From: Bacteroidia bacterium
GTDB taxonomy: Bacteria > Bacteroidota > Bacteroidia > Cytophagales > Cyclobacteriaceae
Length of the DNA stretch: 64,000 nt
Assembly (NCBI GenBank): GCA_030432655.1
Contig: JAUILA010000006.1
Span: 1 to 64,000, forward strand
Direction: 5' to 3'
The notes beneath the pieces are model-generated. The model had not been told where the DNA came from and made no database searches. It saw only the letters and a list, made by a program, of their open reading frames with translations. Positions 1-64,000 of the stretch are shown here, one piece after another; position 1 is the stretch's first letter; the number at the start of each line of letters is the position of its first letter. Position numbers and translations under genes: made by a program.

Positions 1-128
1 TGGCTTCCAGGGCAACGGTTGCCTTAAATTTTGCACTGAATTTTCTTCTGGATCGTCTCATAGGTTTATTAAAGTTAAAGGTTAATTTTTAACTTACCCT
101 ATGGTCCGGATTTCGGGGAGTATTATAA
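1..128. other. Window edge, no gene resolved
   Basis: Two forward frames stay open for about 28 codons from the edge and then stop near 85-95. Neither resembles Rhs core or a known family. An in-frame TAA at 126-128 separates this stretch from the Rhs tip that follows. It may be the end of an upstream gene. Confidence 0.3.
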
Positions 129-689
129 GGAGCGGCAATTGGTGGTGCACTTGGCGGCACATACTCTGGTATTAGTGCTAGCAAGGCTGGAGCGAATTTC
201 TTTTCTGGAAAAAGAACTTTTGATATTTCTGATGGAATAGGTGCAACTGGTATCCCTGATTATATAGAGATACTTAAAGCTAAGTATGCGGGTAAATTAG
301 AGGATCAGCACGTATTTGAAACAAAGGAGCTGGGATATGGTCGTAGAAGTGGAGGGGTGGCATTACCTGATAAAGGCATAATTGTGGGTCAAGGAGTTTA
401 TTCAAGAAATTTATATCCGGAATTATTACAACACGAATATGGTCATGTCCTACAATACCGTAGAGTAGGTTCTGGAACCTACTATGGTATGATTGCCAAA
501 GAAAGTTTATTTAGTAGTATTTTAGATAATATACATGGTCATGAACACAATGAATACTGGACAGAAACATGGGCAAATTATTTATCAAAACAATATTTTG
601 GCAATAGATATATAGAATCAGATCAATTTCCAGTTAGGAATATTAGCTTTTGGAATCAAATAAGTTTATACTTTTCACCATGGCAATAA
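129..689 (+). pseudogene. Orphan Rhs C-terminal tip with HEYGH zinc-metallopeptidase motif
   Basis: The frame is open from 129 but has no ATG and is closed upstream by TAA at 126-128. The first usable start is GTG at 357. It begins with a glycine/alanine-rich linker (GAAIGGALGG) of the kind that follows Rhs cores, then about 180 residues ending in a zincin-like domain. HEYGH is at 432-446, and a W.E..AN motif follows, with its Glu at 564-566, 44 residues after the first His. The same motif pair occurs at the C-terminus of the large Rhs protein ending at 6474. A gluzincin-type protease is inferred: two His plus a distal Glu as zinc ligands. With no Rhs core in front, this looks like a displaced tip kept as a recombination cassette. 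Translation from GTG 357 would still give the motif-bearing part. Activity is unproven. Confidence 0.65.
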
Positions 690-1147
690 TTAAAAACGTG
701 GTTTTATGTATTTTGTTGTTATTAACTGGATGCCCTATATACGATCCCCCACAGGGTGGATTTAATGTTATAAATAAATCAGATTCAATTTGGTATGTAT
801 ACTCATCTTGTGAGGAACGACTTTCATATGATGATCCCTTAGTTTACTATATCACTAATTGGGGGGAAGGATATGATGAGCACGGTAACAAGAAAGACCT
901 TTCTGGCTTTCCTTATTATCGACTTGCTTCGAATGACACTTCCTTTTTCATAGTTTCAGGGACTGTTACCAATCCTAAAATACTTTGTGACGATGGAACT
1001 TTTAGTTTATTCTTTATAAAGGACGATTACTTGAAGAATCTTTCATGGGAAGAAATTTGTAGAGATCAGAAATATAGTCACAAATTTGACTTTACCCAGA
1101 ATCAGCTTGATTCTATGAACTGGACATTTGTGTTTTCTAACAACTAA
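680..1147 (+). CDS. Small lipoprotein, candidate immunity partner of the orphan Rhs tip
   Basis: The start is ATG 680, which gives a lipoprotein signal peptide (MAIIKNVV, then LLLLTGC as lipobox). A start at 650 would put ten unrelated residues before it. The 155-residue product overlaps the end of the HEYGH tip by 10 bases, so the two are probably translationally coupled. It is homologous to the lipoprotein at 6487-6951. Both have an N-terminal F/TxxINKSD segment and a C-terminal segment with a hydrophobic strand, Y(L/S)K, then SW(E/D)(E/Q), a short charged stretch, and a final hydrophobic (N/D)(W/F). The family is not one I can name. Position directly behind a toxin-like tip suggests an immunity protein held in the envelope, but this is inference. 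Confidence 0.7.
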   Translation: MAIIKNVVLCILLLLTGCPIYDPPQGGFNVINKSDSIWYVYSSCEERLSYDDPLVYYITNWGEGYDEHGNKKDLSGFPYYRLASNDTSFFIVSGTVTNPKILCDDGTFSLFFIKDDYLKNLSWEEICRDQKYSHKFDFTQNQLDSMNWTFVFSNN

Positions 1148-1171
1148 TTAATTACAGATTCAAATAAATAA

Positions 1172-1353
1172 TATTTGAATTCGCCAAACTACAAGAAAGT
1201 TGACATTAAAAGTCCAAAGAATGCTTGTATATGTGAAGACAGTTTTTGTATCGAATTAACTATGAATTAAAAGGAGATAATTTTGGAGGAGGAGCAGTTT
1301 ATGAAGTTTCAAAGAAAAACTGTCAAATTATAAAAAAGGAATTTTATCAATGA
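1172..1353 (+). pseudogene. Frameshifted remnant of a third small gene, possibly immunity-like
   Basis: Between the lipoprotein and the LRR gene there is no intact gene. Reading from 1172 gives YLNSPNYKKVDIKSPKNAC and continues to about 1257. A shift of frame near there lets the text continue as NYELKGDNFGGGAVYEVSKK and on to a TGA at 1351-1353. The joined text, about 60 residues, looks like the C-terminal half of a small cytosolic protein. The GGGAVYEV...K.C.II pattern is reminiscent of NTF2-fold immunity proteins, a weak resemblance recognised by eye only. A dead immunity gene would fit a decaying Rhs cassette array. Confidence 0.35.
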
Positions 1354-1419
1354 CCTTAATGAAGGTTTAATGCAATATTGATTAGAAGTAGGACTAGCCC
1401 AATCAACCAAACAAAAATT

Positions 1420-2424
1420 ATGAATAAGCTCTCGCTCGGCGTCCTTACTTTACGGTGTATTTTGTTGTTTCTTTTCACCTGCAGCGTAGTGAAGGCAGAG
1501 TCAGCGGAAGAGTATGGTGTGGTGAGTGATGCGCAGGAACTGGCCGCTTTGGAGGCGTTTTATAATACCACGGGTGGATCAAACTGGACGAATGACTATG
1601 GCTGGCCATCGGACTGGAGCACGGTCAGTTCGGTTAGTGCATTAACCGGCGCGTTTGGCCTTACAATCCAGAACGGGGATGTGACCCATATAGACATGCC
1701 GGGCAATAATCTTTCGGGTACTGTTCCCTCCTCGATTGCTGATTTGAGCGCGCTGTATTATTTGCAGCTGAGTAATAATTCGCTGTCGGGCAGCCTTCCG
1801 GATGTATTTGGTTCACTAACTTCTATGGCCTATTGTTTTTTAGATCAGAATGGGTTTAGTGGAAGTATTCCAGCCTCATTTGGGAGCAGCTCCGCTCTCG
1901 TGATGCTTTACCTGCATAGTAATTCCTTTACGGGTACCATCCCTTCACAACTAGGGAATTTGACAAGTATAGAGCGTCTTTTTCTTTACGATAACAGTCT
2001 GACAGGCAACTTGCCGGAAGCGCTGTTGTCCAATACTTCTCTTCAGCAATTAGATGTGGCGGTTGATCAGTTGTCCGGGAATTTATCTGCTTCGGTGGAT
2101 GGACTTACCAGTCTAGATAAACTGAATATATCGGAGAATAATTTTTCAGGAATGCTGCCCGATGAGTTAGGATATCTTAATAACCTCCTGTCTCTGAATC
2201 TTTCTTATAATAATTTTAGCGGGGTACTTCCATCTTCTTTAGGGGAATTATCTTCACTTAAATACTGCTACCTGGCCTACAATAATTTTCAAGGGGTTAT
2301 TCCATCTAATTTAAGCAGCCTTGCCTCTCTTATCCAGTTTTTTGTAAATGACAACGCTCTTGGGGGTAGCATTCCTTCTTTTTTTACAAATCTTGACAAC
2401 ATTACCTACCTGCGGTTTCAGTGA
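1420..2424 (+). CDS. Secreted LRR protein, N-terminal part of the interrupted LRR-Rhs protein
   Basis: The start is ATG 1420. It gives a clear Sec signal peptide (MNKLSLG..., hydrophobic core, VVKAES). An LRR N-cap follows (LAALEAFYNTTGGSNWTN), then about nine plant-type leucine-rich repeats of the form LxxLxLxxNxLSGxIPxxLGxL up to residue 334. The reading frame stops at TGA 2422-2424 but continues open in the same frame through 6474. The corresponding place in the second LRR module has GGG, giving RFQGNQFTSF against RFQ-stop-NGFTSF here. It therefore appears to be the N-terminal fifth of one larger secreted protein, either truncated by a nonsense mutation or read through. The LRR fan probably mediates surface or partner binding. 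Confidence 0.8.
   Translation: MNKLSLGVLTLRCILLFLFTCSVVKAESAEEYGVVSDAQELAALEAFYNTTGGSNWTNDYGWPSDWSTVSSVSALTGAFGLTIQNGDVTHIDMPGNNLSGTVPSSIADLSALYYLQLSNNSLSGSLPDVFGSLTSMAYCFLDQNGFSGSIPASFGSSSALVMLYLHSNSFTGTIPSQLGNLTSIERLFLYDNSLTGNLPEALLSNTSLQQLDVAVDQLSGNLSASVDGLTSLDKLNISENNFSGMLPDELGYLNNLLSLNLSYNNFSGVLPSSLGELSSLKYCYLAYNNFQGVIPSNLSSLASLIQFFVNDNALGGSIPSFFTNLDNITYLRFQ
2422..2424 (+). other. In-frame TGA interrupting the LRR-Rhs reading frame
   Basis: The TGA lies between CAG and AAT. The paralogous LRR module encodes Gly at the same alignment position, so one substitution (GGA to TGA) would create the stop. Codons on both sides remain homologous to the second module and no shift of frame is involved. 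Sequencing error, a recent nonsense mutation, or readthrough are all possible. Confidence 0.8.
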
Positions 2425-2454
2425 AATGGCTTCACTTCATTTCCCAATTTCAAC

Positions 2455-5400
2455 GTGCATTCAAATCCAGGCCAGCTAACTGTTAATATTTCAGGGAACC
2501 ATATTCCGCAAGCTGACATAGATGCCAATATTATAAATGGCCAGCCAATTTTTAATTCTTTCACTTACTCCAATCAAACAACAGCCCCGACGAGTGAAGG
2601 AGATGTGCCGGATGTGGCGGAGTTGGCCATCCTTGAAAGTTTGTATGCTGCCGCGGGTGGTAGTAGCTGGACCAATAAGACAGGCTGGCCTTCGGACTGG
2701 ACTACGGTTAATAGCGTGGATGACTTAATTGGTGTCTATGGGTTAACGATATCCAATCATGATGTGACCCATATTGATATGCCAGGCAACAACTTGTCTG
2801 GGACCCTGCCTGATAATTTAGGCGATTTGCAGGACTTATATTATTTGCAGTTGAATAATAATAGCCTGTCAGGGGCACTTCCCAGTTCCCTGGGATCTAT
2901 GGGTAAACTTCAATATGTACAATTACAGAATAATGGGTTTTCAGGCGGGCTTCCTGGCGAAATAGGCAATGCGCCCTTATTGAAGTTTCTATACCTGCAG
3001 AGTAATGATTTCTCTGGAAGCATTCCGGAAGGGTTCGGCAATCTGGGATCTATAGAGCGATTGTTTTTACAAGACAATTCCCTGTCTGGATCAATCCCAC
3101 CACAACTTTACCAATTGCCTACACTTAAGCAACTGGATTTAGCGGTCAATAGCCTGACCGGAACATTATCATCGGATATGGCCAACCTGATTAGCCTGGA
3201 TAAGTTTGTGGTTTCCCAGAATGATTTAACTGGAGAGATACCATCCCAGATAGGTGCACTGGTCAACTTAAAAACGTTAGACCTTTCCTACAACAATCTA
3301 TCAGGACCCCTTCCCGGTTCGATAGGCAGTTTATCGAAGCTGGAATATATGTTCTTAGGCGCCAATGCGTTCACCGGCCAGATCCCTTCCGCGTTTAGCA
3401 ACCTTACCTCCGTCCGCTATTTTTATGTAGAATTTAATGGCTTAGATGGAGCGATTCCTGACTTTATTACAAGTTATTCCGATGTGGTTTCCTTTCGTTT
3501 CCAGGGGAATCAATTTACGAGTTTTCCTGATTTTACTACCCATCCGGATGCGGGTCTGATGTATGTGAATATATCCTCCAACAAGATATATTCATCGTTT
3601 GTCGATCAGAATATTGATAGCGGCCAGCCCGTATTTGCCACCTACATTTATAATAATCAGTCTCCTGAAACAACTTTAGCCAAGCCTGATGGCCTGCAGG
3701 TGGATGAGTGGACAGAGCAGTCCATTACCCTGAGTTGGACTGATATTGATGGGGCATCCGGTTATTTGCTGGAGCGGTCTACCACAAGCGGTACGGGATT
3801 TACCCAAGTTGCTGAGGTTTCTGCCAATACTACGAGTCATACGGATGAAGGACTTCAATCCGACCAGGAATATTATTACCGGTTAATGGCCGAAGGCGGA
3901 GATCAACTCACTTCCATGTATTCTGATGAAGTACAGGGCAAGACATCGGCCTCACTCACTACTTCTACCCAATTAGCTCAACATGTAAAATTTAATGGCC
4001 AGCTTACCTCGGTACATTGGAAGCGATATGGCGATGAGCATGAGAAAGTGTATACCTATGAGTATGATGAGGTGAACCGCCTTGTTGGTGCAAATTACTC
4101 GGAAGGCGAAAAGGTGGCGGGCGCATGGATCAGTGTACACTCCGGAGGCTATAGTGTGCACAATTTGAGTTACGATCATAACGGTAATATTCAGACGTTG
4201 ACCCGCCAACAGCAAGGGAAAGGCGGGGTAGAGGTGATGGATCATTTGACCTATGCGTATTCGGGCAACCAGCTTACCGGGGTGGCGGATGGCGGGTTGC
4301 CTGCCGGATTCTACGATGGGAATATTAATGGGACTGATTATACCTACGATGAAAACGGAAATTTGATCTCGGATGCCAATGCGGATATAATAAGTATTGA
4401 ATACAACGAGATTAATCTTCCAAAACGAATTGAAAAGACAACAGGGGAGGTCATTGAATACGGGTATGACGCTGCAGGGGTAAAGTTGTATGAAATTCAC
4501 TATGATGCTCAAAATGAAGTAGTGGGCCGCAAGGATTATATCGGTGAATTCATTTTCGAAGACAGCGTGCTGAAGTTAATCCATCATGAAGAGGGCCGTA
4601 TAGTACCTGATCCGGTAGATCCTGGGTATGTGTATGAATATGATCTAAAAGACCATCTGGGCAATAACCGGGTGACAGTAAGCAGCAAACCCGTGTTGCT
4701 GGATTTTGAGTTATTCTTCGAGGAGTATTCAGCCAATCCGGACGTGGTATTCTTTGAAAACGTACATCCGGTGATCACCAACAACTTAATGGATCATACC
4801 GATGCAGGCAATCTGTATACCCATTCGTTGATGCTGGATGGCGCTGAGGGGCGACGGGTAGGAGCGATCATCAGTCTTCCGGTGGCAAAGGGAGATGTTA
4901 TATCTGCGGATGTATTTGCCAAATACATTAACCCGACAAGCACCACCCGCGGGGTGGTAACTTCTTTGGCTACTACCCTGATTAACGGCTACCTGGGTAC
5001 TACGGGGATCTCAAATGAGTTCATGAGCCAGACCATCTCAAGTAACTATACAGGGCAGGACGGCTCCCTGATAGGTACTACGGGCTTCCAGGCAGATGAA
5101 ACGTCTCCCAAAGGGTTTATTAATCTATTGTTTTTACCCACAAATAAAAGTATCTCCCTGGATGGACAGACTTTTGCCTATGATCAGATTGATGACAGCT
5201 ACGAGCAGCCAATCGGTAGTGCCGTAAACGAAGACTGGGATGAGCTAAGCGTGAATTTTGAAGCTCCGGAAGAAGGGTATGTGATCATTTACTTGAGTAA
5301 TGAAGGGACCGACCTGGTCAATGTGCACTTTGATGACTTGAATATTACGATAGACCAGCAACAGGTAAAACAAAAAGACGATTATTATCCCTATGGCCGG

Positions 5401-6474
5401 GCATTCAATTCATTCTACAGGCCGGGGCTTTCCAAAAACGATTTTCTCTTCCAGGGAAAAGAACTACTTGCCGGGACTACATTCTATGATTTTCATGCCC
5501 GGCCCTTTGATCCATTCCTGGGAAGGTTTGTGTTAATTGATCCTCAAGCGCACTTAATGCTTGACAACTCCCCATATGTTGGGCTGATGAATAGTCCGGT
5601 AATGTATGTTGATCCAGATGGGGAGCTTCCATTCTTGGCTTTGTTAGCAATTGGAGCAACTGTATTTGGTACCACAAACGTGGCCGTGCAAGCAGCTAAT
5701 GGAGAGATTGACAATATTTGGGACGGATTGGAAGCCTTTGGTAGTGGAGCAGTAGCAGGTGCGGCAATTACGGCCGGGGTGACTACAGGTCTCGGAGTAC
5801 CTATTTTAGGAACTGTAATTAAGGGAGCTGGCATAGTTTATGGTGGGTCTTTGGCTGTCGGCACGCTTAGTGGACTTGGAGATGGTATTTTCAATGGTGA
5901 TTGGGATAGATTAAAAAATACAGGGAAACTATTTACAGGCAATTTTTATCTAGATGGTAACCGTAATTTCTTAGGGCAGACACTTCAAGGTATTGGACGC
6001 TTTAGCTGGGAGTTGCCACAAACAACGATTGGGCACAGCGTTTCACAGATTAGGAATTCTTTTGGTGGTACTGATAGGGTAGATTATTTTGGAGGAGCTA
6101 CCTTTTCAACTGCTGAAAATCAAGAGACAAGGAATGGTGTAAGTATCGGTAATTTTATTAATTTAAATCTCAGAGATGAAATTACTGGAAGTTTTGAGGA
6201 TAGAGTAATAAGTGATCCTATTTTTATGCATGAGTATGGACACACTTTTGATAGCCAGATCTTCGGATCGTTTTATCTTCCAATTGTTGGACTGCCAAGT
6301 CTTATCAGTGCAGCTTCGTCTAGACCTCTTAATGGTGGCATATCGACCCATAGTATTAGGTGGTATGAAAGAAATGCTAACAAACATGCTGCAAGATACT
6401 TTGGCAAACATTACGGGGTTGATTGGCTTAATTATGAGCCCCCTCGCGGAAGATATCCAAGAAGGCGACCTTAA
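2455..6474 (+). CDS. LRR-FnIII-Rhs repeat protein with C-terminal HEYGH metallopeptidase-like tip
   Basis: Read from GTG 2455, the first start after the TGA, this is 1339 residues. Without the upstream part it has no signal peptide, so the frame probably belongs to one protein starting at 1420. Domains in order: a second LRR N-cap and repeats (about residues 52-400), a fibronectin type III domain (405-500), YD/Rhs repeats (505-725, e.g. YTYDENGNL), the phylum-typical DHLGNNRV hinge near 732, an inserted beta-rich region (745-970), the Rhs core end (DDYYPYGRAF, YDFHARPFDPFLGRF, YVDPDGE), a Gly/Ala-rich membrane-like linker, and a C-terminal tip. The tip holds HEYGH at 1259-1263 and WYERNANKHAARYFG, whose Glu 1305 lies 46 residues from the first His. 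This is the polymorphic-toxin layout. Target and secretion route are unknown. Confidence 0.85.
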   Translation: MHSNPGQLTVNISGNHIPQADIDANIINGQPIFNSFTYSNQTTAPTSEGDVPDVAELAILESLYAAAGGSSWTNKTGWPSDWTTVNSVDDLIGVYGLTISNHDVTHIDMPGNNLSGTLPDNLGDLQDLYYLQLNNNSLSGALPSSLGSMGKLQYVQLQNNGFSGGLPGEIGNAPLLKFLYLQSNDFSGSIPEGFGNLGSIERLFLQDNSLSGSIPPQLYQLPTLKQLDLAVNSLTGTLSSDMANLISLDKFVVSQNDLTGEIPSQIGALVNLKTLDLSYNNLSGPLPGSIGSLSKLEYMFLGANAFTGQIPSAFSNLTSVRYFYVEFNGLDGAIPDFITSYSDVVSFRFQGNQFTSFPDFTTHPDAGLMYVNISSNKIYSSFVDQNIDSGQPVFATYIYNNQSPETTLAKPDGLQVDEWTEQSITLSWTDIDGASGYLLERSTTSGTGFTQVAEVSANTTSHTDEGLQSDQEYYYRLMAEGGDQLTSMYSDEVQGKTSASLTTSTQLAQHVKFNGQLTSVHWKRYGDEHEKVYTYEYDEVNRLVGANYSEGEKVAGAWISVHSGGYSVHNLSYDHNGNIQTLTRQQQGKGGVEVMDHLTYAYSGNQLTGVADGGLPAGFYDGNINGTDYTYDENGNLISDANADIISIEYNEINLPKRIEKTTGEVIEYGYDAAGVKLYEIHYDAQNEVVGRKDYIGEFIFEDSVLKLIHHEEGRIVPDPVDPGYVYEYDLKDHLGNNRVTVSSKPVLLDFELFFEEYSANPDVVFFENVHPVITNNLMDHTDAGNLYTHSLMLDGAEGRRVGAIISLPVAKGDVISADVFAKYINPTSTTRGVVTSLATTLINGYLGTTGISNEFMSQTISSNYTGQDGSLIGTTGFQADETSPKGFINLLFLPTNKSISLDGQTFAYDQIDDSYEQPIGSAVNEDWDELSVNFEAPEEGYVIIYLSNEGTDLVNVHFDDLNITIDQQQVKQKDDYYPYGRAFNSFYRPGLSKNDFLFQGKELLAGTTFYDFHARPFDPFLGRFVLIDPQAHLMLDNSPYVGLMNSPVMYVDPDGELPFLALLAIGATVFGTTNVAVQAANGEIDNIWDGLEAFGSGAVAGAAITAGVTTGLGVPILGTVIKGAGIVYGGSLAVGTLSGLGDGIFNGDWDRLKNTGKLFTGNFYLDGNRNFLGQTLQGIGRFSWELPQTTIGHSVSQIRNSFGGTDRVDYFGGATFSTAENQETRNGVSIGNFINLNLRDEITGSFEDRVISDPIFMHEYGHTFDSQIFGSFYLPIVGLPSLISAASSRPLNGGISTHSIRWYERNANKHAARYFGKHYGVDWLNYEPPRGRYPRRRP

Positions 6475-6486
6475 ATATAAAACCAA

Positions 6487-6951
6487 ATGAAAAATTTATG
6501 TTATTTAATGTCTATAATCTTGGTTGTATTATCTATTAGTTGTAAAGATGATAGGTTTCCAAAAGCTTCCATTACTTTAATAAACAAATCTGATACAGAT
6601 ATTAATTATTATTTTGCTTTTGGAGGCAAAGGAGGCATATTGTATCCTGATACGACATTACCATCAGAACTAACTCCACCTTTTCCAGAAGCTCGAAAGG
6701 GTCATTCTGGTTATTATGATTGTAATTGTACGGAAGAAGAGATTTTTGAATATATTCCATCAGACACTTTATCACTATATATTTTTCACCCCGATACCTT
6801 GTCCAAATATTCATGGGATCAAGTTCGAAATGATTATAACTTTCTAAAGCGCTATGATTTAAGCTTAGGCGATTTACTTCGATTAGACTTTGAAGTGACT
6901 TATCCGCCGGATACGAGTATGGAAGGGGTGAAGATGTATCCACCCGAATAA
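6487..6951 (+). CDS. Small lipoprotein, candidate immunity partner of the HEYGH tip
   Basis: It starts 12 bases after the Rhs stop. The 154-residue product has a lipoprotein signal peptide (MKNLCYLMSIILVVLSISC, lipobox ISC). It matches the lipoprotein at 680-1147 in layout: TLINKSDTDINYY early, a central segment with several Cys (CNCTEEE), and a C-terminal stretch LSKYSWDQVRNDYNFLKRYD. Similar SW(E/D)xxR.DY..LKRYDL sequences occur in small uncharacterised proteins of Bacteroidota (recalled, not searched). The repeated pairing with an HEYGH tip supports an immunity or chaperone role in the envelope. Confidence 0.75.
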   Translation: MKNLCYLMSIILVVLSISCKDDRFPKASITLINKSDTDINYYFAFGGKGGILYPDTTLPSELTPPFPEARKGHSGYYDCNCTEEEIFEYIPSDTLSLYIFHPDTLSKYSWDQVRNDYNFLKRYDLSLGDLLRLDFEVTYPPDTSMEGVKMYPPE

Positions 6952-7018
6952 GATCCAAGACTCTTGCCAGGATAAAAGGATTTCTGATGTAGAGGTAAGT
7001 TGGCCAATAGCGTATTAG

Positions 7019-7781
7019 GTTAATCCATCATGAAGAGAGACGTATAGTACCTGATCCGGTAGATCCTGGGTATGTGAATGAGTATGATCTAAAAGACCAT
7101 CTGGGCAATAACCGGGTGACAATAAGCAGCAAACCCGTGTTGCTGGATTTCGACTTATTCTTCGAGGAGTATTCAGCCAATCCGGACGTGGTATTCTTTG
7201 AAAATGTACATCCGGTGATCACCAACAACTTAATGGATCATACCGATGCAGGCAATCTGTATACCCATTCGTTGATGCTGGATGGCGCTAAGGGGCGACG
7301 AGTAGGTGCCATCATCAGTCTTCCGGAGACAAAGGGAGATGTAATAACCGCTGATGTATTTACAAAATACATTAACCCGACAAGCGCCACCCGTGGGGTG
7401 GTAACTTCTGTGGCCACCACCCTGATTAATGGCTACCTGGGTACCATGGGGGTCTCAAATGAGTTCATGAGCCAGACTATCTCAAGTATCTATACCAGGC
7501 AGGACGGTTCCCTGATAGGCACTGGCTTCCAGGTAGATGAAACGTCTACCAAAGGGTTTATTAATCTATAATTCTTACCCACAAACAAAAGCATCTCCCT
7601 GGACGGACAGACATTTGCCTACGATCAGATTGATGACAGCTACGAGCAGCCTATCGGTAGTGCGGTAAATGAAGATTGGGATGAGCTAAGCGTGAATTTT
7701 GAAGCTCCGGAAGAAAGGTATGTAATTATTTAATTAAGTAATGAAGGGACTGACCTGGTCAATGAGCACTTTGATGATCTT
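7019..7781 (+). pseudogene. Decayed duplicate of part of the Rhs core
   Basis: This stretch is a near-identical copy of 4577-5337 in the large Rhs gene, beginning in the sequence before the DHLGNNRV hinge and ending in the inserted beta-rich region. It carries nonsense changes relative to the parent: CTA-TAA where the parent has CTA-TTG (stop at 7569-7571) and ATT-TAA where the parent has ATT-TAC. It also has a 3-base deletion and scattered substitutions. No start or end of a gene is present. Such displaced core fragments downstream of immunity genes are typical of Rhs loci and are substrates for swapping tips by recombination. Confidence 0.85.
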
Positions 7782-7897
7782 AGGCATATCGCAGTTGCAT
7801 CGGAGTGCTGAATTAGTCAAAAGTTACATCAAATGTTTAAACCATGTTTAAACCAAGAGAAATTAACTAATCGATTGACCTCTGACATATTTGTACA

Positions 7898-7947
7898 GAA
7901 AAAATTAAGAAACACAAAATACAGCCAATGGAACTGTATTTTGTGTT
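7898..7947 (-). terminator. Rho-independent terminator of the tRNA-Leu unit
   Basis: A perfect 14-bp stem (7911-7924 with 7934-7947) closes a 9-base loop, followed on the minus strand by a T-rich run at 7907-7898. It starts one base beyond the tRNA-Leu discriminator position, as expected for a native tRNA terminator. Confidence 0.85.
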
Positions 7948-7948
7948 G

Positions 7949-8002
7949 TACCCGGAGCGGGGGTCGAACCCGCACCGCCGCAATGGCGACAGGATTTTAA
8001 GT
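7949..8002 (-). tRNA. 3' half of tRNA-Leu(TAA), truncated at the anticodon loop
   Basis: On the minus strand the sequence runs from the anticodon loop (CTTAAAA) through the 3' anticodon stem, a long class-II variable arm, the T-arm (GCGGG-TTCGACC-CCCGC) and the acceptor 3' strand TCCGGGT plus discriminator A. CCA is not encoded. The 5' half is absent: upstream is integrase coding sequence. The anticodon TAA (7999-7997) is also the integrase stop codon. This is an attachment-site remnant, not a working tRNA. Confidence 0.85.
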
Positions 8003-9265
8003 GCTGTCGGATCTAATAATCTTTTCATTAGCCTCATCAAGTACTGCATCATTAAATCCTTTGAGATAAACCTCGGTGGTATCAAGAGAATGGTGGCCTA
8101 ATGATTCACTGATCACTTCGATGGGAATCCCTAAATATTTGGCGGTTGTGGCCCAGGTATGCCGAATGGTATAAGTGGTTAATTTTTCTTGTATGCCGGC
8201 GTCTTTCCCCATAATGGCGAGACGCTCGTTCATTCGTCGACGCAATGTTCTGTATTTCTCCATATGCTTGGTGGTGCCATCATAATTGGCCGGGAAAAGA
8301 TAGGCATCTTTGACTTTGCCTGAAGTATAGTAATTCAAGATAACTTGTAGCTCTGTGGTGATTTTAACTGAAAGAAGGGATCCCGTCTTACTTCGGCCAT
8401 AATAAATACGTCCAGATCGGAGATTGGATATTTTGAGCTGAACAAGGTCCATGAAATTCATGCCCCGGCAATAAAACATGATAAGTGCATAATTGCGCGC
8501 ATGCCAGATGGCCGTTCCTTCATCATATTTTAGATCACGCAATCTTAACATTTCCTCTTTAGTAATGGCCCGTTTCCGGGTACGGGTGGTCGATGGTACT
8601 TTGAAATGATGGAATGGATATTTGACCATGAACAACCGGTCTTCTTTCATGGCCGAATTGTATAAGGCGCGGACAGCTCTGAGATAATTACTAACTGTGT
8701 TTTGTGAATTCCCTTTCGCCTGCTGATGATGGAGAAATCCGTTGAGATCACTTACCTTTAATTGAGCCATGGGTATATCTTCTTTTTGTAAAAATTGCAG
8801 CAAGGCCACTACTCCTTCCTCGTACCAGCGGGCGGACAGCGGTTTGTTCAATTCATTTTTACGTTTTATCTGGATAGCCAACCAGCTTTTCAAGGACAAG
8901 CTATTTTTGGCCATGTTTTCATAGAGCTCCTTGCTGGCCCCGGATAATTTTATATTGATGTAATGCACCAGTTCATCCACATCAAAGGGTCTCATTTCCT
9001 GGAGCAATTCTGAGAATGCCTCCCTGGCTTGGTGGAGTTTCTTATGCAGTTGAAGGTTTATTTTATTACAGGGCTGATCCCGGTTGGATTTAGCCGATTT
9101 CAATAACCTTCCTTCCGAAGCTTGCCAACCGGCCTTTGAAGTATGATAAGGAAGCCGGATTAGCCGCTTCTTTTTATGAAATACACGAAGTACAATAGGA
9201 TAAGTATCCGAAGTTTTGAGGTAGGAGGCTTTACGTGTATCAAGTGCAAGGGTTATCTTAGTCAT
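7997..9265 (-). CDS. Tyrosine recombinase / integrase
   Basis: I take ATG 9265 (MTKITLALDTRKA). A start at 9316 would run through the upstream hairpin repeats. The 422-residue product has an N-terminal Arm DNA-binding domain, a SAM-like core-binding domain (about 95-210) and a C-terminal catalytic domain. Visible catalytic residues are Arg in CRGMN, the YTIRHTWAT box with Arg (the first position is Tyr, as in many Bacteroidota integrases), LGHH, and the nucleophile Tyr in TTEVYLK. It resembles integrases of conjugative transposons and islands. Its last codons and stop lie in the tRNA-Leu crossover sequence, so its C-terminus depends on the integration event. No excisionase or cargo gene accompanies it in this short stretch. 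Confidence 0.9.
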   Translation of the reverse strand: MTKITLALDTRKASYLKTSDTYPIVLRVFHKKKRLIRLPYHTSKAGWQASEGRLLKSAKSNRDQPCNKINLQLHKKLHQAREAFSELLQEMRPFDVDELVHYINIKLSGASKELYENMAKNSLSLKSWLAIQIKRKNELNKPLSARWYEEGVVALLQFLQKEDIPMAQLKVSDLNGFLHHQQAKGNSQNTVSNYLRAVRALYNSAMKEDRLFMVKYPFHHFKVPSTTRTRKRAITKEEMLRLRDLKYDEGTAIWHARNYALIMFYCRGMNFMDLVQLKISNLRSGRIYYGRSKTGSLLSVKITTELQVILNYYTSGKVKDAYLFPANYDGTTKHMEKYRTLRRRMNERLAIMGKDAGIQEKLTTYTIRHTWATTAKYLGIPIEVISESLGHHSLDTTEVYLKGFNDAVLDEANEKIIRSDST

Positions 9266-9277
9266 AGTTGAATTTAC

Positions 9278-9319
9278 AAAAAAGTGGGCAGAAAATCCTG
9301 CCCACTTTCTGCCCACTTT
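9278..9319 (-). repeat. Three copies of an 11-bp repeat forming a hairpin in the integrase leader
   Basis: CTGCCCACTTT occurs at 9298-9308 and 9309-9319, and its exact reverse complement at 9281-9291. The inner pair makes an 11-bp stem with a 6-base loop, followed on the minus strand by six T, 13-18 bases before the integrase start. It could be a leader terminator controlling integrase, or arm-type recombinase sites. Confidence 0.6.
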
Positions 9320-9432
9320 TTCAAGTTTGAATAGACTTAAACGGTTATAAAAACAGCGCTAATTTGATCCAAATGTAGGTTTGTGATCTGTATGAGCATT
9401 TCATGAATTGTTACAAAACAGTCATTTTAAAA

Positions 9433-9476
9433 CTTACAAGCAGGGGGTCGCTGGTTCGAATCCAGCAGGGCCCACC
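9433..9476 (+). tRNA. 3' half of tRNA-Val(TAC), truncated at the anticodon loop
   Basis: The sequence runs from the anticodon loop CTTACAA through stem GCAGG, variable loop, T-arm GCTGG-TTCGAAT-CCAGC, acceptor AGGGCCC, discriminator A and CC. The matching 5' half (expected CCTGC anticodon stem and GGGCCCT acceptor) is not upstream. It is truncated at the same point as the tRNA-Leu fragment, within a shared ACTTA sequence. Confidence 0.85.
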
Positions 9477-9510
9477 TTCGCCCTTCGAAGCTTTAGCACA
9501 GAAGGGAATA

Positions 9511-9546
9511 CCCTGTGATCATTTAACGATGGTCACAGGGTTTTTT
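9511..9546 (+). terminator. Rho-independent terminator behind the tRNA-Val fragment
   Basis: The stem CCCTGTGA/TCACAGGG (9511-9518 with 9533-9540) is followed by six T. This is probably the native terminator of the interrupted tRNA-Val gene. Confidence 0.8.
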
Positions 9547-9562
9547 ATTTTCCTGGGCTTCG

Positions 9563-9584
9563 GTGGGCGCAGCCCACTTTTTTT
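9563..9584 (+). terminator. Second, tandem terminator-like hairpin
   Basis: GTGGGC-GCA-GCCCAC is followed by seven T. It is a short, strong stem just behind the previous terminator. Confidence 0.6.
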
Positions 9585-9971
9585 CTTTGCCAGCTTGTCC
9601 ATTGTTGAGGGGGCACTATACAGGATTGCCTGGACTGCGACAATAGACAAACAATCACCTACCATTGTAAGTGCTTTTTCTTTTGTGCACAGTTTGTGCA
9701 CACTTTTCTTTTTTATCTCAATTTTCTACGGGATACTCGAAGTGCACATCCCTTTCAAAAGCCACAAGTGTCTTTTGTTTTGTGACTACCAGCTGGACGA
9801 TGTAGAAAAGAAATGGGGGAAGGATATTTCAGATATGGGATAAAGACTCTGCCTGTGGGCTCGAATGGCAAGGGACTGTAATTATATTTTCACTAATTGG
9901 CATAACAACTTTTCTAATTTCACAACTAAGTACGAGCGTCTTCGTATATTAACGAAGCTAATCCTTCTCCT
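9585..9971. other. Gene-free stretch before the permease
   Basis: A weak open frame spans the tRNA fragment and continues to 9843, but its composition is not protein-like. I see no RNA gene or repeat. The promoter of the permease at 9972 presumably lies in the AT-rich part at 9890-9965. Confidence 0.5.
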
Positions 9972-12386
9972 ATGCTTCAGAACATTCTCAAGCTCACCTT
10001 CCGGAACCTGTACCGCAACAAGCTGTACACGTCGATCAATGTATTCGGACTGGCCATCGGGCTCACCGTGTTTCTTACTGTCCTGGCCTACGTCCGCCAT
10101 GAATCCAATTACAACCAGGAGGTGTCGGATCACCAGCGGATCTTCCGGCTGTATACCGAATTCAACGGGGTCTTTACGGGGACAAACCGCGGTATCAGTA
10201 CCGGTATCCCGACTTTTATCCGGGAGAATATTGCTTCTGTCGAAGAGGTAGCACAGTTTTATTCCTGGGGTGCCAACACTAAAATTCCGATGGGTGATGG
10301 CAGCCTGAAGGACATGGACCGCCAGGGCGCTTTGGTCGTTACCGGCCCGGAGCTTTTCCGTGTGATCGACATCTGGGAGTGGGAAGCGGGCAGCCTGGAA
10401 TCGATGAACAAATCACAGTCGGTAGCATTGCTGCGTTCGCAGGCAGAAAAATATTTTGGTGCTTTGCCCTCCGCCGAATACCTGGGCCGGGAAATCGTCT
10501 ACCAGGATTCGTTGCAGCTGGAGGTCGTGGGAATTCTCAGCGATCCGGAAGTGAAGACCGACTTTTTATTTACCGACTTTATATCAACAGCTTCCGCGAA
10601 GGCCTCCTTTCTTAAAAGTCGCTTTAACGACGATAACTGGGATGGCACCAGTTCGTCAAATCAGGCATTTATCAAATTCAATAAAGAGCCGGCCACTTCC
10701 GATATTAATTTTGTTGTGGAGCAAGTCAATGAGGAACGGGCATCCCGAAATGAAGGGGATACATTCATTGCAAATTACGTGGCCCAGCCCCTGGCCGAAC
10801 TTCATTACAATTCTGAATTGGGGGTTTTTGATGGCGTGTCCCACGCGGCAGACCGTGACGTTCTGCGCAATGTCCTGCTGATAGCATTGGCGATTCTGGT
10901 TCTGGCCATTGTTAACTTTATTAACCTGGAAACGGCCATTGGAGGAAAACGCGGGCGTGAAATTGGCATCCGTAAAGTGTTCGGAAGCCACCGTTTCACT
11001 GTTATTCTCCAGTTCCTGGTCCAAAGCACCCTGATGGCCTTTTCGGCAATCATCCTGGCGGTGCCGCTGACGAAGCTGGGGATCAACCTGTTCAGCGAAT
11101 TTCTGCCTGACGGAATGTCGTTCAATCCATTCGCCATTGATAATGTGCTGCTGCTGCTGGCGGTCGGATTCTCCGTCGGACTGCTGGCAGGCTTTTATCC
11201 TGCACTGGTGATGTCTTCATTCAGTCCGGTCAGGGTGCTGAAAACCCAGATGACCACAGGTACCGGAGGAAGCAGGTTTCTGCGCAAAGGACTTACCCTG
11301 TTCCAGTTTACCTTCTCCCAGGTGCTGCTCATATTTACCTTTGTGGTATTTAATCAGATTGATTTTATGATCAATAAAGACCTGGGATTTGAAACGGAGA
11401 ATATCCTGATCTTTGACACTCCTTATTATATGGAATCTTCCAGGGCCGACGTACTTCAACAACAACTGAACGGCATAAGCGGAATAGATGAAATGGTCCG
11501 TTTTGGAAGTGCTCCAATAGAGAACGGCTGGAGTTCCAGTATCTTCGACGTTGTCGGTGAGGACGGATCGAAATCCCAGCTGGAGGTTTTCATAAAATAC
11601 GGTGACTCTACCTACACCGATTTTTTCGGTATAAAGCAATTGAGTGGAAGGAAATTGCGCAATGAAAAGGAAATTCTCATAAACCGTACATTCATGAAAG
11701 AAATGGGGTACAGTAATCCGATCGACGTGCTGGATGTTATGGTAGACCCCGATGATGATTCGCTGATCGTGGCGGGGGTGGTGGAAGATTTTCACTTCCG
11801 GTCCCTTCACAATGAAATCAAGCCCATGGCCATCCGTCTTGAACCGGGAGGCACTTTCGGGATTATGCTGGAGGAGCAGGCTGATCCTGAACCGCTCATC
11901 GGTCAAATAACCGACGTCTACAAAGAGGTATACCCAGATGTGGCATTCAATCACCAGTTTTATCAAAACTCTATTGAGAATTATTACGAGTCAGAAAAAC
12001 GCACGTCCAAACTGATCATCGCTGCTGCCTTCATTGCCTTGCTGATTTCGTGCATGGGACTGTTTGGCCTCTCTTCCTATATGGCTATTCAGCGTATAAA
12101 AGAGATAGGCATCCGGAAGGTCCAGGGGGCAACGGTTGGGAATATCGTTCAGCTGCTTACCCTGGATTTCCTTAAGCTGGTCGGACTGGCTGTGCTGATT
12201 GCTATACCGCTTGCCTGGTGGGCCGGCAATACATGGATGGAAAGTTTTGCCTACCGGGCACCATTTAATATTTCGCTGTATGTATTAGCTGCGGTAATTG
12301 CCCTCGCCATTGCTTTTCTGACCATAGGTTATCATGCCTTAACAGCCGCGCGAACAAATCCGGTTATCAGCCTGAGAAGCGAGTAA
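9972..12386 (+). CDS. MacB/FtsX-type ABC transporter permease
   Basis: The 804-residue product has the duplicated FtsX layout common in Bacteroidota. TM1 at about 21-42 follows the typical NLYRNKLYTSINVFGLAIGL start. A MacB-like periplasmic domain (about 50-270) follows, then an FtsX block with TMs near 295, 345 and 395, a second TM and periplasmic domain (about 430-660), and a second FtsX block (about 675-800). GREIGIRKVFGS and IKEIGIRKVQGA are the characteristic post-TM motifs in the two halves. Such proteins act with an ATPase to couple ATP hydrolysis to work in the periplasm, such as lipoprotein or peptide export. No ATPase gene is adjacent, so its partner must be elsewhere. Confidence 0.93.
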   Translation: MLQNILKLTFRNLYRNKLYTSINVFGLAIGLTVFLTVLAYVRHESNYNQEVSDHQRIFRLYTEFNGVFTGTNRGISTGIPTFIRENIASVEEVAQFYSWGANTKIPMGDGSLKDMDRQGALVVTGPELFRVIDIWEWEAGSLESMNKSQSVALLRSQAEKYFGALPSAEYLGREIVYQDSLQLEVVGILSDPEVKTDFLFTDFISTASAKASFLKSRFNDDNWDGTSSSNQAFIKFNKEPATSDINFVVEQVNEERASRNEGDTFIANYVAQPLAELHYNSELGVFDGVSHAADRDVLRNVLLIALAILVLAIVNFINLETAIGGKRGREIGIRKVFGSHRFTVILQFLVQSTLMAFSAIILAVPLTKLGINLFSEFLPDGMSFNPFAIDNVLLLLAVGFSVGLLAGFYPALVMSSFSPVRVLKTQMTTGTGGSRFLRKGLTLFQFTFSQVLLIFTFVVFNQIDFMINKDLGFETENILIFDTPYYMESSRADVLQQQLNGISGIDEMVRFGSAPIENGWSSSIFDVVGEDGSKSQLEVFIKYGDSTYTDFFGIKQLSGRKLRNEKEILINRTFMKEMGYSNPIDVLDVMVDPDDDSLIVAGVVEDFHFRSLHNEIKPMAIRLEPGGTFGIMLEEQADPEPLIGQITDVYKEVYPDVAFNHQFYQNSIENYYESEKRTSKLIIAAAFIALLISCMGLFGLSSYMAIQRIKEIGIRKVQGATVGNIVQLLTLDFLKLVGLAVLIAIPLAWWAGNTWMESFAYRAPFNISLYVLAAVIALAIAFLTIGYHALTAARTNPVISLRSE

Positions 12387-12395
12387 ATGTTTGGT

Positions 12396-13586
12396 CTACT
12401 TTGAAGCAGTTTGCCCAATGTCTTCCGGAAATGTAATACCTCCCATTGAATCAAAACGTGCGGTGAGTCCCCAGCCATAGAAATAATTTGACAGTGCCAC
12501 CATGATTACATTCTGTCCTTCTTTTAGCGGAATTTCAACGGTGGCGTTTTCAATAGTACATCTTCCTTTAGGCTCTTTCATCGAAGGTGTACCGTAAAGG
12601 TTTTTATCTATGTAAACGAGTTGGCCGTTGACAAAAAGCCAGATTTCATCACTAAATCCTAAACTTAGCTTTCTGACCTGATCGGTGTCGGAGTTCAGAA
12701 CAATTCCCATCCATACCAGGCGCCGGCCGCCGCCTCTTTTCATTCCGTACAGCCGGGAAACATTTACCATCCCACGGTATTCCGCATGAATGGGTGTCCA
12801 GTTCGAATCATCCGTGGGATAGTCAGACTCCTGGCGTTCGCCGTACATCGATGGCATGGAAATTAACAGGTCCCTGTCAGACGGGAAGTCTTCGGGCGGA
12901 CTAACCAGCCAGTTGCGGAGATACCTCGTATCATTGGCCGTGTAGTCAAAACCCGCTTCGGGTCTGACATCCTCCACGGCGTCCGGAATGATCGTAAAAT
13001 TGGCATAGATAACATTTCCGTTCAACACAATGTCTCCGCTATCCTGACCACCTTCAAGCCGGGGCACCTGTAAAACAGGATGCTCCATATCATTCACATA
13101 AGCAACCATTTGGTTCCCGTTAATGACAAGTTTTACATGGTTCCAGCCATCGGTTTTTAGCGGGGCTCCTGATTGATATTCATCCGTCAGGTCCCACATG
13201 CTTGTACTGTCAACCACCGCAGAATATTGAACTGAAGTACGAACTTCAGGGGAGACAGGCCCGAAGGAGCGCAGATAGAAATGATCCCCGTTGAGGAGAT
13301 CATCGGTCATCCTGAAACTAATGCCCGGGAATCCCATCCCCGCCAGGGCCACATCATATTCAATCGTTCCGTTTGAGAAGGTATGATCCCTGAGTCGCAG
13401 CGTATAGTAGGCCTCGTTGATTCCCACGGCCGACATTTGTCCGTCATGCATTTTAAATTCGACCTGTTCGGTGTCATAAATCCAGTTTTCCGGGGTCATG
13501 GCAATGGAATTCCTGGTTTGTGCATGAAGTATGGTAGCGAAACCAATGAGCCATAGAAATGTGATTGTTGTTATCAGATTTTTCAT
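12396..13586 (-). CDS. Secreted LamG/concanavalin-like domain protein
   Basis: The 396-residue product has a signal peptide ending ATILHAQ. Residues about 30-200 form a concanavalin A/3-keto-disaccharide hydrolase-type beta sandwich (FSNGTIEYDVALAG, GWNHVKLVINGNQMVAYVND). The C-terminal half (about 215-390) contains a second beta-rich domain with FVNGQLVYIDKN and VPLKEGQN-like turns. Such proteins bind or act on glycans; no catalytic residues are evident. It converges on the permease gene (9-base gap) and is divergent from the gene at 13691, whose C-terminus also contains a LamG-like VKVNGQLAF stretch, so the two may be functionally linked. Confidence 0.7.
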   Translation of the reverse strand: MKNLITTITFLWLIGFATILHAQTRNSIAMTPENWIYDTEQVEFKMHDGQMSAVGINEAYYTLRLRDHTFSNGTIEYDVALAGMGFPGISFRMTDDLLNGDHFYLRSFGPVSPEVRTSVQYSAVVDSTSMWDLTDEYQSGAPLKTDGWNHVKLVINGNQMVAYVNDMEHPVLQVPRLEGGQDSGDIVLNGNVIYANFTIIPDAVEDVRPEAGFDYTANDTRYLRNWLVSPPEDFPSDRDLLISMPSMYGERQESDYPTDDSNWTPIHAEYRGMVNVSRLYGMKRGGGRRLVWMGIVLNSDTDQVRKLSLGFSDEIWLFVNGQLVYIDKNLYGTPSMKEPKGRCTIENATVEIPLKEGQNVIMVALSNYFYGWGLTARFDSMGGITFPEDIGQTASK

Positions 13587-13659
13587 TTTAATTGAAATTA
13601 ATTGTGAATTGATGTAACCTAATTACGTGACATCCATATATATGATCAGGGATCTGCCT

Positions 13660-13704
13660 GTTCAATCCCGTTCAATTCTGTTCAATCATCATGACAGTTC
13701 AATC
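13660..13704 (+). promoter_or_regulatory. Phased GTTCAAT(C/T) repeats, putative operator
   Basis: GTTCAAT(C/T) starts at 13660, 13670 and 13680, exactly one helical turn apart, and again at 13697 inside the first codons of the downstream gene. Three in-phase copies directly before a start codon look like a cooperative binding site, for either the divergent secreted-protein promoter or autoregulation. Confidence 0.5.
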
Positions 13705-14965
13705 ACACACGAAGGAGTTGCTCATTAAAGCGGCAGAGGAAAAATTGGGTCGCGGTCGCGGTGCGGAGTGGTCCAATCATGACTTTGAGCTACTGTCAGA
13801 GGATATTTTCCGCCGTACCGGAAAACAGCTGAGCGTGTCAACACTCAAAAGGTTGTGGAACAGGACAAGTACCAGGAACCGGGCGAGCGTTAGTACCCTG
13901 AATATACTGGCAGAGTACGCCGGATTTGAGGACTGGCGAAAATTCTGCCTCACCCGGGAGCCTGTAACGCGTAAGCCTTCTGTCCGCCGGCTTAAGCGGT
14001 ATCTATGGCCGGTGATATTAGGAATGGCTGCATTCGGACTTTACAGCTTTTATCAATTGAATGACAGGAACCCGCAGGTTATTCCGGATAATGAACAAAT
14101 TCTCTTTTCACTTAAGAAGATTACAGAGGGGTATCCGAATACGGTAATCTTTGAATACGATGTCGGCGACCTGTCCTTTGACTCGCTGGCGATCCAACAG
14201 TCCTGGGACAAATCGAGGCGAATTGACCTTGAAAAATCTAAGGGGCTGGTCACCTCGACCTATTACTACCCGGGTTATTTTCTGGCGAAGCTGGTGGTAA
14301 ATGACCAGATTATTAGGGAGAAAGACTTATACATACCTACCCACGGCTGGCAGGGCATGGTCGATGACAGCAATGGAGATATCCGGTACCTCGATGAGAA
14401 AATACAGTTTTCTCCGGGATCAATTCGATTTGATTCAGCAACAATCGGTAACCCGGTGAAGGGAGATGAATTTGCCCTTGTCAACCTGTTGCCTGAGCCG
14501 GTCATTGACAGCCGCAATTTTAAGCTGAAGGTACGTTATTTGACGGGCTCTGCAGCGGAACACAGTGTTTGCAAATTTACGGCCCTGGTAATCACCGGCA
14601 CCAGGGAGGTGATCGCTTTTCAGCAGTCTAAAAAGGGGTGTGTTGGAGATCTCAGTGCCTTTATAAATAAGGATATGATCAGTGGCAGGGACACAGACCT
14701 GTCGGGACTGGCGCTGACTGACGAAGGATACGCCGAAGTGGAACTTGAAGTGAAGGATTTACAGCTCACGATCAAGGTGAACGGCCAGCTTGCTTTCACT
14801 CATCAGATGAAAGAGGATATTGGTCTTATCGGCGGAGTACAGTGGTATACCGAAGACCCGGGAGAGATCAGCCAGTTGATAATCTCGGATAAAAATCATC
14901 AATGGGATTTGTTGCTGGACCCGAATTTCGAAAATTCTGTGAACCTGCTCTCCGGGGATCAATAG
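13691..14965 (+). CDS. Membrane-anchored protein with N-terminal HTH-like domain and extracytoplasmic LamG-like domain
   Basis: The 424-residue product begins with a cytoplasmic helical domain (about 1-95) whose sequence TGKQLSVSTLKRLWNRT and STLNILAEYAGFEDWRKF is a recurrent Bacteroidota N-terminal module resembling an HTH regulator. A basic stretch and one TM follow (about 105-122, LWPVILGMAAFGLYSFY). The remaining 300 residues would be periplasmic and are beta-rich, with a LamG-like repeat near the end (VKVNGQLAF). It may be a one-component sensor that binds ligand outside and DNA inside, perhaps controlling the divergent LamG protein. That role is inferred. Confidence 0.6.
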   Translation: MTVQSHTKELLIKAAEEKLGRGRGAEWSNHDFELLSEDIFRRTGKQLSVSTLKRLWNRTSTRNRASVSTLNILAEYAGFEDWRKFCLTREPVTRKPSVRRLKRYLWPVILGMAAFGLYSFYQLNDRNPQVIPDNEQILFSLKKITEGYPNTVIFEYDVGDLSFDSLAIQQSWDKSRRIDLEKSKGLVTSTYYYPGYFLAKLVVNDQIIREKDLYIPTHGWQGMVDDSNGDIRYLDEKIQFSPGSIRFDSATIGNPVKGDEFALVNLLPEPVIDSRNFKLKVRYLTGSAAEHSVCKFTALVITGTREVIAFQQSKKGCVGDLSAFINKDMISGRDTDLSGLALTDEGYAEVELEVKDLQLTIKVNGQLAFTHQMKEDIGLIGGVQWYTEDPGEISQLIISDKNHQWDLLLDPNFENSVNLLSGDQ

Positions 14966-15129
14966 TTGGTATCAGATGACCAAATATAGCGCATGCGATG
15001 ACCCCGCTCATTGAGCCATCGTTCCGGCAGTCTTACCTTTATCGCAGTAACCAGTACTAAATCAGCTGTTTACAATTTATGCAGGGAGCAAGATTTCCCT
15101 GAACATTCTTCATTATTAAATATATTGTG

Positions 15130-15426
15130 ATGGACGCGAATGAAACAGATAACAGAGATGCCCGTCTTTGGATGGAAGCTAAAAAGAGAGCTGGCTTTAA
15201 ATCACATCTGATTTCCTTTATGTTGGTCAATGCGTTGTTATGGGTAATCTGGTGGTTTACAGTTCCAGATATAAGTCAGGGCCGTCAGATTCCCTGGCCA
15301 CTTTGGCCATTGATTGGTTGGGGAATCGGACTGACTTTTCATTATGTATTTACTTACCTGGTAAGGCATGATGGACAACGGGCTATAGAGAGAGAATATG
15401 AGAAGCTCGTGAATAAAAATGCTTAA
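15130..15426 (+). CDS. 2TM domain protein
   Basis: The 98-residue product (ATG 15130; GTG 15127 is also possible) is acidic at the start, then has AKKRAGFKSHLISFMLVNALLW and a second hydrophobic segment (WPLIGWGIGLTFHYVFTYL), ending in a charged helix (REYEKLVNKNA). This is the 2TM domain, common in Bacteroidota near LytS kinases or regulators, with unknown function. It stands alone here. Confidence 0.85.
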   Translation: MDANETDNRDARLWMEAKKRAGFKSHLISFMLVNALLWVIWWFTVPDISQGRQIPWPLWPLIGWGIGLTFHYVFTYLVRHDGQRAIEREYEKLVNKNA

Positions 15427-15503
15427 AGGCATACGACATAAATGTACCATACCCATTAAGGGCTCATGGTATAAATTTATCAATTAACAGAATTTGTAAA
15501 GAG

Positions 15504-17105
15504 ATGAAATATAATACCATTGTCATTGGCGGTGGCCTGGCAGGACTTACTGCGGCCAGTACCCTGGCCCATTTCGGGAAAAAGGTCTTACTTCTTGAGC
15601 AACACTATAAACCGGGGGGATGTGCCACTACGTTTAATCGTAAAGATTTTACCATTGAAGTTGGATTGCATGAAATGAGTGGCATCACAGAAAACGGCTC
15701 TTTGCCAAGAATTTTTGATATGCTGGATGTCCGAAAATCAGTTGATTTGTTGCAAATACCTGAGTTTTATGCCGTGGTTTCAGACCACGAAAAGTTTGTG
15801 TTTCCTCATGGCTATGAATCGGCCACCAGGGCGTTGATCAACAGGTATCCGGAGGACGAAAAGGGTATTAAGAGGTTCATAAAATTGATTGCGGCCATAC
15901 GAGAAGAGGGCACCTCATTGCCACGTTCTCCTCTTATAAGAAAACTCATTTATCCGTTAATGCCATTACTTTACCCGAACCTGGTTGAAGCAACCAGACA
16001 CACGGTAGGATCCTGGTTGGATAAATACATTACAAATGAAAAGGCGAAACTTGATCTCGTAGCCCACATCGTCTATTGGAGCGATGATCCATATACCCTG
16101 TCGATGTTCTATTTTGGTCTTCCGTTTTCAGGGTTTATTGAAAACGGTGGTCACTTTATTAAAGGCGGTTCACAAAAGCTTTCTGATTATCTGGCGGATT
16201 ATATTGAAAATCATGGAGGCAAGGTTCTGTTGGGTATGAAAGCTGAGAAAATTCTGACCCGGAAGGGAAAAGTTGTTGGTGTCAGGTTTAGCGATAGTAT
16301 TCATAAAGATGATAAACCTGTTACAATCTCATGTGATAATGTTGTGGCTAATTGTGCCATTCCTATGGTACCGGCCATGTTGGACGAGCCATATACCGCT
16401 GAATTGAAACGGAAGATAAGTCCGATGAAGAATTCGTGCTCCTTATTATCTGTATATCTTGGGTTTAGTACAGATGTTGAAGCGTTTGGTGTAAAACACT
16501 ACTCAAATGTTATCCAGGGAGAGGGCGTACGGACACTTAAGGATATAAAAAAGAACTATCAGGGCGATTGGTCAAAGCGCGGGTTCATTTTTGTCGATTA
16601 TGGAAAGATAGATTCACAACTGGCCCCTGCTGGTAAATCCGAAGGCGCCATCTGTACGGCGGATTATCTGAATAACTGGAAAGACCTGGATCACACAGCT
16701 TACGAAAAGCAAAAGGAGGAGGTAGCCAGGATTTTAATAAACCGACTGGATAAGCAATTCCCGGGAATCCGGGAGAGTATTGAATACTATGAAGTGGCTA
16801 CCCCCAAAACGATTCAGCGTTATACTCTAAATCCGGGTGGATCGGTTTATGGCTTTGATCAATCCAGGAATCAAACCGGCACAAAACGTTTAAGAAATAA
16901 CTTCTTACTCCCAAACTTATATTTTGCTTCGGCCTGGGCTTTTCCCGGGGGTGGGTTTGAAGGAACTATCACCGGAGGTTTTTTGGCCGCCTTGCAAATG
17001 CTTAAGGACAAATATTGGTCTGAATGCGATGGTGAGCAATATGCGGACAATAGAAGGGTTCGGCATGTTCATCACGAGGCAATGAATACAGTACAAGCAA
17101 TCTGA
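15504..17105 (+). CDS. FAD-dependent phytoene dehydrogenase/isomerase-like oxidoreductase
   Basis: The 533-residue product starts with the dinucleotide-binding motif VIGGGLAGLTAASTLA and the carotenoid-oxidoreductase signature EQHYKPGGCATTF. Near the C-terminus, NLYFASAWAFPGGGFEGTI matches the FAD-binding end motif (G-x-G-x-x-G-A-x type) of the CrtI/CrtISO/retinol saturase group. A good AAAGAG ribosome-binding site lies just before the ATG. No other carotenoid genes are nearby, so the substrate is uncertain: a polyene or other hydrophobic isoprenoid is likely. Confidence 0.85.
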   Translation: MKYNTIVIGGGLAGLTAASTLAHFGKKVLLLEQHYKPGGCATTFNRKDFTIEVGLHEMSGITENGSLPRIFDMLDVRKSVDLLQIPEFYAVVSDHEKFVFPHGYESATRALINRYPEDEKGIKRFIKLIAAIREEGTSLPRSPLIRKLIYPLMPLLYPNLVEATRHTVGSWLDKYITNEKAKLDLVAHIVYWSDDPYTLSMFYFGLPFSGFIENGGHFIKGGSQKLSDYLADYIENHGGKVLLGMKAEKILTRKGKVVGVRFSDSIHKDDKPVTISCDNVVANCAIPMVPAMLDEPYTAELKRKISPMKNSCSLLSVYLGFSTDVEAFGVKHYSNVIQGEGVRTLKDIKKNYQGDWSKRGFIFVDYGKIDSQLAPAGKSEGAICTADYLNNWKDLDHTAYEKQKEEVARILINRLDKQFPGIRESIEYYEVATPKTIQRYTLNPGGSVYGFDQSRNQTGTKRLRNNFLLPNLYFASAWAFPGGGFEGTITGGFLAALQMLKDKYWSECDGEQYADNRRVRHVHHEAMNTVQAI

Positions 17106-17184
17106 ATACAATCACATATTAATTCAAACAAACACCTAACTGATTAAATAAATTCTGCTCAGTGTTCCTGGAATAAATTTCATT

Positions 17185-17192
17185 TATTTTTG
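17185..17192 (+). promoter_or_regulatory. TAnnTTTG-type -7 box
   Basis: TATTTTTG matches the Bacteroidota -7 consensus and lies 67 bases before the SMR start codon. The -33 TTG is not convincing. Confidence 0.35.
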
Positions 17193-17203
17193 CGCTAGAC
17201 AAA

Positions 17204-17230
17204 TCTGTCGTACAACGACAGAGGTTTTTT
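17204..17230 (+). terminator. Hairpin with T-run before the SMR gene
   Basis: TCTGTCG-TACAA-CGACAGA followed by GG and six T. It is either the terminator of the preceding oxidoreductase gene or, if the box at 17185 is active, a leader attenuator of the exporter. No guanidine riboswitch motif is visible. Confidence 0.65.
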
Positions 17231-17258
17231 GTTTTGATTAAATAGAAATTCGGGACCT

Positions 17259-17585
17259 ATGAGCTGGATACTTTTAGTAATTGCTGGCCTTTTTGAAGTT
17301 GCCTTCGCCGCCTGTTTAGGAAAGGCTAAAGAAGCCACGGGAATTGCATCGACTTACTGGTACGGAGGATTTTTACTATGCCTGGGAGTTAGCATGTATT
17401 TGCTTATTAAAGCCACGGAGGAATTGCCGATAGGAACAGCTTACGCTGTGTGGACAGGAATTGGCGCTGTTGGAACTGTGCTTATAGGAATTCTTGTATT
17501 TAAGGAGCCGGCAACATTCTGGAGATTATTTTTCATTACTACGTTGATCGCCTCCATAGTGGGTCTCAAGGTGGTTTCTCATTAA
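17259..17585 (+). CDS. Small multidrug resistance (SMR) family exporter, SugE/Gdx-like
   Basis: The 108-residue protein has four TM helices, the usual SMR length. TM1 carries the conserved Glu (LLVIAGLFEVAFAACLG) that binds cation and proton. The W-G/A signature appears as AYAVWTGIGAVGTVLIGILVFKEP. The TM1 pattern and the GIGAVGT segment are closer to the SugE/Gdx (guanidinium or quaternary ammonium) branch than to EmrE. These proteins act as dual-topology dimers, so a single gene suffices. It follows the hairpin leader at 17204 and is followed by an unrelated hydrolase. Confidence 0.9.
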   Translation: MSWILLVIAGLFEVAFAACLGKAKEATGIASTYWYGGFLLCLGVSMYLLIKATEELPIGTAYAVWTGIGAVGTVLIGILVFKEPATFWRLFFITTLIASIVGLKVVSH

Positions 17586-17672
17586 CAGAATTTCAGCTGC
17601 CATATTAGCCATTAATTTTTCCATCCGCCTGTAACAATTTCCTGGTCTTTGCATCCAAGGAATAAAAAGATC

Positions 17673-18521
17673 ATGAAAAAGCTTACTACACTTATGACAT
17701 TGTTGCTGGTTTTTACAGCAGCGCATTCTCAGGAACATACTTCCTTTGCCTCAGAAATACAAGGAGCCGGGAGCCCGGTACTGATGCTCCCTGGTTTCAC
17801 TTCGCCTGGAGAAGTCTGGGACGAGACAATAGCAAACATTTCCTCCGACTATGAGTATCACATCATTACCTACGCAGGCTTTGGGGATGTTCCACCCATT
17901 GAGATGCCATGGTACAGTACCATTAAGAACGAACTGCTCGAGTACATCAATCAGCGTGGCCTGAACGGTATTATCCTGATCGGTCATAGCATGGGAGGAA
18001 ACCTCGCCGTGGACCTGGCGGCGAGTTTACAGGATAAAATTTCCCGGGTAATACTGGTGGATGCGATACCCTGCATGCGCGAACTGATGATGCCCGGAAT
18101 AGCTGCTGAGCAAATCCAGTATGACAGTCCGTATAACGAACAGGTACTGGGAATGAATGACGAGGCATTCGAACAAATGGCAGGTATGATGTCGGAGAAT
18201 ATGACAATGCTTCCCGATAAAAAGGAATTGCTGAAAAACTGGATACTGAATTCTGACCGGGAAACCTATGTCTACGGATATACGGATCTGCTGAAGCTCG
18301 ACCTTCGCGAGTCCCTGAAAGCAATTACAGCACCAGTACTGATATTAGGGGCATCATTCCCGGACAGAGATGTGGTCATGAGTAATTTTTCGGATCAATA
18401 CGATAACTTGTCCGACAAGACTATTTTAATCGCACCGGAAAGCAAACATTTCGTCATGTTTGACGCTCCGGAATGGTTTTATGAAAACGTTAATGCGTTC
18501 TTAGCCGGTAATGAGCTCTGA
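17673..18521 (+). CDS. Exported alpha/beta hydrolase
   Basis: ATG 17673 gives a signal peptide (MKKLTTLMTLLLVFTAAHSQ). The 282-residue product has the alpha/beta-hydrolase fold: LMLPGFTSPGEVWD oxyanion region, nucleophile elbow GHSMGG, acid near LILGASFPD, and catalytic His in APESKHFVMFD. The stop overlaps the start of the sigma factor gene at 18511 by about 11 bases, so the three genes 17673-19594 are probably one transcript. Substrate unknown. Confidence 0.85.
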   Translation: MKKLTTLMTLLLVFTAAHSQEHTSFASEIQGAGSPVLMLPGFTSPGEVWDETIANISSDYEYHIITYAGFGDVPPIEMPWYSTIKNELLEYINQRGLNGIILIGHSMGGNLAVDLAASLQDKISRVILVDAIPCMRELMMPGIAAEQIQYDSPYNEQVLGMNDEAFEQMAGMMSENMTMLPDKKELLKNWILNSDRETYVYGYTDLLKLDLRESLKAITAPVLILGASFPDRDVVMSNFSDQYDNLSDKTILIAPESKHFVMFDAPEWFYENVNAFLAGNEL

Positions 18522-19008
18522 AAAAAGAAAGGTATTTGAATCTCTCTACCAGGAATTTTATTCCATGGTTTTCCAGGTAAGCCTGGGCTTTGTCAAAGGA
18601 GACAGGGCACTGGCAGATGACCTTTCCCAGGAAGTATTCATCAATACCTGGAATGCCCTGGAGAAATTCCAGGGCAGGTCATCCCACAAAACATGGATCT
18701 ACCGGATCACTGTCAATACCTGTCTTCAATTTCTCCGAAAATATCAGAAGCGAAACCCCCGGCGACTGGATGAATCCGGATTGGAAATGCCGTCACACAG
18801 TCAGAACGAAGCGTTAAAAGAGCAGAATGAAAGACTGTATCAGGCAATTGGCCGGCTGGAGGAACTGGACAGGCTGATTATTATGATGGTACTTGACGAA
18901 TTGAAGTACGAAGAAATTGCAAATGTCGTCGGTGTCACGGAGGCTACCCTGCGTGTGAAGATTCACAGAATAAAAGCAAGGCTTAAAAAACTAATGAATA
19001 ATGAATAA
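18511..19008 (+). CDS. ECF-type RNA polymerase sigma factor
   Basis: The 165-residue product has sigma-70 region 2 (about 10-75: FYSMVFQVSLGFVKGDRALADDLSQ, then EVFINTWNALEKF and the TWIYRITVNTCLQF motif) and region 4 (about 110-160: LDRLIIMMVLDELKYEEIANVVG, then VTEATLRVKIHRIKARLKK). Region 3 is absent, as in ECF factors. It overlaps the hydrolase upstream and the membrane protein downstream, which is its likely anti-sigma partner. Confidence 0.93.
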   Translation: MSSEKRKVFESLYQEFYSMVFQVSLGFVKGDRALADDLSQEVFINTWNALEKFQGRSSHKTWIYRITVNTCLQFLRKYQKRNPRRLDESGLEMPSHSQNEALKEQNERLYQAIGRLEELDRLIIMMVLDELKYEEIANVVGVTEATLRVKIHRIKARLKKLMNNE

Positions 19009-19594
19009 CACATTTGAAGATCTACAATCGGGCTGGAACAAGTCTCGGGAATCTGTTTCGTCAAGTAAGATCAAATTAGACGAACTGATCTCATCGGCCA
19101 AATCGAGGCAAAGGAGCAACCTGGTATTCCATTACGGAAATATGGGAGTTCTCCTGCTGACGGCTATAGCACTTATCGTGGTATGGCAGGTGTGGATGCC
19201 ATTTCAGGAAATTCTGAGCATTGCCGGAATCCTGACCATGACAGGCAGCCTGGTTCTCCGGATTTTCCTGGAATGGATCAGTGCCGTCAAATCAAAGAAA
19301 ATTAACCTTATAGACAACACGAGGGAAACCAACCAGGACCTGATCAGGTATTATCGCTTCAGGAAAACGATGCACGGCACAGTTACAATTGCCCTGGTGG
19401 TTATTTACCTTGCAGGTTTGCTGATGATTATGCCGGAATTGAGTCGTTACATTAAGATATGGCTGCTGGTACTGTTCAATTCAGCCTTTTTACTAAGCGG
19501 ACTTTTCATCATTTACAAGGTCCGGCAAAGTATTAAAAAGGAAATGGAGAACCTGCGGTTTTTCATGTCTATTGATGAGCAGCTGAATGAGTAG
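19001..19594 (+). CDS. Membrane protein, putative anti-sigma partner
   Basis: The 197-residue product overlaps the sigma gene by 8 bases. A soluble N-terminal segment (about 1-45, charged helix) precedes TMs near 47-65, 70-90, 125-145 and 150-170, with a short charged tail. No conserved zinc motif is seen. Position and layout match the small membrane proteins that hold ECF factors in Bacteroidota. The role is inferred from context. Confidence 0.6.
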   Translation: MNNTFEDLQSGWNKSRESVSSSKIKLDELISSAKSRQRSNLVFHYGNMGVLLLTAIALIVVWQVWMPFQEILSIAGILTMTGSLVLRIFLEWISAVKSKKINLIDNTRETNQDLIRYYRFRKTMHGTVTIALVVIYLAGLLMIMPELSRYIKIWLLVLFNSAFLLSGLFIIYKVRQSIKKEMENLRFFMSIDEQLNE

Positions 19595-19686
19595 CTAGTT
19601 CAGCAGAGATTATTCGACTCAATAATATCTCTTTTAATACCGAAATTTATATCGGTTTTTCATGACCACTTCACATTTTTGCCGAT

Positions 19687-20856
19687 ATGCCATTCTCCTT
19701 CAACTTATACAGTTCGACATTATTGGTATTCTCCTTTCATATCCTTGCCATAGGTTTGCTGGAGCTGAGAACAGGGATCAGGGAGAGAACGGGGTCCGCG
19801 TACTGGCTGAGCCTTATGCTTTTTTTGCTGGTACTCTATATTTCCCCGTTCATGCTCGGGTACGCAGGATGGTACGGGGAAGATGGCTACAGGGAAGCAC
19901 TTTTTTACCTGCCGCTGCAGCAGTTGTTCTTCATCGGTCCTGTGTTTATGTTTTACCTCAAAAACCTGCTGGATCCAGGGTATTCATTTAAGAAATATGA
20001 TTGGGGGCATTTTGTGCCCGGAATTATTTACCTGCTGTACAGCCTGGTCCTGTTTATTTATGACATGATCCAGGGCGTCTACTTTTATATGGATGGAAGG
20101 GACAAGGATTTTGACTCGTGGTACCAGGTTGCCGGCTTCATCTCCATGATCATTTATTTTCTGCTTTCCTGGAAAATCTATCAGCAATACCGTAAAAGGA
20201 TTTTTGAAAATCTGAGCTATGCCGAAGAAGTGGCCTATTCGTGGGTCAGGACGTTCCTGTTTGTCTTCCTGATTGTCCTAATTCTCCGTGCACTCTTTTT
20301 TATCATCAATCCTGAATGGGATAATTTCGGCAGAAAGTTCTGGTACTACCTTTGTATTTCTGTCGTGGGCTATTACCTGGCCATCCTGGGGTACCGGCAA
20401 AGCCTGTTGCAAAATACTTCCTGGATCCGGACAGATAACTTTTCCATGCCATCAGAGGAGGTTTCGGAGAATATGCCGGAAGAGGAGAATAATGAAGAGT
20501 ATGTAAAGTTATTGGTAAAAATAGATCAGGCCATGCATGACCGGCAACTGTTCAAAAACCCGACACTGACGCTTAACGACCTTGCGGAACACCTGGACAC
20601 AACCACCAAGAACATTTCACGCGCGATCAATACGGAAACCGGTTTAAATTTTAACGACTACATTAACCGGTTCCGGGTCAACGCATTTATTGAAAAAATC
20701 AGGGCCGAATCGCATCCGCAGCATACCCTGCTGGGGATCGCCATGGCATGCGGATTTAACTCGAAATCCACCTTTAACCGCGCCTTCAAAAAGCATCAGG
20801 GGGTGAGTCCGAATGAATATGTCAGAAAGCATCTGAAAAGAGGGTTCAAATCATGA
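19687..20856 (+). CDS. AraC-family regulator with multi-TM N-terminus
   Basis: The 389-residue product has about seven hydrophobic segments in residues 5-245 and an AraC-type double HTH in residues about 280-385 (LTLNDLAEHLDTTTKNISRAI and GFNSKSTFNRAFKKHQGVSPNEY). It is a one-component membrane-embedded regulator, a class frequent in Bacteroidota. It lies directly upstream of a serine hydrolase gene in the same direction and may regulate it. Confidence 0.9.
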   Translation: MPFSFNLYSSTLLVFSFHILAIGLLELRTGIRERTGSAYWLSLMLFLLVLYISPFMLGYAGWYGEDGYREALFYLPLQQLFFIGPVFMFYLKNLLDPGYSFKKYDWGHFVPGIIYLLYSLVLFIYDMIQGVYFYMDGRDKDFDSWYQVAGFISMIIYFLLSWKIYQQYRKRIFENLSYAEEVAYSWVRTFLFVFLIVLILRALFFIINPEWDNFGRKFWYYLCISVVGYYLAILGYRQSLLQNTSWIRTDNFSMPSEEVSENMPEEENNEEYVKLLVKIDQAMHDRQLFKNPTLTLNDLAEHLDTTTKNISRAINTETGLNFNDYINRFRVNAFIEKIRAESHPQHTLLGIAMACGFNSKSTFNRAFKKHQGVSPNEYVRKHLKRGFKS

Positions 20857-20922
20857 TTTGAAGCGCAGGTATTGCCGGGTAGTGGAATATTTGCGTAGAT
20901 ACACAGAAATGAAACCGTCAAA

Positions 20923-22542
20923 ATGAATAGATTAATCTTAATCCTGCTGCTGATTTTCCCTGCAACCTGTAGCTTTTCCCAGGTCCTGAGTGATTCCATC
21001 AAATCAGAAATAGACAAGCTTGTCACCCGCGATGTGCCGGAAGATGCCCCGGGGGTGGCCTTTGGAATGGTGCAAAATGGCAAAACGGTTTACGTTCAAT
21101 ATGCTGGGTATGCCGATCTGGACGATTCGTTGAAAATCGGACCGACAACACGTTTTAACATTGCTTCCAACGGCAAGCAGTTTACGGCTTTGGCTGTTTT
21201 ACTGCTTATACAGGATGGGAAACTTAGTCTTGATGATGATATCCGGACATATTTTCCCGAACTACTCCCAGGCATTAAGGAGCCGATTCAAATCAGGCAT
21301 CTGCTCACGCATACCAGCGGAATCCGTGATTTTTATGACCTGCTGAGTCTGCAAAATGTAACGTGGTGGAAACAGACAATGGATAATCAGGACGTTTTGG
21401 AAATACTTGAAAAACAACATGACCTGAATTTTCCTCCGGGGTCAGCCTACCTGTATTCCAATTCCAATTACGTATTGCTGGCGGAGATTATCAGCCAGGT
21501 AAGTGGACAGGCTTTTGCTGAATTTACCAGCCAGATGTTCCGGAGAATGGGGATGAATGATACCCGGTTTGAGCCGGACAATACGAATATTGAGGGGCCG
21601 ATCGCCCGGCCGTATTTCAATTTCAATACATGGACGGGTTACGATTGGGTATGGAATGTAGTTGGTGATGGCAACCTGTTTACCACCCTCCGTGACCTGC
21701 TTCATTTTGAAGAAATTATCCAGGCCGGAAATTCTGATTTTCCTGGTGAATCAGTGATTTATCGATCGCAGAAATTGATCATGAAGGATATTCAATACGG
21801 GTACGGCCTGGAATTTTCGGAATATTCAGGACGATCCATGGTTTTTCATCATGGGGCCACCGGTGCCTGGAAGGCGACGTTCATGAGGTTTCCTGACATT
21901 TCACTCATTACGTTAAGCAACAGCGGCAAGACGATTGTGACCGATCAGAACCAGCAAATAGCAGACCTGGTGCTGCGACGTGATGCTGGGTCAAAGGACA
22001 AATACCTGATTGCCCCTGAACAGGAAGGGCCCTATATCGACTCCCTCCGGCTCCCGGGGGTATACCAGGATGCGGGCGGCACCACATTTCAGTTTGTTCA
22101 GAAACCGGATGGTTTGTATTTGGTGAGGCTCGGCAGAAATGACGTGAAGCTCGAACGTGAAAATAATAACGTATTTCATCAGCTGTATGATCCGGATTTC
22201 AAACAGGAATTTCTCGTTTCGGAGAATGGACAACTCACGGTGACTGCCTATTACCCTACCCATCCGCCCTATACACTTACCCGGATTGACAGCGATCTGA
22301 GTGCATTTAATCCTGAATCGATTGAAGGCGACTACTATAATAACGAAACGGATATAAACATATCAGTAAGTTTATTGGAGAATGAAACGTATGAAATCAG
22401 TCTGGGCGACCGTAAGACAACTGGCTTACTGATTACAAGAAATAAAATGCTGGTGGATTACTATACATTTAATTTTACTGACGACTCCATTTTATTGGAC
22501 GGAGAGCGGATAAAGCAAGTTCAGTTTGACAAATCAAATTAA
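20923..22542 (+). CDS. Exported beta-lactamase-family serine hydrolase
   Basis: The 539-residue product has a signal peptide (LLLIFPATCSFSQ). The class C/penicillin-binding fold is visible from the SxxK motif (Ser 82-Lys 85, in IASNGKQFTALAV), the YxN box in the YLYSNSNYVL segment, and a late HxG motif (FHHGATGAWK). The C-terminal 150 residues form a beta-barrel-like lipocalin-type extension seen in many such esterases. Likely a periplasmic esterase, peptidase or amidase, not necessarily a drug-resistance enzyme. Confidence 0.9.
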   Translation: MNRLILILLLIFPATCSFSQVLSDSIKSEIDKLVTRDVPEDAPGVAFGMVQNGKTVYVQYAGYADLDDSLKIGPTTRFNIASNGKQFTALAVLLLIQDGKLSLDDDIRTYFPELLPGIKEPIQIRHLLTHTSGIRDFYDLLSLQNVTWWKQTMDNQDVLEILEKQHDLNFPPGSAYLYSNSNYVLLAEIISQVSGQAFAEFTSQMFRRMGMNDTRFEPDNTNIEGPIARPYFNFNTWTGYDWVWNVVGDGNLFTTLRDLLHFEEIIQAGNSDFPGESVIYRSQKLIMKDIQYGYGLEFSEYSGRSMVFHHGATGAWKATFMRFPDISLITLSNSGKTIVTDQNQQIADLVLRRDAGSKDKYLIAPEQEGPYIDSLRLPGVYQDAGGTTFQFVQKPDGLYLVRLGRNDVKLERENNNVFHQLYDPDFKQEFLVSENGQLTVTAYYPTHPPYTLTRIDSDLSAFNPESIEGDYYNNETDINISVSLLENETYEISLGDRKTTGLLITRNKMLVDYYTFNFTDDSILLDGERIKQVQFDKSN

Positions 22543-22624
22543 TTGCTATATTAATATATTAAACCAGGAATGGGTTAAAAGATATTCGTATTTCTGTCGT
22601 TAAACAGATAAACCAATTGTTACT

Positions 22625-23275
22625 TTGAGAAAGCATTTATTTCTTCTGCTATTTATAATTTTGTGTGCTTGCGATGATGCAACAACTGATGAAGCAATTT
22701 TAACAGCTGACAAGTCAGAATATGTAAAACTCGCCATCGGATCAAATACGGATAATACGATTAACAAATGGGACTTCAATTTTTCTGTCTTTCTTGACGA
22801 TTCGATTAAATCGCAAGGAAGATTTCTCTACCAGGAAACGATTAATGAAATTAATAGTCTTAGTGATGACTTTCAGATTCAATCTGTTGATAACGTCAAC
22901 CAGGCGCATTTAAAAATCTATTGGACAGACAGGTATCGTTTTCAAATTGCATATCCGGAAGCGAAAAATTTTCTGAATGAAAATCATTACTATACGGATA
23001 TCATCGCAAACGGCAATCGCATTTTAGGGGCAGCAATTTTCATTGATACGGCGCGTATTGTAACTAATTCACGCAGAAGCCGGATATTCAAACGGGAATT
23101 TTTAAAGGTTCTAGGCCTTGTGAACCAGGTTGAACAATATCCAACGGAGTCAGTCTTTGGCAATTTTTCCTATTATTCTGATTTAGACTATAAGCTCATT
23201 TACTATCATCTGAATTCCGCTATTAAACCCGGTATGACCCGATCGGAAGTGAGAAATGTGCTAAAGGATCTCTGA
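22625..23275 (+). CDS. DUF2927-like lipoprotein
   Basis: The start is TTG 22625, giving a lipoprotein signal (LFIILCAC). The 216-residue product ends with FKREFLKVLGLVNQ, then ESVFGNFSYYSDLDYKLIYY and IKPGMTRSEV. This pattern (E..K.LGL.N.....S.F....DLDY.L....N..I.PGM) matches DUF2927, a metallopeptidase-like family of unknown function. The HExxH box is degenerate here (KREFLKVLG), so catalysis is doubtful. Confidence 0.6.
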   Translation: MRKHLFLLLFIILCACDDATTDEAILTADKSEYVKLAIGSNTDNTINKWDFNFSVFLDDSIKSQGRFLYQETINEINSLSDDFQIQSVDNVNQAHLKIYWTDRYRFQIAYPEAKNFLNENHYYTDIIANGNRILGAAIFIDTARIVTNSRRSRIFKREFLKVLGLVNQVEQYPTESVFGNFSYYSDLDYKLIYYHLNSAIKPGMTRSEVRNVLKDL

Positions 23276-23336
23276 TATGTTTATCTGCGAAAACTAATTT
23301 CAACTCGTAAGAAGATCTTATATAAGGATAAACTAT

Positions 23337-23831
23337 TCACCAGCCAAAGCTCCCCTCTACCCCTTTGAAAGGTCCGGCGAGATCCTTTGTAATCCAGCCG
23401 CCGTAAAAATTTCCCGGCTGGGGCTGTACCACTTCACCGTTCACCAGGCACCGTTCCATCAGGTGGGCATAGAAAGCGACATAGCCTTTGATCGGACTGA
23501 ATTTCCCCCTCGGATCTTCATAATACCAGGCGGCATTTTCAGCCCGCCTGTCCTTTACCTCAACATGATAATAGGAACCTCTGCCTTTCCATTCACAATA
23601 GGTCGTGCGGTCAGAAGACTTCATAAATTCCATCGCTATATCCTCCGGTGGCAGGTAGTACGTGGGTGGATGGCTCGTTTCCAGGACCCGGTAAGCGTTT
23701 CTGGTATAGGCAATCTTTTCTCCCCCGAAATAAACCTCAATGGTCTTGTTCACGGGTTCCAGCGCCGGCGGTCGCGGATAATCCCACACGGATTCCTGTC
23801 CGGCTCCAGGTTTTTCAGGCTTTGGTCTCAT
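23337..23831 (-). CDS. DUF427 domain protein
   Basis: The 164-residue product is one DUF427 domain: IEVYFGGEKIAYTRNAYRVL, HPPTYYLPPEDI, TYCEWKGRGSYYHVEV, AWYYEDPRGKFSPIKGYVAF. The family is small, soluble, beta-rich and of unknown function. It is divergent from the deaminase at 23871 with a 39-base gap, so both promoters must overlap. Confidence 0.9.
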   Translation of the reverse strand: MRPKPEKPGAGQESVWDYPRPPALEPVNKTIEVYFGGEKIAYTRNAYRVLETSHPPTYYLPPEDIAMEFMKSSDRTTYCEWKGRGSYYHVEVKDRRAENAAWYYEDPRGKFSPIKGYVAFYAHLMERCLVNGEVVQPQPGNFYGGWITKDLAGPFKGVEGSFGW

Positions 23832-23870
23832 ATCCCTGTAACAAGATTCCGTTTTAACGGTTCAATAAGT

Positions 23871-24308
23871 ATGAATGAACCTGATGACAGTTTCTGGATG
23901 CGAATGGCCATCGATCTGGCCATAGAAGGCCGTACTGCCTACGGTGCGGTCCTGATTGATGGTGAAGGCGGACAAATTGGTGGGTTCAATACCACCCCAT
24001 TGCACGGTCCGACCGCTCACGCCGAAATGAATATAATCAGGAGAATGACGGAGCTTGATTACGACGAGGCATCAGAACTTGTTCTATATACCACGGTCGA
24101 ACCATGCCCCATGTGTATGAGTGCGGTGGTTTGGGCAGGTATCGGAAAAATCGTTTTTGGCGCCTCCATCACTGAAGCCTCCCGGTACGTTCCGCAAATC
24201 CGGATCAATGCACAGGATGTCGCGGCTGCCTCCTGGCTTCACATCGAAATCCTGGGTGGTGTTGAAAAGGCCCGATGCCTTGAGCTCCTTGAAAATAGTA
24301 TCGGTTAA
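23871..24308 (+). CDS. Nucleoside/guanine deaminase family (CDA fold)
   Basis: ATG 23871 is chosen because the family begins about 10 residues before the first helix; the frame is open further upstream but that region is antisense to DUF427. The 145-residue product has the zinc motifs HAE (50-52) and PCPMC (78-82), with Glu 52 as the proton shuttle. It belongs to the guanine deaminase/TadA-like group. The exact base substrate cannot be fixed, though guanine deaminase is plausible. Confidence 0.85.
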   Translation: MNEPDDSFWMRMAIDLAIEGRTAYGAVLIDGEGGQIGGFNTTPLHGPTAHAEMNIIRRMTELDYDEASELVLYTTVEPCPMCMSAVVWAGIGKIVFGASITEASRYVPQIRINAQDVAAASWLHIEILGGVEKARCLELLENSIG

Positions 24309-24521
24309 AAAACGAAGCTTAAGATTTACAGGCACCTTGGATATCAGGGAAGCATTCAGCAAATGAGTGTGATTTATTCTGGTTCATTAAATGTCTCCTT
24401 CACAGGAAACAAATAATGTCAGGCCGATTATTACAGGAATTGCTTTTTTTGACATCATAGTTCACGGACTTTGTGATTTAAAAATGTCCAGGTCTTCATT
24501 TGATTTCATAACTTTAATATC
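24309..24521. other. Intergenic region, no gene seen
   Basis: 213 bases without a protein-like frame. An AT-rich stretch before ATG 24522 presumably holds the esterase promoter. Confidence 0.4.
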
Positions 24522-25559
24522 ATGCGGAAATATATTCTGATCATTCTCCTGATAGCCACTCTCACGAATCTTCAGGCCCAGGCTATTTCAGGGAGCGTTC
24601 TCATTGATTCACTTTATTCTGAAAACCTGGAGAATGATTTTGGAGAATCACCCAAACGTGCAGTGTCTGTTTACCTGCCCCCTGGCTATGAAGAATCGGA
24701 CCAGCGCTACCCGGTCATCTATTTTCTCCATGGTTTCTTTGGGAACCACGTGATTTTTCCGCCTTTGAAGGATGCACTGGATTTTGCCATTCAAACGAAG
24801 CGCATCCGTCCGTTCATCTTTGTTGTTTCTGATCAGCGGACTACCTACGATGGCAGCTTTTACAGCAATTCCGGGGTATTTGGAAACTGGGAGGATTTTA
24901 CCGCATTCGACCTGGTTGAATACATGGATACTAACTACCGCACCCTGACCAGCAAGGACAGCCGGGGTATCACCGGGCACAGCATGGGCGGGTACGGGGC
25001 CCTTAAAATTGCCATGCACCATCCGGATATTTTCAGCAGTGTCTATGCACTGAGCCCTGGTGCGCTTACGATCGTCCGGGAATACGGACCAAACAGTGAT
25101 ACCTTCCGGCAGCTTTCGGAGATCTCAACGGTCGAACAATTGAATGAAAGCTACTTTCCGAAGGTAATGGTGGCGTTTGCCAAATCATGGTCGCCGAATC
25201 CTGATAAGCCTCCATTCTACTGTGACATGCCATTCACCTACGAAAATGATCAGCTGGTGATCCACCAGGAGGTGCTGGAGAAGTGGCATACCAATATGCC
25301 GGTACACATGATTGAGGATAACCTGGATAATTTACAGAAACTGACGGCGATTAAGCTGGATTGGGGGCGTAATGCGGGCGAGCGTTTTACCCAGCAATGT
25401 GATATGTTCAGTCAGCGGCTGGAGAATGCTGGGATCGATCACTTTGCCGAAGAATACATTGGTACACATACGAGTGGTATTTATCAGCGCGACGGAAGGA
25501 TCCCGATGAGTATGCTGCCTTTCTTTGATTTTTACCTGGAATTTGAAGACCCGTACTGA
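24522..25559 (+). CDS. Exported esterase of the esterase D/Fes type
   Basis: The 345-residue product has a signal peptide (LLIATLTNLQAQA) and the alpha/beta-hydrolase esterase layout: VYLPPGYEESDQRYPVIYFL, then HGFFGN, nucleophile GHSMGGYGA at Ser 154, and a late His in EEYIGTHTSGI. It belongs with the secreted esterases related to S-formylglutathione hydrolase and enterochelin or feruloyl esterases. Convergent with the AtuA-like operon. Confidence 0.85.
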   Translation: MRKYILIILLIATLTNLQAQAISGSVLIDSLYSENLENDFGESPKRAVSVYLPPGYEESDQRYPVIYFLHGFFGNHVIFPPLKDALDFAIQTKRIRPFIFVVSDQRTTYDGSFYSNSGVFGNWEDFTAFDLVEYMDTNYRTLTSKDSRGITGHSMGGYGALKIAMHHPDIFSSVYALSPGALTIVREYGPNSDTFRQLSEISTVEQLNESYFPKVMVAFAKSWSPNPDKPPFYCDMPFTYENDQLVIHQEVLEKWHTNMPVHMIEDNLDNLQKLTAIKLDWGRNAGERFTQQCDMFSQRLENAGIDHFAEEYIGTHTSGIYQRDGRIPMSMLPFFDFYLEFEDPY

Positions 25560-25571
25560 GCTCAGACTAAA

Positions 25572-25871
25572 TCATACCTCCATTTCCAGCATTATGGATG
25601 ACAACGTTTTCCCATGAATATCCAGGGATAAGGATCGGGTTACGCCTCCTGCAAGGGCATCGTGCAGGACAAAGTTCAGCGCTCCAAGCTGCGGTAATTC
25701 ATAACGGATGACTTTGCCCCGGACCACCTCTCTGAAGTGATCCTTAACGCGTTCAGCAGTTACCTCTTTTTCCAAAAGCGGGTAATCCTCCTGCCGGTAG
25801 GCAATTACCGAAATGTTGGAGATGTTTCCTTTATCTCCTGTTCTTGAATGGGCAATTTCGTGCAGTTTCAT
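25572..25871 (-). CDS. AtuA-related small protein (AtuA C-terminal domain)
   Basis: The 99-residue product matches the C-terminal part of acyclic terpene utilisation protein AtuA: AHSRTGDKGNISNISVIAY, and the HDALAGGVTRSL box. In pseudomonads this is fused to the N-terminal domain; here it is a separate gene, 2 bases after the AtuA-like gene. Probably a subunit of the same complex. Confidence 0.85.
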   Translation of the reverse strand: MKLHEIAHSRTGDKGNISNISVIAYRQEDYPLLEKEVTAERVKDHFREVVRGKVIRYELPQLGALNFVLHDALAGGVTRSLSLDIHGKTLSSIMLEMEV

Positions 25872-25873
25872 AA

Positions 25874-27217
25874 TCAGATCGTTAGATAATGAATTTCCGG
25901 GCGGACCAGTGATTCCGGGATCAGTATGGATTTGATGGCCACTACCTCACGAATATGTTTCGAAACGCCTCCGCCGGCGGCCGGTCCGTTTGTATACAAT
26001 GCTTCCACTTCGTTCCCGATTTTCACTGCCTCATCATAACCGGGAGTGCGCGCGGCAACTCGTACACGGACCTCTGCGGGGGCTCCGCGATGCTTGCCGT
26101 CCCGGTACAGGGAATTCACCCCGATTATTGACAAATCCATATTCTCCGGATCGATGTTCAGGTTGATCAGCCGTTTCTTTATAATATTCAGGGCCAGCTG
26201 GCCGCGTGTCACTGCGCCGGCTCCTCCGTAGCTGATCTGGCCTTCCCCAATCCATCCATCGAGGTATCCGACTGAAACTTTTAGCATGCCTGTTTTCTTT
26301 TTACCGGTTCCTCCGTGAACCTCAACGAAGTCCTTAGCTGCCTCTCGTATGATAACCTGGCTGAAATCCGCCACAACATCCGGCGTCAGGTACCTGGCCG
26401 GGTCATGGATTTCGTACAATAACTGCTCTTTGCAGGTGGCGGCGTTTATTATACCTCCGGTATCCGGTAATTTGCTGATGGAGAATGATCCGTCGCTGTT
26501 TAATTCGGCAATAGGAAAGCCGAGATTGTCCAGTCCGCTTACTTCCTTTACCCCCGGATCGGCAAAATAACCTCCCGTCACCTGGGCCGCACATTCCATC
26601 AAGTGTCCCATTACGGTGGCCTGTCCGAGTAAGGAATAATTGTTCATTTCCCAGCCAAATCCATGAATAAGCGGAGCGATGAAGAGGGCAGGGTCTGCGA
26701 CACGCCCGGTTATAATCAAGTCCGCACCACCACGCAGGGCTTCAACAATCGGGGCTGCTCCCAGGTAAGCATTAGCCGAAATAATCTGCTTCCTGTAGTT
26801 TTCCAGAGATTCGCCGGTTTCGATAAATTCTGCATCCAATTCTCCAATCAGACCGAGGATATCATCGCCGGTCACAGCGGCAATTTTATAGTCTTTAATT
26901 CCTTCCTCCTTAAGGACCCCGGCCGCTTTTTTCATGGCGCTGACCGGATTGGCCGCTCCCATGTTGGTAATGACTTTGATGTTATTCTCCCGGCAGGCCG
27001 GAATACAGGCTCTCAGGCGTTCCTCCAGCAATGGATCAAATCCGGCTTCCGGATCAGACTTCCGGGCTTTCTGGGCGAGGGCGATGGTCCTTTCAGCCAG
27101 GCATTCGAATACCAGGTAATTGATTTTGCCCTTTTTTGCCAGCTCAGCGGCAGGTTCTATCCGGTCCCCGGAATATCCGGCTCCTGATCCGATCCGTATG
27201 GTCTTTGTCTTATTCAT
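25874..27217 (-). CDS. AtuA-like DUF1446 protein
   Basis: The 447-residue product is a DUF1446 protein: RIGSGAGYSGDRIEPAAELA at the start, ITNMGAANP, and ITGRVADPALFIAPLIHGFG in the middle. AtuA proteins are needed for acyclic terpene or branched acyl-CoA breakdown, but the reaction is unresolved. Its start overlaps the stop of the transporter gene by one base (TGATG), so the three genes form an operon. Confidence 0.88.
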   Translation of the reverse strand: MNKTKTIRIGSGAGYSGDRIEPAAELAKKGKINYLVFECLAERTIALAQKARKSDPEAGFDPLLEERLRACIPACRENNIKVITNMGAANPVSAMKKAAGVLKEEGIKDYKIAAVTGDDILGLIGELDAEFIETGESLENYRKQIISANAYLGAAPIVEALRGGADLIITGRVADPALFIAPLIHGFGWEMNNYSLLGQATVMGHLMECAAQVTGGYFADPGVKEVSGLDNLGFPIAELNSDGSFSISKLPDTGGIINAATCKEQLLYEIHDPARYLTPDVVADFSQVIIREAAKDFVEVHGGTGKKKTGMLKVSVGYLDGWIGEGQISYGGAGAVTRGQLALNIIKKRLINLNIDPENMDLSIIGVNSLYRDGKHRGAPAEVRVRVAARTPGYDEAVKIGNEVEALYTNGPAAGGGVSKHIREVVAIKSILIPESLVRPEIHYLTI

Positions 27218-28536
27218 CAGAATGGCATGGGAAGTATTCCAAGCAGGAGCGCCACTATGGTCATGACGATCGTTGTCAAAAATGCATATTTAAATGTGAA
27301 CTTCTGGTGTTCGCCCAGGTCAATTCCCGTCAGACCGATCAACAGAAAGGTGGTAGGTGTAAGCGGACTGAGCGGGAACCCGGTTGTCATTTGGCCGAAT
27401 AGCGAAGCCTGCGCCATGGTCACCTCTTCAATGCCCAGCCCGGATCCAACACCGGCCAGCACCGGCAGGAAACCGAAATAGTATGAATCCGGATCAAAGA
27501 AAAAGCTGAGCGGCATACTGAAGAGGGCTACAATTGTCGGGAGGTAATTGCCGGATCCTTCCGGGAAGACTTTGACCGTTTCACTGGCCATAATGTTTAA
27601 CAAACCGGACTCCTGCATGATCCCTGTGAATACCCCGGCTGCCAGCAGAATACTTCCCATTAGAATGCAGGCTTTAGCATGCGCATCAATCCGCGTTTTC
27701 TGTTGTTTGAGGTTGGGATAATTGAGGGTCAGCACGATGATGAAACCCAGCATGAAAACGAGGGCCGGGGGTATCCACCCGGTGATCAGGATGACAATGG
27801 AGGCCAGTGTTACCAGCACGTTAGGAATGAAATTTTTTGGACGGCGCATTTCTTTTTCCTCTTCTGTCAGTTCCTTTTTGAAAACGGAGAATTCTTCCTT
27901 ACCATAAGACCCCAGCCGTTTATTTTCTTTTTTGCCCAGGTACCAGGCGACAATCAACACAAAGGCCAGTCCGGCCAGCTGGGGAATAATGATTGGATTA
28001 TACACTTCCGTGATATCAAGATCGAGCGCGGTAGCTGCCCGGATGGTCGGACCGCCCCAGGGCACGAGGTTCATGGTTCCGGCTCCCAGGGCAACAACCG
28101 CGGCCAGGACACGCTTATCCATATCAAGTTTTTCAAACAATGGAAGCATAGCCGGGATGGCGATGAGAAAGGTAACGGCACCGGACCCGTCCAGGTGCAC
28201 GATCATGGCCAGCACAGCCGCCCCAACGGTTATCCTCTCCGGATGATTGCCGACTAACCGGAGAATAAAGTTGATGACCGGATCAAACATGCCGGCATCG
28301 GTGAGGATACCAAAAAACAGGATAGCGAAGATAAACATGGCCGCAACCGGGGCAATGTTCCTGATACCGGCCAGAGCATATTCGAATGTTTCCAGCCCGA
28401 AACCAGCCAGGAGTGCACCTGCGATGGGAACGATGATCAGGGCTGTTAAAGCGGATACCTTTTTACTCAAAATCAGAATTAAAAGACCTCCGGTAATGGC
28501 AATGCCAATAAGAAGCAGAAAGGTATTATGGTCCAT
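27217..28536 (-). CDS. CitMHS/GntP-type carboxylate transporter
   Basis: I choose ATG 28536 (MDHNTFLLL), because the family's first TM begins there; ATG 28587 would add one extra hydrophobic segment. The product has about 12 TMs and belongs to the citrate-Mg2+:H+ (CitMHS) group of the ion transporter superfamily, with motifs SALTALIIVPIAGALLAGFG and FLLIGLTGIDLGEHQKF. Leading an operon with AtuA-like genes, it probably imports the organic acid that they process. Confidence 0.85.
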   Translation of the reverse strand: MDHNTFLLLIGIAITGGLLILILSKKVSALTALIIVPIAGALLAGFGLETFEYALAGIRNIAPVAAMFIFAILFFGILTDAGMFDPVINFILRLVGNHPERITVGAAVLAMIVHLDGSGAVTFLIAIPAMLPLFEKLDMDKRVLAAVVALGAGTMNLVPWGGPTIRAATALDLDITEVYNPIIIPQLAGLAFVLIVAWYLGKKENKRLGSYGKEEFSVFKKELTEEEKEMRRPKNFIPNVLVTLASIVILITGWIPPALVFMLGFIIVLTLNYPNLKQQKTRIDAHAKACILMGSILLAAGVFTGIMQESGLLNIMASETVKVFPEGSGNYLPTIVALFSMPLSFFFDPDSYYFGFLPVLAGVGSGLGIEEVTMAQASLFGQMTTGFPLSPLTPTTFLLIGLTGIDLGEHQKFTFKYAFLTTIVMTIVALLLGILPMPF

Positions 28537-28681
28537 TGTTACAACTAGTGACAATAAAGCTAATAAAATAAACGGGAAGATGAGCATTAGATTATGACTG
28601 CCCGATACAGGTAAAATTGTGCTGTATGACTTTTTTTCTAAATTGTACTGCGGGAACTACTTTATAACATATGATTTTATT

Positions 28682-29092
28682 GTGATTGAAAAATCCAGAC
28701 AAATAAAACTGAAAGGGCTTATTGTTTTCTTATCTGTGTTGATGTTCAGCTGTGAAGGAGATTCCATTGAGTTCAATAAAGTCAATGGGAAGTGGCAGTT
28801 GGTTAAAGGAATTAACCCGATGAACGGTGGAGATTATTTGATTGACCTGCAAAACCAGATAATTGAGGAATACACCTATCAAAATGAAAGAGTAATATAT
28901 GATTACTCAGGTGTGGAAACAGCCAGATGTAATTACAAGATAGATGAATCAACTATTATTATCTTCGGGGAAAATAAAAACGGTTCAAAATGGGAATCGG
29001 AATATAATTTTCGGATCAAAGAAGACACGCTGATAATTCGTCGTGATGGCGGGTTTGAATACTATGAGGAATATTTTATTCGGATAAACTAG
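28682..29092 (+). CDS. Small lipocalin-like lipoprotein
   Basis: The frame opens at 28619, but the lipoprotein signal (LKGLIVFLSVLMFSC) fits best with GTG 28682. After the lipobox the mature part (about 115 residues) has KVNGKWQLVKGINPM and a series of beta strands, as in lipocalin-like DUF4488/5004-type proteins of Bacteroidota. Function unknown. The start is uncertain. Confidence 0.6.
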   Translation: MIEKSRQIKLKGLIVFLSVLMFSCEGDSIEFNKVNGKWQLVKGINPMNGGDYLIDLQNQIIEEYTYQNERVIYDYSGVETARCNYKIDESTIIIFGENKNGSKWESEYNFRIKEDTLIIRRDGGFEYYEEYFIRIN

Positions 29093-29198
29093 TGTCCGTC
29101 ATCCTAATGAAGGATAGAGACATTACGGTTTTGTAAACGTCCTTCATCACGGAAATGGTGATCATTTATCCAATCAACCGGTTTGTCCTTATAGGGTT

Positions 29199-29789
29199 CT
29201 AATAATTAACTGACGGCTGACCGGATTCTAAATAAGTAATAAGATTTACATACGATTGTTCATTACCCTGAATGAAGAACTTTAAAAGTGACATTTGTTT
29301 TTCAATGTTTTTATAACCAATGCCATAGGAAACCACTCTTGTTTTGTCCGGGGTCACTTCTTCAAATAAGATCACATTGTACAAGTTCTTGTCATCCTCC
29401 TTTGTGAATTGGGGAAAGTGTTGTGCGATTTCAGCCTGTAAGGTCAGCATTCGCCGGGGAATGTAATTGATAATGTGTAGTGTGATAGTTGAAGCATCCC
29501 CTATCTGACCATCCTTATTGTAGTTTGTCTTAATGAGGCCATTAATTTTTAAATCAACTTCCGCCATGACTGTTGCCCAGCTTTCCCACCCTTTATTGGT
29601 CGTATAGGCATTCCAAACCGAGTCCAGGGGCACATTGACTTCAAAGGATTGTTTCAAAACCACATTATCCACGTGGGAGGAATCAACCACTGAAATAATC
29701 CGGCTCTCTTTTGAATGATTGGTCGCCTGGGTAAATCCCAATACTGGAAGGAGGATCAATAAAGCCGTTGGAAACAGGACGTTCTTCAT
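29199..29789 (-). CDS. Exported SRPBCC-fold protein
   Basis: ATG 29789 gives a signal peptide (MKNVLFPTALLILLPVLGFT). The remaining residues have the START/SRPBCC pattern: VLKQSFEVNVPLDSVWNAYT, NKGWESWAT, and a late helix. These proteins bind hydrophobic ligands. An exported member is less common than a cytosolic one. It lies in the same direction as, and downstream of, an AraC gene. Confidence 0.75.
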   Translation of the reverse strand: MKNVLFPTALLILLPVLGFTQATNHSKESRIISVVDSSHVDNVVLKQSFEVNVPLDSVWNAYTTNKGWESWATVMAEVDLKINGLIKTNYNKDGQIGDASTITLHIINYIPRRMLTLQAEIAQHFPQFTKEDDKNLYNVILFEEVTPDKTRVVSYGIGYKNIEKQMSLLKFFIQGNEQSYVNLITYLESGQPSVNY

Positions 29790-29851
29790 AATTGAGATAT
29801 TTAATTGCGTTTCGAAGAAAGTTATTCCTGGCATTAATAAATAGTAAAAAA

Positions 29852-30682
29852 TTAACCATCCCTGTCCAGCGGGAAGAAATTTGTTTCATCATTGTGAAAA
29901 TCCAGTTCAATAAACTCTCCCGGATTAAACCCGGAAAATTCTTTGAACTCCTTAATGAAATGGGATTGGTCCGAATAACCAAATTCGTAAGCAATATCGG
30001 ACCATTTAAGCGCTTCTTTATTATGGATCTGTTTAAGGATTTTATTGAATCTGAATATCCGGTGAAACACCTTTGGCGTTAATCCAAAATATAGTTTAAA
30101 CTGATTAATCAGGTGCTTTTGGGAGTTCGGGTACGCCGAGAAAATCGCATGATTCTCGGTCATCGGTGTTGACTTTAATTGGTCAAGAATCAGATTAATT
30201 TCATTTGGGGCACACTTGCTTCTGTCAAATTGCTGCAAAAGCCAGCTTTCAACTTTCCTGAACTTCCCTGCAGCCTCCTGTTCACCAATGATCTGTTTTC
30301 TCAATAATAGTACGTCATCCCCGAATAAGTCTTCAGCGGGAATCACTTGGTTGTTAAGTTCATGTAAAGGAACCTTTAGAAAGGGGTAGGCGCCGTTTGT
30401 TTTAAATTGAATGACCAGCATTTCGGAATCCTGGTGTGCAGAAATAGTCAGGTAGTCCTTATGCATTCCGGATATCCAGGCGTTTCGGAAATTTCCATTT
30501 GGTTGTAAGGTTTCGTTGTTAATCGTTTTCCGCTCAATTCCATCTAATTCAAAAATGATAAAAAGGTGTCCGGTTGGCACCACTCTTTCAAGTGAATGAT
30601 CTGGCCGGAACCCTTTATAATAAAAAATGGATTCAACGTAATTGATTAATGGAGCTTCTAATTGGTGCGAATGAAAAATCAA
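29852..30682 (-). CDS. AraC-family transcriptional regulator
   Basis: The 276-residue product has an N-terminal sensing domain of the DUF6597 type (about 1-150) and a C-terminal AraC HTH (about 180-270: WSDIAYEFGYSDQSHFIKEF, then SGFNPGEF). It probably controls the adjacent SRPBCC gene (29789) or the MFS gene upstream. Confidence 0.9.
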   Translation of the reverse strand: MIFHSHQLEAPLINYVESIFYYKGFRPDHSLERVVPTGHLFIIFELDGIERKTINNETLQPNGNFRNAWISGMHKDYLTISAHQDSEMLVIQFKTNGAYPFLKVPLHELNNQVIPAEDLFGDDVLLLRKQIIGEQEAAGKFRKVESWLLQQFDRSKCAPNEINLILDQLKSTPMTENHAIFSAYPNSQKHLINQFKLYFGLTPKVFHRIFRFNKILKQIHNKEALKWSDIAYEFGYSDQSHFIKEFKEFSGFNPGEFIELDFHNDETNFFPLDRDG

Positions 30683-30786
30683 TGGTCTCTTTTTATTGAT
30701 TCAATCTGGGTAGTCGAAATATATACGATAGTGTGGTGGTTGACAACTTTTCATTCCGGAATGAATACCGCATGTCGCACGCAGTA

Positions 30787-31950
30787 TTATGCTTTGAGGG
30801 CCTGACGCTTCCTTCTCATCATCAAAATCCCAAATCCAACGAGCAGTCCGACCACGGCCAGGCCTGAAGCCACCAGGTCGGCCGAGGTAAACCCGAATCC
30901 CATGGCTATCGGTATACCAGCAACATAGGCGCCGATGGCATTGCCGACGTTAAATGCACTTTGATTGATCGAAGCACCAAGCGTTTCGGAATTTCTGGCG
31001 GTCTGGATCATGGTGAGCTGGATTGGTGCCGACATGCTGAAAGCCGCCGTACCGATACAAAAAGTCAGTACCAGTACCAGCGTTTTATTCTCCGCTAAAA
31101 AAATGTTGGCTGCAAATAATATGACAAGCATTCCCAGGATGATCATGATGGCTTGCAAAGGAGAATACTTTTCGGCCAGCCGCGCACCGAAAAAGTTGCC
31201 GATGGCCATTCCTATGCCGGCCAGGGTCATGGCCACACTCACCATGATTTTCGGATGTCCGGCCACTTCAGTCACAAGTGGCGAAATGTAACTGTACCAC
31301 GCAAAGAATGAGCCGCTGCCTATAATGCATAACAGGATGACCATCCAGATCTCCGGATTCCGGAGGATTTTGAGGTCTTCCAGGAAGCCGGATGCAGAAC
31401 TTGGCTTCAGCGCCGGTACCCAGGAATATATGGCGATCATGGCAACAACTCCCACCAATCCGACGGAAAGAAAAGAACTTCCCCAGTTGAGTTGCTGTCC
31501 GATGTATGTGGCAGTGGGCACCCCGATCACATTGGCCAGCGTGAATCCCGCAAATAACATGGCAATGGCCGAGGCCGCCTTCGATTCCCTTACCTGTGTG
31601 GTGGCAACCACCGCACCTATGCCGAAAAACGCCCCGTGTGGTAATCCGGACAAAAAACGAAGGGTTAGCATGGATTCGTAATTCCAGGCTAGTGCAGAAA
31701 GCGAATTGAACAGGGTAAACCAGGCCATCAGGACAAGTAGAACCCGGTTGGCAGGCCACTTATTTCCCAGGGCCGTAAGCGTGGGTGCGCCAACCACCAC
31801 CCCGATCGCATAGGCAGAAATAAAATGACCAGCCCGGGGAATGGAAATATTCAGTCCTTCCGCCACCTCGGGCAGGATACCCATGATGACAAATTCAGTA
31901 AGTCCGATCCCGAAACCGCCGATGGCCAGCGCGGTCAATGCTTTGTTCAT
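30787..31950 (-). CDS. MFS efflux transporter (AraJ/YdhP-like)
   Basis: The 387-residue product has 12 TMs with the drug/sugar-efflux signatures FGIGLTEFVIMGILPEVAEG and an N-terminal domain motif RFLSGLPHGAFFG. Closest in pattern to the AraJ/YdhP/NepI group that exports sugars, nucleosides or drugs. Substrate not predictable. Confidence 0.88.
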   Translation of the reverse strand: MNKALTALAIGGFGIGLTEFVIMGILPEVAEGLNISIPRAGHFISAYAIGVVVGAPTLTALGNKWPANRVLLVLMAWFTLFNSLSALAWNYESMLTLRFLSGLPHGAFFGIGAVVATTQVRESKAASAIAMLFAGFTLANVIGVPTATYIGQQLNWGSSFLSVGLVGVVAMIAIYSWVPALKPSSASGFLEDLKILRNPEIWMVILLCIIGSGSFFAWYSYISPLVTEVAGHPKIMVSVAMTLAGIGMAIGNFFGARLAEKYSPLQAIMIILGMLVILFAANIFLAENKTLVLVLTFCIGTAAFSMSAPIQLTMIQTARNSETLGASINQSAFNVGNAIGAYVAGIPIAMGFGFTSADLVASGLAVVGLLVGFGILMMRRKRQALKA

Positions 31951-32263
31951 GGCCTGAATTTAATCAAAATCCCATGGCGATGAACCGGGATCAGGGATAA
32001 AGGTAGCTGATATGGATTGATTACTGATTGGATTTGCCAAAAGAGCTGGCCGGTTTAAAATACCAGTTGGCATCGAATTATTGACGATTCGGGAATAATG
32101 AATATTATTTTGCTAATTACAATACTTTATTTGCAATACTAATTGCCTAAGGGTCAATCTGATCCATACTGATCCCTTTGATGTGACTGCAGTTGCCATG
32201 TTTTTGTAGGGGTTACAAGGCTTAAAAACCCTGTATTTACCCTCAAACCTTAATTTTTAGCAG
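31951..32263. other. Gene-free stretch between divergent genes
   Basis: 313 bases between the MFS gene and the lipoprotein at 32264. The middle is AT-rich and probably holds promoters for both. No RNA motif, repeat or ORF is convincing. Confidence 0.45.
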
Positions 32264-33004
32264 ATGAAAAAAATTTCACTTTTCTTATTATCCATTATGG
32301 CGGTCATGTCTTCCTGTGATAAGGAAGACGAACCTAACCGTATCGAAATATCCAACCAGGAGGCAGCTATCATGATCGGGACTTCACTCGGACAGGGCGA
32401 AGCCGGCTTAGGCGGATTTATCAGCGAAACAGTTCTTGTTGTTGACGAGGTCACCGACGGTGCCACGGGCGGAAGGCAGTCTTTCTGTGGTACTTCTGAC
32501 GAAATAACGCTGTCAATCAGCAGCCAGCAAGGTGATCCGCAGGCGTATTCATTTGATTATGTCTATGGATGGTCGCTTTCCTGCGATGCGAATTCTCAGC
32601 CTTCCATTCTGGCGGTTAACGTCAGTTTTACCGGCAACCTGAATTCTCCTCAATATGTAGTGGATTATACCGGTTCTTCTGAAATGACCATCTCCGACAT
32701 TATGCAGGATGTGATTACGTTCAATGGCGGTCACCTGCAGAACGGGGTCGGAACGGTTACCAATGAGGGACAGACCTATCGGGCTTCTCAACAGTTCAGC
32801 TATGTGCTTAAGGATGTAAAAGTTTCCAGAACCACCAATTCTATCCAGAGCGGGACAGCGACGGTTCAGGTTTCAGGAACTTCGGACGAAGGCGTCCTGA
32901 GCATCACCGCCAGCGTTACCTATAACGGCGACGGTACAGCTACAGTGGTTGTCAATAATGAGACGTTTGAAGTGGATGTATATTCCGGGACATTAATCGG
33001 ATAA
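32264..33004 (+). CDS. Hypothetical lipoprotein
   Basis: The 246-residue product has a lipoprotein signal (LLSIMAVMSSC) and a mature beta-rich domain with few charged residues: repeated alternation of T/S/V/G and late strands (SGTATVQVSGTSDEGVLSIT). No family recognised by eye. It is followed by a strong terminator, so it is a single-gene unit. Confidence 0.75.
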   Translation: MKKISLFLLSIMAVMSSCDKEDEPNRIEISNQEAAIMIGTSLGQGEAGLGGFISETVLVVDEVTDGATGGRQSFCGTSDEITLSISSQQGDPQAYSFDYVYGWSLSCDANSQPSILAVNVSFTGNLNSPQYVVDYTGSSEMTISDIMQDVITFNGGHLQNGVGTVTNEGQTYRASQQFSYVLKDVKVSRTTNSIQSGTATVQVSGTSDEGVLSITASVTYNGDGTATVVVNNETFEVDVYSGTLIG

Positions 33005-33027
33005 TCGTACATTCAAATTAAAGACAG

Positions 33028-33057
33028 AAAGGCTGCCCGGAGAGGCGGCCTTTTTTT
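33028..33057 (+). terminator. Rho-independent terminator of the lipoprotein gene
   Basis: AAAGGCTGCC pairs with GGCGGCCTTT over a 6-base loop, followed by seven T. Confidence 0.85.
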
Positions 33058-33148
33058 ATTGACTGTTATTTCGAGCGGTCGATCAGGATACTTCTTTATT
33101 CAGCAGTTTACACACCACCCGGCTTCCGGAATTTCTTATATTGTCTGT

Positions 33149-34666
33149 ATGAAGCTGTTTAAATTCATTCTATTATTCATCGGGCTCACTTCCTGGATTA
33201 ATCAGGCTGCCGGACAAAATCAACCGAACATCCTCTTCCTCATTGCTGATGACTGGTCCTATCCCCATGCCGGGGTTTACGGGGATCAGGTGGTCAGGAC
33301 CCCTGTTTTTGACCGGCTTGCCGCGGAAGGGGCATTATTTCACCACGCATATACGGCTTCCCCTTCCTGTTCACCGTCGCGTGCCGCAATTCTCAACGGA
33401 CGCTATCCGCATCAGAATGAAAGCGGAGGAAATCTCTGGTCTGAATTTCCTGCTCAGTTTCCAACGTATGTATCCGTACTTGAGGAGAATGGCTACTTCG
33501 CAGGGTCCGCAAGGAAAGGATGGGGTCCGGGAGAATTCAAGGTCTCCGGTCTGGAGCATAATCCGGCCGGCAAGCGATATGATGACTTCATGTCTTTTAT
33601 GGAGGCGAAGCCGGAAGATCAGCCATTCGTTTTCTGGTTTGGCAGTTACGACCCTCACCGTGATTATGAAACCAATACGGGTATTCAGTCGGGTATGGCC
33701 ATTGACCAGGTGGCGGTGCCGGGATTTCTGCCGGATCTGAATTGTGTACGAAACGATATGCTTGATTATTATTTCGAGGTGGAACGGTTTGACCGGGAAT
33801 GCGGTCAATTAATCCGGATACTGGAGGAATCAGGCCAGCTGGAGAATACAATAGTCGTAATGACCAGTGATAACGGCATGCCCTTTCCACGTGCCAAGGC
33901 GAACCTGTATGATTACGGTACCCGAATGCCCCTTGTTATACGCTGGCCGGAGAAAATTAACAGCGGAACAGTAGTTCATGATTTTGTCAACTTTATTGAC
34001 CTGGCTCCCTCTTTCCTGGAAGCAGCCGGAATTGAACCTCCTACATCCATGAGTGGCAGTTCTCTGTGGATGCTGATCAGCGGGGAAAGAGATTCGGAAA
34101 TGGTTTTCCTGGAACGGGAGCGTCATGCCAATGTCCGGAAAGGGGACCTCAGCTATCCTTCCCGGGCGGTTCGTACCAAAGACTACCTTTACATCCGGAA
34201 TCTGATGCCGGAAAGAAATCCTGCCGGGGATCCGAATGTTCATCAGTCGGTCGGACAGTGGGGAGACGTTGACAATTCGATCACCAAGTTTCTGATCATG
34301 GGAATGGAGGGTTCATCTGATCACAATCGTCCGGACTATTTTGCGCTTAGTTTCGGACTGCGTCCTGAAGAAGAATTATATGATGTGAACAGTGATCCCT
34401 TTCAATTAAATAACCTGGCTGATCAGCAGGAATACGCCGTTATGAAAAAGGAGTTAAGAAATCATCTGGATGAATGGATGAGGAAAACCAGGGATCGCCG
34501 GGCAGAAAACCCCCGAAGTACTTACTGGGACGAGGTGAGATATACCCCTGACTACCAAATGGCGGATGTGGATTTTAAAGCAGGTATTGAATCCTATCGG
34601 ATCATGCCACCGAATGGGTCCGACAGCGAAGACGGCATTCCTTGTTCGCCGCCCGGCACGGAATAA
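33149..34666 (+). CDS. Exported type I sulfatase (SGSH-like)
   Basis: ATG 33149 gives a signal peptide ending NQAAGQ; the frame upstream is in the terminator. The 505-residue product is a sulfatase: metal-binding NILFLIADDWSYPHAGVYG, then the formylglycine box CSPSR at Cys 74 (Cys in the first position needs the FGly-generating enzyme), KGWGPGEFK, and DNGMPFPRAKANLYDYGTR. The pattern, with HNP.G.RYDDF, is closest to the heparan N-sulfatase/S1 subfamily with glycosaminoglycan or sulfated polysaccharide targets. No sulfatase-maturating enzyme is nearby. Confidence 0.9.
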   Translation: MKLFKFILLFIGLTSWINQAAGQNQPNILFLIADDWSYPHAGVYGDQVVRTPVFDRLAAEGALFHHAYTASPSCSPSRAAILNGRYPHQNESGGNLWSEFPAQFPTYVSVLEENGYFAGSARKGWGPGEFKVSGLEHNPAGKRYDDFMSFMEAKPEDQPFVFWFGSYDPHRDYETNTGIQSGMAIDQVAVPGFLPDLNCVRNDMLDYYFEVERFDRECGQLIRILEESGQLENTIVVMTSDNGMPFPRAKANLYDYGTRMPLVIRWPEKINSGTVVHDFVNFIDLAPSFLEAAGIEPPTSMSGSSLWMLISGERDSEMVFLERERHANVRKGDLSYPSRAVRTKDYLYIRNLMPERNPAGDPNVHQSVGQWGDVDNSITKFLIMGMEGSSDHNRPDYFALSFGLRPEEELYDVNSDPFQLNNLADQQEYAVMKKELRNHLDEWMRKTRDRRAENPRSTYWDEVRYTPDYQMADVDFKAGIESYRIMPPNGSDSEDGIPCSPPGTE

Positions 34667-34894
34667 TTCTCCGCTATAAGAAGAAAAATATTTCCCGTTA
34701 CCGTGGAATGCTTACGCATTTACACAGGCAGCTACGAGGTTTTAATCAATTGGATTTCAGATCATTCAACGCAAAATACGGCCTGTTCACCGGGAATTAC
34801 GACCGGAGTATGCATTTAGCGGGACAAGGCAATGATCAGATTTTTATTGGTATGGTAATTTCTGTACACCATTCAGAACCAACCATTAAATGTT

Positions 34895-35353
34895 ATGAAT
34901 ACCAAAGAATTTAATAAAGAGCTGAAAGATGTAGTCGAAAGAAATGTAGACGCATATAAAGGATATGAAAAAGCTGCTGAGAAAGTAAAAAATCCAGGGC
35001 TTGCCAACGCCTTCAGAAATCAGTCTGCACAGCGCAAGCAATTTGCTTACGAACTGGCCAGCACTGCCAATGTGTATGACGATGAAAACAAACTTCGGAA
35101 TATTGAAAACGGAAGCTTTGAAGGTAATCTGCACAGGACCTGGATGGATGTGAAATCCGCCTTCTCAACCGATAAAGATGAATCGATCGTCGAAGAATGC
35201 ATTCGTGGTGAGCGCGAAGCACTTGACGAATACGAGGAACTCACCCGTGAGGGGTATTTGCCGGGCGAATTGAGCAACAGAATTACCCAGCAAAAAGAAA
35301 CTATCCGGCAGTGTATCCAGGAGCTTGAGCAACTGGAGCGTCAGCTGGACTAG
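34895..35353 (+). CDS. PA2169-family four-helix-bundle protein (DUF2383)
   Basis: The 152-residue product is all-helical and highly charged, with ferritin-like repeats ERNVDAYKGYEKAAEKVKNP and ESIVEECIRGEREALDEYEE. PA2169-type proteins are small, abundant, stress-linked proteins of unknown function. It stands alone before a strong terminator. Confidence 0.88.
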   Translation: MNTKEFNKELKDVVERNVDAYKGYEKAAEKVKNPGLANAFRNQSAQRKQFAYELASTANVYDDENKLRNIENGSFEGNLHRTWMDVKSAFSTDKDESIVEECIRGEREALDEYEELTREGYLPGELSNRITQQKETIRQCIQELEQLERQLD

Positions 35354-35374
35354 TAAGTTAAGTACCAATACTTG

Positions 35375-35397
35375 AGAAAGCCCTTCGGGGCTTTTTC
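35375..35397. terminator. Bidirectional terminator between convergent genes
   Basis: AAAGCCC-TTCG-GGGCTTT with T runs on both strands. It serves the PA2169-type gene (plus strand) and the alpha-glucuronidase (stop at 35402-35404, minus strand). Confidence 0.85.
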
Positions 35398-35401
35398 TGT
35401 T

Positions 35402-37489
35402 TTATTCACCTTCTTGTTGCCTTTGTCGTTGTCTGAAACGCCGCATCATGCTTTCCTGGTCTGCCCTGATCAGGTCGTCCAGATTATGAATCGGTCGTTC
35501 CAATCCATCGGGGACTGGCATTTTGCTGAATTGCTGAAAGTAAAGAAGGCAGGCGTCTTTCCAGACTACGGCATTCTCTGCCTGTGCCCGAAGCTTTCGC
35601 TGAACAGCGGAAAATGGTTCCGCAGATACATAAGGCCTTGCCGCATCCCATACTTCCTGAAAATTTCTGGCGGAATTTACCCCTTGAGCATAATGAAGAC
35701 ACAGCTCTTCCCACAGGGTGCGGCCACTACTCAGGCGGTAATCCCACGGCAGGTGGTGAAACCAAAGCAGGTAAGCTTCCGGACATGTTTCCGGGTCATT
35801 AAAACGTGCGCTAAGTGGTCCGGCATACTGGCTTACTGCATTACTTCCCGATTCTGTCCGGTCAAATCCAACTCCGTCGTCACCTGCCTGGTGATAATAG
35901 GGGGGTGTCCAGTCGCTTCTGACCCCCTCCGGTCCCCACCACGGTCCAGGTCCGTAATGCCTGTCGGCCGACATGATGTGATGCAATCCCAATGGCGTCA
36001 TGTAATTAACCGCCGCTTCATGACTGGCAAGCATCATTTGTTTAACCGGTGAAAGAAAGTTCAGGTCCCATTCTATCTGGGACACACTGTCATTTTTTAT
36101 TCCGGGTCTGAAAGTCATCTTCAGCCATTCTTCTGCAATTCTATCACTGGATAACTGGTTGTTCCATGCCAGCCTGCCGTAAGCATACCAGTTGGCCTGG
36201 TTAAAAAGATGTCCTGTCCAATTATCATCCCGTCCGGTATTGGCCACTCCCGCAATGGCGGTATGCTGCTGTGGAAAGAGACTGCCATCGGTCGTTTTTG
36301 CGACGCTGCTTCCGGGTCCTTCCTGATACGTATCCAGGTTCAGAAACTCTTCCCACATACTGGATAAAAATACCAAATGTACTTCATGCCCGAGGTATTC
36401 TTTGGTAATCTGGAGTTCCGGCATCACGGAGGTTTTTTTCATAGCACCGAATAACGGACTGAACGGCTCGCGTGGCTGAAAATCGATCGGTCCATTCTTA
36501 ACCTGTATGATTACATTGTCCATAAATTCACCATCAAACGGGACAAACTCCTGGTAGGCCTGCTTGGCACGGTCTTCGTCGTTCGGACTGTAGACAAAAG
36601 CCCTCCACATCACGATACCGTCATATTTCCCGACGGCCTTGGCAAGCATATTCGCACCATCTACATGCGTTCGCCCGAAGTTCTGCGGTCCCGGCTGACC
36701 TTCGCTGTTGGCCTTCACCAGAAAACCGCCAAAATCAGGGATCAGATCATATATTTCCTTTGTTTTATTCTCCCACCACTTAATAACGGCGGGATCCAGC
36801 GGGTCTGCGGTGTCCAACCCGCCAATAACTGAAGGCGAGGCAAAGTTGACCGACAAATAGGTTTTAATACCATATTCCCGAAGGATATCTGCGACAGCCT
36901 TCACGCGTTGCAGTGCCTCCGGCTGCAGCACCTGGGGAGATGCGTTGACGTTATTGATGGCAGCTCCGTTGATGCCAATGGAGGCATTAGCACGTGCGTA
37001 TTCCGTCCAGCGCTGACGGTCACTGTCTGTTACCTCGAGGGAATCCTCCTTCCAGAAAATAGAGCGCCCGGCATATCCGCGTTCCACCGAACTGTTGAGG
37101 TTATCCCAATGATTCAATATCCGATGCTGATAGGAGGGGTTGTAGATTTGGGTTGTTATAGTCTGCCCCATCTTTTGCAGACGTAATAATTCAAATGCGC
37201 CATATAACAAACCAGCTTCAGTAGTGGCCTGAATCTCGTTATCCAGCAATATGAATCCATCATCCCTGATCAGTTTGTTTTTCACAATGGAAAGTTTGAT
37301 TTGGGCATTCTCCGGCCCCTGCCAGGATGTCTGCAACTCCTTTTTTGCCATTTCAATAAGGGGAGAATTTTTCGGGCTGGTAACCGATACTGACTTTGGA
37401 GTAACATCCTGAAGCCACAGGTTATGAGGGTCCTGGGCAACAAGGGAGAGACTGAAAAGAATTAGGAGAATGATCAGGGAGGGTTTCAT
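35402..37489 (-). CDS. aguA: Alpha-glucuronidase, GH67
   Basis: The 695-residue product has a signal peptide (LLILFSLSLVAQ), an N-terminal accessory domain (20-140), and a GH67 catalytic domain with HRILNHWDNLNSSVERGYAG, GGFLVKANSEGQPGPQ, VMWRAFVYSP, DGEFMDNVIIQVKNGPIDF and GWHxH-like C-terminal features (LHHIMSADRHYGPGPWWG). GH67 removes (4-O-methyl-)glucuronic acid from the non-reducing ends of xylo-oligosaccharides. A LacI-type palindrome lies 80 bases upstream, and a carboxylesterase gene is divergent, so a glucuronoxylan role is likely. Confidence 0.95.
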   Translation of the reverse strand: MKPSLIILLILFSLSLVAQDPHNLWLQDVTPKSVSVTSPKNSPLIEMAKKELQTSWQGPENAQIKLSIVKNKLIRDDGFILLDNEIQATTEAGLLYGAFELLRLQKMGQTITTQIYNPSYQHRILNHWDNLNSSVERGYAGRSIFWKEDSLEVTDSDRQRWTEYARANASIGINGAAINNVNASPQVLQPEALQRVKAVADILREYGIKTYLSVNFASPSVIGGLDTADPLDPAVIKWWENKTKEIYDLIPDFGGFLVKANSEGQPGPQNFGRTHVDGANMLAKAVGKYDGIVMWRAFVYSPNDEDRAKQAYQEFVPFDGEFMDNVIIQVKNGPIDFQPREPFSPLFGAMKKTSVMPELQITKEYLGHEVHLVFLSSMWEEFLNLDTYQEGPGSSVAKTTDGSLFPQQHTAIAGVANTGRDDNWTGHLFNQANWYAYGRLAWNNQLSSDRIAEEWLKMTFRPGIKNDSVSQIEWDLNFLSPVKQMMLASHEAAVNYMTPLGLHHIMSADRHYGPGPWWGPEGVRSDWTPPYYHQAGDDGVGFDRTESGSNAVSQYAGPLSARFNDPETCPEAYLLWFHHLPWDYRLSSGRTLWEELCLHYAQGVNSARNFQEVWDAARPYVSAEPFSAVQRKLRAQAENAVVWKDACLLYFQQFSKMPVPDGLERPIHNLDDLIRADQESMMRRFRQRQRQQEGE

Positions 37490-37568
37490 GGCTGAAATAA
37501 GGTTTAGACTCTATCCGGCCGGGACTTTTCCGGCTCGTTAACTACATCTTTGAAAAGATAGTCAAAAC

Positions 37569-37590
37569 TTTACACAATCGATTGCGTAAA
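37569..37590. promoter_or_regulatory. LacI-family-type palindromic operator
   Basis: CAATCGATTG (37574-37583) is perfect, and the flanking TTTAC/GTAAA arms extend symmetry to 22 bases with one mismatched pair. It sits 80 bases before the alpha-glucuronidase start and about 175 before the carboxylesterase start. Confidence 0.6.
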
Positions 37591-37765
37591 TCCATGATTT
37601 ATATGAACGGTGTATGCAAGTCTGTTTAACCGTTCTTTTCATCCGGCCTCACCGTTCTTATCGCCGTTTGTTCAGCAATTCAGAAATTCCTGATAGCATT
37701 TTTGCTATAAAAGCATTACTATTGTTACAACACGAGACAATAATAACCCACTAATTTCATTGCTT

Positions 37766-39445
37766 ATGAAACGCCCAGATATTTCCTTTCTGAAAATCCT
37801 CACTATCTTCATACTGTTTGGCCTGGCCGGATGTACTGCTCAGGCAGACCAGCAGGATGCACCGGCAGTTTCTGTGGAAACCACAGGCATTAATCCGGAT
37901 GAGCAACAGCTATTCATCGGAGATGACATTGCCATTGCCGATACGGAATACGGTAAGGTACAAGGCTTCATATTACGCGGGATTTACAATTTCCGGGGTA
38001 TTCCCTATGGGGCTGATACAGGTGGTGAGAACAGGTTTATGCCGCCGCAACCTCCCGAATCCTGGGACGACGTGTACCCGGCACTGTGGTGGGGAAACAC
38101 GGCTCCACAAATAATGGCTAACCGGTATGCAAATACGCATTATTCGTTTGCGGATCACTGGAATTATGACGATGTGAGCGAGGATTGTCTGAAACTGAAT
38201 GTCTGGACACCAGAGCTGGCAGATGGAGGAAAACGTCCGGTCCTCGTATGGCTGCACGGTGGTGGATTTACTAATGGAAATGGCATTGAGCAGGACGGAT
38301 ATGACGGGGAGAATCTGAGCCGGAAGGGTGACATAGTATTTGTTTCAATTAATCATCGTCTCGGCCCGATCGGGTTTACCGACCTTTCTGCTGCGGGCGA
38401 GAAATTTGCCCATTCCGGAAACGTGGGTGCGCTTGATATGGTGGCGGCTCTCGAATGGGTTCGGGACAATATTGAAAATTTTGGGGGTGATCCGGCCAAT
38501 GTGACGATCATGGGTCAGTCCGGCGGTGGTGCCAAAGTGAATATTCTCATGGCCATGCCGGAGGCAGAAGGACTCTTCCACAAGGCGGTTCCCCTGAGCG
38601 GATCGACCACCCAGGCTCAGCCTCAGGAGAATTCACGCAAGCTGGGAGAGTATATCCTGGCGGAAGCAGGACTCCAGCCTTCGGAAGCGGGCAAATTGCA
38701 GGAAATTCCCTGGGAAGAATACCTGGCCCTGGCTTACCGGGCCGATGAAAAATATCGTGAGGAGAATGGTAACCCGGGTTTCCGTGGAGGATTTGCGCCG
38801 GTGGCGGATGGTGTTCACCTTCCCGAAGGAAAGTTTTTTGCGGACGGGTTGTCCTCCAATGTGCCTATGCTGATCAGCAGTACCTTTCATGAATGGGGCA
38901 TGAGCCGCGCCAATCCAGAGCTCGAAAAAATCGATCGTGAAGGGGCAGTAGCTATGCTGAGGGAGCGGGCAGGTTTCCGCGGAGGTTTGGGTGACAAAGC
39001 GCCCGCAGCCTATGACGCCTATGCCGAAGCTTTCCCGGAGGCCAAACCGATTGAAGTCATGACCCTGATTGCCTCCAACCGCTCAGGCCTGATCGAAACG
39101 GCTAATGCCAAATCTTCACAGGAAGCGCCGGTGTACGTTGCCTGGTTTGGTTGGGAACCACCGATGTATAACAACCGCATGCGCGCCTTTCATTGCCTGG
39201 ACATCTCGTTCTGGTTTTATAATACAGACTTGATGCTGACACACAGTGGCGGCGGCAAACGGCCACGGGACCTGGCCGATAAAATGTCGGATGCCTTGCT
39301 GGCGTTTATGCGTACCGGCGATCCGAATGTGCCGTCCCTCCCGGAATGGCCAGTATATTCTCCGGAGAATGGGGAAACAATGATCCTTGATGATAAGTGT
39401 GAGGTGAAGAATGACCCGGACCGGGAAGCCAGGAAATTGCTTTAA
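37766..39445 (+). CDS. Type B carboxylesterase, lipoprotein-like
   Basis: ATG 37766 (TTG 37760 also possible). The 559-residue product has a lipoprotein-like signal (FGLAGCTAQADQ), then the carboxylesterase B fold: FRGIPYGADTGGENRFMPP, WLHGGGFTNGN oxyanion loop, nucleophile MGQSGGGAKVN (Ser in GQSGG), acid near FHEWGM, and a late His-rich FHCLDISFWF. It is divergent from GH67; it may deacetylate or cleave esters on the same polysaccharide. Confidence 0.88.
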   Translation: MKRPDISFLKILTIFILFGLAGCTAQADQQDAPAVSVETTGINPDEQQLFIGDDIAIADTEYGKVQGFILRGIYNFRGIPYGADTGGENRFMPPQPPESWDDVYPALWWGNTAPQIMANRYANTHYSFADHWNYDDVSEDCLKLNVWTPELADGGKRPVLVWLHGGGFTNGNGIEQDGYDGENLSRKGDIVFVSINHRLGPIGFTDLSAAGEKFAHSGNVGALDMVAALEWVRDNIENFGGDPANVTIMGQSGGGAKVNILMAMPEAEGLFHKAVPLSGSTTQAQPQENSRKLGEYILAEAGLQPSEAGKLQEIPWEEYLALAYRADEKYREENGNPGFRGGFAPVADGVHLPEGKFFADGLSSNVPMLISSTFHEWGMSRANPELEKIDREGAVAMLRERAGFRGGLGDKAPAAYDAYAEAFPEAKPIEVMTLIASNRSGLIETANAKSSQEAPVYVAWFGWEPPMYNNRMRAFHCLDISFWFYNTDLMLTHSGGGKRPRDLADKMSDALLAFMRTGDPNVPSLPEWPVYSPENGETMILDDKCEVKNDPDREARKLL

Positions 39446-39475
39446 ATCCGATAAAAGTATTGCTGATATGTGATC

Positions 39476-40255
39476 TTAATGAGACAAATCTTCCGGGAGT
39501 CTGCCTTCGAGCCAATTCCTGAATTCGCTTGCCTTCTCCCGGCTGACGATGATTTCTTTGTCCAGTTCGACGTCCGATATTATTTTAAACCGGCTGTTCG
39601 TATAAACCACCACATCTTTTATGGCCTGAATGTTAATGACAAACGTTCGGTTTACCCGGAAGTAGTTTTTCGGATTGAGCATTTTTTCCAGTTCTTCCAG
39701 TTTATATTCAATGATATACTTTCTTCCTTCATTTGTCACCAGGTATACCGTACGTCCCTCTGCAAAAAACAGGCTAACCTCTTCCACCGGAATAGTGCGG
39801 ATATGCTGCCCGTGTTTGACCATGAAGCGGTCCTTGTAGGACGGGCCGGACAGGTGCCTGATCGCTCCTGAAACATTGGCGGAATCCGACCACTGTTTCA
39901 TGTCACTGAATTTCTTCAATGACCGCGAAAGGTTGGTGAATGTGACGGGCTTCAGAAGGTAATCAATTCCATGATGCCTGAATGCATCCAGGGCGAATTC
40001 GTCAAAGGCAGTTGTAAAAATGATGGGGAGCCGGATATCTTCCTGGTTAAATATGTCAAAACTGATTCCATCAGATAGCTGGATATCCAGGAATAACAAA
40101 TCGGGCCATTCCTTATGGGAGCGAAACCATTCCACCGATTCCTTTACGCTTGAAAGACGGTCCATGACCTCAATCTGCTCATCATATTTTGCAAGATAGC
40201 GTTCGAGTTTCTCTACCGCCGGTTGTTCGTCTTCAATGATAAGTACTTTCATCAC
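39476..40255 (-). CDS. LytTR-family response regulator
   Basis: The 259-residue product has a receiver domain (1-120) with acidic pocket Glu 8/Asp 9, phosphoacceptor Asp 57 in LLFLDIQLS, and Lys in YLLKPV, then a LytTR DNA-binding domain (about 155-255: FFAEGRTVYLVTNEG, FRVNRTFVINIQAI). It overlaps the upstream pseudokinase gene by 23 bases, so it is translationally coupled. Confidence 0.95.
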   Translation of the reverse strand: MMKVLIIEDEQPAVEKLERYLAKYDEQIEVMDRLSSVKESVEWFRSHKEWPDLLFLDIQLSDGISFDIFNQEDIRLPIIFTTAFDEFALDAFRHHGIDYLLKPVTFTNLSRSLKKFSDMKQWSDSANVSGAIRHLSGPSYKDRFMVKHGQHIRTIPVEEVSLFFAEGRTVYLVTNEGRKYIIEYKLEELEKMLNPKNYFRVNRTFVINIQAIKDVVVYTNSRFKIISDVELDKEIIVSREKASEFRNWLEGRLPEDLSH

Positions 40256-41270
40256 TCAGCATTAGTTTCGGTATTGTAAAATAGTGTTTATTCCCCCTTT
40301 TTGAATAGGTAATGGCCGTATCCGAATACAGGTTATAGCTTGTGTTGAGTTGTCTGAGGAGAATATCCGCATTTTTCAGCATATGGATCCTGTGAAGAAA
40401 TTCGCCTGATACCTCCAGATAGTTACCCCGGTCATTCAGCTTGACCCGCAACGGATACCGGGGGTTGGCAATAGCCATTCGTACCAGCGTTTCGACAATT
40501 TTAAGCAAGGTGCCCGGTACCAGTAAGTAATTGTCCGCGATATCTGCTTTGAATGTTATTTCACGGTTGGGCAGGTTTTTAAATAAGGCAACCAGGTGAT
40601 CCAGTGGCTCGATTTCAGACTGAATACTGACCAGTTCATTGTGTTGGGACAGCACATAGCGGTAGACATTCGCCAGGTGATCCACATAATCTTCCGCCTG
40701 TGATACATCAACCCTGGAGAGGACGACCAGGTTCTCCAAACTTTCGAATAACAGGTCAGGATTAATTCCTTCTTTGTATTGCTGGAACGCCTCCTCCAGC
40801 TGTTGTTTTAATTCGACCTCCTGGTCTATTTTCAGTTTATGTGACCTATTCAAAACATCATGCGCAATAAATAGCGAAATGTGTATCCAGCTGATGATTA
40901 TAAATATTGAATTGAAAATGATCAGCTCGGAAAGAATCGGAGTGTATCCAAGCACTTGTTCAAAATAGATGTAAATACTGATAGTCAATGCAAGCACCAC
41001 GAATACCGAACAGGCAAGTACGGTGATGGCTATGCCAGTCAGGGCATGTTGCAGGATTCCTTTACGGGAGAAGAGGAGAATAATCAGGCGTGAACTTTCA
41101 TGGGTGAGGTAAGACAACCCGATGCAGAAGTACAGTTCCTGACCAAGAAATAATTCTTCAAGGGCTCCGACATTGTTATTGATCAGGAGAATCAGCAGGT
41201 AGGCAATGGCCCCGCTGAAAAGCGGACTTATCAGCCGGAACAGCGGACGATGTATGAAGGAACGCCTCAT
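40233..41270 (-). CDS. LytS-type pseudokinase (phosphoacceptor His replaced by Asp)
   Basis: The 345-residue product has five TMs in residues about 10-130, then a His_kinase-type domain. Where active members have NPHFLFNSLN, this protein has INPDLLFESLEN with Asp 172 in place of His. The catalytic N box (ENALKHN in its neighbour) and glycine box are not recognisable. It overlaps the active kinase by 4 bases and the regulator by 23, so it is retained in the operon as a probable signalling modulator, not a decayed gene. Confidence 0.75.
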   Translation of the reverse strand: MRRSFIHRPLFRLISPLFSGAIAYLLILLINNNVGALEELFLGQELYFCIGLSYLTHESSRLIILLFSRKGILQHALTGIAITVLACSVFVVLALTISIYIYFEQVLGYTPILSELIIFNSIFIIISWIHISLFIAHDVLNRSHKLKIDQEVELKQQLEEAFQQYKEGINPDLLFESLENLVVLSRVDVSQAEDYVDHLANVYRYVLSQHNELVSIQSEIEPLDHLVALFKNLPNREITFKADIADNYLLVPGTLLKIVETLVRMAIANPRYPLRVKLNDRGNYLEVSGEFLHRIHMLKNADILLRQLNTSYNLYSDTAITYSKRGNKHYFTIPKLMLSDESTYH

Positions 41271-42292
41271 AAAACCGGTAATTTAACCGTGAAAGATTCA
41301 TTCCCGGAGACCTTTACATTCAGCCCGAGAAGTTCATAACGCTCTTTGATTACGCGTAAGCCTACTTTGAAAGAGGAAACCTTTTGGGGTTTCTCCGTGA
41401 TGTTGTTAGCAACCTGCCACCATTGGCCTTTGCGGGAGATAATAATCATCAGCGGATTCTCCCTGGAAATGCGATTGTGCTTCAGGGCATTCTCTATCAG
41501 CAGCTGCAGTGTCAGCGGCGGCATGTTAATATCGTACAGCTGCGTATTATTCTCCAGCTCAACTACCAGGGCATCGCCAAAACGAACACTGAGCAATTCA
41601 AGATTAGCCTGAACGTATTCCCATTCCTCGTCAAAAGGCACAAGTTTCTTGTCGTAAGCAGGCAGGGTGTATTGGTAGGTCTTCGCCAGGTTTCGGATAT
41701 ACTTTTCAGTGGTTTCAGGACTTTTGTAAAGCAATGAAGAGATCGTATTCAAACTGTTGAACAGGAAGTGCGGGGTGAGCTGTGACTTCAGGGAGGTTAA
41801 CTGCAGGTCAACCTGTTTCGCTTCCAGCTGAATAGTTTCCAGCGTGCTTACCTGCAGATATTGGTAGCTGCTGATCACCAGGTAAGCGACCGAATAAAGT
41901 AATACCAACACAAAAGATATTATGGCAAGTTTTGCGTAGACACCACCGGCAATGTCCAGTCCAAGGTACTTCCCGTAGAATAGAAACAAGAAGACCGATG
42001 TCACACCGAATACGATGATCGTATTCAAAATAACGGACACCATGACACTGAAACCGGGTTGTCTTTTCCAGTGTGTAAGCCGGGCGGTGAAGTCTGAAAC
42101 GGTAACCAGCAGATAAGTGAGCAGAAAACCGACAAGCCCGGATAACGGAAATGTCCGTCCGAATGGAGGCCATAATTCCGGTTCGTTATAAAACAGAAAG
42201 GCAAAGATCAGCATGCCGATGATCCCTCCTGAGGCAAGAAGTGCTATGCCTTTTTTCAATTTCGGGTTGATATGTTCAGGGAAAGCAGCCAA
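41267..42292 (-). CDS. LytS-type sensor histidine kinase
   Basis: The 341-residue product has four to five TMs in residues about 18-142, a coiled linker, then the His_kinase domain with QLTPHFLFNSLNT (phosphoacceptor His 175) and a HATPase domain with LLIENALKHN and an atypical glycine box (KVGLRVIKERYELLG). It presumably phosphorylates the LytTR regulator at 39476. The signal is unknown; the exported repeat protein encoded upstream (42342-43772) may be linked to it. Confidence 0.9.
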   Translation of the reverse strand: MAAFPEHINPKLKKGIALLASGGIIGMLIFAFLFYNEPELWPPFGRTFPLSGLVGFLLTYLLVTVSDFTARLTHWKRQPGFSVMVSVILNTIIVFGVTSVFLFLFYGKYLGLDIAGGVYAKLAIISFVLVLLYSVAYLVISSYQYLQVSTLETIQLEAKQVDLQLTSLKSQLTPHFLFNSLNTISSLLYKSPETTEKYIRNLAKTYQYTLPAYDKKLVPFDEEWEYVQANLELLSVRFGDALVVELENNTQLYDINMPPLTLQLLIENALKHNRISRENPLMIIISRKGQWWQVANNITEKPQKVSSFKVGLRVIKERYELLGLNVKVSGNESFTVKLPVL

Positions 42293-42341
42293 AGGTAATG
42301 GTCCGGGTCATCAAGATAGTGAGACCGCGGACCATTACCAA

Positions 42342-43772
42342 TCATTCATCCAGGGCCTTCATCGCTCTTCCGTAGTAGGTATCCGACGAAATCTCTTTCG
42401 CAGCCGAGCGATAGGCGCTTTTAACATTGTCACCCATCCGGTTGACCTGGCCGGATAATGCAACAAGGCTGTTTGACAGGTAATTGTCAGAGCTGATATT
42501 ACCGGAGGCTTGAAGCAATTTGATTGCATCTTCTTCCGACAGTTCCATTCTTGCGGCTTCACGGATGACTTCGGAAGCATAATGATCAGAACCAATATCG
42601 CTGATGGCATCGATGAATTCGGTCATTGCCGGTCCGGAGATATCCTGGTAGCGCAAACCGATCCTCAGCACCTGGCTCAGGTAGTGATCGGAATTAACCG
42701 TTCTGCCGGCACTGGAGAATACAGATGCCAGTGTCTGATTGTCCCGCTTTTTCATCAGCAGCTCCGCATACACATTCTGGGCATAGTGGTCAGACTGGAT
42801 GTGACCGGTTGTATTGAGAAAGCTATTCATGGACGAGGATGAGAGATCCTGCTCTTGTAAGAGTTTAATCAGGACATTGGCTGAATAGTGGTCAGATTGT
42901 ATGTCGTTGGACTCTTCCAGCAGCGCGCTGATCTGATTATCATCAAGCTTTTTTTGCCCGATAATTTCCATGAGGAGATTTGCCTTGTAGTGATCAGAGG
43001 CAATTCCATTTGAACCTTTGATCAGTCGTGTTAGTTGCTGGCCTTTGACTGCATCGCTCATGGCTACGGTACTCAGTACATTGGTTTTGTAGTGGTCCGA
43101 GTTTATGGCATCCGCTGCCGTCAGGTAATTATCAGAAACTGCTCCGGATAATCCATTACGTTCGAAATAGCCGGTCAGTATCTGTGATAAATAATGATCC
43201 GAGCTGACGGTTTCACCGGCAATTTTCAGTAGTTTGTTCTGATCACTGGCGGAAAGGTTCTTCTCAAATGCCAGGTTAAAATAGGTGTGACGTACATAAT
43301 CGCCTTCAAGCAGGCTGAGTTCCCTGACCAAGGCGTCGGCACCACCCTGCCGGTAAATCCGGTCGACACGTGAGCGGGCCGCAATGGTCGTACTCCTGAC
43401 CAGGTCAGGTAATAATTCAGCCAGCCAGTCCCGTCCGTCGGGCTCCCAGTCTTTTTCCGACCAGCCTACGAAATATTTTTTGATCAGCTGGCTTCCATCG
43501 GTTTCGATCCTGATTTTCCGGGAAGCACCAAAAGAAGATTTGGACAATTCGAAAAACCCTCCGCGTGAAATAGCGACGATGTCTTTGTCATTGTCGGATA
43601 CCTGGATCTCTCCTTCGTATTCCAGTTTGAAGTCACCTTCATCATTGTTAATACGATAGGTGGATTTTCCCTTGGCACCGGACACTTTGACCGAAGTCTG
43701 TGCACCGGCAGCAAGGGAAGTGCTTGCCATAAAAATGACAAGCAGGAGAATGGATAAATAGTTGTTGTTCAT
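42342..43772 (-). CDS. Exported SDHY-repeat protein
   Basis: The start is ATG 43772, giving a signal peptide (LLLVIFMASTSLAAGA); TTG 43802 would add ten residues. The 476-residue mature protein has an N-terminal beta-sandwich-like region (to about 90) with DGDFKLEYEGEI-like strands, a helical linker, and a solenoid of nine (I/V)xSD(H/N/T)Y units, mostly spaced exactly 34 residues apart. The N-terminal module is one I recall next to M56/BlaR-type peptidases and sigma factors in this phylum. It probably acts as a periplasmic sensor or adaptor for the kinase operon downstream. Confidence 0.65.
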   Translation of the reverse strand: MNNNYLSILLLVIFMASTSLAAGAQTSVKVSGAKGKSTYRINNDEGDFKLEYEGEIQVSDNDKDIVAISRGGFFELSKSSFGASRKIRIETDGSQLIKKYFVGWSEKDWEPDGRDWLAELLPDLVRSTTIAARSRVDRIYRQGGADALVRELSLLEGDYVRHTYFNLAFEKNLSASDQNKLLKIAGETVSSDHYLSQILTGYFERNGLSGAVSDNYLTAADAINSDHYKTNVLSTVAMSDAVKGQQLTRLIKGSNGIASDHYKANLLMEIIGQKKLDDNQISALLEESNDIQSDHYSANVLIKLLQEQDLSSSSMNSFLNTTGHIQSDHYAQNVYAELLMKKRDNQTLASVFSSAGRTVNSDHYLSQVLRIGLRYQDISGPAMTEFIDAISDIGSDHYASEVIREAARMELSEEDAIKLLQASGNISSDNYLSNSLVALSGQVNRMGDNVKSAYRSAAKEISSDTYYGRAMKALDE

Positions 43773-43925
43773 TGAGTTCATTTGACCTTGAAGTTTTGAC
43801 AATGCTAATATGGGAACTTGGGCCCGGCACTAAAAATCAAATGTATTGAACTGTCAATAAACTGTACTGAGTTGTAGAATGGGTCAGCAAGTGGGCTGAA
43901 AGGTAATTCAGATGCCCCTTTTGCG

Positions 43926-44819
43926 TTATCCGTATTTGACGCTGGTCATACTCAGAGACCCTCCCAGGGGTTGATCATTAAACAGGAAAGTATCATCCTG
44001 TTTGTCTTTCAATGCCACCGTATAGAGCAATGGCAGATAATGTTCCGGGGTGGGGATGGCCAGGTCGAATGCCCGGCCGTGTTTCCTGAAGTCAATTAGT
44101 TGCCGTTGATCGTCGTTAAGTATCCAGCTCCTCATTTTGTCTCCGGCTTCCCTCGCCCAGTCATAGGCATACGGTTCATTTATCTTGTCCCAGGCGAGTT
44201 GTCGCAGGTTATGAACCATGTTTCCACTGCCTATAATCAACACACCTTTGTCACGGAGTTTTTTAAGCTGCCTGCCCAGGTCATAATGCTGTGCCGGTGA
44301 CATGGTATAATCAATACTCAGCTGAATAACCGGAACATCGGCATCAGGAAATAAATGCTTCACCACGGTCCATGAGCCATGGTCCAACCCCCATTTATCG
44401 TCCAAATGCACCGTACCCTCCGGTTCGATCATTTGCTGCACCTCTTTTGCCAGGGCAGGATGCCCCGGAGCCGGGTACTGAACCTCATACAATTCCCGCG
44501 GGAACCCCCCGAAATCATGAATGGTCCGCGGCTTCTCCATGGCCGTCACAAACGTCCCCCTTGTCTCCCAATGGGCAGACACAACCAGTATGGCTGCGGG
44601 CTTTGCCAGTTGCTGGCCCTGGCGGACGAATCCTTCAACAAATTCGTTTTGCTCAATACCGTTCATAGGGGATCCATGCCCAAGGAACAGTACCGGCATG
44701 CGACCTGAGGGCGCTAATTCACTGGTGAGTCTTTCAAGTTTTCGTAATGACATCATGGGAAAAGAAAGTGTGGCAACCGCAAATGATTTCAGAAACTGTT
44801 TACGACTGGTTTTTACCAT
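43926..44819 (-). CDS. 4,5-DOPA-dioxygenase-like protein with Tat-like signal
   Basis: ATG 44819 gives a Tat-like leader (SRKQFLKSFAVATLSFPMM). The 297-residue product is of the YgiD/extradiol class III dioxygenase-like family: PVLFLGHGSPMNG, ILVVSAHWETRGTFV, GHPALAKEV, WGLDHGSWTVVKHLFP, IIGSGNMVHNL, with the His and Glu metal ligands of that group. It overlaps the end of the quinone-oxidoreductase gene, so the two are coupled. An exported member of this family is unusual. Confidence 0.8.
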   Translation of the reverse strand: MVKTSRKQFLKSFAVATLSFPMMSLRKLERLTSELAPSGRMPVLFLGHGSPMNGIEQNEFVEGFVRQGQQLAKPAAILVVSAHWETRGTFVTAMEKPRTIHDFGGFPRELYEVQYPAPGHPALAKEVQQMIEPEGTVHLDDKWGLDHGSWTVVKHLFPDADVPVIQLSIDYTMSPAQHYDLGRQLKKLRDKGVLIIGSGNMVHNLRQLAWDKINEPYAYDWAREAGDKMRSWILNDDQRQLIDFRKHGRAFDLAIPTPEHYLPLLYTVALKDKQDDTFLFNDQPLGGSLSMTSVKYG

Positions 44820-45681
44820 ATACCTGTGCAATATATTCTTTTGCTGTCACAGGCTTACGGCCAATCAGTTTCTCAAGAGAGTCGTCCTCAACATCTAATT
44901 CTCCTTTTGCCTGCGCCACAGAAAATGCGGTGAATATCCCAATATACTCCGGGGGCACTCCTGCTTCTTTCAGAGAGGATTTGAATTCTTCAGGTTCAGG
45001 AGAATGATACGTTACCTCTTTCCCACTTACCTCGCTGATCGCTGCAGCAATATCCCCATAGGAAACGGATTCATTATTGGATAACATGTAGGTTTTATTT
45101 TTATGTCCCTCTGAAGTAAGTACCCTGGCTGCTGCCTCTGCTAATTCTTCCCTCAGGACAGCGCTTGATTTACCTGAACCGGCGGGTTGAATAATCTGCC
45201 CGGTACTCAGTACGTCCTGACCGGCAAACATCGGGATCGAGTCCATGTACAGAGCGTTTTGCAGAATAGTATATGGAATTCCACTCTCCCTGATCCATTC
45301 TTCCGTTTTAGCATGCGTGTCCTGTAAGAAGGCAATGGCTGACTCCTCTACCGGTGTATTACGGAGAAAAGAAGTGTACACAACATAAGGAATACCCGCC
45401 TCAACGGCAGCATTAACTACATTGCGATGCTGGGCTTCGCGGGTTTGTACTTCACTCCCTGAAACGAACAAAAGTTTATCAACTCCCAGGAACGCTTTAA
45501 CCAGTGACGTATAATCCATATAGTCAGCAACCCTGATGTCAATTCCCTTCTCTGCAAGGTCCTTTGCTTTTTCCGGATTTCTCACCATCGCGGAAATGGA
45601 AGAAGCGGGCACATTATTTTCGAGCAAATACTGAATGGCTTTTTGACCGTATCCTCCGGTAGCTCCTGTGACAAGTATCAT
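44800..45681 (-). CDS. NmrA-type NAD(P)H:quinone oxidoreductase (QorB-like)
   Basis: The 293-residue product begins ILVTGATGGYGQKAIQYLL, the NAD(P)-binding GxxGxxG of the NmrA/QorB branch, with VYTSFLRNTP in the middle. It is divergent from an HxlR regulator, the arrangement seen for qorB/ytfH in enterobacteria. Probably a quinone or nitrogen-responsive reductase. Confidence 0.85.
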   Translation of the reverse strand: MILVTGATGGYGQKAIQYLLENNVPASSISAMVRNPEKAKDLAEKGIDIRVADYMDYTSLVKAFLGVDKLLFVSGSEVQTREAQHRNVVNAAVEAGIPYVVYTSFLRNTPVEESAIAFLQDTHAKTEEWIRESGIPYTILQNALYMDSIPMFAGQDVLSTGQIIQPAGSGKSSAVLREELAEAAARVLTSEGHKNKTYMLSNNESVSYGDIAAAISEVSGKEVTYHSPEPEEFKSSLKEAGVPPEYIGIFTAFSVAQAKGELDVEDDSLEKLIGRKPVTAKEYIAQVYGKNQS

Positions 45682-45733
45682 AGACGTTGATTTTTGATTT
45701 GTTAAACAAACCTACTACATTTGCTATATAAAA

Positions 45734-45780
45734 TATAGTAACTACTAAAAAAGTAGTAGTATACAATAGTATAGTAACTA
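45734..45780. promoter_or_regulatory. Repeated TATAGTAACTA operator of the HxlR/QorB divergon
   Basis: TATAGTAACTA occurs at 45734-45744 and 45770-45780, 36 bases apart, with an inverted ACTAC...GTAGT segment between. It sits between two divergent starts, as expected for an HxlR autoregulatory site. Confidence 0.55.
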
Positions 45781-45782
45781 AC

Positions 45783-46148
45783 ATGGCTGATATGACTGAT
45801 GAACCAATTTCTGAGGTAAAGAAGTGTCCGAGACAATTTGTGCTGGCTATTAACGACACGCTGAACGTAATCAGCGGCAAGTGGAAGCTTCCCATTATCG
45901 CCTCGCTCCTTTATGGGAAAAACAGGTTTAAGGATATTCAGGCCAATATTGACAAAATTACTCCACGGATGTTGTCGAAGGAGCTAAAGGAGCTGGAGTT
46001 GAATGGTGTGGTTAACAGGAATGTTTATGATACCACGCCTATCCTGATTGAATACGAGCTGACTGATTCCGGGAAGAAAATTGTTTCGGTCCTTGACACC
46101 ATGGTGGAATGGGGGCTGGCGCACCGCCAGGAGACCATAAACACATAA
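45783..46148 (+). CDS. HxlR-family transcriptional regulator
   Basis: The 121-residue product is one HxlR winged-helix domain: conserved Cys in KKCPRQF, then INDTLNVISGKWKLPIIASL and ITPRMLSKELKELELNGVV. The lone Cys near the N-terminus is the redox switch in quinone- or disulfide-sensing HxlR proteins. Divergent from the QorB-like gene. Confidence 0.92.
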   Translation: MADMTDEPISEVKKCPRQFVLAINDTLNVISGKWKLPIIASLLYGKNRFKDIQANIDKITPRMLSKELKELELNGVVNRNVYDTTPILIEYELTDSGKKIVSVLDTMVEWGLAHRQETINT

Positions 46149-46157
46149 CATCCTTTC

Positions 46158-46487
46158 TTACAAACTGAAAATTTTATTCATCAGCACCCATTTTTCCCCG
46201 CTTTTTGCAAACGGCAGCCGTTGCTGGTACCGGTCCATAAGCTGCTCCCATTCCTGTACTTTACCATTACGGCGGTCCATCTCTTCTTTCTGCTCAAATG
46301 AAAAGTAATCATCCGCCTCGATCAGCATAAACAACCGTGTGCCTGCCTGGTAGATTTCCATGTTTCTGATCCCGGAATCACGGATACTCTTAACCACTTC
46401 AGGCCACACATTTTTATGATGCCGGATATATTCCTCAATGAGATGAGGATCATCTTTCAGGTCCAGGGCCAATCCGAATCGTTTCAT
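46158..46487 (-). CDS. L-rhamnose/fucose mutarotase family protein
   Basis: The 109-residue product is a RhaM-type mutarotase: RFGLALDLKDDPHLIEEYI, then RHHKNVWPEVVKSIRDSGIR, with the family's LFMLIEADDYFSFEQK. In this operon, with FucP and L-fucose enzymes, it probably interconverts L-fucose anomers. It overlaps the fucP stop by four bases. Confidence 0.85.
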   Translation of the reverse strand: MKRFGLALDLKDDPHLIEEYIRHHKNVWPEVVKSIRDSGIRNMEIYQAGTRLFMLIEADDYFSFEQKEEMDRRNGKVQEWEQLMDRYQQRLPFAKSGEKWVLMNKIFSL

Positions 46488-47800
46488 CTTCTATAATGTT
46501 TAACAGCTACACGTTTCCCATACAGCGCTACAATGATGAAGCAGATTAACGGGAGAATAAAAGAGAAATTAACTTCCGGCACACCCAGGATGGAAAGGTC
46601 ATCATAACCGGTGCCACCAAGGTCCAGGATCAACCCCTGGAGCGCGGGCATCAAAGCGCCCCCGACAATTGCCATGACCAGGAATGCGGCTCCAATCTTG
46701 GATTCATCCTCACTTAAGCCCTCCAGTGCGACACCATAAATGGTCGGAAACATCAGCGACATACAAAAGGAAACAGCCACCAGCGAATACAAACCACCGA
46801 TGCCGGTTATGAACATGGTGCCAAGTGTAAATACACCAGCCAGAACGGAGAGCCACATCAGGAGCTTTCCGGAATCAATATATTTCAGCAGGAAGGTACA
46901 CACGAAACGTCCCAGGAAGAAACAGATAAAGGCGAAAAACTGGTAAGTTCCAGCTTCTTCGGCAGGTAAACCGAGCACTTCCGCATACTGGTATATGTAG
47001 GTCCAGCACATGATCTGGGCTCCGACATAAAAGGCCTGGCTGATCACCCCTTCCACATAAACTGGTTTTTTGATCAGCGATTTAAACACCTTGCCCAGAC
47101 TAAGGTGTATTACATCGGCTTTACCCCGGGGCATCTTATTGGCAGCAATCAGTATGAGGACTACGATTACAGCAAGCCCCAGGGCAACGTAGGGGTCCCG
47201 TATGACCATAAGATCGGAGGTGGTGATCACCGCTTTTTCCGCTGCCGGGAGCGTTGCAAAATTGACATCATCGGACTGGAGGTGCTTTAAAACGAATTGC
47301 TGGGCTACCAGTAACCCGAATATATTCCCCACGGGGTTGAAAGTCTGGGCAAGATTAAGCCGGCGCGTTGCCGTCTCTGGAGCTCCCATGGCCAGGATAT
47401 AGGGATTCGCACTGGTTTCAAGAAAGGCCAGTCCAAACGTTAAAATGTAAAGTCCGGCCAGGAAAAATATGAATTGCTCAGTGACCGCCGCGGGATAGAA
47501 GAGCAAAGCCCCGGTCGCATACAGGGAAAGTCCGATGATGATCCCCACCTTATAGGAATATTTACGGATGAAGAGGGCCGCGGGCAGCGCCATGGTAAAG
47601 TACCCGCCATAAAATGCCAGCTGCACCAGCGAGGCCTGGAAATTATCCAGTTCGAGTACTTTCTTGAACGCCGTTACCATAGGGTCAGTTACCGCATTGG
47701 CAAATCCCCACAGTGCAAAAAGTGAAGTGATAAGAATGAACGGGACAAGTACTTTCCTGGAAACAACGGGTATTTTAGTCATGTTCTCAGGCGTTTTCAA
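46484..47800 (-). CDS. fucP: L-fucose:proton symporter
   Basis: The 438-residue product is a 12-TM MFS protein of the FucP/FHS branch: TSLFALWGFANAVTDPMV, then FKKVLELDNFQASLVQLAFY and PEEAGTYQFFAFICFFLGRF. It overlaps the dehydrogenase gene by four bases. Substrate assignment rests on the family and on the adjacent L-fucose enzymes. Confidence 0.88.
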   Translation of the reverse strand: MKTPENMTKIPVVSRKVLVPFILITSLFALWGFANAVTDPMVTAFKKVLELDNFQASLVQLAFYGGYFTMALPAALFIRKYSYKVGIIIGLSLYATGALLFYPAAVTEQFIFFLAGLYILTFGLAFLETSANPYILAMGAPETATRRLNLAQTFNPVGNIFGLLVAQQFVLKHLQSDDVNFATLPAAEKAVITTSDLMVIRDPYVALGLAVIVVLILIAANKMPRGKADVIHLSLGKVFKSLIKKPVYVEGVISQAFYVGAQIMCWTYIYQYAEVLGLPAEEAGTYQFFAFICFFLGRFVCTFLLKYIDSGKLLMWLSVLAGVFTLGTMFITGIGGLYSLVAVSFCMSLMFPTIYGVALEGLSEDESKIGAAFLVMAIVGGALMPALQGLILDLGGTGYDDLSILGVPEVNFSFILPLICFIIVALYGKRVAVKHYRR

Positions 47801-48582
47801 TGTAAGACCCGGTCGAGGTGAACATAGCCACCGTCTACAAAGACAAACTGACCGGTTGTATGGGACGACTGATCTGAAATGAGGAATAAGGCAGTATTAG
47901 CTATTTCCTGTGGAGTGGTCATACGGTTTTCAAGTGGTATCCGGCTTTTGATATGCTTAAGCCGCTCATCTCCATTCTCCAGTGTATCGATCCAGGCCTC
48001 ATAGCCCGGGGTGTAACACTCTGAAATAACCAGGCAATTGCACCGGATTTTGTCGTGAACCAGATCCACGGCCCATTCCCTGGTAAGTGCCAGCACACCT
48101 CCCTTGGCAGCGGCATAACCTGATGTATTACCCTGGCCGGTAAGTGCCACCTTGGAACCAATGTTCAGTATATTCCCCTTCGATTTTCTGAGTTCGGGCA
48201 GCGCGTACTTAATGGTCAGGAAATAGCTGAGAAGGTTTAGCTTGATTGAGTCCATGAATTCATCACAGGAGGCAGACAAGCCGGCTCCGTCATTAACCCC
48301 TACATTATTTATTACCACGTCAATCCTTGAATAGTTAGCCACCACGTCTGCCACCGCTTTTTTCACCTGTTCCGGATCCGTTACGTCTGCCTGCACAAAG
48401 AATGCCTCTTTCCCGTTACGTTTCAGATCTGCGGCGTACTGTTCACCCCGCGGATGCTTATCCAGTATGGCTGGGATGGCCCCTTCCCCGGCCAGTGCCC
48501 GGACCATGCTGATGCCGATACTACCTTCCAGGCCTGCACCACCGGTAATGAGCACGACTTTATTTTTAAGGTTCAGTTGCAT
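47797..48582 (-). CDS. L-fucose dehydrogenase (SDR family)
   Basis: The 261-residue product is a classical SDR: LITGGAGLEGSIGISMVRAL (cofactor loop), NNVG, and the catalytic YxxxK as SGYAAAKGG. It lies between a fuconolactonase and FucP, so oxidation of L-fucose to fuconolactone is the best guess; other sugar dehydrogenase activities are possible. Confidence 0.8.
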   Translation of the reverse strand: MQLNLKNKVVLITGGAGLEGSIGISMVRALAGEGAIPAILDKHPRGEQYAADLKRNGKEAFFVQADVTDPEQVKKAVADVVANYSRIDVVINNVGVNDGAGLSASCDEFMDSIKLNLLSYFLTIKYALPELRKSKGNILNIGSKVALTGQGNTSGYAAAKGGVLALTREWAVDLVHDKIRCNCLVISECYTPGYEAWIDTLENGDERLKHIKSRIPLENRMTTPQEIANTALFLISDQSSHTTGQFVFVDGGYVHLDRVLH

Positions 48583-48663
48583 ACGAATTTTTAGTTTTTC
48601 TTATTAGATCCCGAACTACCCGGGATACCCCGACTTATGGTCATTTCTTGAACTTCTTCAAGC

Positions 48664-49491
48664 TTAATTCAGATCATAAAAATTTTCCGCCGTTTTGCCG
48701 AAAATCGCGTTCTTTTCGGGCGGACTTAACGCTTCCAGGTTTTTCTCCAGTGCGTTCAATACCTCGTGGTAGCTGCCTGCCACCAGGCATACCGGCCAGT
48801 CAGATCCATACATTAATCTCTCAGGGCCAAAATTCTCCAGGCAAAAATCGATATAGTTTGCAAGATCCGCTGGCTTCCAGGCTGACCAGTCAGCCTCGGT
48901 GATCATGCCTGATAATTTTACAAATACGTGCTCTCTTTCGCTAAGCTTGCGCATGTGAGTGGCCCAATGTGCAAACGACGCCCCGGCGATAACCGGTTTA
49001 CTTATATGGTCAACGACCAGCTTCATTTCAGGAAGGGATTCAACAAAACGGACCACCTCCGGCAGTTGCCTTTCAGTGGTAAGAATATCATAGGTGAGCT
49101 GATAATCTCCCGCTTTCTTTACTCCTGCCATGAATTTCGGGTCGGTCATATAACCGTCCGGTTCCGCTTGCAGGATATGGCGTACACCTTTAAAAAGGGG
49201 GTCTGACTGATATTTTTCAAGGTTGGTCTCAAGGGTTGCTGCTTTCAGGTCTAACCAACCCACCACACCCTTGATCCAGTGATTTTTTTTCGCAAGATCC
49301 AGCAGAAATTCATTTTCGGCAAGTGACTGATCTGCCTGAACTGCCACGCATCCGTCAATTCCGTGCTTTTCCAGAAGAGGATGCAGGTCGGCAGGCAGGA
49401 AATCTCTGCGGATTACCTGCATATCATCCGTAATCCATCCGCCTTTTACCGGATCATACTTCCAGAAATGTTGGTGGGCGTCAATTTTCAA
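48664..49491 (-). CDS. L-fuconolactonase (amidohydrolase family)
   Basis: The 275-residue product is an amidohydrolase_2 barrel: DAHQHFWKYDPVKGGWITDD at the N-terminus (metal-binding HxH), GCVAVQADQSLAENEFLLDL, LVVDHISKP, and MYGSDWPV near the end. The start is typical of L-fuconolactonase and related lactonases. First gene of the fucose set (gap of 81 bases to the dehydrogenase). Confidence 0.85.
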   Translation of the reverse strand: MKIDAHQHFWKYDPVKGGWITDDMQVIRRDFLPADLHPLLEKHGIDGCVAVQADQSLAENEFLLDLAKKNHWIKGVVGWLDLKAATLETNLEKYQSDPLFKGVRHILQAEPDGYMTDPKFMAGVKKAGDYQLTYDILTTERQLPEVVRFVESLPEMKLVVDHISKPVIAGASFAHWATHMRKLSEREHVFVKLSGMITEADWSAWKPADLANYIDFCLENFGPERLMYGSDWPVCLVAGSYHEVLNALEKNLEALSPPEKNAIFGKTAENFYDLN

Positions 49492-49693
49492 GGAGGAAAG
49501 TAGTTTAACGTTGGTGAAACTTCACTTCGGCATATGTTCTATCCAATTAAACAATTCAATTTGTGATTAAAAAGGCAAAAGCAATGATTGAATAATAATA
49601 CCTGCAAATTCAAATTCTCCTGGTCAAAATAAGCCTTCTTATTTTCAATTGAAACATGGGCGTATTAACTTGAACGTCAGCCGACTTACTATT

Positions 49694-50626
49694 ATGAGCA
49701 GCACCAATGTTTTCATTTTTCCTGAAGTCCCGGATTCTGAAAAGAAACGGTTAAAAGACAGCCTGCCCGAATCCAGCCTTTTCTTTCGCCAGGATTATGA
49801 TGATATGGAGGCAAAACAGCTATTTCTTGAATGTAATGTACTGTTCGGCAATCCTCCGCCTGATTGGATCGAAGCCTCAGGTCAGTTGAAATGGGTGCAG
49901 TTGGAATCGGCCGGACTGGATCCATTCCAGGAGATTATTGCCCAAGGGCAAATTCGTTTTTCCAATCTGCGAGATTTTTTCAGCAGGCCGGTAGCGGAGA
50001 CCGCGCTGGCAGGTATACTTGCCTTGTACCGGAATGTGCACGTGCTCGTCCGGTCGGCACAGCAAAGAAAGTGGGATTATGATTCGATCAGACCTGCAGG
50101 CGAAATGGTGGAAGGAAAAAATATATTGATCCTCGGGCCTGGTTCGATCGGTAAGATGATTGAAAAATTACTGACATCGCTGGGCGGACAAGTAAGAATG
50201 TTTGGTTCAAGAAGCGATTTGTCCGGTCCGCTTGATAAACTGGATGAGCTGCTTTCTACCACCGACATCCTGGTCGGGAGCCTGCCTGAAAGTGAGACTA
50301 CGATTGGGTTAATGAATGAAAAAAGGCTCGGTTTGCTCAGCGATCAAGCCATAGTTATTAATGTCGGACGTGGTTCGCTCATCGATGAAACAGTACTGAT
50401 CAGGTTGCTTCGGGAGAATAAACTTCGGGGAGCATTCCTGGATGTGACATGGGAGGAACCCATTCCAAAGGAGAGCGAATTATGGGAAGTTCCCAATCTT
50501 ATCCTTGGTCAGCATGCCGGGGGAGGCATGCCCAATGAGCTTGGCCGGAAGATTGATTACTTTATTCAGAATTATCAGGCATTTAAAAATGGAAAACCAG
50601 CTAATCTGGTGCCTCCTTCTGCATAA
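49694..50626 (+). CDS. D-2-hydroxyacid dehydrogenase family protein
   Basis: ATG 49694 (MSSTNVFIFPEV). The 310-residue product has a Rossmann motif NILILGPGSIGKMIEKLL, the catalytic Arg in VNVGRGSLIDETVL, a Glu in TWEEPIP and His in LGQHAGGG. It is divergent from the fucose genes and may reduce a 2-oxoacid product of that route, such as pyruvate to lactate, or be unrelated. Confidence 0.85.
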   Translation: MSSTNVFIFPEVPDSEKKRLKDSLPESSLFFRQDYDDMEAKQLFLECNVLFGNPPPDWIEASGQLKWVQLESAGLDPFQEIIAQGQIRFSNLRDFFSRPVAETALAGILALYRNVHVLVRSAQQRKWDYDSIRPAGEMVEGKNILILGPGSIGKMIEKLLTSLGGQVRMFGSRSDLSGPLDKLDELLSTTDILVGSLPESETTIGLMNEKRLGLLSDQAIVINVGRGSLIDETVLIRLLRENKLRGAFLDVTWEEPIPKESELWEVPNLILGQHAGGGMPNELGRKIDYFIQNYQAFKNGKPANLVPPSA

Positions 50627-50716
50627 AATCTGGTAGGTTTTATGCACCGTAACTTATGTTACCTAATACGGCAGCTGCTTTCCCTACTTTTGTGGCTTAA
50701 TCAATAGGGTATTTGT

Positions 50717-51538
50717 ATGACTACACTGGAGTTGTTTGGATTTATTAGTGCTGCCATCATTGGTATTTCGCTAGGGCTCATTGGCGGAGGCGGATCGATC
50801 CTTACAGTTCCAATCCTGGTTTACCTGCTTCATATTGAACCCGTGCTTGCGACGGCCTATTCCTTGTTTATCGTAGGCGTATCCGCTTTGATCGGATCCG
50901 TTGATTATGCCAGAAAAGGGTTGGTTTCCTATAAAACAGCGGTTGTTTTTGCTGTTCCCGCATTTATTGCTGTGTATCTCACCCGCTTACTCATTGTTCC
51001 CATGCTGCCTGATGTCCTGTTCCATATAGGAAATTATGCCGTTACAAAGGATGCTGCCATCTTATTGCTGTTCGCCTTCCTTATGGTTTTTGCCTCGATT
51101 TCCATGATCCGTGACAAAAAGGACAAAGATGCTGATTCCAATGGGGAGGAAACAGATCACTTCGAGCCAAAGTTTAACTTCAAAATGATTATCCTGGAGG
51201 GACTCGTCGTAGGCGTCCTGACCGGACTGGTGGGAGCTGGCGGCGGATTCCTGATTATTCCTGCCCTTGTCTTATTTGCCAGGCTACCTATGAAACTGGC
51301 TGTTGGTACTTCGCTGCTTATTATTGCGGTTAAATCCCTGATTGGTTTTATCGGAGATGTACAGAGCGGGGAGAATATTGACTGGACATTCCTGATGTAT
51401 TTTACCGGCCTGGCAGTAGTGGGGATATTCATCGGCTCGTTCTTTTCGAAAAATATCAATGAGAAAAAGATCAAGAAAGGCTTCGGCTGGTTCGTTTTAG
51501 CGATGGGTATTTTTATGATCGGCAAGGAATTGATGTAG
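50717..51538 (+). CDS. TauE/SafE-family anion exporter
   Basis: The 273-residue product has about eight TMs with the two-repeat signature IIGISLGLIGGGGSILTVPI and VGVLTGLVGAGGGFLIIPAL. These proteins export sulfite or organosulfonates. Substrate not set by context. Confidence 0.9.
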   Translation: MTTLELFGFISAAIIGISLGLIGGGGSILTVPILVYLLHIEPVLATAYSLFIVGVSALIGSVDYARKGLVSYKTAVVFAVPAFIAVYLTRLLIVPMLPDVLFHIGNYAVTKDAAILLLFAFLMVFASISMIRDKKDKDADSNGEETDHFEPKFNFKMIILEGLVVGVLTGLVGAGGGFLIIPALVLFARLPMKLAVGTSLLIIAVKSLIGFIGDVQSGENIDWTFLMYFTGLAVVGIFIGSFFSKNINEKKIKKGFGWFVLAMGIFMIGKELM

Positions 51539-51591
51539 CTGCATAAACAGGCAATTATTTCATTCGCGCCTCGTTATTCTATCATCCATTT

Positions 51592-52251
51592 ATGAGGCCG
51601 TTTATCTGCTTGATCCTTTTCGTCTATGTTACCAGTGCCTGCGCTCCGTATGCCAATGGCCCTGTGTTTACTCCGGAGAATGCCCGCACTACTTTTCAGC
51701 CAATTGTTGAATTCATGGAAATTAAAAGCGGGATGACGGTTGCCGATGTAGGCGCCGGTTCAGGGGCACTCACCGTGATTATGGCAACCCAGCTTACCAA
51801 CTGCCAGGTTTATATTCAGGACATTGACCGCAACCTCCTGGATTCAGCAAATGTCAACAAGATGGTCAGGTATTATCAGGAGAAAATGCCGCAGGAACCT
51901 GGCCTGAAGAACACGTTCCATATCATTCACGGAACGCCTGTGCAGACCGGACTGCCTGAAGGTGCAGTCGACCGGATTTATTCGAATGCCACCATGCATG
52001 TTCTGGAATATCCGGATGAAATGTTGCAGGACCTGCGAAAAAAACTGAAGCCGGACGGACTTTTATTTATTCGTGACGGCTTCAGGAATGATAATGGGGA
52101 AGGAGAATACTGCTCTTCGAAAGACTGTGGCAAACCTCTTCTTGATATTGAGGAATTCCTGGCTCTGATGAAACGTAATGGGTATGCGATCGTCAAGCAA
52201 TCCCCGGATCTGAAGGGATATCCTGTATTTGGATTTCGCCTGGAAAACTGA
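51592..52251 (+). CDS. Class I SAM methyltransferase with apparent export signal
   Basis: The 219-residue product begins MRPFICLILFVYVTSACAPY, which looks like a signal peptide or weak lipobox, followed by a Rossmann methyltransferase: VADVGAGSGALTVIMATQL (motif I), DRIYSNATMHVLEYPDEMLQ (motif IV), LKPDGLLFIRDGF. An exported methyltransferase would need SAM outside the cytosol. Either the N-terminus is a membrane anchor facing in, or the protein has lost catalysis. Found as such in other bacteria (recalled). Confidence 0.7.
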   Translation: MRPFICLILFVYVTSACAPYANGPVFTPENARTTFQPIVEFMEIKSGMTVADVGAGSGALTVIMATQLTNCQVYIQDIDRNLLDSANVNKMVRYYQEKMPQEPGLKNTFHIIHGTPVQTGLPEGAVDRIYSNATMHVLEYPDEMLQDLRKKLKPDGLLFIRDGFRNDNGEGEYCSSKDCGKPLLDIEEFLALMKRNGYAIVKQSPDLKGYPVFGFRLEN

Positions 52252-52352
52252 ACAGGCGCCATTTGTTTCTTCTACGCTGAAGGATAAGAAGGTGTCAATT
52301 TGTAAGCCGGGCGAATATCAGATATTGTGTAAATGGCTTACTTTAGTAAACT

Positions 52353-53270
52353 ATGCTGAAAGGGATTTCTTTTTTTCTTCTGCTGATCCTGATGGCAGGA
52401 ATATCCGGATATGCCCAATCCAGGTTCCTTTTGGTTGATGGAAAAAAAATCCGGATCAATACCATTGGGTTGGACAGACGTAATGAGGGACAACCGGTAC
52501 TTGTTTTTGAGAGCGGGCACGGAACACCGTTGGACAACTGGGACCGGGTCTTGTCCGGGGCTTCCGATCTGGCGCCGGTGGTGGCGTATGACAGACCGGG
52601 GGTTGGAGAATCAGAGGCGGATGACGAGTTGCCGACTATTAAAAACGTAGCGGATAAGCTGCTGCGAATTCTGGATCAGCTCGAAGTGGAGCCTCCTTAT
52701 GTGCTGGTGGGGCATTCATTGGGAGGTATGTATGTACGTGGATTTGCCGTTTATTATCCTGAAATGCTGGCCGGACTTGTCATTATTGATCCGGCAGATT
52801 TTACAGAAACACAGGAAAACAAGCGCGAATATTACGATGTCCTGGGCTGGAATGATGAACGTATTGATGAAGAATTGGTACGGCTTCAAGACCTTTGGGA
52901 AGAACGGGACAAAGAATTACCTGGTTCGCTAAAAGAAGAAAGGCAGGTATTGGAGGATCAGCGGAGAATGGATTTCAATGAAATCCGGCAAGTACCGTTA
53001 CCGGATATCCCCGTTCATATGCTGACCGGGGGACGCTTTGATATGCCGGAAAATATGCGTTCCGCGGAGTTTGATGATGAAGCACTATTCCGGTCCAAGA
53101 TGCGGCACCGGGTAGCCAGGTGGACTGAGGTAATACAATCCGTTAGCAAGGGAATGCTATTTTACAGCGCCGATGCCGGGCATTTCGTGCAGTGGGACGA
53201 TCCGGAGCTTGTTCTTGCCAGCATTCGTCTGGTACTTTTAGATTATGAGGAAATGACGGAAAATGATTGA
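52353..53270 (+). CDS. Exported alpha/beta hydrolase
   Basis: The 305-residue product has a signal peptide (LLLILMAGISGYAQ), GHGTPLDNWDRVLSG oxyanion region, DRPGVGESEADDEL, nucleophile GHSLGGMYVRGFA, and a late His in YSADAGHFVQWDDPEL. Family is general; the substrate is unknown. Confidence 0.85.
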   Translation: MLKGISFFLLLILMAGISGYAQSRFLLVDGKKIRINTIGLDRRNEGQPVLVFESGHGTPLDNWDRVLSGASDLAPVVAYDRPGVGESEADDELPTIKNVADKLLRILDQLEVEPPYVLVGHSLGGMYVRGFAVYYPEMLAGLVIIDPADFTETQENKREYYDVLGWNDERIDEELVRLQDLWEERDKELPGSLKEERQVLEDQRRMDFNEIRQVPLPDIPVHMLTGGRFDMPENMRSAEFDDEALFRSKMRHRVARWTEVIQSVSKGMLFYSADAGHFVQWDDPELVLASIRLVLLDYEEMTEND

Positions 53271-53273
53271 CCT

Positions 53274-53777
53274 TCAGAGGTTAACGTGCGATAAATATAC
53301 GACTGCATAACTGGACAGACAGGTTATGCTGCCTGACGTGAGCGGACTGATCAGGTTTCGTTGATCTTTTTCCACAGGAATCAGGTACATAGCCACCACC
53401 CAGCCAATCAAAGAGGCGAGAAGGTCCATGAAATCAAAATATCCGTTGGCAACATTTGCCCATTGCAATAGTTCCAGTCCGCCGCTGATCAGCAACGGCG
53501 CCCAGATGCCATTGATATGTATTCTCCCAAGTTTCAAATAGAACGCTTTGGAAGTAAGTGTAATGCTGAATACCCAGAGACCTTCCGGAAGAGAGTAAAT
53601 CAGGAAATCATTAAGCGGTAGCAGCTCATTTACCCAATACCTGGCTTGAATGTATAAATCGCGGGAGAAATACCGGATGGCGAGCTCATTAACTACTGTA
53701 TTTTCCGTTCGGTAGAACATATAAATGAACAAACTGATGCCAAGTGCGATGACTATGGAAAGCTGGTCTCTTCTCAA
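53274..53777 (-). CDS. Small VanZ-like membrane protein
   Basis: The 167-residue product has four to five TMs with E.LQW....GYFDFMDLLASLIGWV, the VanZ-type pattern. It overlaps the methyltransferase gene by four bases. Function unknown. Confidence 0.7.
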   Translation of the reverse strand: MRRDQLSIVIALGISLFIYMFYRTENTVVNELAIRYFSRDLYIQARYWVNELLPLNDFLIYSLPEGLWVFSITLTSKAFYLKLGRIHINGIWAPLLISGGLELLQWANVANGYFDFMDLLASLIGWVVAMYLIPVEKDQRNLISPLTSGSITCLSSYAVVYLSHVNL

Positions 53778-54358
53778 GGTTTCTGGTAGATTAGAAGATT
53801 GAAGTAGGACCAGGGATCGAGGAAAACGCGCTTTTTTAATTGAAACTTGTTCAAAGTCCCCAGAGAATCCAGGTGAAAAACAGAGCGGATTTTTAGTAGT
53901 GCCGATAGCGGTTGAACAGAATGATCCAGGTAGCGAAGCCAGTTTGGAGGCGTAAAGTGGTTAAGAATGAACAGACACCCGCCCGGCTTCAGAATCCTTA
54001 GTACCTCGCTTAAAACCTTTTCAGGGTCACGGGTCACGCCAATCACATGTGACAGAACAACGTAATCAAAAGAGCCATCTGAAAAAGAGAGGCTATGTGC
54101 ATCCATCTTGTAAAGCGTGACCTGGGAGTTCCGGTTTTTAGCCCTGGCCAGCATGGCCTCTGAAGAATCGATCCCGGTTATCTCGTGACCCTGGTATAAG
54201 TCCAGATGCGATCCGTTTCCTAAGCCAACCTCCAGGAGTTTTCCGGGTGCCATTGTGTTGACCTCGCGAATCAGCTTTTTTTTTCGGGGCATCAGGAATA
54301 TATCTGCCACCGGGTAGAAAGCAGCGAATGAATTGTAAAAGGCATCACTGTTTTTCAT
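53774..54358 (-). CDS. Class I SAM methyltransferase
   Basis: ATG 54358 (MKNSDAFYNSF), since the frame upstream overlaps the DoxX-like gene. The 194-residue product has LLEVGLGNGSHLDLYQ (motif I), GIDSSEAMLARAKNR, DGSFDYVVLSHVIGV and LKPGGCLFILNHF. The pattern is close to PmtA-type phospholipid N-methyltransferases and to UbiE-like enzymes; substrate not settled. Confidence 0.8.
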   Translation of the reverse strand: MKNSDAFYNSFAAFYPVADIFLMPRKKKLIREVNTMAPGKLLEVGLGNGSHLDLYQGHEITGIDSSEAMLARAKNRNSQVTLYKMDAHSLSFSDGSFDYVVLSHVIGVTRDPEKVLSEVLRILKPGGCLFILNHFTPPNWLRYLDHSVQPLSALLKIRSVFHLDSLGTLNKFQLKKRVFLDPWSYFNLLIYQKP

Positions 54359-55100
54359 GAACGCTGGTTGAGGAGGATGCATTGTATTTATCAAGACAGG
54401 CATTTAGCGCGTTACCTTCCAGGTGAACGCATTCGCAAAATTCATTGCATGAAAGCGGGTTTTCATCGTTTTCACATCTTTCCTGGCAGTCTTTTAAGGT
54501 GTTTGCAGGCCGAATTCCGAAAGAAAGGACCATAAGCAGCACAAGCAACATGGCAGCAAAGACGCCGGTGAAAAACTTGAGTGGAATCTGGCGTATGGAA
54601 GGTATCCTGGGAAATCCTGTCCGGACTTTATAAAGCGGGAGAATATGTTTCCATTTATGATAATCCCAGCAAAGCAGGTAAAGGTTGGCCAAAACCATTA
54701 AGGGTGAGGAGAGCAGTGATCCGTCAAACCGGACAGAAAGAGATAGCACACAAATATTAAGGATAATCGGGAAATAGATAAAAGCCCCCAGGGTAGTGGT
54801 TCTGGGTATAAGCAGCAGTGTGCCTGCGATGACCTGCATAATGCCTACGAATGTGTAATAAAAGCCTGTCTGGTAAAAGGCATCCAGAAAATGTCCCATC
54901 GGATGGAGGGCGTGAAGATCCGTGAATCGCTCTCCCAGGATCTTTACCATACCTGCGGGAATGAAGCCAAGTGCAAGCGCAAACCGCAAAAAAATCGCAA
55001 ATAAACGCATCCAGGTATTCTGGCGGGCGAGCTGATGCCAATTATCAAGAGTTATGGTCAGCCTGCTTTTCTCCTGTGGCTCCGGGTTGTATACCTCCAT
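54345..55100 (-). CDS. DoxX-like membrane protein with Cys-rich tail
   Basis: The 251-residue product has a DoxX-like membrane core (TMs near 25-45, 75-95, 105-125, 180-200), with FIPAGMVKILGERFTDLHAL in the first part. The C-terminal 45 residues hold six Cys spaced C-x3-C-x9-C-x3-C-x-C-x12-C, which is unusual and may bind metal or form disulfides. The stop overlaps the methyltransferase start by about 14 bases. Confidence 0.7.
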   Translation of the reverse strand: MEVYNPEPQEKSRLTITLDNWHQLARQNTWMRLFAIFLRFALALGFIPAGMVKILGERFTDLHALHPMGHFLDAFYQTGFYYTFVGIMQVIAGTLLLIPRTTTLGAFIYFPIILNICVLSLSVRFDGSLLSSPLMVLANLYLLCWDYHKWKHILPLYKVRTGFPRIPSIRQIPLKFFTGVFAAMLLVLLMVLSFGIRPANTLKDCQERCENDENPLSCNEFCECVHLEGNALNACLDKYNASSSTSVHEKQ

Positions 55101-55290
55101 AGTGGTTTCAAATTAATAGTACTTTGAAATACAAAGTTATAAATTACTATGAGACGCACAAGAACTCGTAAGGTTTGCAGCCATTTATTTCAGCTTCTGT
55201 TGGGAACAGGGTTATGGCTGCTTCGGGGATTCCTGGTTACTCGCCGATGGACATCTGCCATGGGTATCTATCGTGTAACTAAATCATGTC

Positions 55291-56118
55291 TTACTGGCAA
55301 TCGTACTTGAATGCGTATTTCTCTTCGGAAGTCAATGTTCCATATTCCTCATAGGTCCAGTGGATAGACGTGGGAAGTGAGTTATTATACGTATTTAGCC
55401 AGTATTCTCCGAAGGCCGGAAGGCTGGGAAGTTGATAATCTCCTATGGTCGGGTTATTTACCGAGAACCGGTTGGCAACCGAAATATCGTAGTTACCAAC
55501 GGGAAAACGGACGAAAGATCCCAATGGAAAGAAAGGCCGGTGATTTACCGCTTCCGCAAGGATCATGAACGGGTTAATGGATCTGTCATATTCATAAATG
55601 GAGTAATCAGTATAGATCACAGGCGACGTGCCATACTCGTTTATAAGATTACCATCGCTGTTGAAGGTGTAGTTATAGTTGAATTCCAGGGCAACCGTAT
55701 TGGTCAGGGGATCAAATTCCTGCGCTGTAATGTAATCCACTTGTCCGCCCGATGTGTAGTAAATCAGCAGCCGGTAATGCTCACCGCTCTGGTATCTGTC
55801 AATTTGCGATATCCCATCTAAGCCATGTTTGTATTCATAATATACGGTAGGCGTTGATCCTGCGCCAGGTAAATAATGATAGGCTGATATCAGCTGGTCT
55901 TTCTCGTCGTATTTGAGATCAACATGGCTGTCCGTCGCAACCATCTGGTCAAGCCGGTCTCCGGAATAGATCAGCTTATAGTACTGGCCTTCCCATAGAA
56001 AACCATATATCTTACATTTCTTGAATTCCGGATCACTGCATGAGGAAAGGAGAATGAGTCCGAGCAGCACCAGCGGTGTTAAATAAGTACGGAGATGATT
56101 GTTTGCAGGAAATTTCAT
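55291..56118 (-). CDS. Hypothetical lipoprotein
   Basis: The 275-residue product has a lipoprotein signal (LLGLILLSSC) and a mature region rich in Tyr/Asp with repeating Y.YD.KDQL.SA and D.NL.NEY turns, as in DUF4595-type or YD-repeat-like proteins. No firm family. Single-gene unit. Confidence 0.65.
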   Translation of the reverse strand: MKFPANNHLRTYLTPLVLLGLILLSSCSDPEFKKCKIYGFLWEGQYYKLIYSGDRLDQMVATDSHVDLKYDEKDQLISAYHYLPGAGSTPTVYYEYKHGLDGISQIDRYQSGEHYRLLIYYTSGGQVDYITAQEFDPLTNTVALEFNYNYTFNSDGNLINEYGTSPVIYTDYSIYEYDRSINPFMILAEAVNHRPFFPLGSFVRFPVGNYDISVANRFSVNNPTIGDYQLPSLPAFGEYWLNTYNNSLPTSIHWTYEEYGTLTSEEKYAFKYDCQ

Positions 56119-56261
56119 ATCAATCTGATTACTTGTTAGTTACAGTTGATATAAGATTGAAAAATGACAGAACTAAAGCAAGAAAAAATAAATATAAAAT
56201 GCTTAATATCAATTATTTAGATGAATCGGGAAGGCTGATTTCAAATTTGCATTGAATTAGC

Positions 56262-56801
56262 TTACTGATTTTTCATGTATTTGGCAGTGGATATTGACGC
56301 GATCCGGCCATTCGTAGGAATCATTTCCTGCCAGGTCCGGTTATAATGATCAATGACTTGCCGGGCGGAGAGTCCGGGACGGTCGGCAGTTGTATGTGCG
56401 TCATCAATCACCGTAATATTAAAGTCACGTCCAAGGGCAGATTTCACAGTGGCATCAACACAAAAATCTGTAGCGCACCCGGTAATAACCAATTCCTTCA
56501 CATTAAGTTGCTCAAGCAACTCTGAAAGTTTTGATTTGTAGAATGAATCATTGGCGGTTTTAGACACGACAAGATCATTTTCTTTTTGATCCAGGGAATC
56601 CAGAAATTCCCACTCGGGCGTATCCGGGAGACAAATCCCCTCTTTCGTGCCATCATGTTGGATCAACACTACCGGCTGTTGTGCTTTGCGAAACATTCCG
56701 GCCAATTGATTGATCCGATTCACTACCTCATCCGCTTCCCATCTGGGTGTTTTGTCGGTGAAGGAAATTTTCTGCATATCGATGATCAGTAGCGCTTTCA
56801 T
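56262..56801 (-). CDS. Isochorismatase-family cysteine hydrolase
   Basis: The 179-residue product has the D-K-C triad: Asp 8 in LLIIDMQK, Lys in VSKTANDSF, and the nucleophile Cys in TGCATDFCVDATVK. Substrates in this family range from isochorismate to nicotinamide and other amides; not settled here. Confidence 0.88.
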   Translation of the reverse strand: MKALLIIDMQKISFTDKTPRWEADEVVNRINQLAGMFRKAQQPVVLIQHDGTKEGICLPDTPEWEFLDSLDQKENDLVVSKTANDSFYKSKLSELLEQLNVKELVITGCATDFCVDATVKSALGRDFNITVIDDAHTTADRPGLSARQVIDHYNRTWQEMIPTNGRIASISTAKYMKNQ

Positions 56802-56845
56802 CGGTGGTGAAGATAGTCAGTGAATTGCAGAATACCTGTTAAATA

Positions 56846-58450
56846 TTATAAACGGGTAACCTTGTATATAAAATATATCTGATCGCTTTTTTCAGGATCA
56901 TACCGGATCGAATCCAGCAAACGCAGTCTCACCTCGTCGTTTTCGAAATTGCTTGATGAAATTGTATCACGTGTGAGTAAAACGAACTTCATTTCTTTTG
57001 GAAGGATGAATTGATTTTGGTTAACACGGATTGTGTCCACAGGCTTCCCTAATTCCAGGATCTGTTTCGGATTCATATTCTCCGAATAAAATGGCAGTGA
57101 ATATTCACTGGTCTGATTAAGTTCGGCAAAGCTCCGGAACTTCTGGTTATGATAAATTAATTCACCAGCATTAGGAAGCACTGTAAATGAGACGGATGTC
57201 ATCAGCAGAATCATGGCAAAAAAAGTAATATCCGGCCGTTTTTTTACCTGGGCAAAGCCAAATATCAATGCAATTGAGGCATAAAAAAGCATTGTCATTA
57301 ATCCGGCTGAGGATTTTAATTCCAGGACTGCCAGCATTCCTATACTGACGATGATCATGATTACAGAATTAATCGCGAGCACAATGCGGTCATAGCCAAT
57401 TAACTGGTTCTTTTTCCAATTGACATAAACTGAAGTGAGGTATCGGCCAATTATCAGCGACAGTGGTACCAGCACCGGCAGAAGATAACGTTCTTTTTTT
57501 TCGGACGGTATCGAAAGAAGTACGACCATCAGGATTATCCAGGAGAGCAGAAAATAATAATCTTTACGTTCAATTTTCCCTTTCATTTTAGGGATCAGTA
57601 AAGTTGCCAGCGCAAACACCGCCCAGACGCCTCCTATGTGGAACCAGAATCCCCAATAATGGTAAAACGGTCTTACATGACGGTCTGACCAGGCGGTTAC
57701 TTCTCTGTTCATTGTGGCGGCAAATGCTTCAGGCTGATGAAACCAGGCATAGACGGGCCATGCCAATCCGACAGCCAGCGCAATGCCCAGGGTGAGCAAT
57801 AGCGGTTTTTTGAATCTTCGGAAGACCGACCGGTCAGCAAAAAGTAACCACGCAATCAGGAAAGGCAGTAATAATGCATAGAATGCAACAGGTCCTTTAC
57901 TCAGAAACGAAAGGCCCATGAATATGCCGGCCAGCACATGATGAAGCATGGTATTCCCGGGGCTTTTCCAGGCTCTTATCAGGTGGTATATAGCTGCTGT
58001 CATCAGCGCATGGCAATAAATGTCCCACGTTGCCTGTCGTCCCATAAATATCAGGTAAAAGGAAGTGGCTGCGATACAAGCTGTAATGAATGATGTGAGA
58101 AGTTTGCGGGATAGTAATTCGGAAATGCCAAAAATATAAAGGACCATTAACAGAGCTGCCAGTGCGGATGGTATCCTGTGACTGGCCAGGTCGTTTACCG
58201 GCCGGTACTGAGCTACCACTGCATTGATCCAAGTTGGAAGAGGTGGTTTGGCCAGCCTCGGATAGTTGTTCATGGTAGGCAATAACCAGTTTCCCTTTTC
58301 AACCATTTCACGGGCAGTAATAAGGTTTCGTGCCTCCATTATATCGGGATAAATGTAGTCGCGATTTGTGAAAAGGTTCAGCGAGGAAATCAGGATCAGA
58401 ATGAAGATCAGGATCATTCTCCGGCCCTTGTCAGGCATGGTCATGTTCAA
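56846..58450 (-). CDS. ArnT/PMT-family glycosyltransferase
   Basis: The 534-residue product has about 12 TMs and a GT-C type N-terminus (DYIYPDIMEARNLITAREMV, NYPRLAKPPLPTWINAVVAQ), with the first-loop Asp/Glu of PMT/ArnT proteins. It probably uses a polyprenyl-phosphate sugar to modify lipid A or surface glycans. It overlaps the LpxB-N-like gene by 20 bases. Confidence 0.85.
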   Translation of the reverse strand: MNMTMPDKGRRMILIFILILISSLNLFTNRDYIYPDIMEARNLITAREMVEKGNWLLPTMNNYPRLAKPPLPTWINAVVAQYRPVNDLASHRIPSALAALLMVLYIFGISELLSRKLLTSFITACIAATSFYLIFMGRQATWDIYCHALMTAAIYHLIRAWKSPGNTMLHHVLAGIFMGLSFLSKGPVAFYALLLPFLIAWLLFADRSVFRRFKKPLLLTLGIALAVGLAWPVYAWFHQPEAFAATMNREVTAWSDRHVRPFYHYWGFWFHIGGVWAVFALATLLIPKMKGKIERKDYYFLLSWIILMVVLLSIPSEKKERYLLPVLVPLSLIIGRYLTSVYVNWKKNQLIGYDRIVLAINSVIMIIVSIGMLAVLELKSSAGLMTMLFYASIALIFGFAQVKKRPDITFFAMILLMTSVSFTVLPNAGELIYHNQKFRSFAELNQTSEYSLPFYSENMNPKQILELGKPVDTIRVNQNQFILPKEMKFVLLTRDTISSSNFENDEVRLRLLDSIRYDPEKSDQIYFIYKVTRL

Positions 58451-59081
58451 TCGAGTTAAAGCGGCTGAATGAATAGTGCAACTGCAGGTTACGTACGTAC
58501 ATGATCATTCCGGTAAACTGACCCAGGATCAGGACTGGATCCTGTCTGAAAACTCCGTAGAGCAGAATGAGTCCTGCCCCGGTAATGCTGACAATCCAGA
58601 AAACCGGTGGAAAAATGGATTCCTGTTTCCTTTCAGACCAGTACCACTGAAACAGAAACCGTGTGGCAAAAAGTACCTGCCCGGCAGAACCAAGAAAAAG
58701 GAGCCAGCCGGAAATATCTCGGTTATGTATAATAGCGTTCCAGTTATGCGTATTCCCAGAAAAAATCCAGATGAAAACAATCACAGGGATGAGATATGCC
58801 AGTTGCCTGATGACTAAATTGATTTTCTTCCAGTTGTTCTGCAACTGCAGGTTCCGGATATAGACAAAATAGGCGAGTAATTGTCCGGCAATAATTACAG
58901 CATCATTGCGCAGGACACCATAGATCATCAGTAACAATGATGCAATAATGCTCATTTGCCAGAAGATCACGGGGGATTGCACCTTTCCTGCCCTTTCTGT
59001 TTTTATCCATTGAATGAGCATTCTGGCGGAGAATAACAGCTGGGCTAATCCGCCGACAGCAAAAACCCAAATTTCTTTCAT
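58431..59081 (-). CDS. Membrane protein with two LpxB N-terminal-like domains
   Basis: The 216-residue product is a tandem of two LAB_N units: AQLLFSARMLIQWIKTERAG and GQVLFATRFLFQWYWSERKQ, each followed by further hydrophobic segments with LRND and FRQD turns. The family is found with lipid-glycan enzymes. It overlaps the GT2 gene by four bases. Confidence 0.85.
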   Translation of the reverse strand: MKEIWVFAVGGLAQLLFSARMLIQWIKTERAGKVQSPVIFWQMSIIASLLLMIYGVLRNDAVIIAGQLLAYFVYIRNLQLQNNWKKINLVIRQLAYLIPVIVFIWIFSGNTHNWNAIIHNRDISGWLLFLGSAGQVLFATRFLFQWYWSERKQESIFPPVFWIVSITGAGLILLYGVFRQDPVLILGQFTGMIMYVRNLQLHYSFSRFNSIEHDHA

Positions 59082-59824
59082 GCAATTTCTTTTTCCTTTG
59101 AGTAGGTTTTAATCATTTCCTTGTCAAAGATCTGATAGCGGAGATACCTTTTTTTCATCCAGATGAAAGCCAGCATGTCAATGAAAGGACCGGTCAGTCG
59201 GTTTCGTAGGTTATATTTTGACTTTCCGGCTTGTCGTTTAAAATGGCTTACCGTGACCTGGCGTACTTTTCCTCCCTGCATCTGAACCATGGCGGGTAAA
59301 AAACGATGAATCCCATCGAAAAAAGGAATATTCCGGGCAAAGCTTGTTTTGATAATTTTCAGCGGACAACACGTATCTTCAATATGATCACCGATCATGC
59401 GGCTTCTTACACGGTTGGCGATCCTGGATGACATACGTTTTATGAATTTGTCATGTCTTTCCGCCCGAATCCCGTTAACCATTTCACAGGTATCGAGGTA
59501 TTTAAAATAGCTGACAAAATCCATCGGGGAGGTTTGAAGATCGGCGTCAATGTATCCGGTCCATGTTGTAGTTACCTGATCAATTCCCGCTTTGATGGCA
59601 GCGCTCAGACCATTGTTTTTGGTTAGGGAGATCAATGAGTAACGTTCGTCATTGCGGATAAACTCTTTCATGATGGAGTAGCTCTTGTCCGTAGAGCCAT
59701 CATTAACAAACAGCACACGTACATGAGCGATATTTAAATCCAGGAATTCGTCCATCGCCTCTTTAAAACGAAGCAGGGAATCTTCCTCGTTGTATACCGG
59801 GACGATGATAGTGAGGTCATTCAT
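59078..59824 (-). CDS. Glycosyltransferase family 2 (DPM1-like)
   Basis: The 248-residue product has the GT2 signatures IIVPVYNEEDSLLRFKEAMD, FVNDGSTDKSYSIM, YIDADLQTSP (DxD-type). It probably makes a polyprenyl-phosphate sugar, which the ArnT-like protein then uses. Overlaps the HD gene by eight bases. Confidence 0.92.
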   Translation of the reverse strand: MNDLTIIVPVYNEEDSLLRFKEAMDEFLDLNIAHVRVLFVNDGSTDKSYSIMKEFIRNDERYSLISLTKNNGLSAAIKAGIDQVTTTWTGYIDADLQTSPMDFVSYFKYLDTCEMVNGIRAERHDKFIKRMSSRIANRVRSRMIGDHIEDTCCPLKIIKTSFARNIPFFDGIHRFLPAMVQMQGGKVRQVTVSHFKRQAGKSKYNLRNRLTGPFIDMLAFIWMKKRYLRYQIFDKEMIKTYSKEKEIA

Positions 59825-60440
59825 AAAGGTGGATGAGTTTTTCCAGTTTTTGAATATTCAGGTCGATATTCTTCTGTTTGAGATCTTCGAGGACCTGCTT
59901 TCCGTATTCGGTAAAATACGAGTGATTAATGAGGAAACTCAGGTTGTTCAGATACCACTTTGAATCAGGGATGTACTCCTTCTGGGAACTGATCTCCTCT
60001 TTTAATTTCAGGTTTACATGCCAGTAATTCTCATCTGAAAGGTGATACATATCCGCGTCACAGATAATTTTCTCCAGTTCATTTTCCGGATTCTGGGGGA
60101 TCCTTGTAGCCCTGATGCAGGCGGAGACTTTCCTTATTTTTTCTTCCGGGTAGTTCCAGGCACGCAGGCAATGCTGAGCAATCTCAATGCTCATTTGTTC
60201 ATGATTCTGATAATTATGTATGAATCCGGTATCGTGGAACCATCCTGCTATCTGCAGGATTTCCCTGTCTTCAAACCCGACGCCCTGTGCTACGCAGATA
60301 ATATTAACTGCTTTCACCACCTGGCGTGTATGTTCGATCGTATGGAAACGAATGCTTCCCGGCAACTGAAGATCGTAGAGATCCTCGACAAACTCCCTTG
60401 TCCTTATTAATATATGAGTATTCCCTGCAGCTCGTTCCAC
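59817..60440 (-). CDS. HD-domain phosphohydrolase
   Basis: The 207-residue product has the HD motif set: HTIEHTRQVVKAVNII (first His), IAGWFHDTGFIHNYQNHEQM (HD), and ICDADMYHLSDENY (final Asp). It is the first gene of the envelope-glycan operon. Substrate unknown; nucleotides or a lipid-linked phosphate are possible. Confidence 0.85.
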   Translation of the reverse strand: MERAAGNTHILIRTREFVEDLYDLQLPGSIRFHTIEHTRQVVKAVNIICVAQGVGFEDREILQIAGWFHDTGFIHNYQNHEQMSIEIAQHCLRAWNYPEEKIRKVSACIRATRIPQNPENELEKIICDADMYHLSDENYWHVNLKLKEEISSQKEYIPDSKWYLNNLSFLINHSYFTEYGKQVLEDLKQKNIDLNIQKLEKLIHLYE

Positions 60441-60538
60441 GGTAGTATGGTCCTTTTCAGTGTAAATTCTGAACCTATACGCAACCTGATGCTAAACGGT
60501 TGGTTAGCAAAAAACTTTTTTTCCGGAACCAACCATTT

Positions 60539-60560
60539 TCTGAGAACTTTCGTTCTGAGA
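60539..60560 (+). promoter_or_regulatory. Imperfect hairpin directly before the sigma factor start
   Basis: TCTGAGAAC pairs with GTTCTGAGA over a TTTC loop with one mismatch. Its 3' arm includes the GAGAGA purine run that would serve as ribosome-binding site. Confidence 0.35.
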
Positions 60561-60564
60561 GAGA

Positions 60565-61143
60565 ATTAATTCACAAAAAATCACAGACGAGGAATTATAT
60601 AACCTGATAAACGCCTGTAAAGAAGGCGACAGGCATGGCCAGGATCGGCTCTACCGGCATTATTACGGGTATGCCATGGGAGTTTGCCTGAGGTATAGCC
60701 GAAACCGGGAGGAAGCGCTTGAAATCGTAAATGACGGGTTTGTCAAGATTTTCACAAACCTGAAGAGATATAGTCACGGACACTCGTTTAAAAGCTGGCT
60801 CAGAAAAATTATGATCAACGCTTCCATAGATTATTTCAGAAGAAATGAGAAGCATTATCATTCACTGAATATCTCTTATGTTCAGCCTGAAGATTATGCC
60901 GAATCAGCGCTTGATAAGATTTCAGCAGATGAGATCATTGCACAGGTACAGCGCCTTCCTGCATCTTACAGGATGGTGTTTAACCTGTATGTTATCGAAG
61001 GATATAAACATGACGAAATCGCCAGTCTGCTGGACATCAGCACCGGGACTTCCAAATCTAACTTGTCAATTGCCCGCAGCAAGTTAAGAAAACTACTGTT
61101 GGGCGAACAAGGCGATCAACGTAAAGCGGATAGTAATGGATGA
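60565..61143 (+). CDS. ECF sigma factor with a non-canonical start
   Basis: The conserved ECF N-terminus DEELYNLINACKEGDRHGQD lies before the first ATG (60676), so ATG 60676 would remove region 2.1. The frame is open back to TGA 60556-60558 and holds no ATG, GTG or TTG. ATT 60565, preceded by GAGAGA, is the best candidate; CTG 60604 and ATA 60607 are too late. The 192-residue product has region 2 (to about 110, with FKSWLRKIMINASIDYFR) and region 4 (VQRLPASYRMVFNLYVIEGY, then HDEIASLLDIS). Its stop overlaps the next gene by eight bases. Confidence 0.8.
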   Translation: MNSQKITDEELYNLINACKEGDRHGQDRLYRHYYGYAMGVCLRYSRNREEALEIVNDGFVKIFTNLKRYSHGHSFKSWLRKIMINASIDYFRRNEKHYHSLNISYVQPEDYAESALDKISADEIIAQVQRLPASYRMVFNLYVIEGYKHDEIASLLDISTGTSKSNLSIARSKLRKLLLGEQGDQRKADSNG

Positions 61144-62509
61144 CAACAGGTTTGACGAAATAATAAAAGGGAAGGTGGGAGAATATGAATCCCGCGACTA
61201 TAACCCTGCCGACCTGGAAGCGTTTCATGCGCGGATGGCGGCTGCAGTGCATTATCCCTGGTATGTCAGATACCGAAGGGAAATGATCACTGCCGCTGCT
61301 ACCATCCTGATAGGTTCCCTGGTTGTTCTTGGCCAGGCCGTATTACACCGTAATTCAATGGAAGAATTATATGGCATGATCGGTGAGCTCAGAAAGCAAA
61401 ATGATCAATTGCAGGAATCTGTAACAAATCTCCGGGATCATCAGCCCGCTAAGGATACAGTTCGTATTACCGAATACCGGGAGGCTCCTAACCAGTATAT
61501 TCAAAGACTGGCCGATCAGGTTGCCCTGCTTCAGGCACGGCTTGAAGTGAGGGATCAGACGACTCTTCCTGAAACGAATGAATCAGTTCAGCTTGTATTT
61601 GCCGGTTCACTGGAATCCATTCCTGAGGAAACGCTGAAATCGCTTCGGCGTGATCACAATGTACTGGAAGAGTCGGGCAACCTGTTCCTTCTGATTGATC
61701 GTGAATCCATCATGGAGCGTGAACCGGAATACCTCGCAAGAAGAAATAACCTGCATTCTGAAATTGAGCTTCCGGAATATATTTTTATTATTGACAGCAT
61801 AAAACCGGACTTACATGTCAAAGTCGCCACGCGCTCACGGGAAAAAACAGTAAAAATTCCGGTCAGACAACTCCGCGAAATGGAAGGAGATCGTTATTCC
61901 GGCGGTATTGGGATAGAATTAGGACCCTCGGCGGACATCTATCGCTCATTTTACTCGGTGGGCCACGGAGAGGCCGCTTTCGGCGTAGGAATGCTGGCCA
62001 ACTTCATAACATCTCCGCGTCTGAGTATCGAATCGGGCGCATTATTTAATATGACGCGAAACTATACAGGTCCGGATGAAACCAGTAAACTTAATTTGCC
62101 TCCTGCCGACTCCGATTACGGGGATTTCAATGGAATTGAAATGACTTCCTGGTTCATGGAATTACCTGTCAGTTTAAAATACCGTTACAGGATTTCTGCG
62201 ACTAATCATCTTGTAGGCGGAATAGGATTGTCAGCGTACCTGTACACCAGGCAGGAATTTGAATATATGTATGATTATGAAGTAGGAGGAGGCTTGATTG
62301 CACCCATCGAAAAAAGTATTTATGAACGGGATCCGGCCTTGTATTTCGGATCAGCCAATTTGTCGCTTGGCTTAAGCTCCAATCTTAAAAACGGAAAGAG
62401 ACTTGAAGCAAATGTATTCTACAAAAAGAGCCTTTCACAACTTGGAAGGGAAGAGTCAGACGCCGGTTTCCTGGGAATCAGAACCTCCTATATGTTTTCT
62501 GTCCGTTAG
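61136..62509 (+). CDS. Inner-membrane-anchored, coiled-coil, beta-barrel-like protein beside the sigma factor
   Basis: The 457-residue product starts with about 45 cytoplasmic residues (anti-sigma-like, DEIIKGKVGEYESRDYNPAD), one TM (52-72, MITAAATILIGSLVVLGQAV), a coiled coil (77-140), a middle domain (140-260), and a C-terminal 190 residues that look like an outer-membrane beta-barrel (alternating strands, final aromatic-rich GIRTSYMFSVR, OMP_b-brl type). One chain with both inner-membrane and barrel-like parts is unusual. Its place behind the sigma factor suggests an envelope sensor that controls it. Confidence 0.7.
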   Translation: MDDNRFDEIIKGKVGEYESRDYNPADLEAFHARMAAAVHYPWYVRYRREMITAAATILIGSLVVLGQAVLHRNSMEELYGMIGELRKQNDQLQESVTNLRDHQPAKDTVRITEYREAPNQYIQRLADQVALLQARLEVRDQTTLPETNESVQLVFAGSLESIPEETLKSLRRDHNVLEESGNLFLLIDRESIMEREPEYLARRNNLHSEIELPEYIFIIDSIKPDLHVKVATRSREKTVKIPVRQLREMEGDRYSGGIGIELGPSADIYRSFYSVGHGEAAFGVGMLANFITSPRLSIESGALFNMTRNYTGPDETSKLNLPPADSDYGDFNGIEMTSWFMELPVSLKYRYRISATNHLVGGIGLSAYLYTRQEFEYMYDYEVGGGLIAPIEKSIYERDPALYFGSANLSLGLSSNLKNGKRLEANVFYKKSLSQLGREESDAGFLGIRTSYMFSVR

Positions 62510-62606
62510 ATTAATTGGTTCGGGAAAGCGCTCATTTTCAGAAAGATAATCGCACAAGGGAAAAATTATTCTTACCTTGAATATAAGCTAAATAAAATTC
62601 CGGCTT

Positions 62607-64000
62607 ATGCGATACATCATTCATTTCCTTCCTGTTCTGGCACTGATTATCATCGGATCATCCTGCGGAACATCTCAAACTGATTCTGAATCGGAAGATC
62701 AGTCAACCGACACTGCTGCTACCCCTGAGATTACCCGGGATCCGTTAAAAAATGTGTTTTGGGGGGATACCCACGTCCATACTGGCTGGTCCATGGACGC
62801 CGGTCTCGACGGCGCGGTCCTGACGCCAACGGATGCTTACCGGTTTGCCCTGGGTGAAGAGGTGGAATCGAACAGCGGATTGCGGGCAAAATTAAAATAT
62901 CCTTACGACTGGTTTATGATTACCGATCATTCGGACGGAATGGGAGTTGTCAATAAAATAATTGAAGGCAATGAGGAAATGATGGCTGTAGAGGTGGTGA
63001 AAGGATGGGGCGAGGCAATCAACGAGGGAGGCGAAGCAGCCGCGGCAGCAAAGAGTGAATTGATCCGGATGCAGGCCAATGGGGAACTTCCGGAAATTGT
63101 CATGGATCCCAAATGGATGGTGAGCGCCTGGGAAGAAACAATAAAGGCTGCCGAAGAATTCTATGTTCCCGGTGAATTTACCACCTTCATTGCCTACGAA
63201 TGGACGGTAAATGCAGATGGTGGTGATAACCTTCACCGGAATGTTATTTTCAGGGACGGAGCAGATGAGGCAATGCAGGTTATTCCGCTAACTACCTTTG
63301 AAACACAAAACCCGGTTAAATTATGGGAATGGATGCAGAATTATGAACAAACAACCGGAGGAAAGGCGTTGGCCATTCCGCATAACGGGAATATGTCAAA
63401 CGGGAGAATGTTCATTGAACAGCAGTTTGACGGGTCGTCCATGACCAGGGAGTGGGCCGAAATGCGGGCCAGGTATGAACCGCTCTACGAATTGTATCAG
63501 ATCAAAGGGCAAAGCGAAGCCCATCCCAGCTTGTCTCCAACCGATGAATTTGCTGCTTTTGATTTGTGGGACCGGGGGAACCTGATCCTGCGACCCAAAA
63601 AAGAAGGCGACTATAAGTATGAGTATTGGCGTGAGGCATTGAAATCCGGGCTGCGTATTGAGCAGCAACTGGGTGCAAACCCCTTTAAGTATGGTGCAAA
63701 TGCTGCGACAGATACACATACCGGGTTATCCACGACCGAGGAAGACAATTTCTATGGTAAATTTAAAACACTGGAACCGTCCAATGAGAATCGGTGGGAC
63801 TTTCCTCTCCTGGAGGGAGTAAATGATAACTACATGGGATGGGAAATGGCGGCTGCCGGGATTATGGGTGTTTGGTCAGAATCCAATACACGCGAAGACA
63901 TTTGGGATGCTATGAAACGTAAGGAGACATACGCCAGCACAGGTCCGCGCATCATTCTGCGGTTTTTTGGCGGATTTGACTTTACGGAAGATGACCTGAA
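62607..64000 (+). CDS. DUF3604 lipoprotein (partial, runs off the window)
   Basis: ATG 62607 gives a lipoprotein signal (LALIIIGSSC). The 464 visible residues match DUF3604: VFWGDTHVHTGWSMDAG, YPYDWFMITDHSDGMG, FIAYEWTVNADGGDNLHRNV, AIPHNGNMSNGRMF. The HxH and late His/Asp residues resemble PHP-type metal sites. The family is common in marine Bacteroidota and of unsettled function. The stop lies beyond 64000. Confidence 0.9.
   Translation, partial: MRYIIHFLPVLALIIIGSSCGTSQTDSESEDQSTDTAATPEITRDPLKNVFWGDTHVHTGWSMDAGLDGAVLTPTDAYRFALGEEVESNSGLRAKLKYPYDWFMITDHSDGMGVVNKIIEGNEEMMAVEVVKGWGEAINEGGEAAAAAKSELIRMQANGELPEIVMDPKWMVSAWEETIKAAEEFYVPGEFTTFIAYEWTVNADGGDNLHRNVIFRDGADEAMQVIPLTTFETQNPVKLWEWMQNYEQTTGGKALAIPHNGNMSNGRMFIEQQFDGSSMTREWAEMRARYEPLYELYQIKGQSEAHPSLSPTDEFAAFDLWDRGNLILRPKKEGDYKYEYWREALKSGLRIEQQLGANPFKYGANAATDTHTGLSTTEEDNFYGKFKTLEPSNENRWDFPLLEGVNDNYMGWEMAAAGIMGVWSESNTREDIWDAMKRKETYASTGPRIILRFFGGFDFTEDDL

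Follow-up and report, generated by a model that had tools for sequence, protein, structure and literature searches.

The integrase gene described here was located between the outward-facing 3′ halves of two different tRNA genes, tRNA-Leu(TAA) and tRNA-Val(TAC). The most likely reading of the locus is a two-element mosaic rather than the work of one recombinase using two tRNAs. With moderate confidence, we interpreted it as the right end of an ICE-like island in tRNA-Val, to which the left end of a tRNA-Leu element was fused by site-specific recombination in an ancestor. The source was a 4.95-Mb draft genome of 50 contigs, and the window, which is the whole stretch of DNA analyzed, comprised positions 1–64,000 of contig C43 (189,964 bases).

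Integrase Gene and Its Junctions

The tyrosine recombinase gene occupied positions 7997–9316 on the minus strand as an open reading frame from GTG. It matched Phage_integrase and Phage_int_SAM_5, and a match to Arm-DNA-bind_5 fell just under its cut-off. As the start codon, an ATG at about 9265 was likelier than the listed GTG. ARAGORN found no complete tRNA in the window, and none of the five RNA family matches within 7001–10,500 reached the gathering score.

The sequence-only reading had described an integrase between two outward-facing halves of different tRNAs, and both the coordinates and the matches to intact tRNAs confirmed this arrangement. The intact genes were found elsewhere in the genome, tRNA-Leu(TAA) at 6623–6708 of contig C6 and tRNA-Val(TAC) at 22,148–22,223 of contig C14. 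The tRNA-Leu half (7949–8001, minus strand) had 64 bp from the anticodon loop onward in common with its intact counterpart, and the tRNA-Val half (9433–9476, plus strand), the attR of the island, matched exactly over 43 bp. The terminators reported behind both halves were also present as hairpins, and they are probable terminators: one at 7911–7947 on the minus strand (inverted repeat 7911–7924/7934–7947), the other at 9507–9544 on the plus strand (9507–9522/9529–9544).

Both halves began with the opening base of the 7-nt anticodon loop. Exact identity with the intact tRNA-Val started at CTTACAA, and that with tRNA-Leu at CTTAAAA plus one preceding A, which was missing from a second copy on contig C34. 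The proposal of a shared ACTTA at the cut held for CTTA (loop positions 32–35) and failed for the leading A, which lay outside the tRNA-Val repeat. The integrase stop codon TAA (7997–7999) was at the same time the anticodon of the Leu half, and the flank before the Leu core in the window, CAGCA, resembled the tRNA-Leu 5′ stem CAGGA.

The Island in tRNA-Val

Beside the integrase start, there were arm-type repeats TTTCTGCCCACTTT in inverted and direct copies (9279–9322, plus strand), and the same repeats were found behind the intact tRNA-Val on C14, where TTTCTGCCCAGTTTCTGCCCACTTTT followed the tRNA. The two loci had in common the 43-bp repeat and the TTTCTGCCCAC arm repeats. Since the Val half had a partner on C14 with both the repeat and matching arm repeats, the outer island appears to be a standard one, and the idea that the Val half is an unmatched fragment was ruled out. 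For Val, the matching copy of the tRNA end, previously taken to be missing, therefore existed, while the suggestion that two elements were joined seems to hold.

Domains detected in positions 1–22,148 of C14 were Relaxase, NikA-like/MobC, T4SS coupling protein, TraG P-loop, TraM and DUF4138. Genes for a relaxase, a coupling protein and the mating pore were all on this contig (PF03432, PF02534, PF19044, PF12508, and PF13595), which indicated that the island is ICE-like. C14 and C43 were not contiguous in the assembly; only the tRNA repeat and the shared arm repeats connected them, and from these we infer that they are the two ends of one island. Part of the island between them was unassembled, and C43 opened with the right end of an insertion sequence (1–127, plus strand; terminal inverted repeat GGGGAGTATTATA), whose 127 bp were identical to the start of C34. 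When contigs C46 and C9 were tried as left neighbors of C43, their 3-bp flanks (CTT and TGT) did not match AGG; no island genes were noticed by eye among the open reading frames of C46. The island cargo at 1378–7571 (plus strand) consisted of large LRR/RHS-type proteins. On visual inspection, the RHS tail was repeated in a shorter form at 7074–7571, and these proteins are possible polymorphic-toxin cargo.

Several observations concerned such elements more widely. A possible remnant of an older Val-type left end, with GTAAGTGCTTTTT and GTGCACAGTTTGTGCACACTTT repeats, was located at 9665–9715 (plus strand), and another possible older left end past a displaced tRNA half was at position 14,549 of locus L014, as though the same tRNA had served earlier elements. 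A conserved motif of ~50–55 bp (GCAAGATGTGTTTTTTGATTCAAAAAACGAAAAT..CGGCGC) was found just upstream of the mobC/relaxase genes on C14. It recurred in Pro, Leu, and Val(GAC) elements (L015, 2119–2172; L013, 5949–6004; L014, 11,705–11,757; L017, 13,853–13,908), and it is a candidate for a shared oriT; among the open reading frames listed for the Pro and Leu elements, no relaxase was noticed. In this genome, elements of this integrase kind appeared to occupy at least nine tRNA genes, with the displaced half beside the integrase start (contigs C6, C14/C43, C34/C39, C40, C43, C45, C47, C48, and C49).

The Probable Element End at the tRNA-Leu Half

The Leu half is not a boundary of the Val island. 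Together with its terminator and its own arm repeats, it has the appearance of the left end of an element specific for tRNA-Leu. Behind the terminator, tandem 11-bp arm-type repeats GGTTTAAACATGGTTTAAACAT of a Leu-type left end were located at 7833–7854 on the minus strand. Contig C6 carried a complete Leu element of 7.6 kb between the intact tRNA (6623–6708) and a fragment starting at 14,323, with GGTTAAACATAGGTTAAACA near both ends and GTTTAAACATGGTTTAAACA beyond the fragment. The arms of the window's Leu end resembled GGTTAAACATAGGTTAAACA and the repeat past the C6 fragment, and were unlike those of the adjacent integrase. Because arm repeats vary between integrases, the Leu repeats pointed to a different integrase.

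It had been proposed that a single recombinase used both tRNA sites. The arm repeats at the Leu end (GTTTAAACATGG) and on the integrase side (CTGCCCACTTT) were unlike each other, so that a recombinase with two tRNA targets was not supported. Action of one integrase on both tRNAs through the shared CTTA was rejected for the same reason, and also because the bases preceding the Val and Pro cores (TTTTAAAA) differed from those preceding the Leu core.

The Leu-type ends looked like mosaics of terminator and arm types. Neither a complete second element nor a right end or integrase of Leu type turned up beside the Leu half of the window on the stretches fetched, and this counts against a nested insertion; the right end and integrase of an inserted Leu element may have been lost. 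Nor was a second pair of Leu-type arms found on the fetched parts of C34, C14, and C43.

A Second Copy in the Same Genome

A second composite locus had the order Pro(TGG) half, integrase, Leu half. The Pro half and the integrase start were on C39, the integrase end and the Leu half were on C34, and the break was inside the homologous integrase. At the break, the insertion-sequence ends TATAATACTCCCC and GGGGAGTATTATA were flanked by TAC on both sides. Three left insertion-sequence ends were found (C39, C46, and C9), of which only that of C39 matched C34 in the three flanking bases; the matching ends suggest that C39 and C34 join. An intact tRNA-Pro was located at 7316–7391 of C34, and the arm repeats there matched those on C39. 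The integrase of the Pro element appeared to be interrupted by an insertion sequence with 13-bp inverted repeats (L016, 8809; L013, 127), so the Pro element may be unable to move alone.

The integrases of the window and the second copy shared 76% protein identity and 76% nucleotide identity over 1088 bp, and they were saturated at synonymous sites (pS 0.845; 0.75 for the last 40 codons). Beginning at the Leu core, identical columns numbered 60 of 60, 93 of 100, and 46 of 60 in succession, a jump at the crossover. As the Leu ends were more alike than the integrases and the change fell at the crossover, separate or refreshed joining events, or strong constraint, are suggested. The 3′ end of the C34 integrase (GAAAACG|CTTAAAA) was unlike the tRNA-Leu 5′ stem, which counts against the explanation that we favor.

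Recurrence among Related Integrase Loci

We surveyed 83 non-duplicate integrase loci, each with at least 150 bp behind the stop codon. The sample comprised nine loci of this genome, 13 of 17 named loci (three duplicates and one lacking sequence were dropped), L032, and further loci and stretches. An outward tRNA half upstream of the integrase was detected in 65 loci, and no upstream half was detected in the other 18. L118 and L119, against the layout rule, had an intact tRNA-Asn upstream that read towards the integrase.

Within 260 bp behind the stop codon, the plus strand contained nine T-arm motifs in eight of the 83 loci (two in L130), and from 260 to 1500 bp (97.7 kb) it contained none. 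On the opposite strand, the single match within 260 bp was an intact tRNA (L125), and two matches were found at 260–1500 bp (97.7 kb). It is very unlikely that tRNA halves stand behind integrases by chance. Visual inspection led us to reject the detector match in L099. In all, 8 of 83 loci were thus counted as having another outward half close to the integrase stop, seven by the detector and L137 by eye. L137, missed by the pattern because of its short T-loop, was noticed among 20 printed flanks, and others may have been missed.

The second halves were of the Leu type in the window and C34, Thr in L032, Asn in L044, and fMet in L116, L130, L137, and L140, with a further Leu half in L130; fragment types were read by eye, and the halves with CTCATAA/CCCG are those that we take to be of the initiator-Met type. 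Six of these loci belonged to other genomes. On a tree of 85 sequences, the seven detector loci (without L137) needed six changes. By manual count, the second halves began from 4 nt before the end of the stop codon to about 62 nt behind it. In the window, C34, L116, L130, L137, and L140 they started at the anticodon loop, as judged against the intact tRNA-Leu or, for the fMet ones, against the stem expected for tRNA-fMet. The tRNA-fMet stem presumably ends in GG, as did the left flanks in L130, L116, and L137 and not that in L140.

Between the upstream half and the first integrase codons, a tandem repeat with a period of 11 or 12 was present in 57 of 69 loci, some of them near-duplicates; the mean in shuffled sequences was 0.65 of 69. 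In all four elements checked, these repeats were matched behind the intact tRNA, and they are probably arm-type integrase sites. The arm repeats after the second half (window, C34, twice in L130, and L140) differed from those of the adjacent integrase, and none were found there in L032, L044, and L116. Three of the nine second halves were damaged (L032 and L044 in the T-stem, L137 in the T-loop), against no mismatches in the 71 upstream T-arms detected by a detector that tolerates one mismatch only and leaves worse damage unseen. No full second element was found behind any surveyed integrase, short stretches having been read for most loci.

One pair of loci differed by the presence of the second half. 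The nearest relative of L130 in the tree was L112 (87% identity over 1425 bp), and the two agreed, a small indel aside, through 18 nt past the integrase stop (AAGATTAATAAGGCTCAT). There, L130 continued into the fMet half (AACCCG...) and L112 into TTACCCAC and other sequence, so that they diverged inside the fMet loop CTCATAA. Such a break is what insertion by an fMet-type integrase at a tRNA-like secondary site behind the integrase gene could have left. GGCTCAT occurred once in the 4.2-kb L112 locus. The whole fMet arm had no good ungapped match in L112, the best (9/14) being elsewhere in the locus, which counts against this interpretation, and L112 itself could be derived from an occupied site. 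This was the sole empty-site pair, and it is not a Leu case; neither for the window nor for C34 was an empty site found.

In L159 (5412–7227), two fMet halves of inverted orientation enclosed an integrase together with a His half and its arms. Upstream of the integrase were the inverted fMet half and the His half with its arms; the downstream fMet half adjoined genes read by eye as sdh. Given these genes, the L159 element may border the chromosome there, and the composite could have used the second site.

In a wider search, the Leu module matched 136 of 390 family genomes at E ≤ 1e-6 (two candidates scored per genome). Among the matches listed outside the source genome, all fell within query positions 125–195, that is, the tRNA half (130–182) plus at most 13 nt. 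With four candidates scored per genome, the order search at E ≤ 1e-70 matched the source genome only, of 390, and the class search matched the source genome and one other, of 395. Viral contigs gave five pattern matches with no relative among them, and 120 plasmid and 57 phage records were all below 60% identity.

Origin of the Composite Locus

The following course of events is probable. The window integrase would have inserted the ICE-like island into tRNA-Val(TAC), crossing over in the anticodon loop. A second element, one that targets tRNA-Leu(TAA), would have recombined in an ancestor, through its own integrase, with a sequence resembling tRNA-Leu where the Val integrase gene has its 3′ end. 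The Leu left end, consisting of the 3′ half, terminator, and arm repeats, would thereby have been fused to the integrase stop codon, and the remainder of the Leu element would then have been lost. We infer that the direction was insertion rather than loss, which recombinase acted, and that the remaining parts of the Leu element disappeared.

Other explanations were also considered. The Leu half might be a working second attachment site, giving access to tRNA-Val through the element's own integrase or to tRNA-Leu through a helper Leu integrase such as that on C6. Here, the Leu half and its arms have stayed intact in both copies despite integrases saturated at silent sites, C6 harbors a Leu element with similar arms, and in L159 the fMet half behind the integrase is followed by the sdh-like genes. 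A second pair of Leu-type arms was nevertheless missing from the fetched contig parts, and the second halves were damaged more often than the detected upstream T-arms, within the one-mismatch tolerance of the detector; we regard a working site as unlikely. An exchange of modules, in which homologous or illegitimate recombination placed an integrase module on a Leu-element backbone and left the old half as a scar, seems improbable. A stretch of 1225 bp, 95% identical between the Pro element and the Leu element on C6, did run almost to the end of one gene, and the mosaic look of Leu-type ends would fit such exchange. Against it, the second half started at the anticodon loop in six loci, and the break between L130 and L112 was itself within the loop.

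The draft state of the assembly, the 127-bp overlap of contig ends, and the repeated insertion sequences raised the question of a misassembled or chimeric contig. The Leu junction recurred in the diverged copy in this genome and the layout in six loci elsewhere, and neither junction was at a contig end; misassembly is therefore highly improbable. A more speculative and rather doubtful idea is that the sequence behind the integrase is a maintained landing pad. It would mimic a tRNA anticodon arm, capture elements that target that tRNA, and switch or widen the target of the composite, with the TAA of the tRNA serving as the integrase stop. The fusion of a Leu-element end to the Val island remains the explanation that we prefer.

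Comparison with Known Elements and Significance

Among the papers listed in literature searches, and in the material consulted from PMC5495485, PMC9897764, and PMC5704250, there was no description of an integrase flanked by the halves of two different tRNAs. The Val side resembled the tRNA-integrated islands mapped by Islander (PMC4383910), with an intact tRNA at one end, a fragment of the same tRNA at the other and a tyrosine integrase between them. Unlike those islands, it contained an additional half from another tRNA, joined to the stop codon of the integrase.

According to PMC5704250, NBU1 inserts into the 3′ end of tRNA-Leu and uses secondary sites at low frequency, IMEs insert in ICE genes, and tandem accretion stacks ICEs, IMEs, and CIMEs at a shared att site. 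The locus resembled the Bacteroidota ICEs and IMEs treated there (CTnDOT and NBU1) in the conjugation gene set on C14, in elements that target tRNA-Leu, and in the recorded use of secondary sites. The difference is that the apparent secondary site here was behind the integrase of another element and recurred there. In tandem accretion as outlined in the same paper, elements are likewise stacked by site-specific recombination, whereas here the Leu and Val halves belonged to different tRNAs, faced outward, and had no common target tRNA. PMC5495485 describes inversions by the pTN3 integrase of Thermococcus, which are likewise integrase-linked rearrangements ending in tRNA genes, and reports that tRNA-Leu and tRNA-Thr gave no recombination product in vitro; in contrast, the two tRNAs here are explained by two different elements.

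The finding points to a recurring route by which tRNA-targeting elements of different specificity are joined at the 3′ end of an integrase gene, apparently by an integrase. A tRNA half next to an integrase need not mark the end of the element to which that integrase belongs. These joins also make it testable how integrative elements change their tRNA target.
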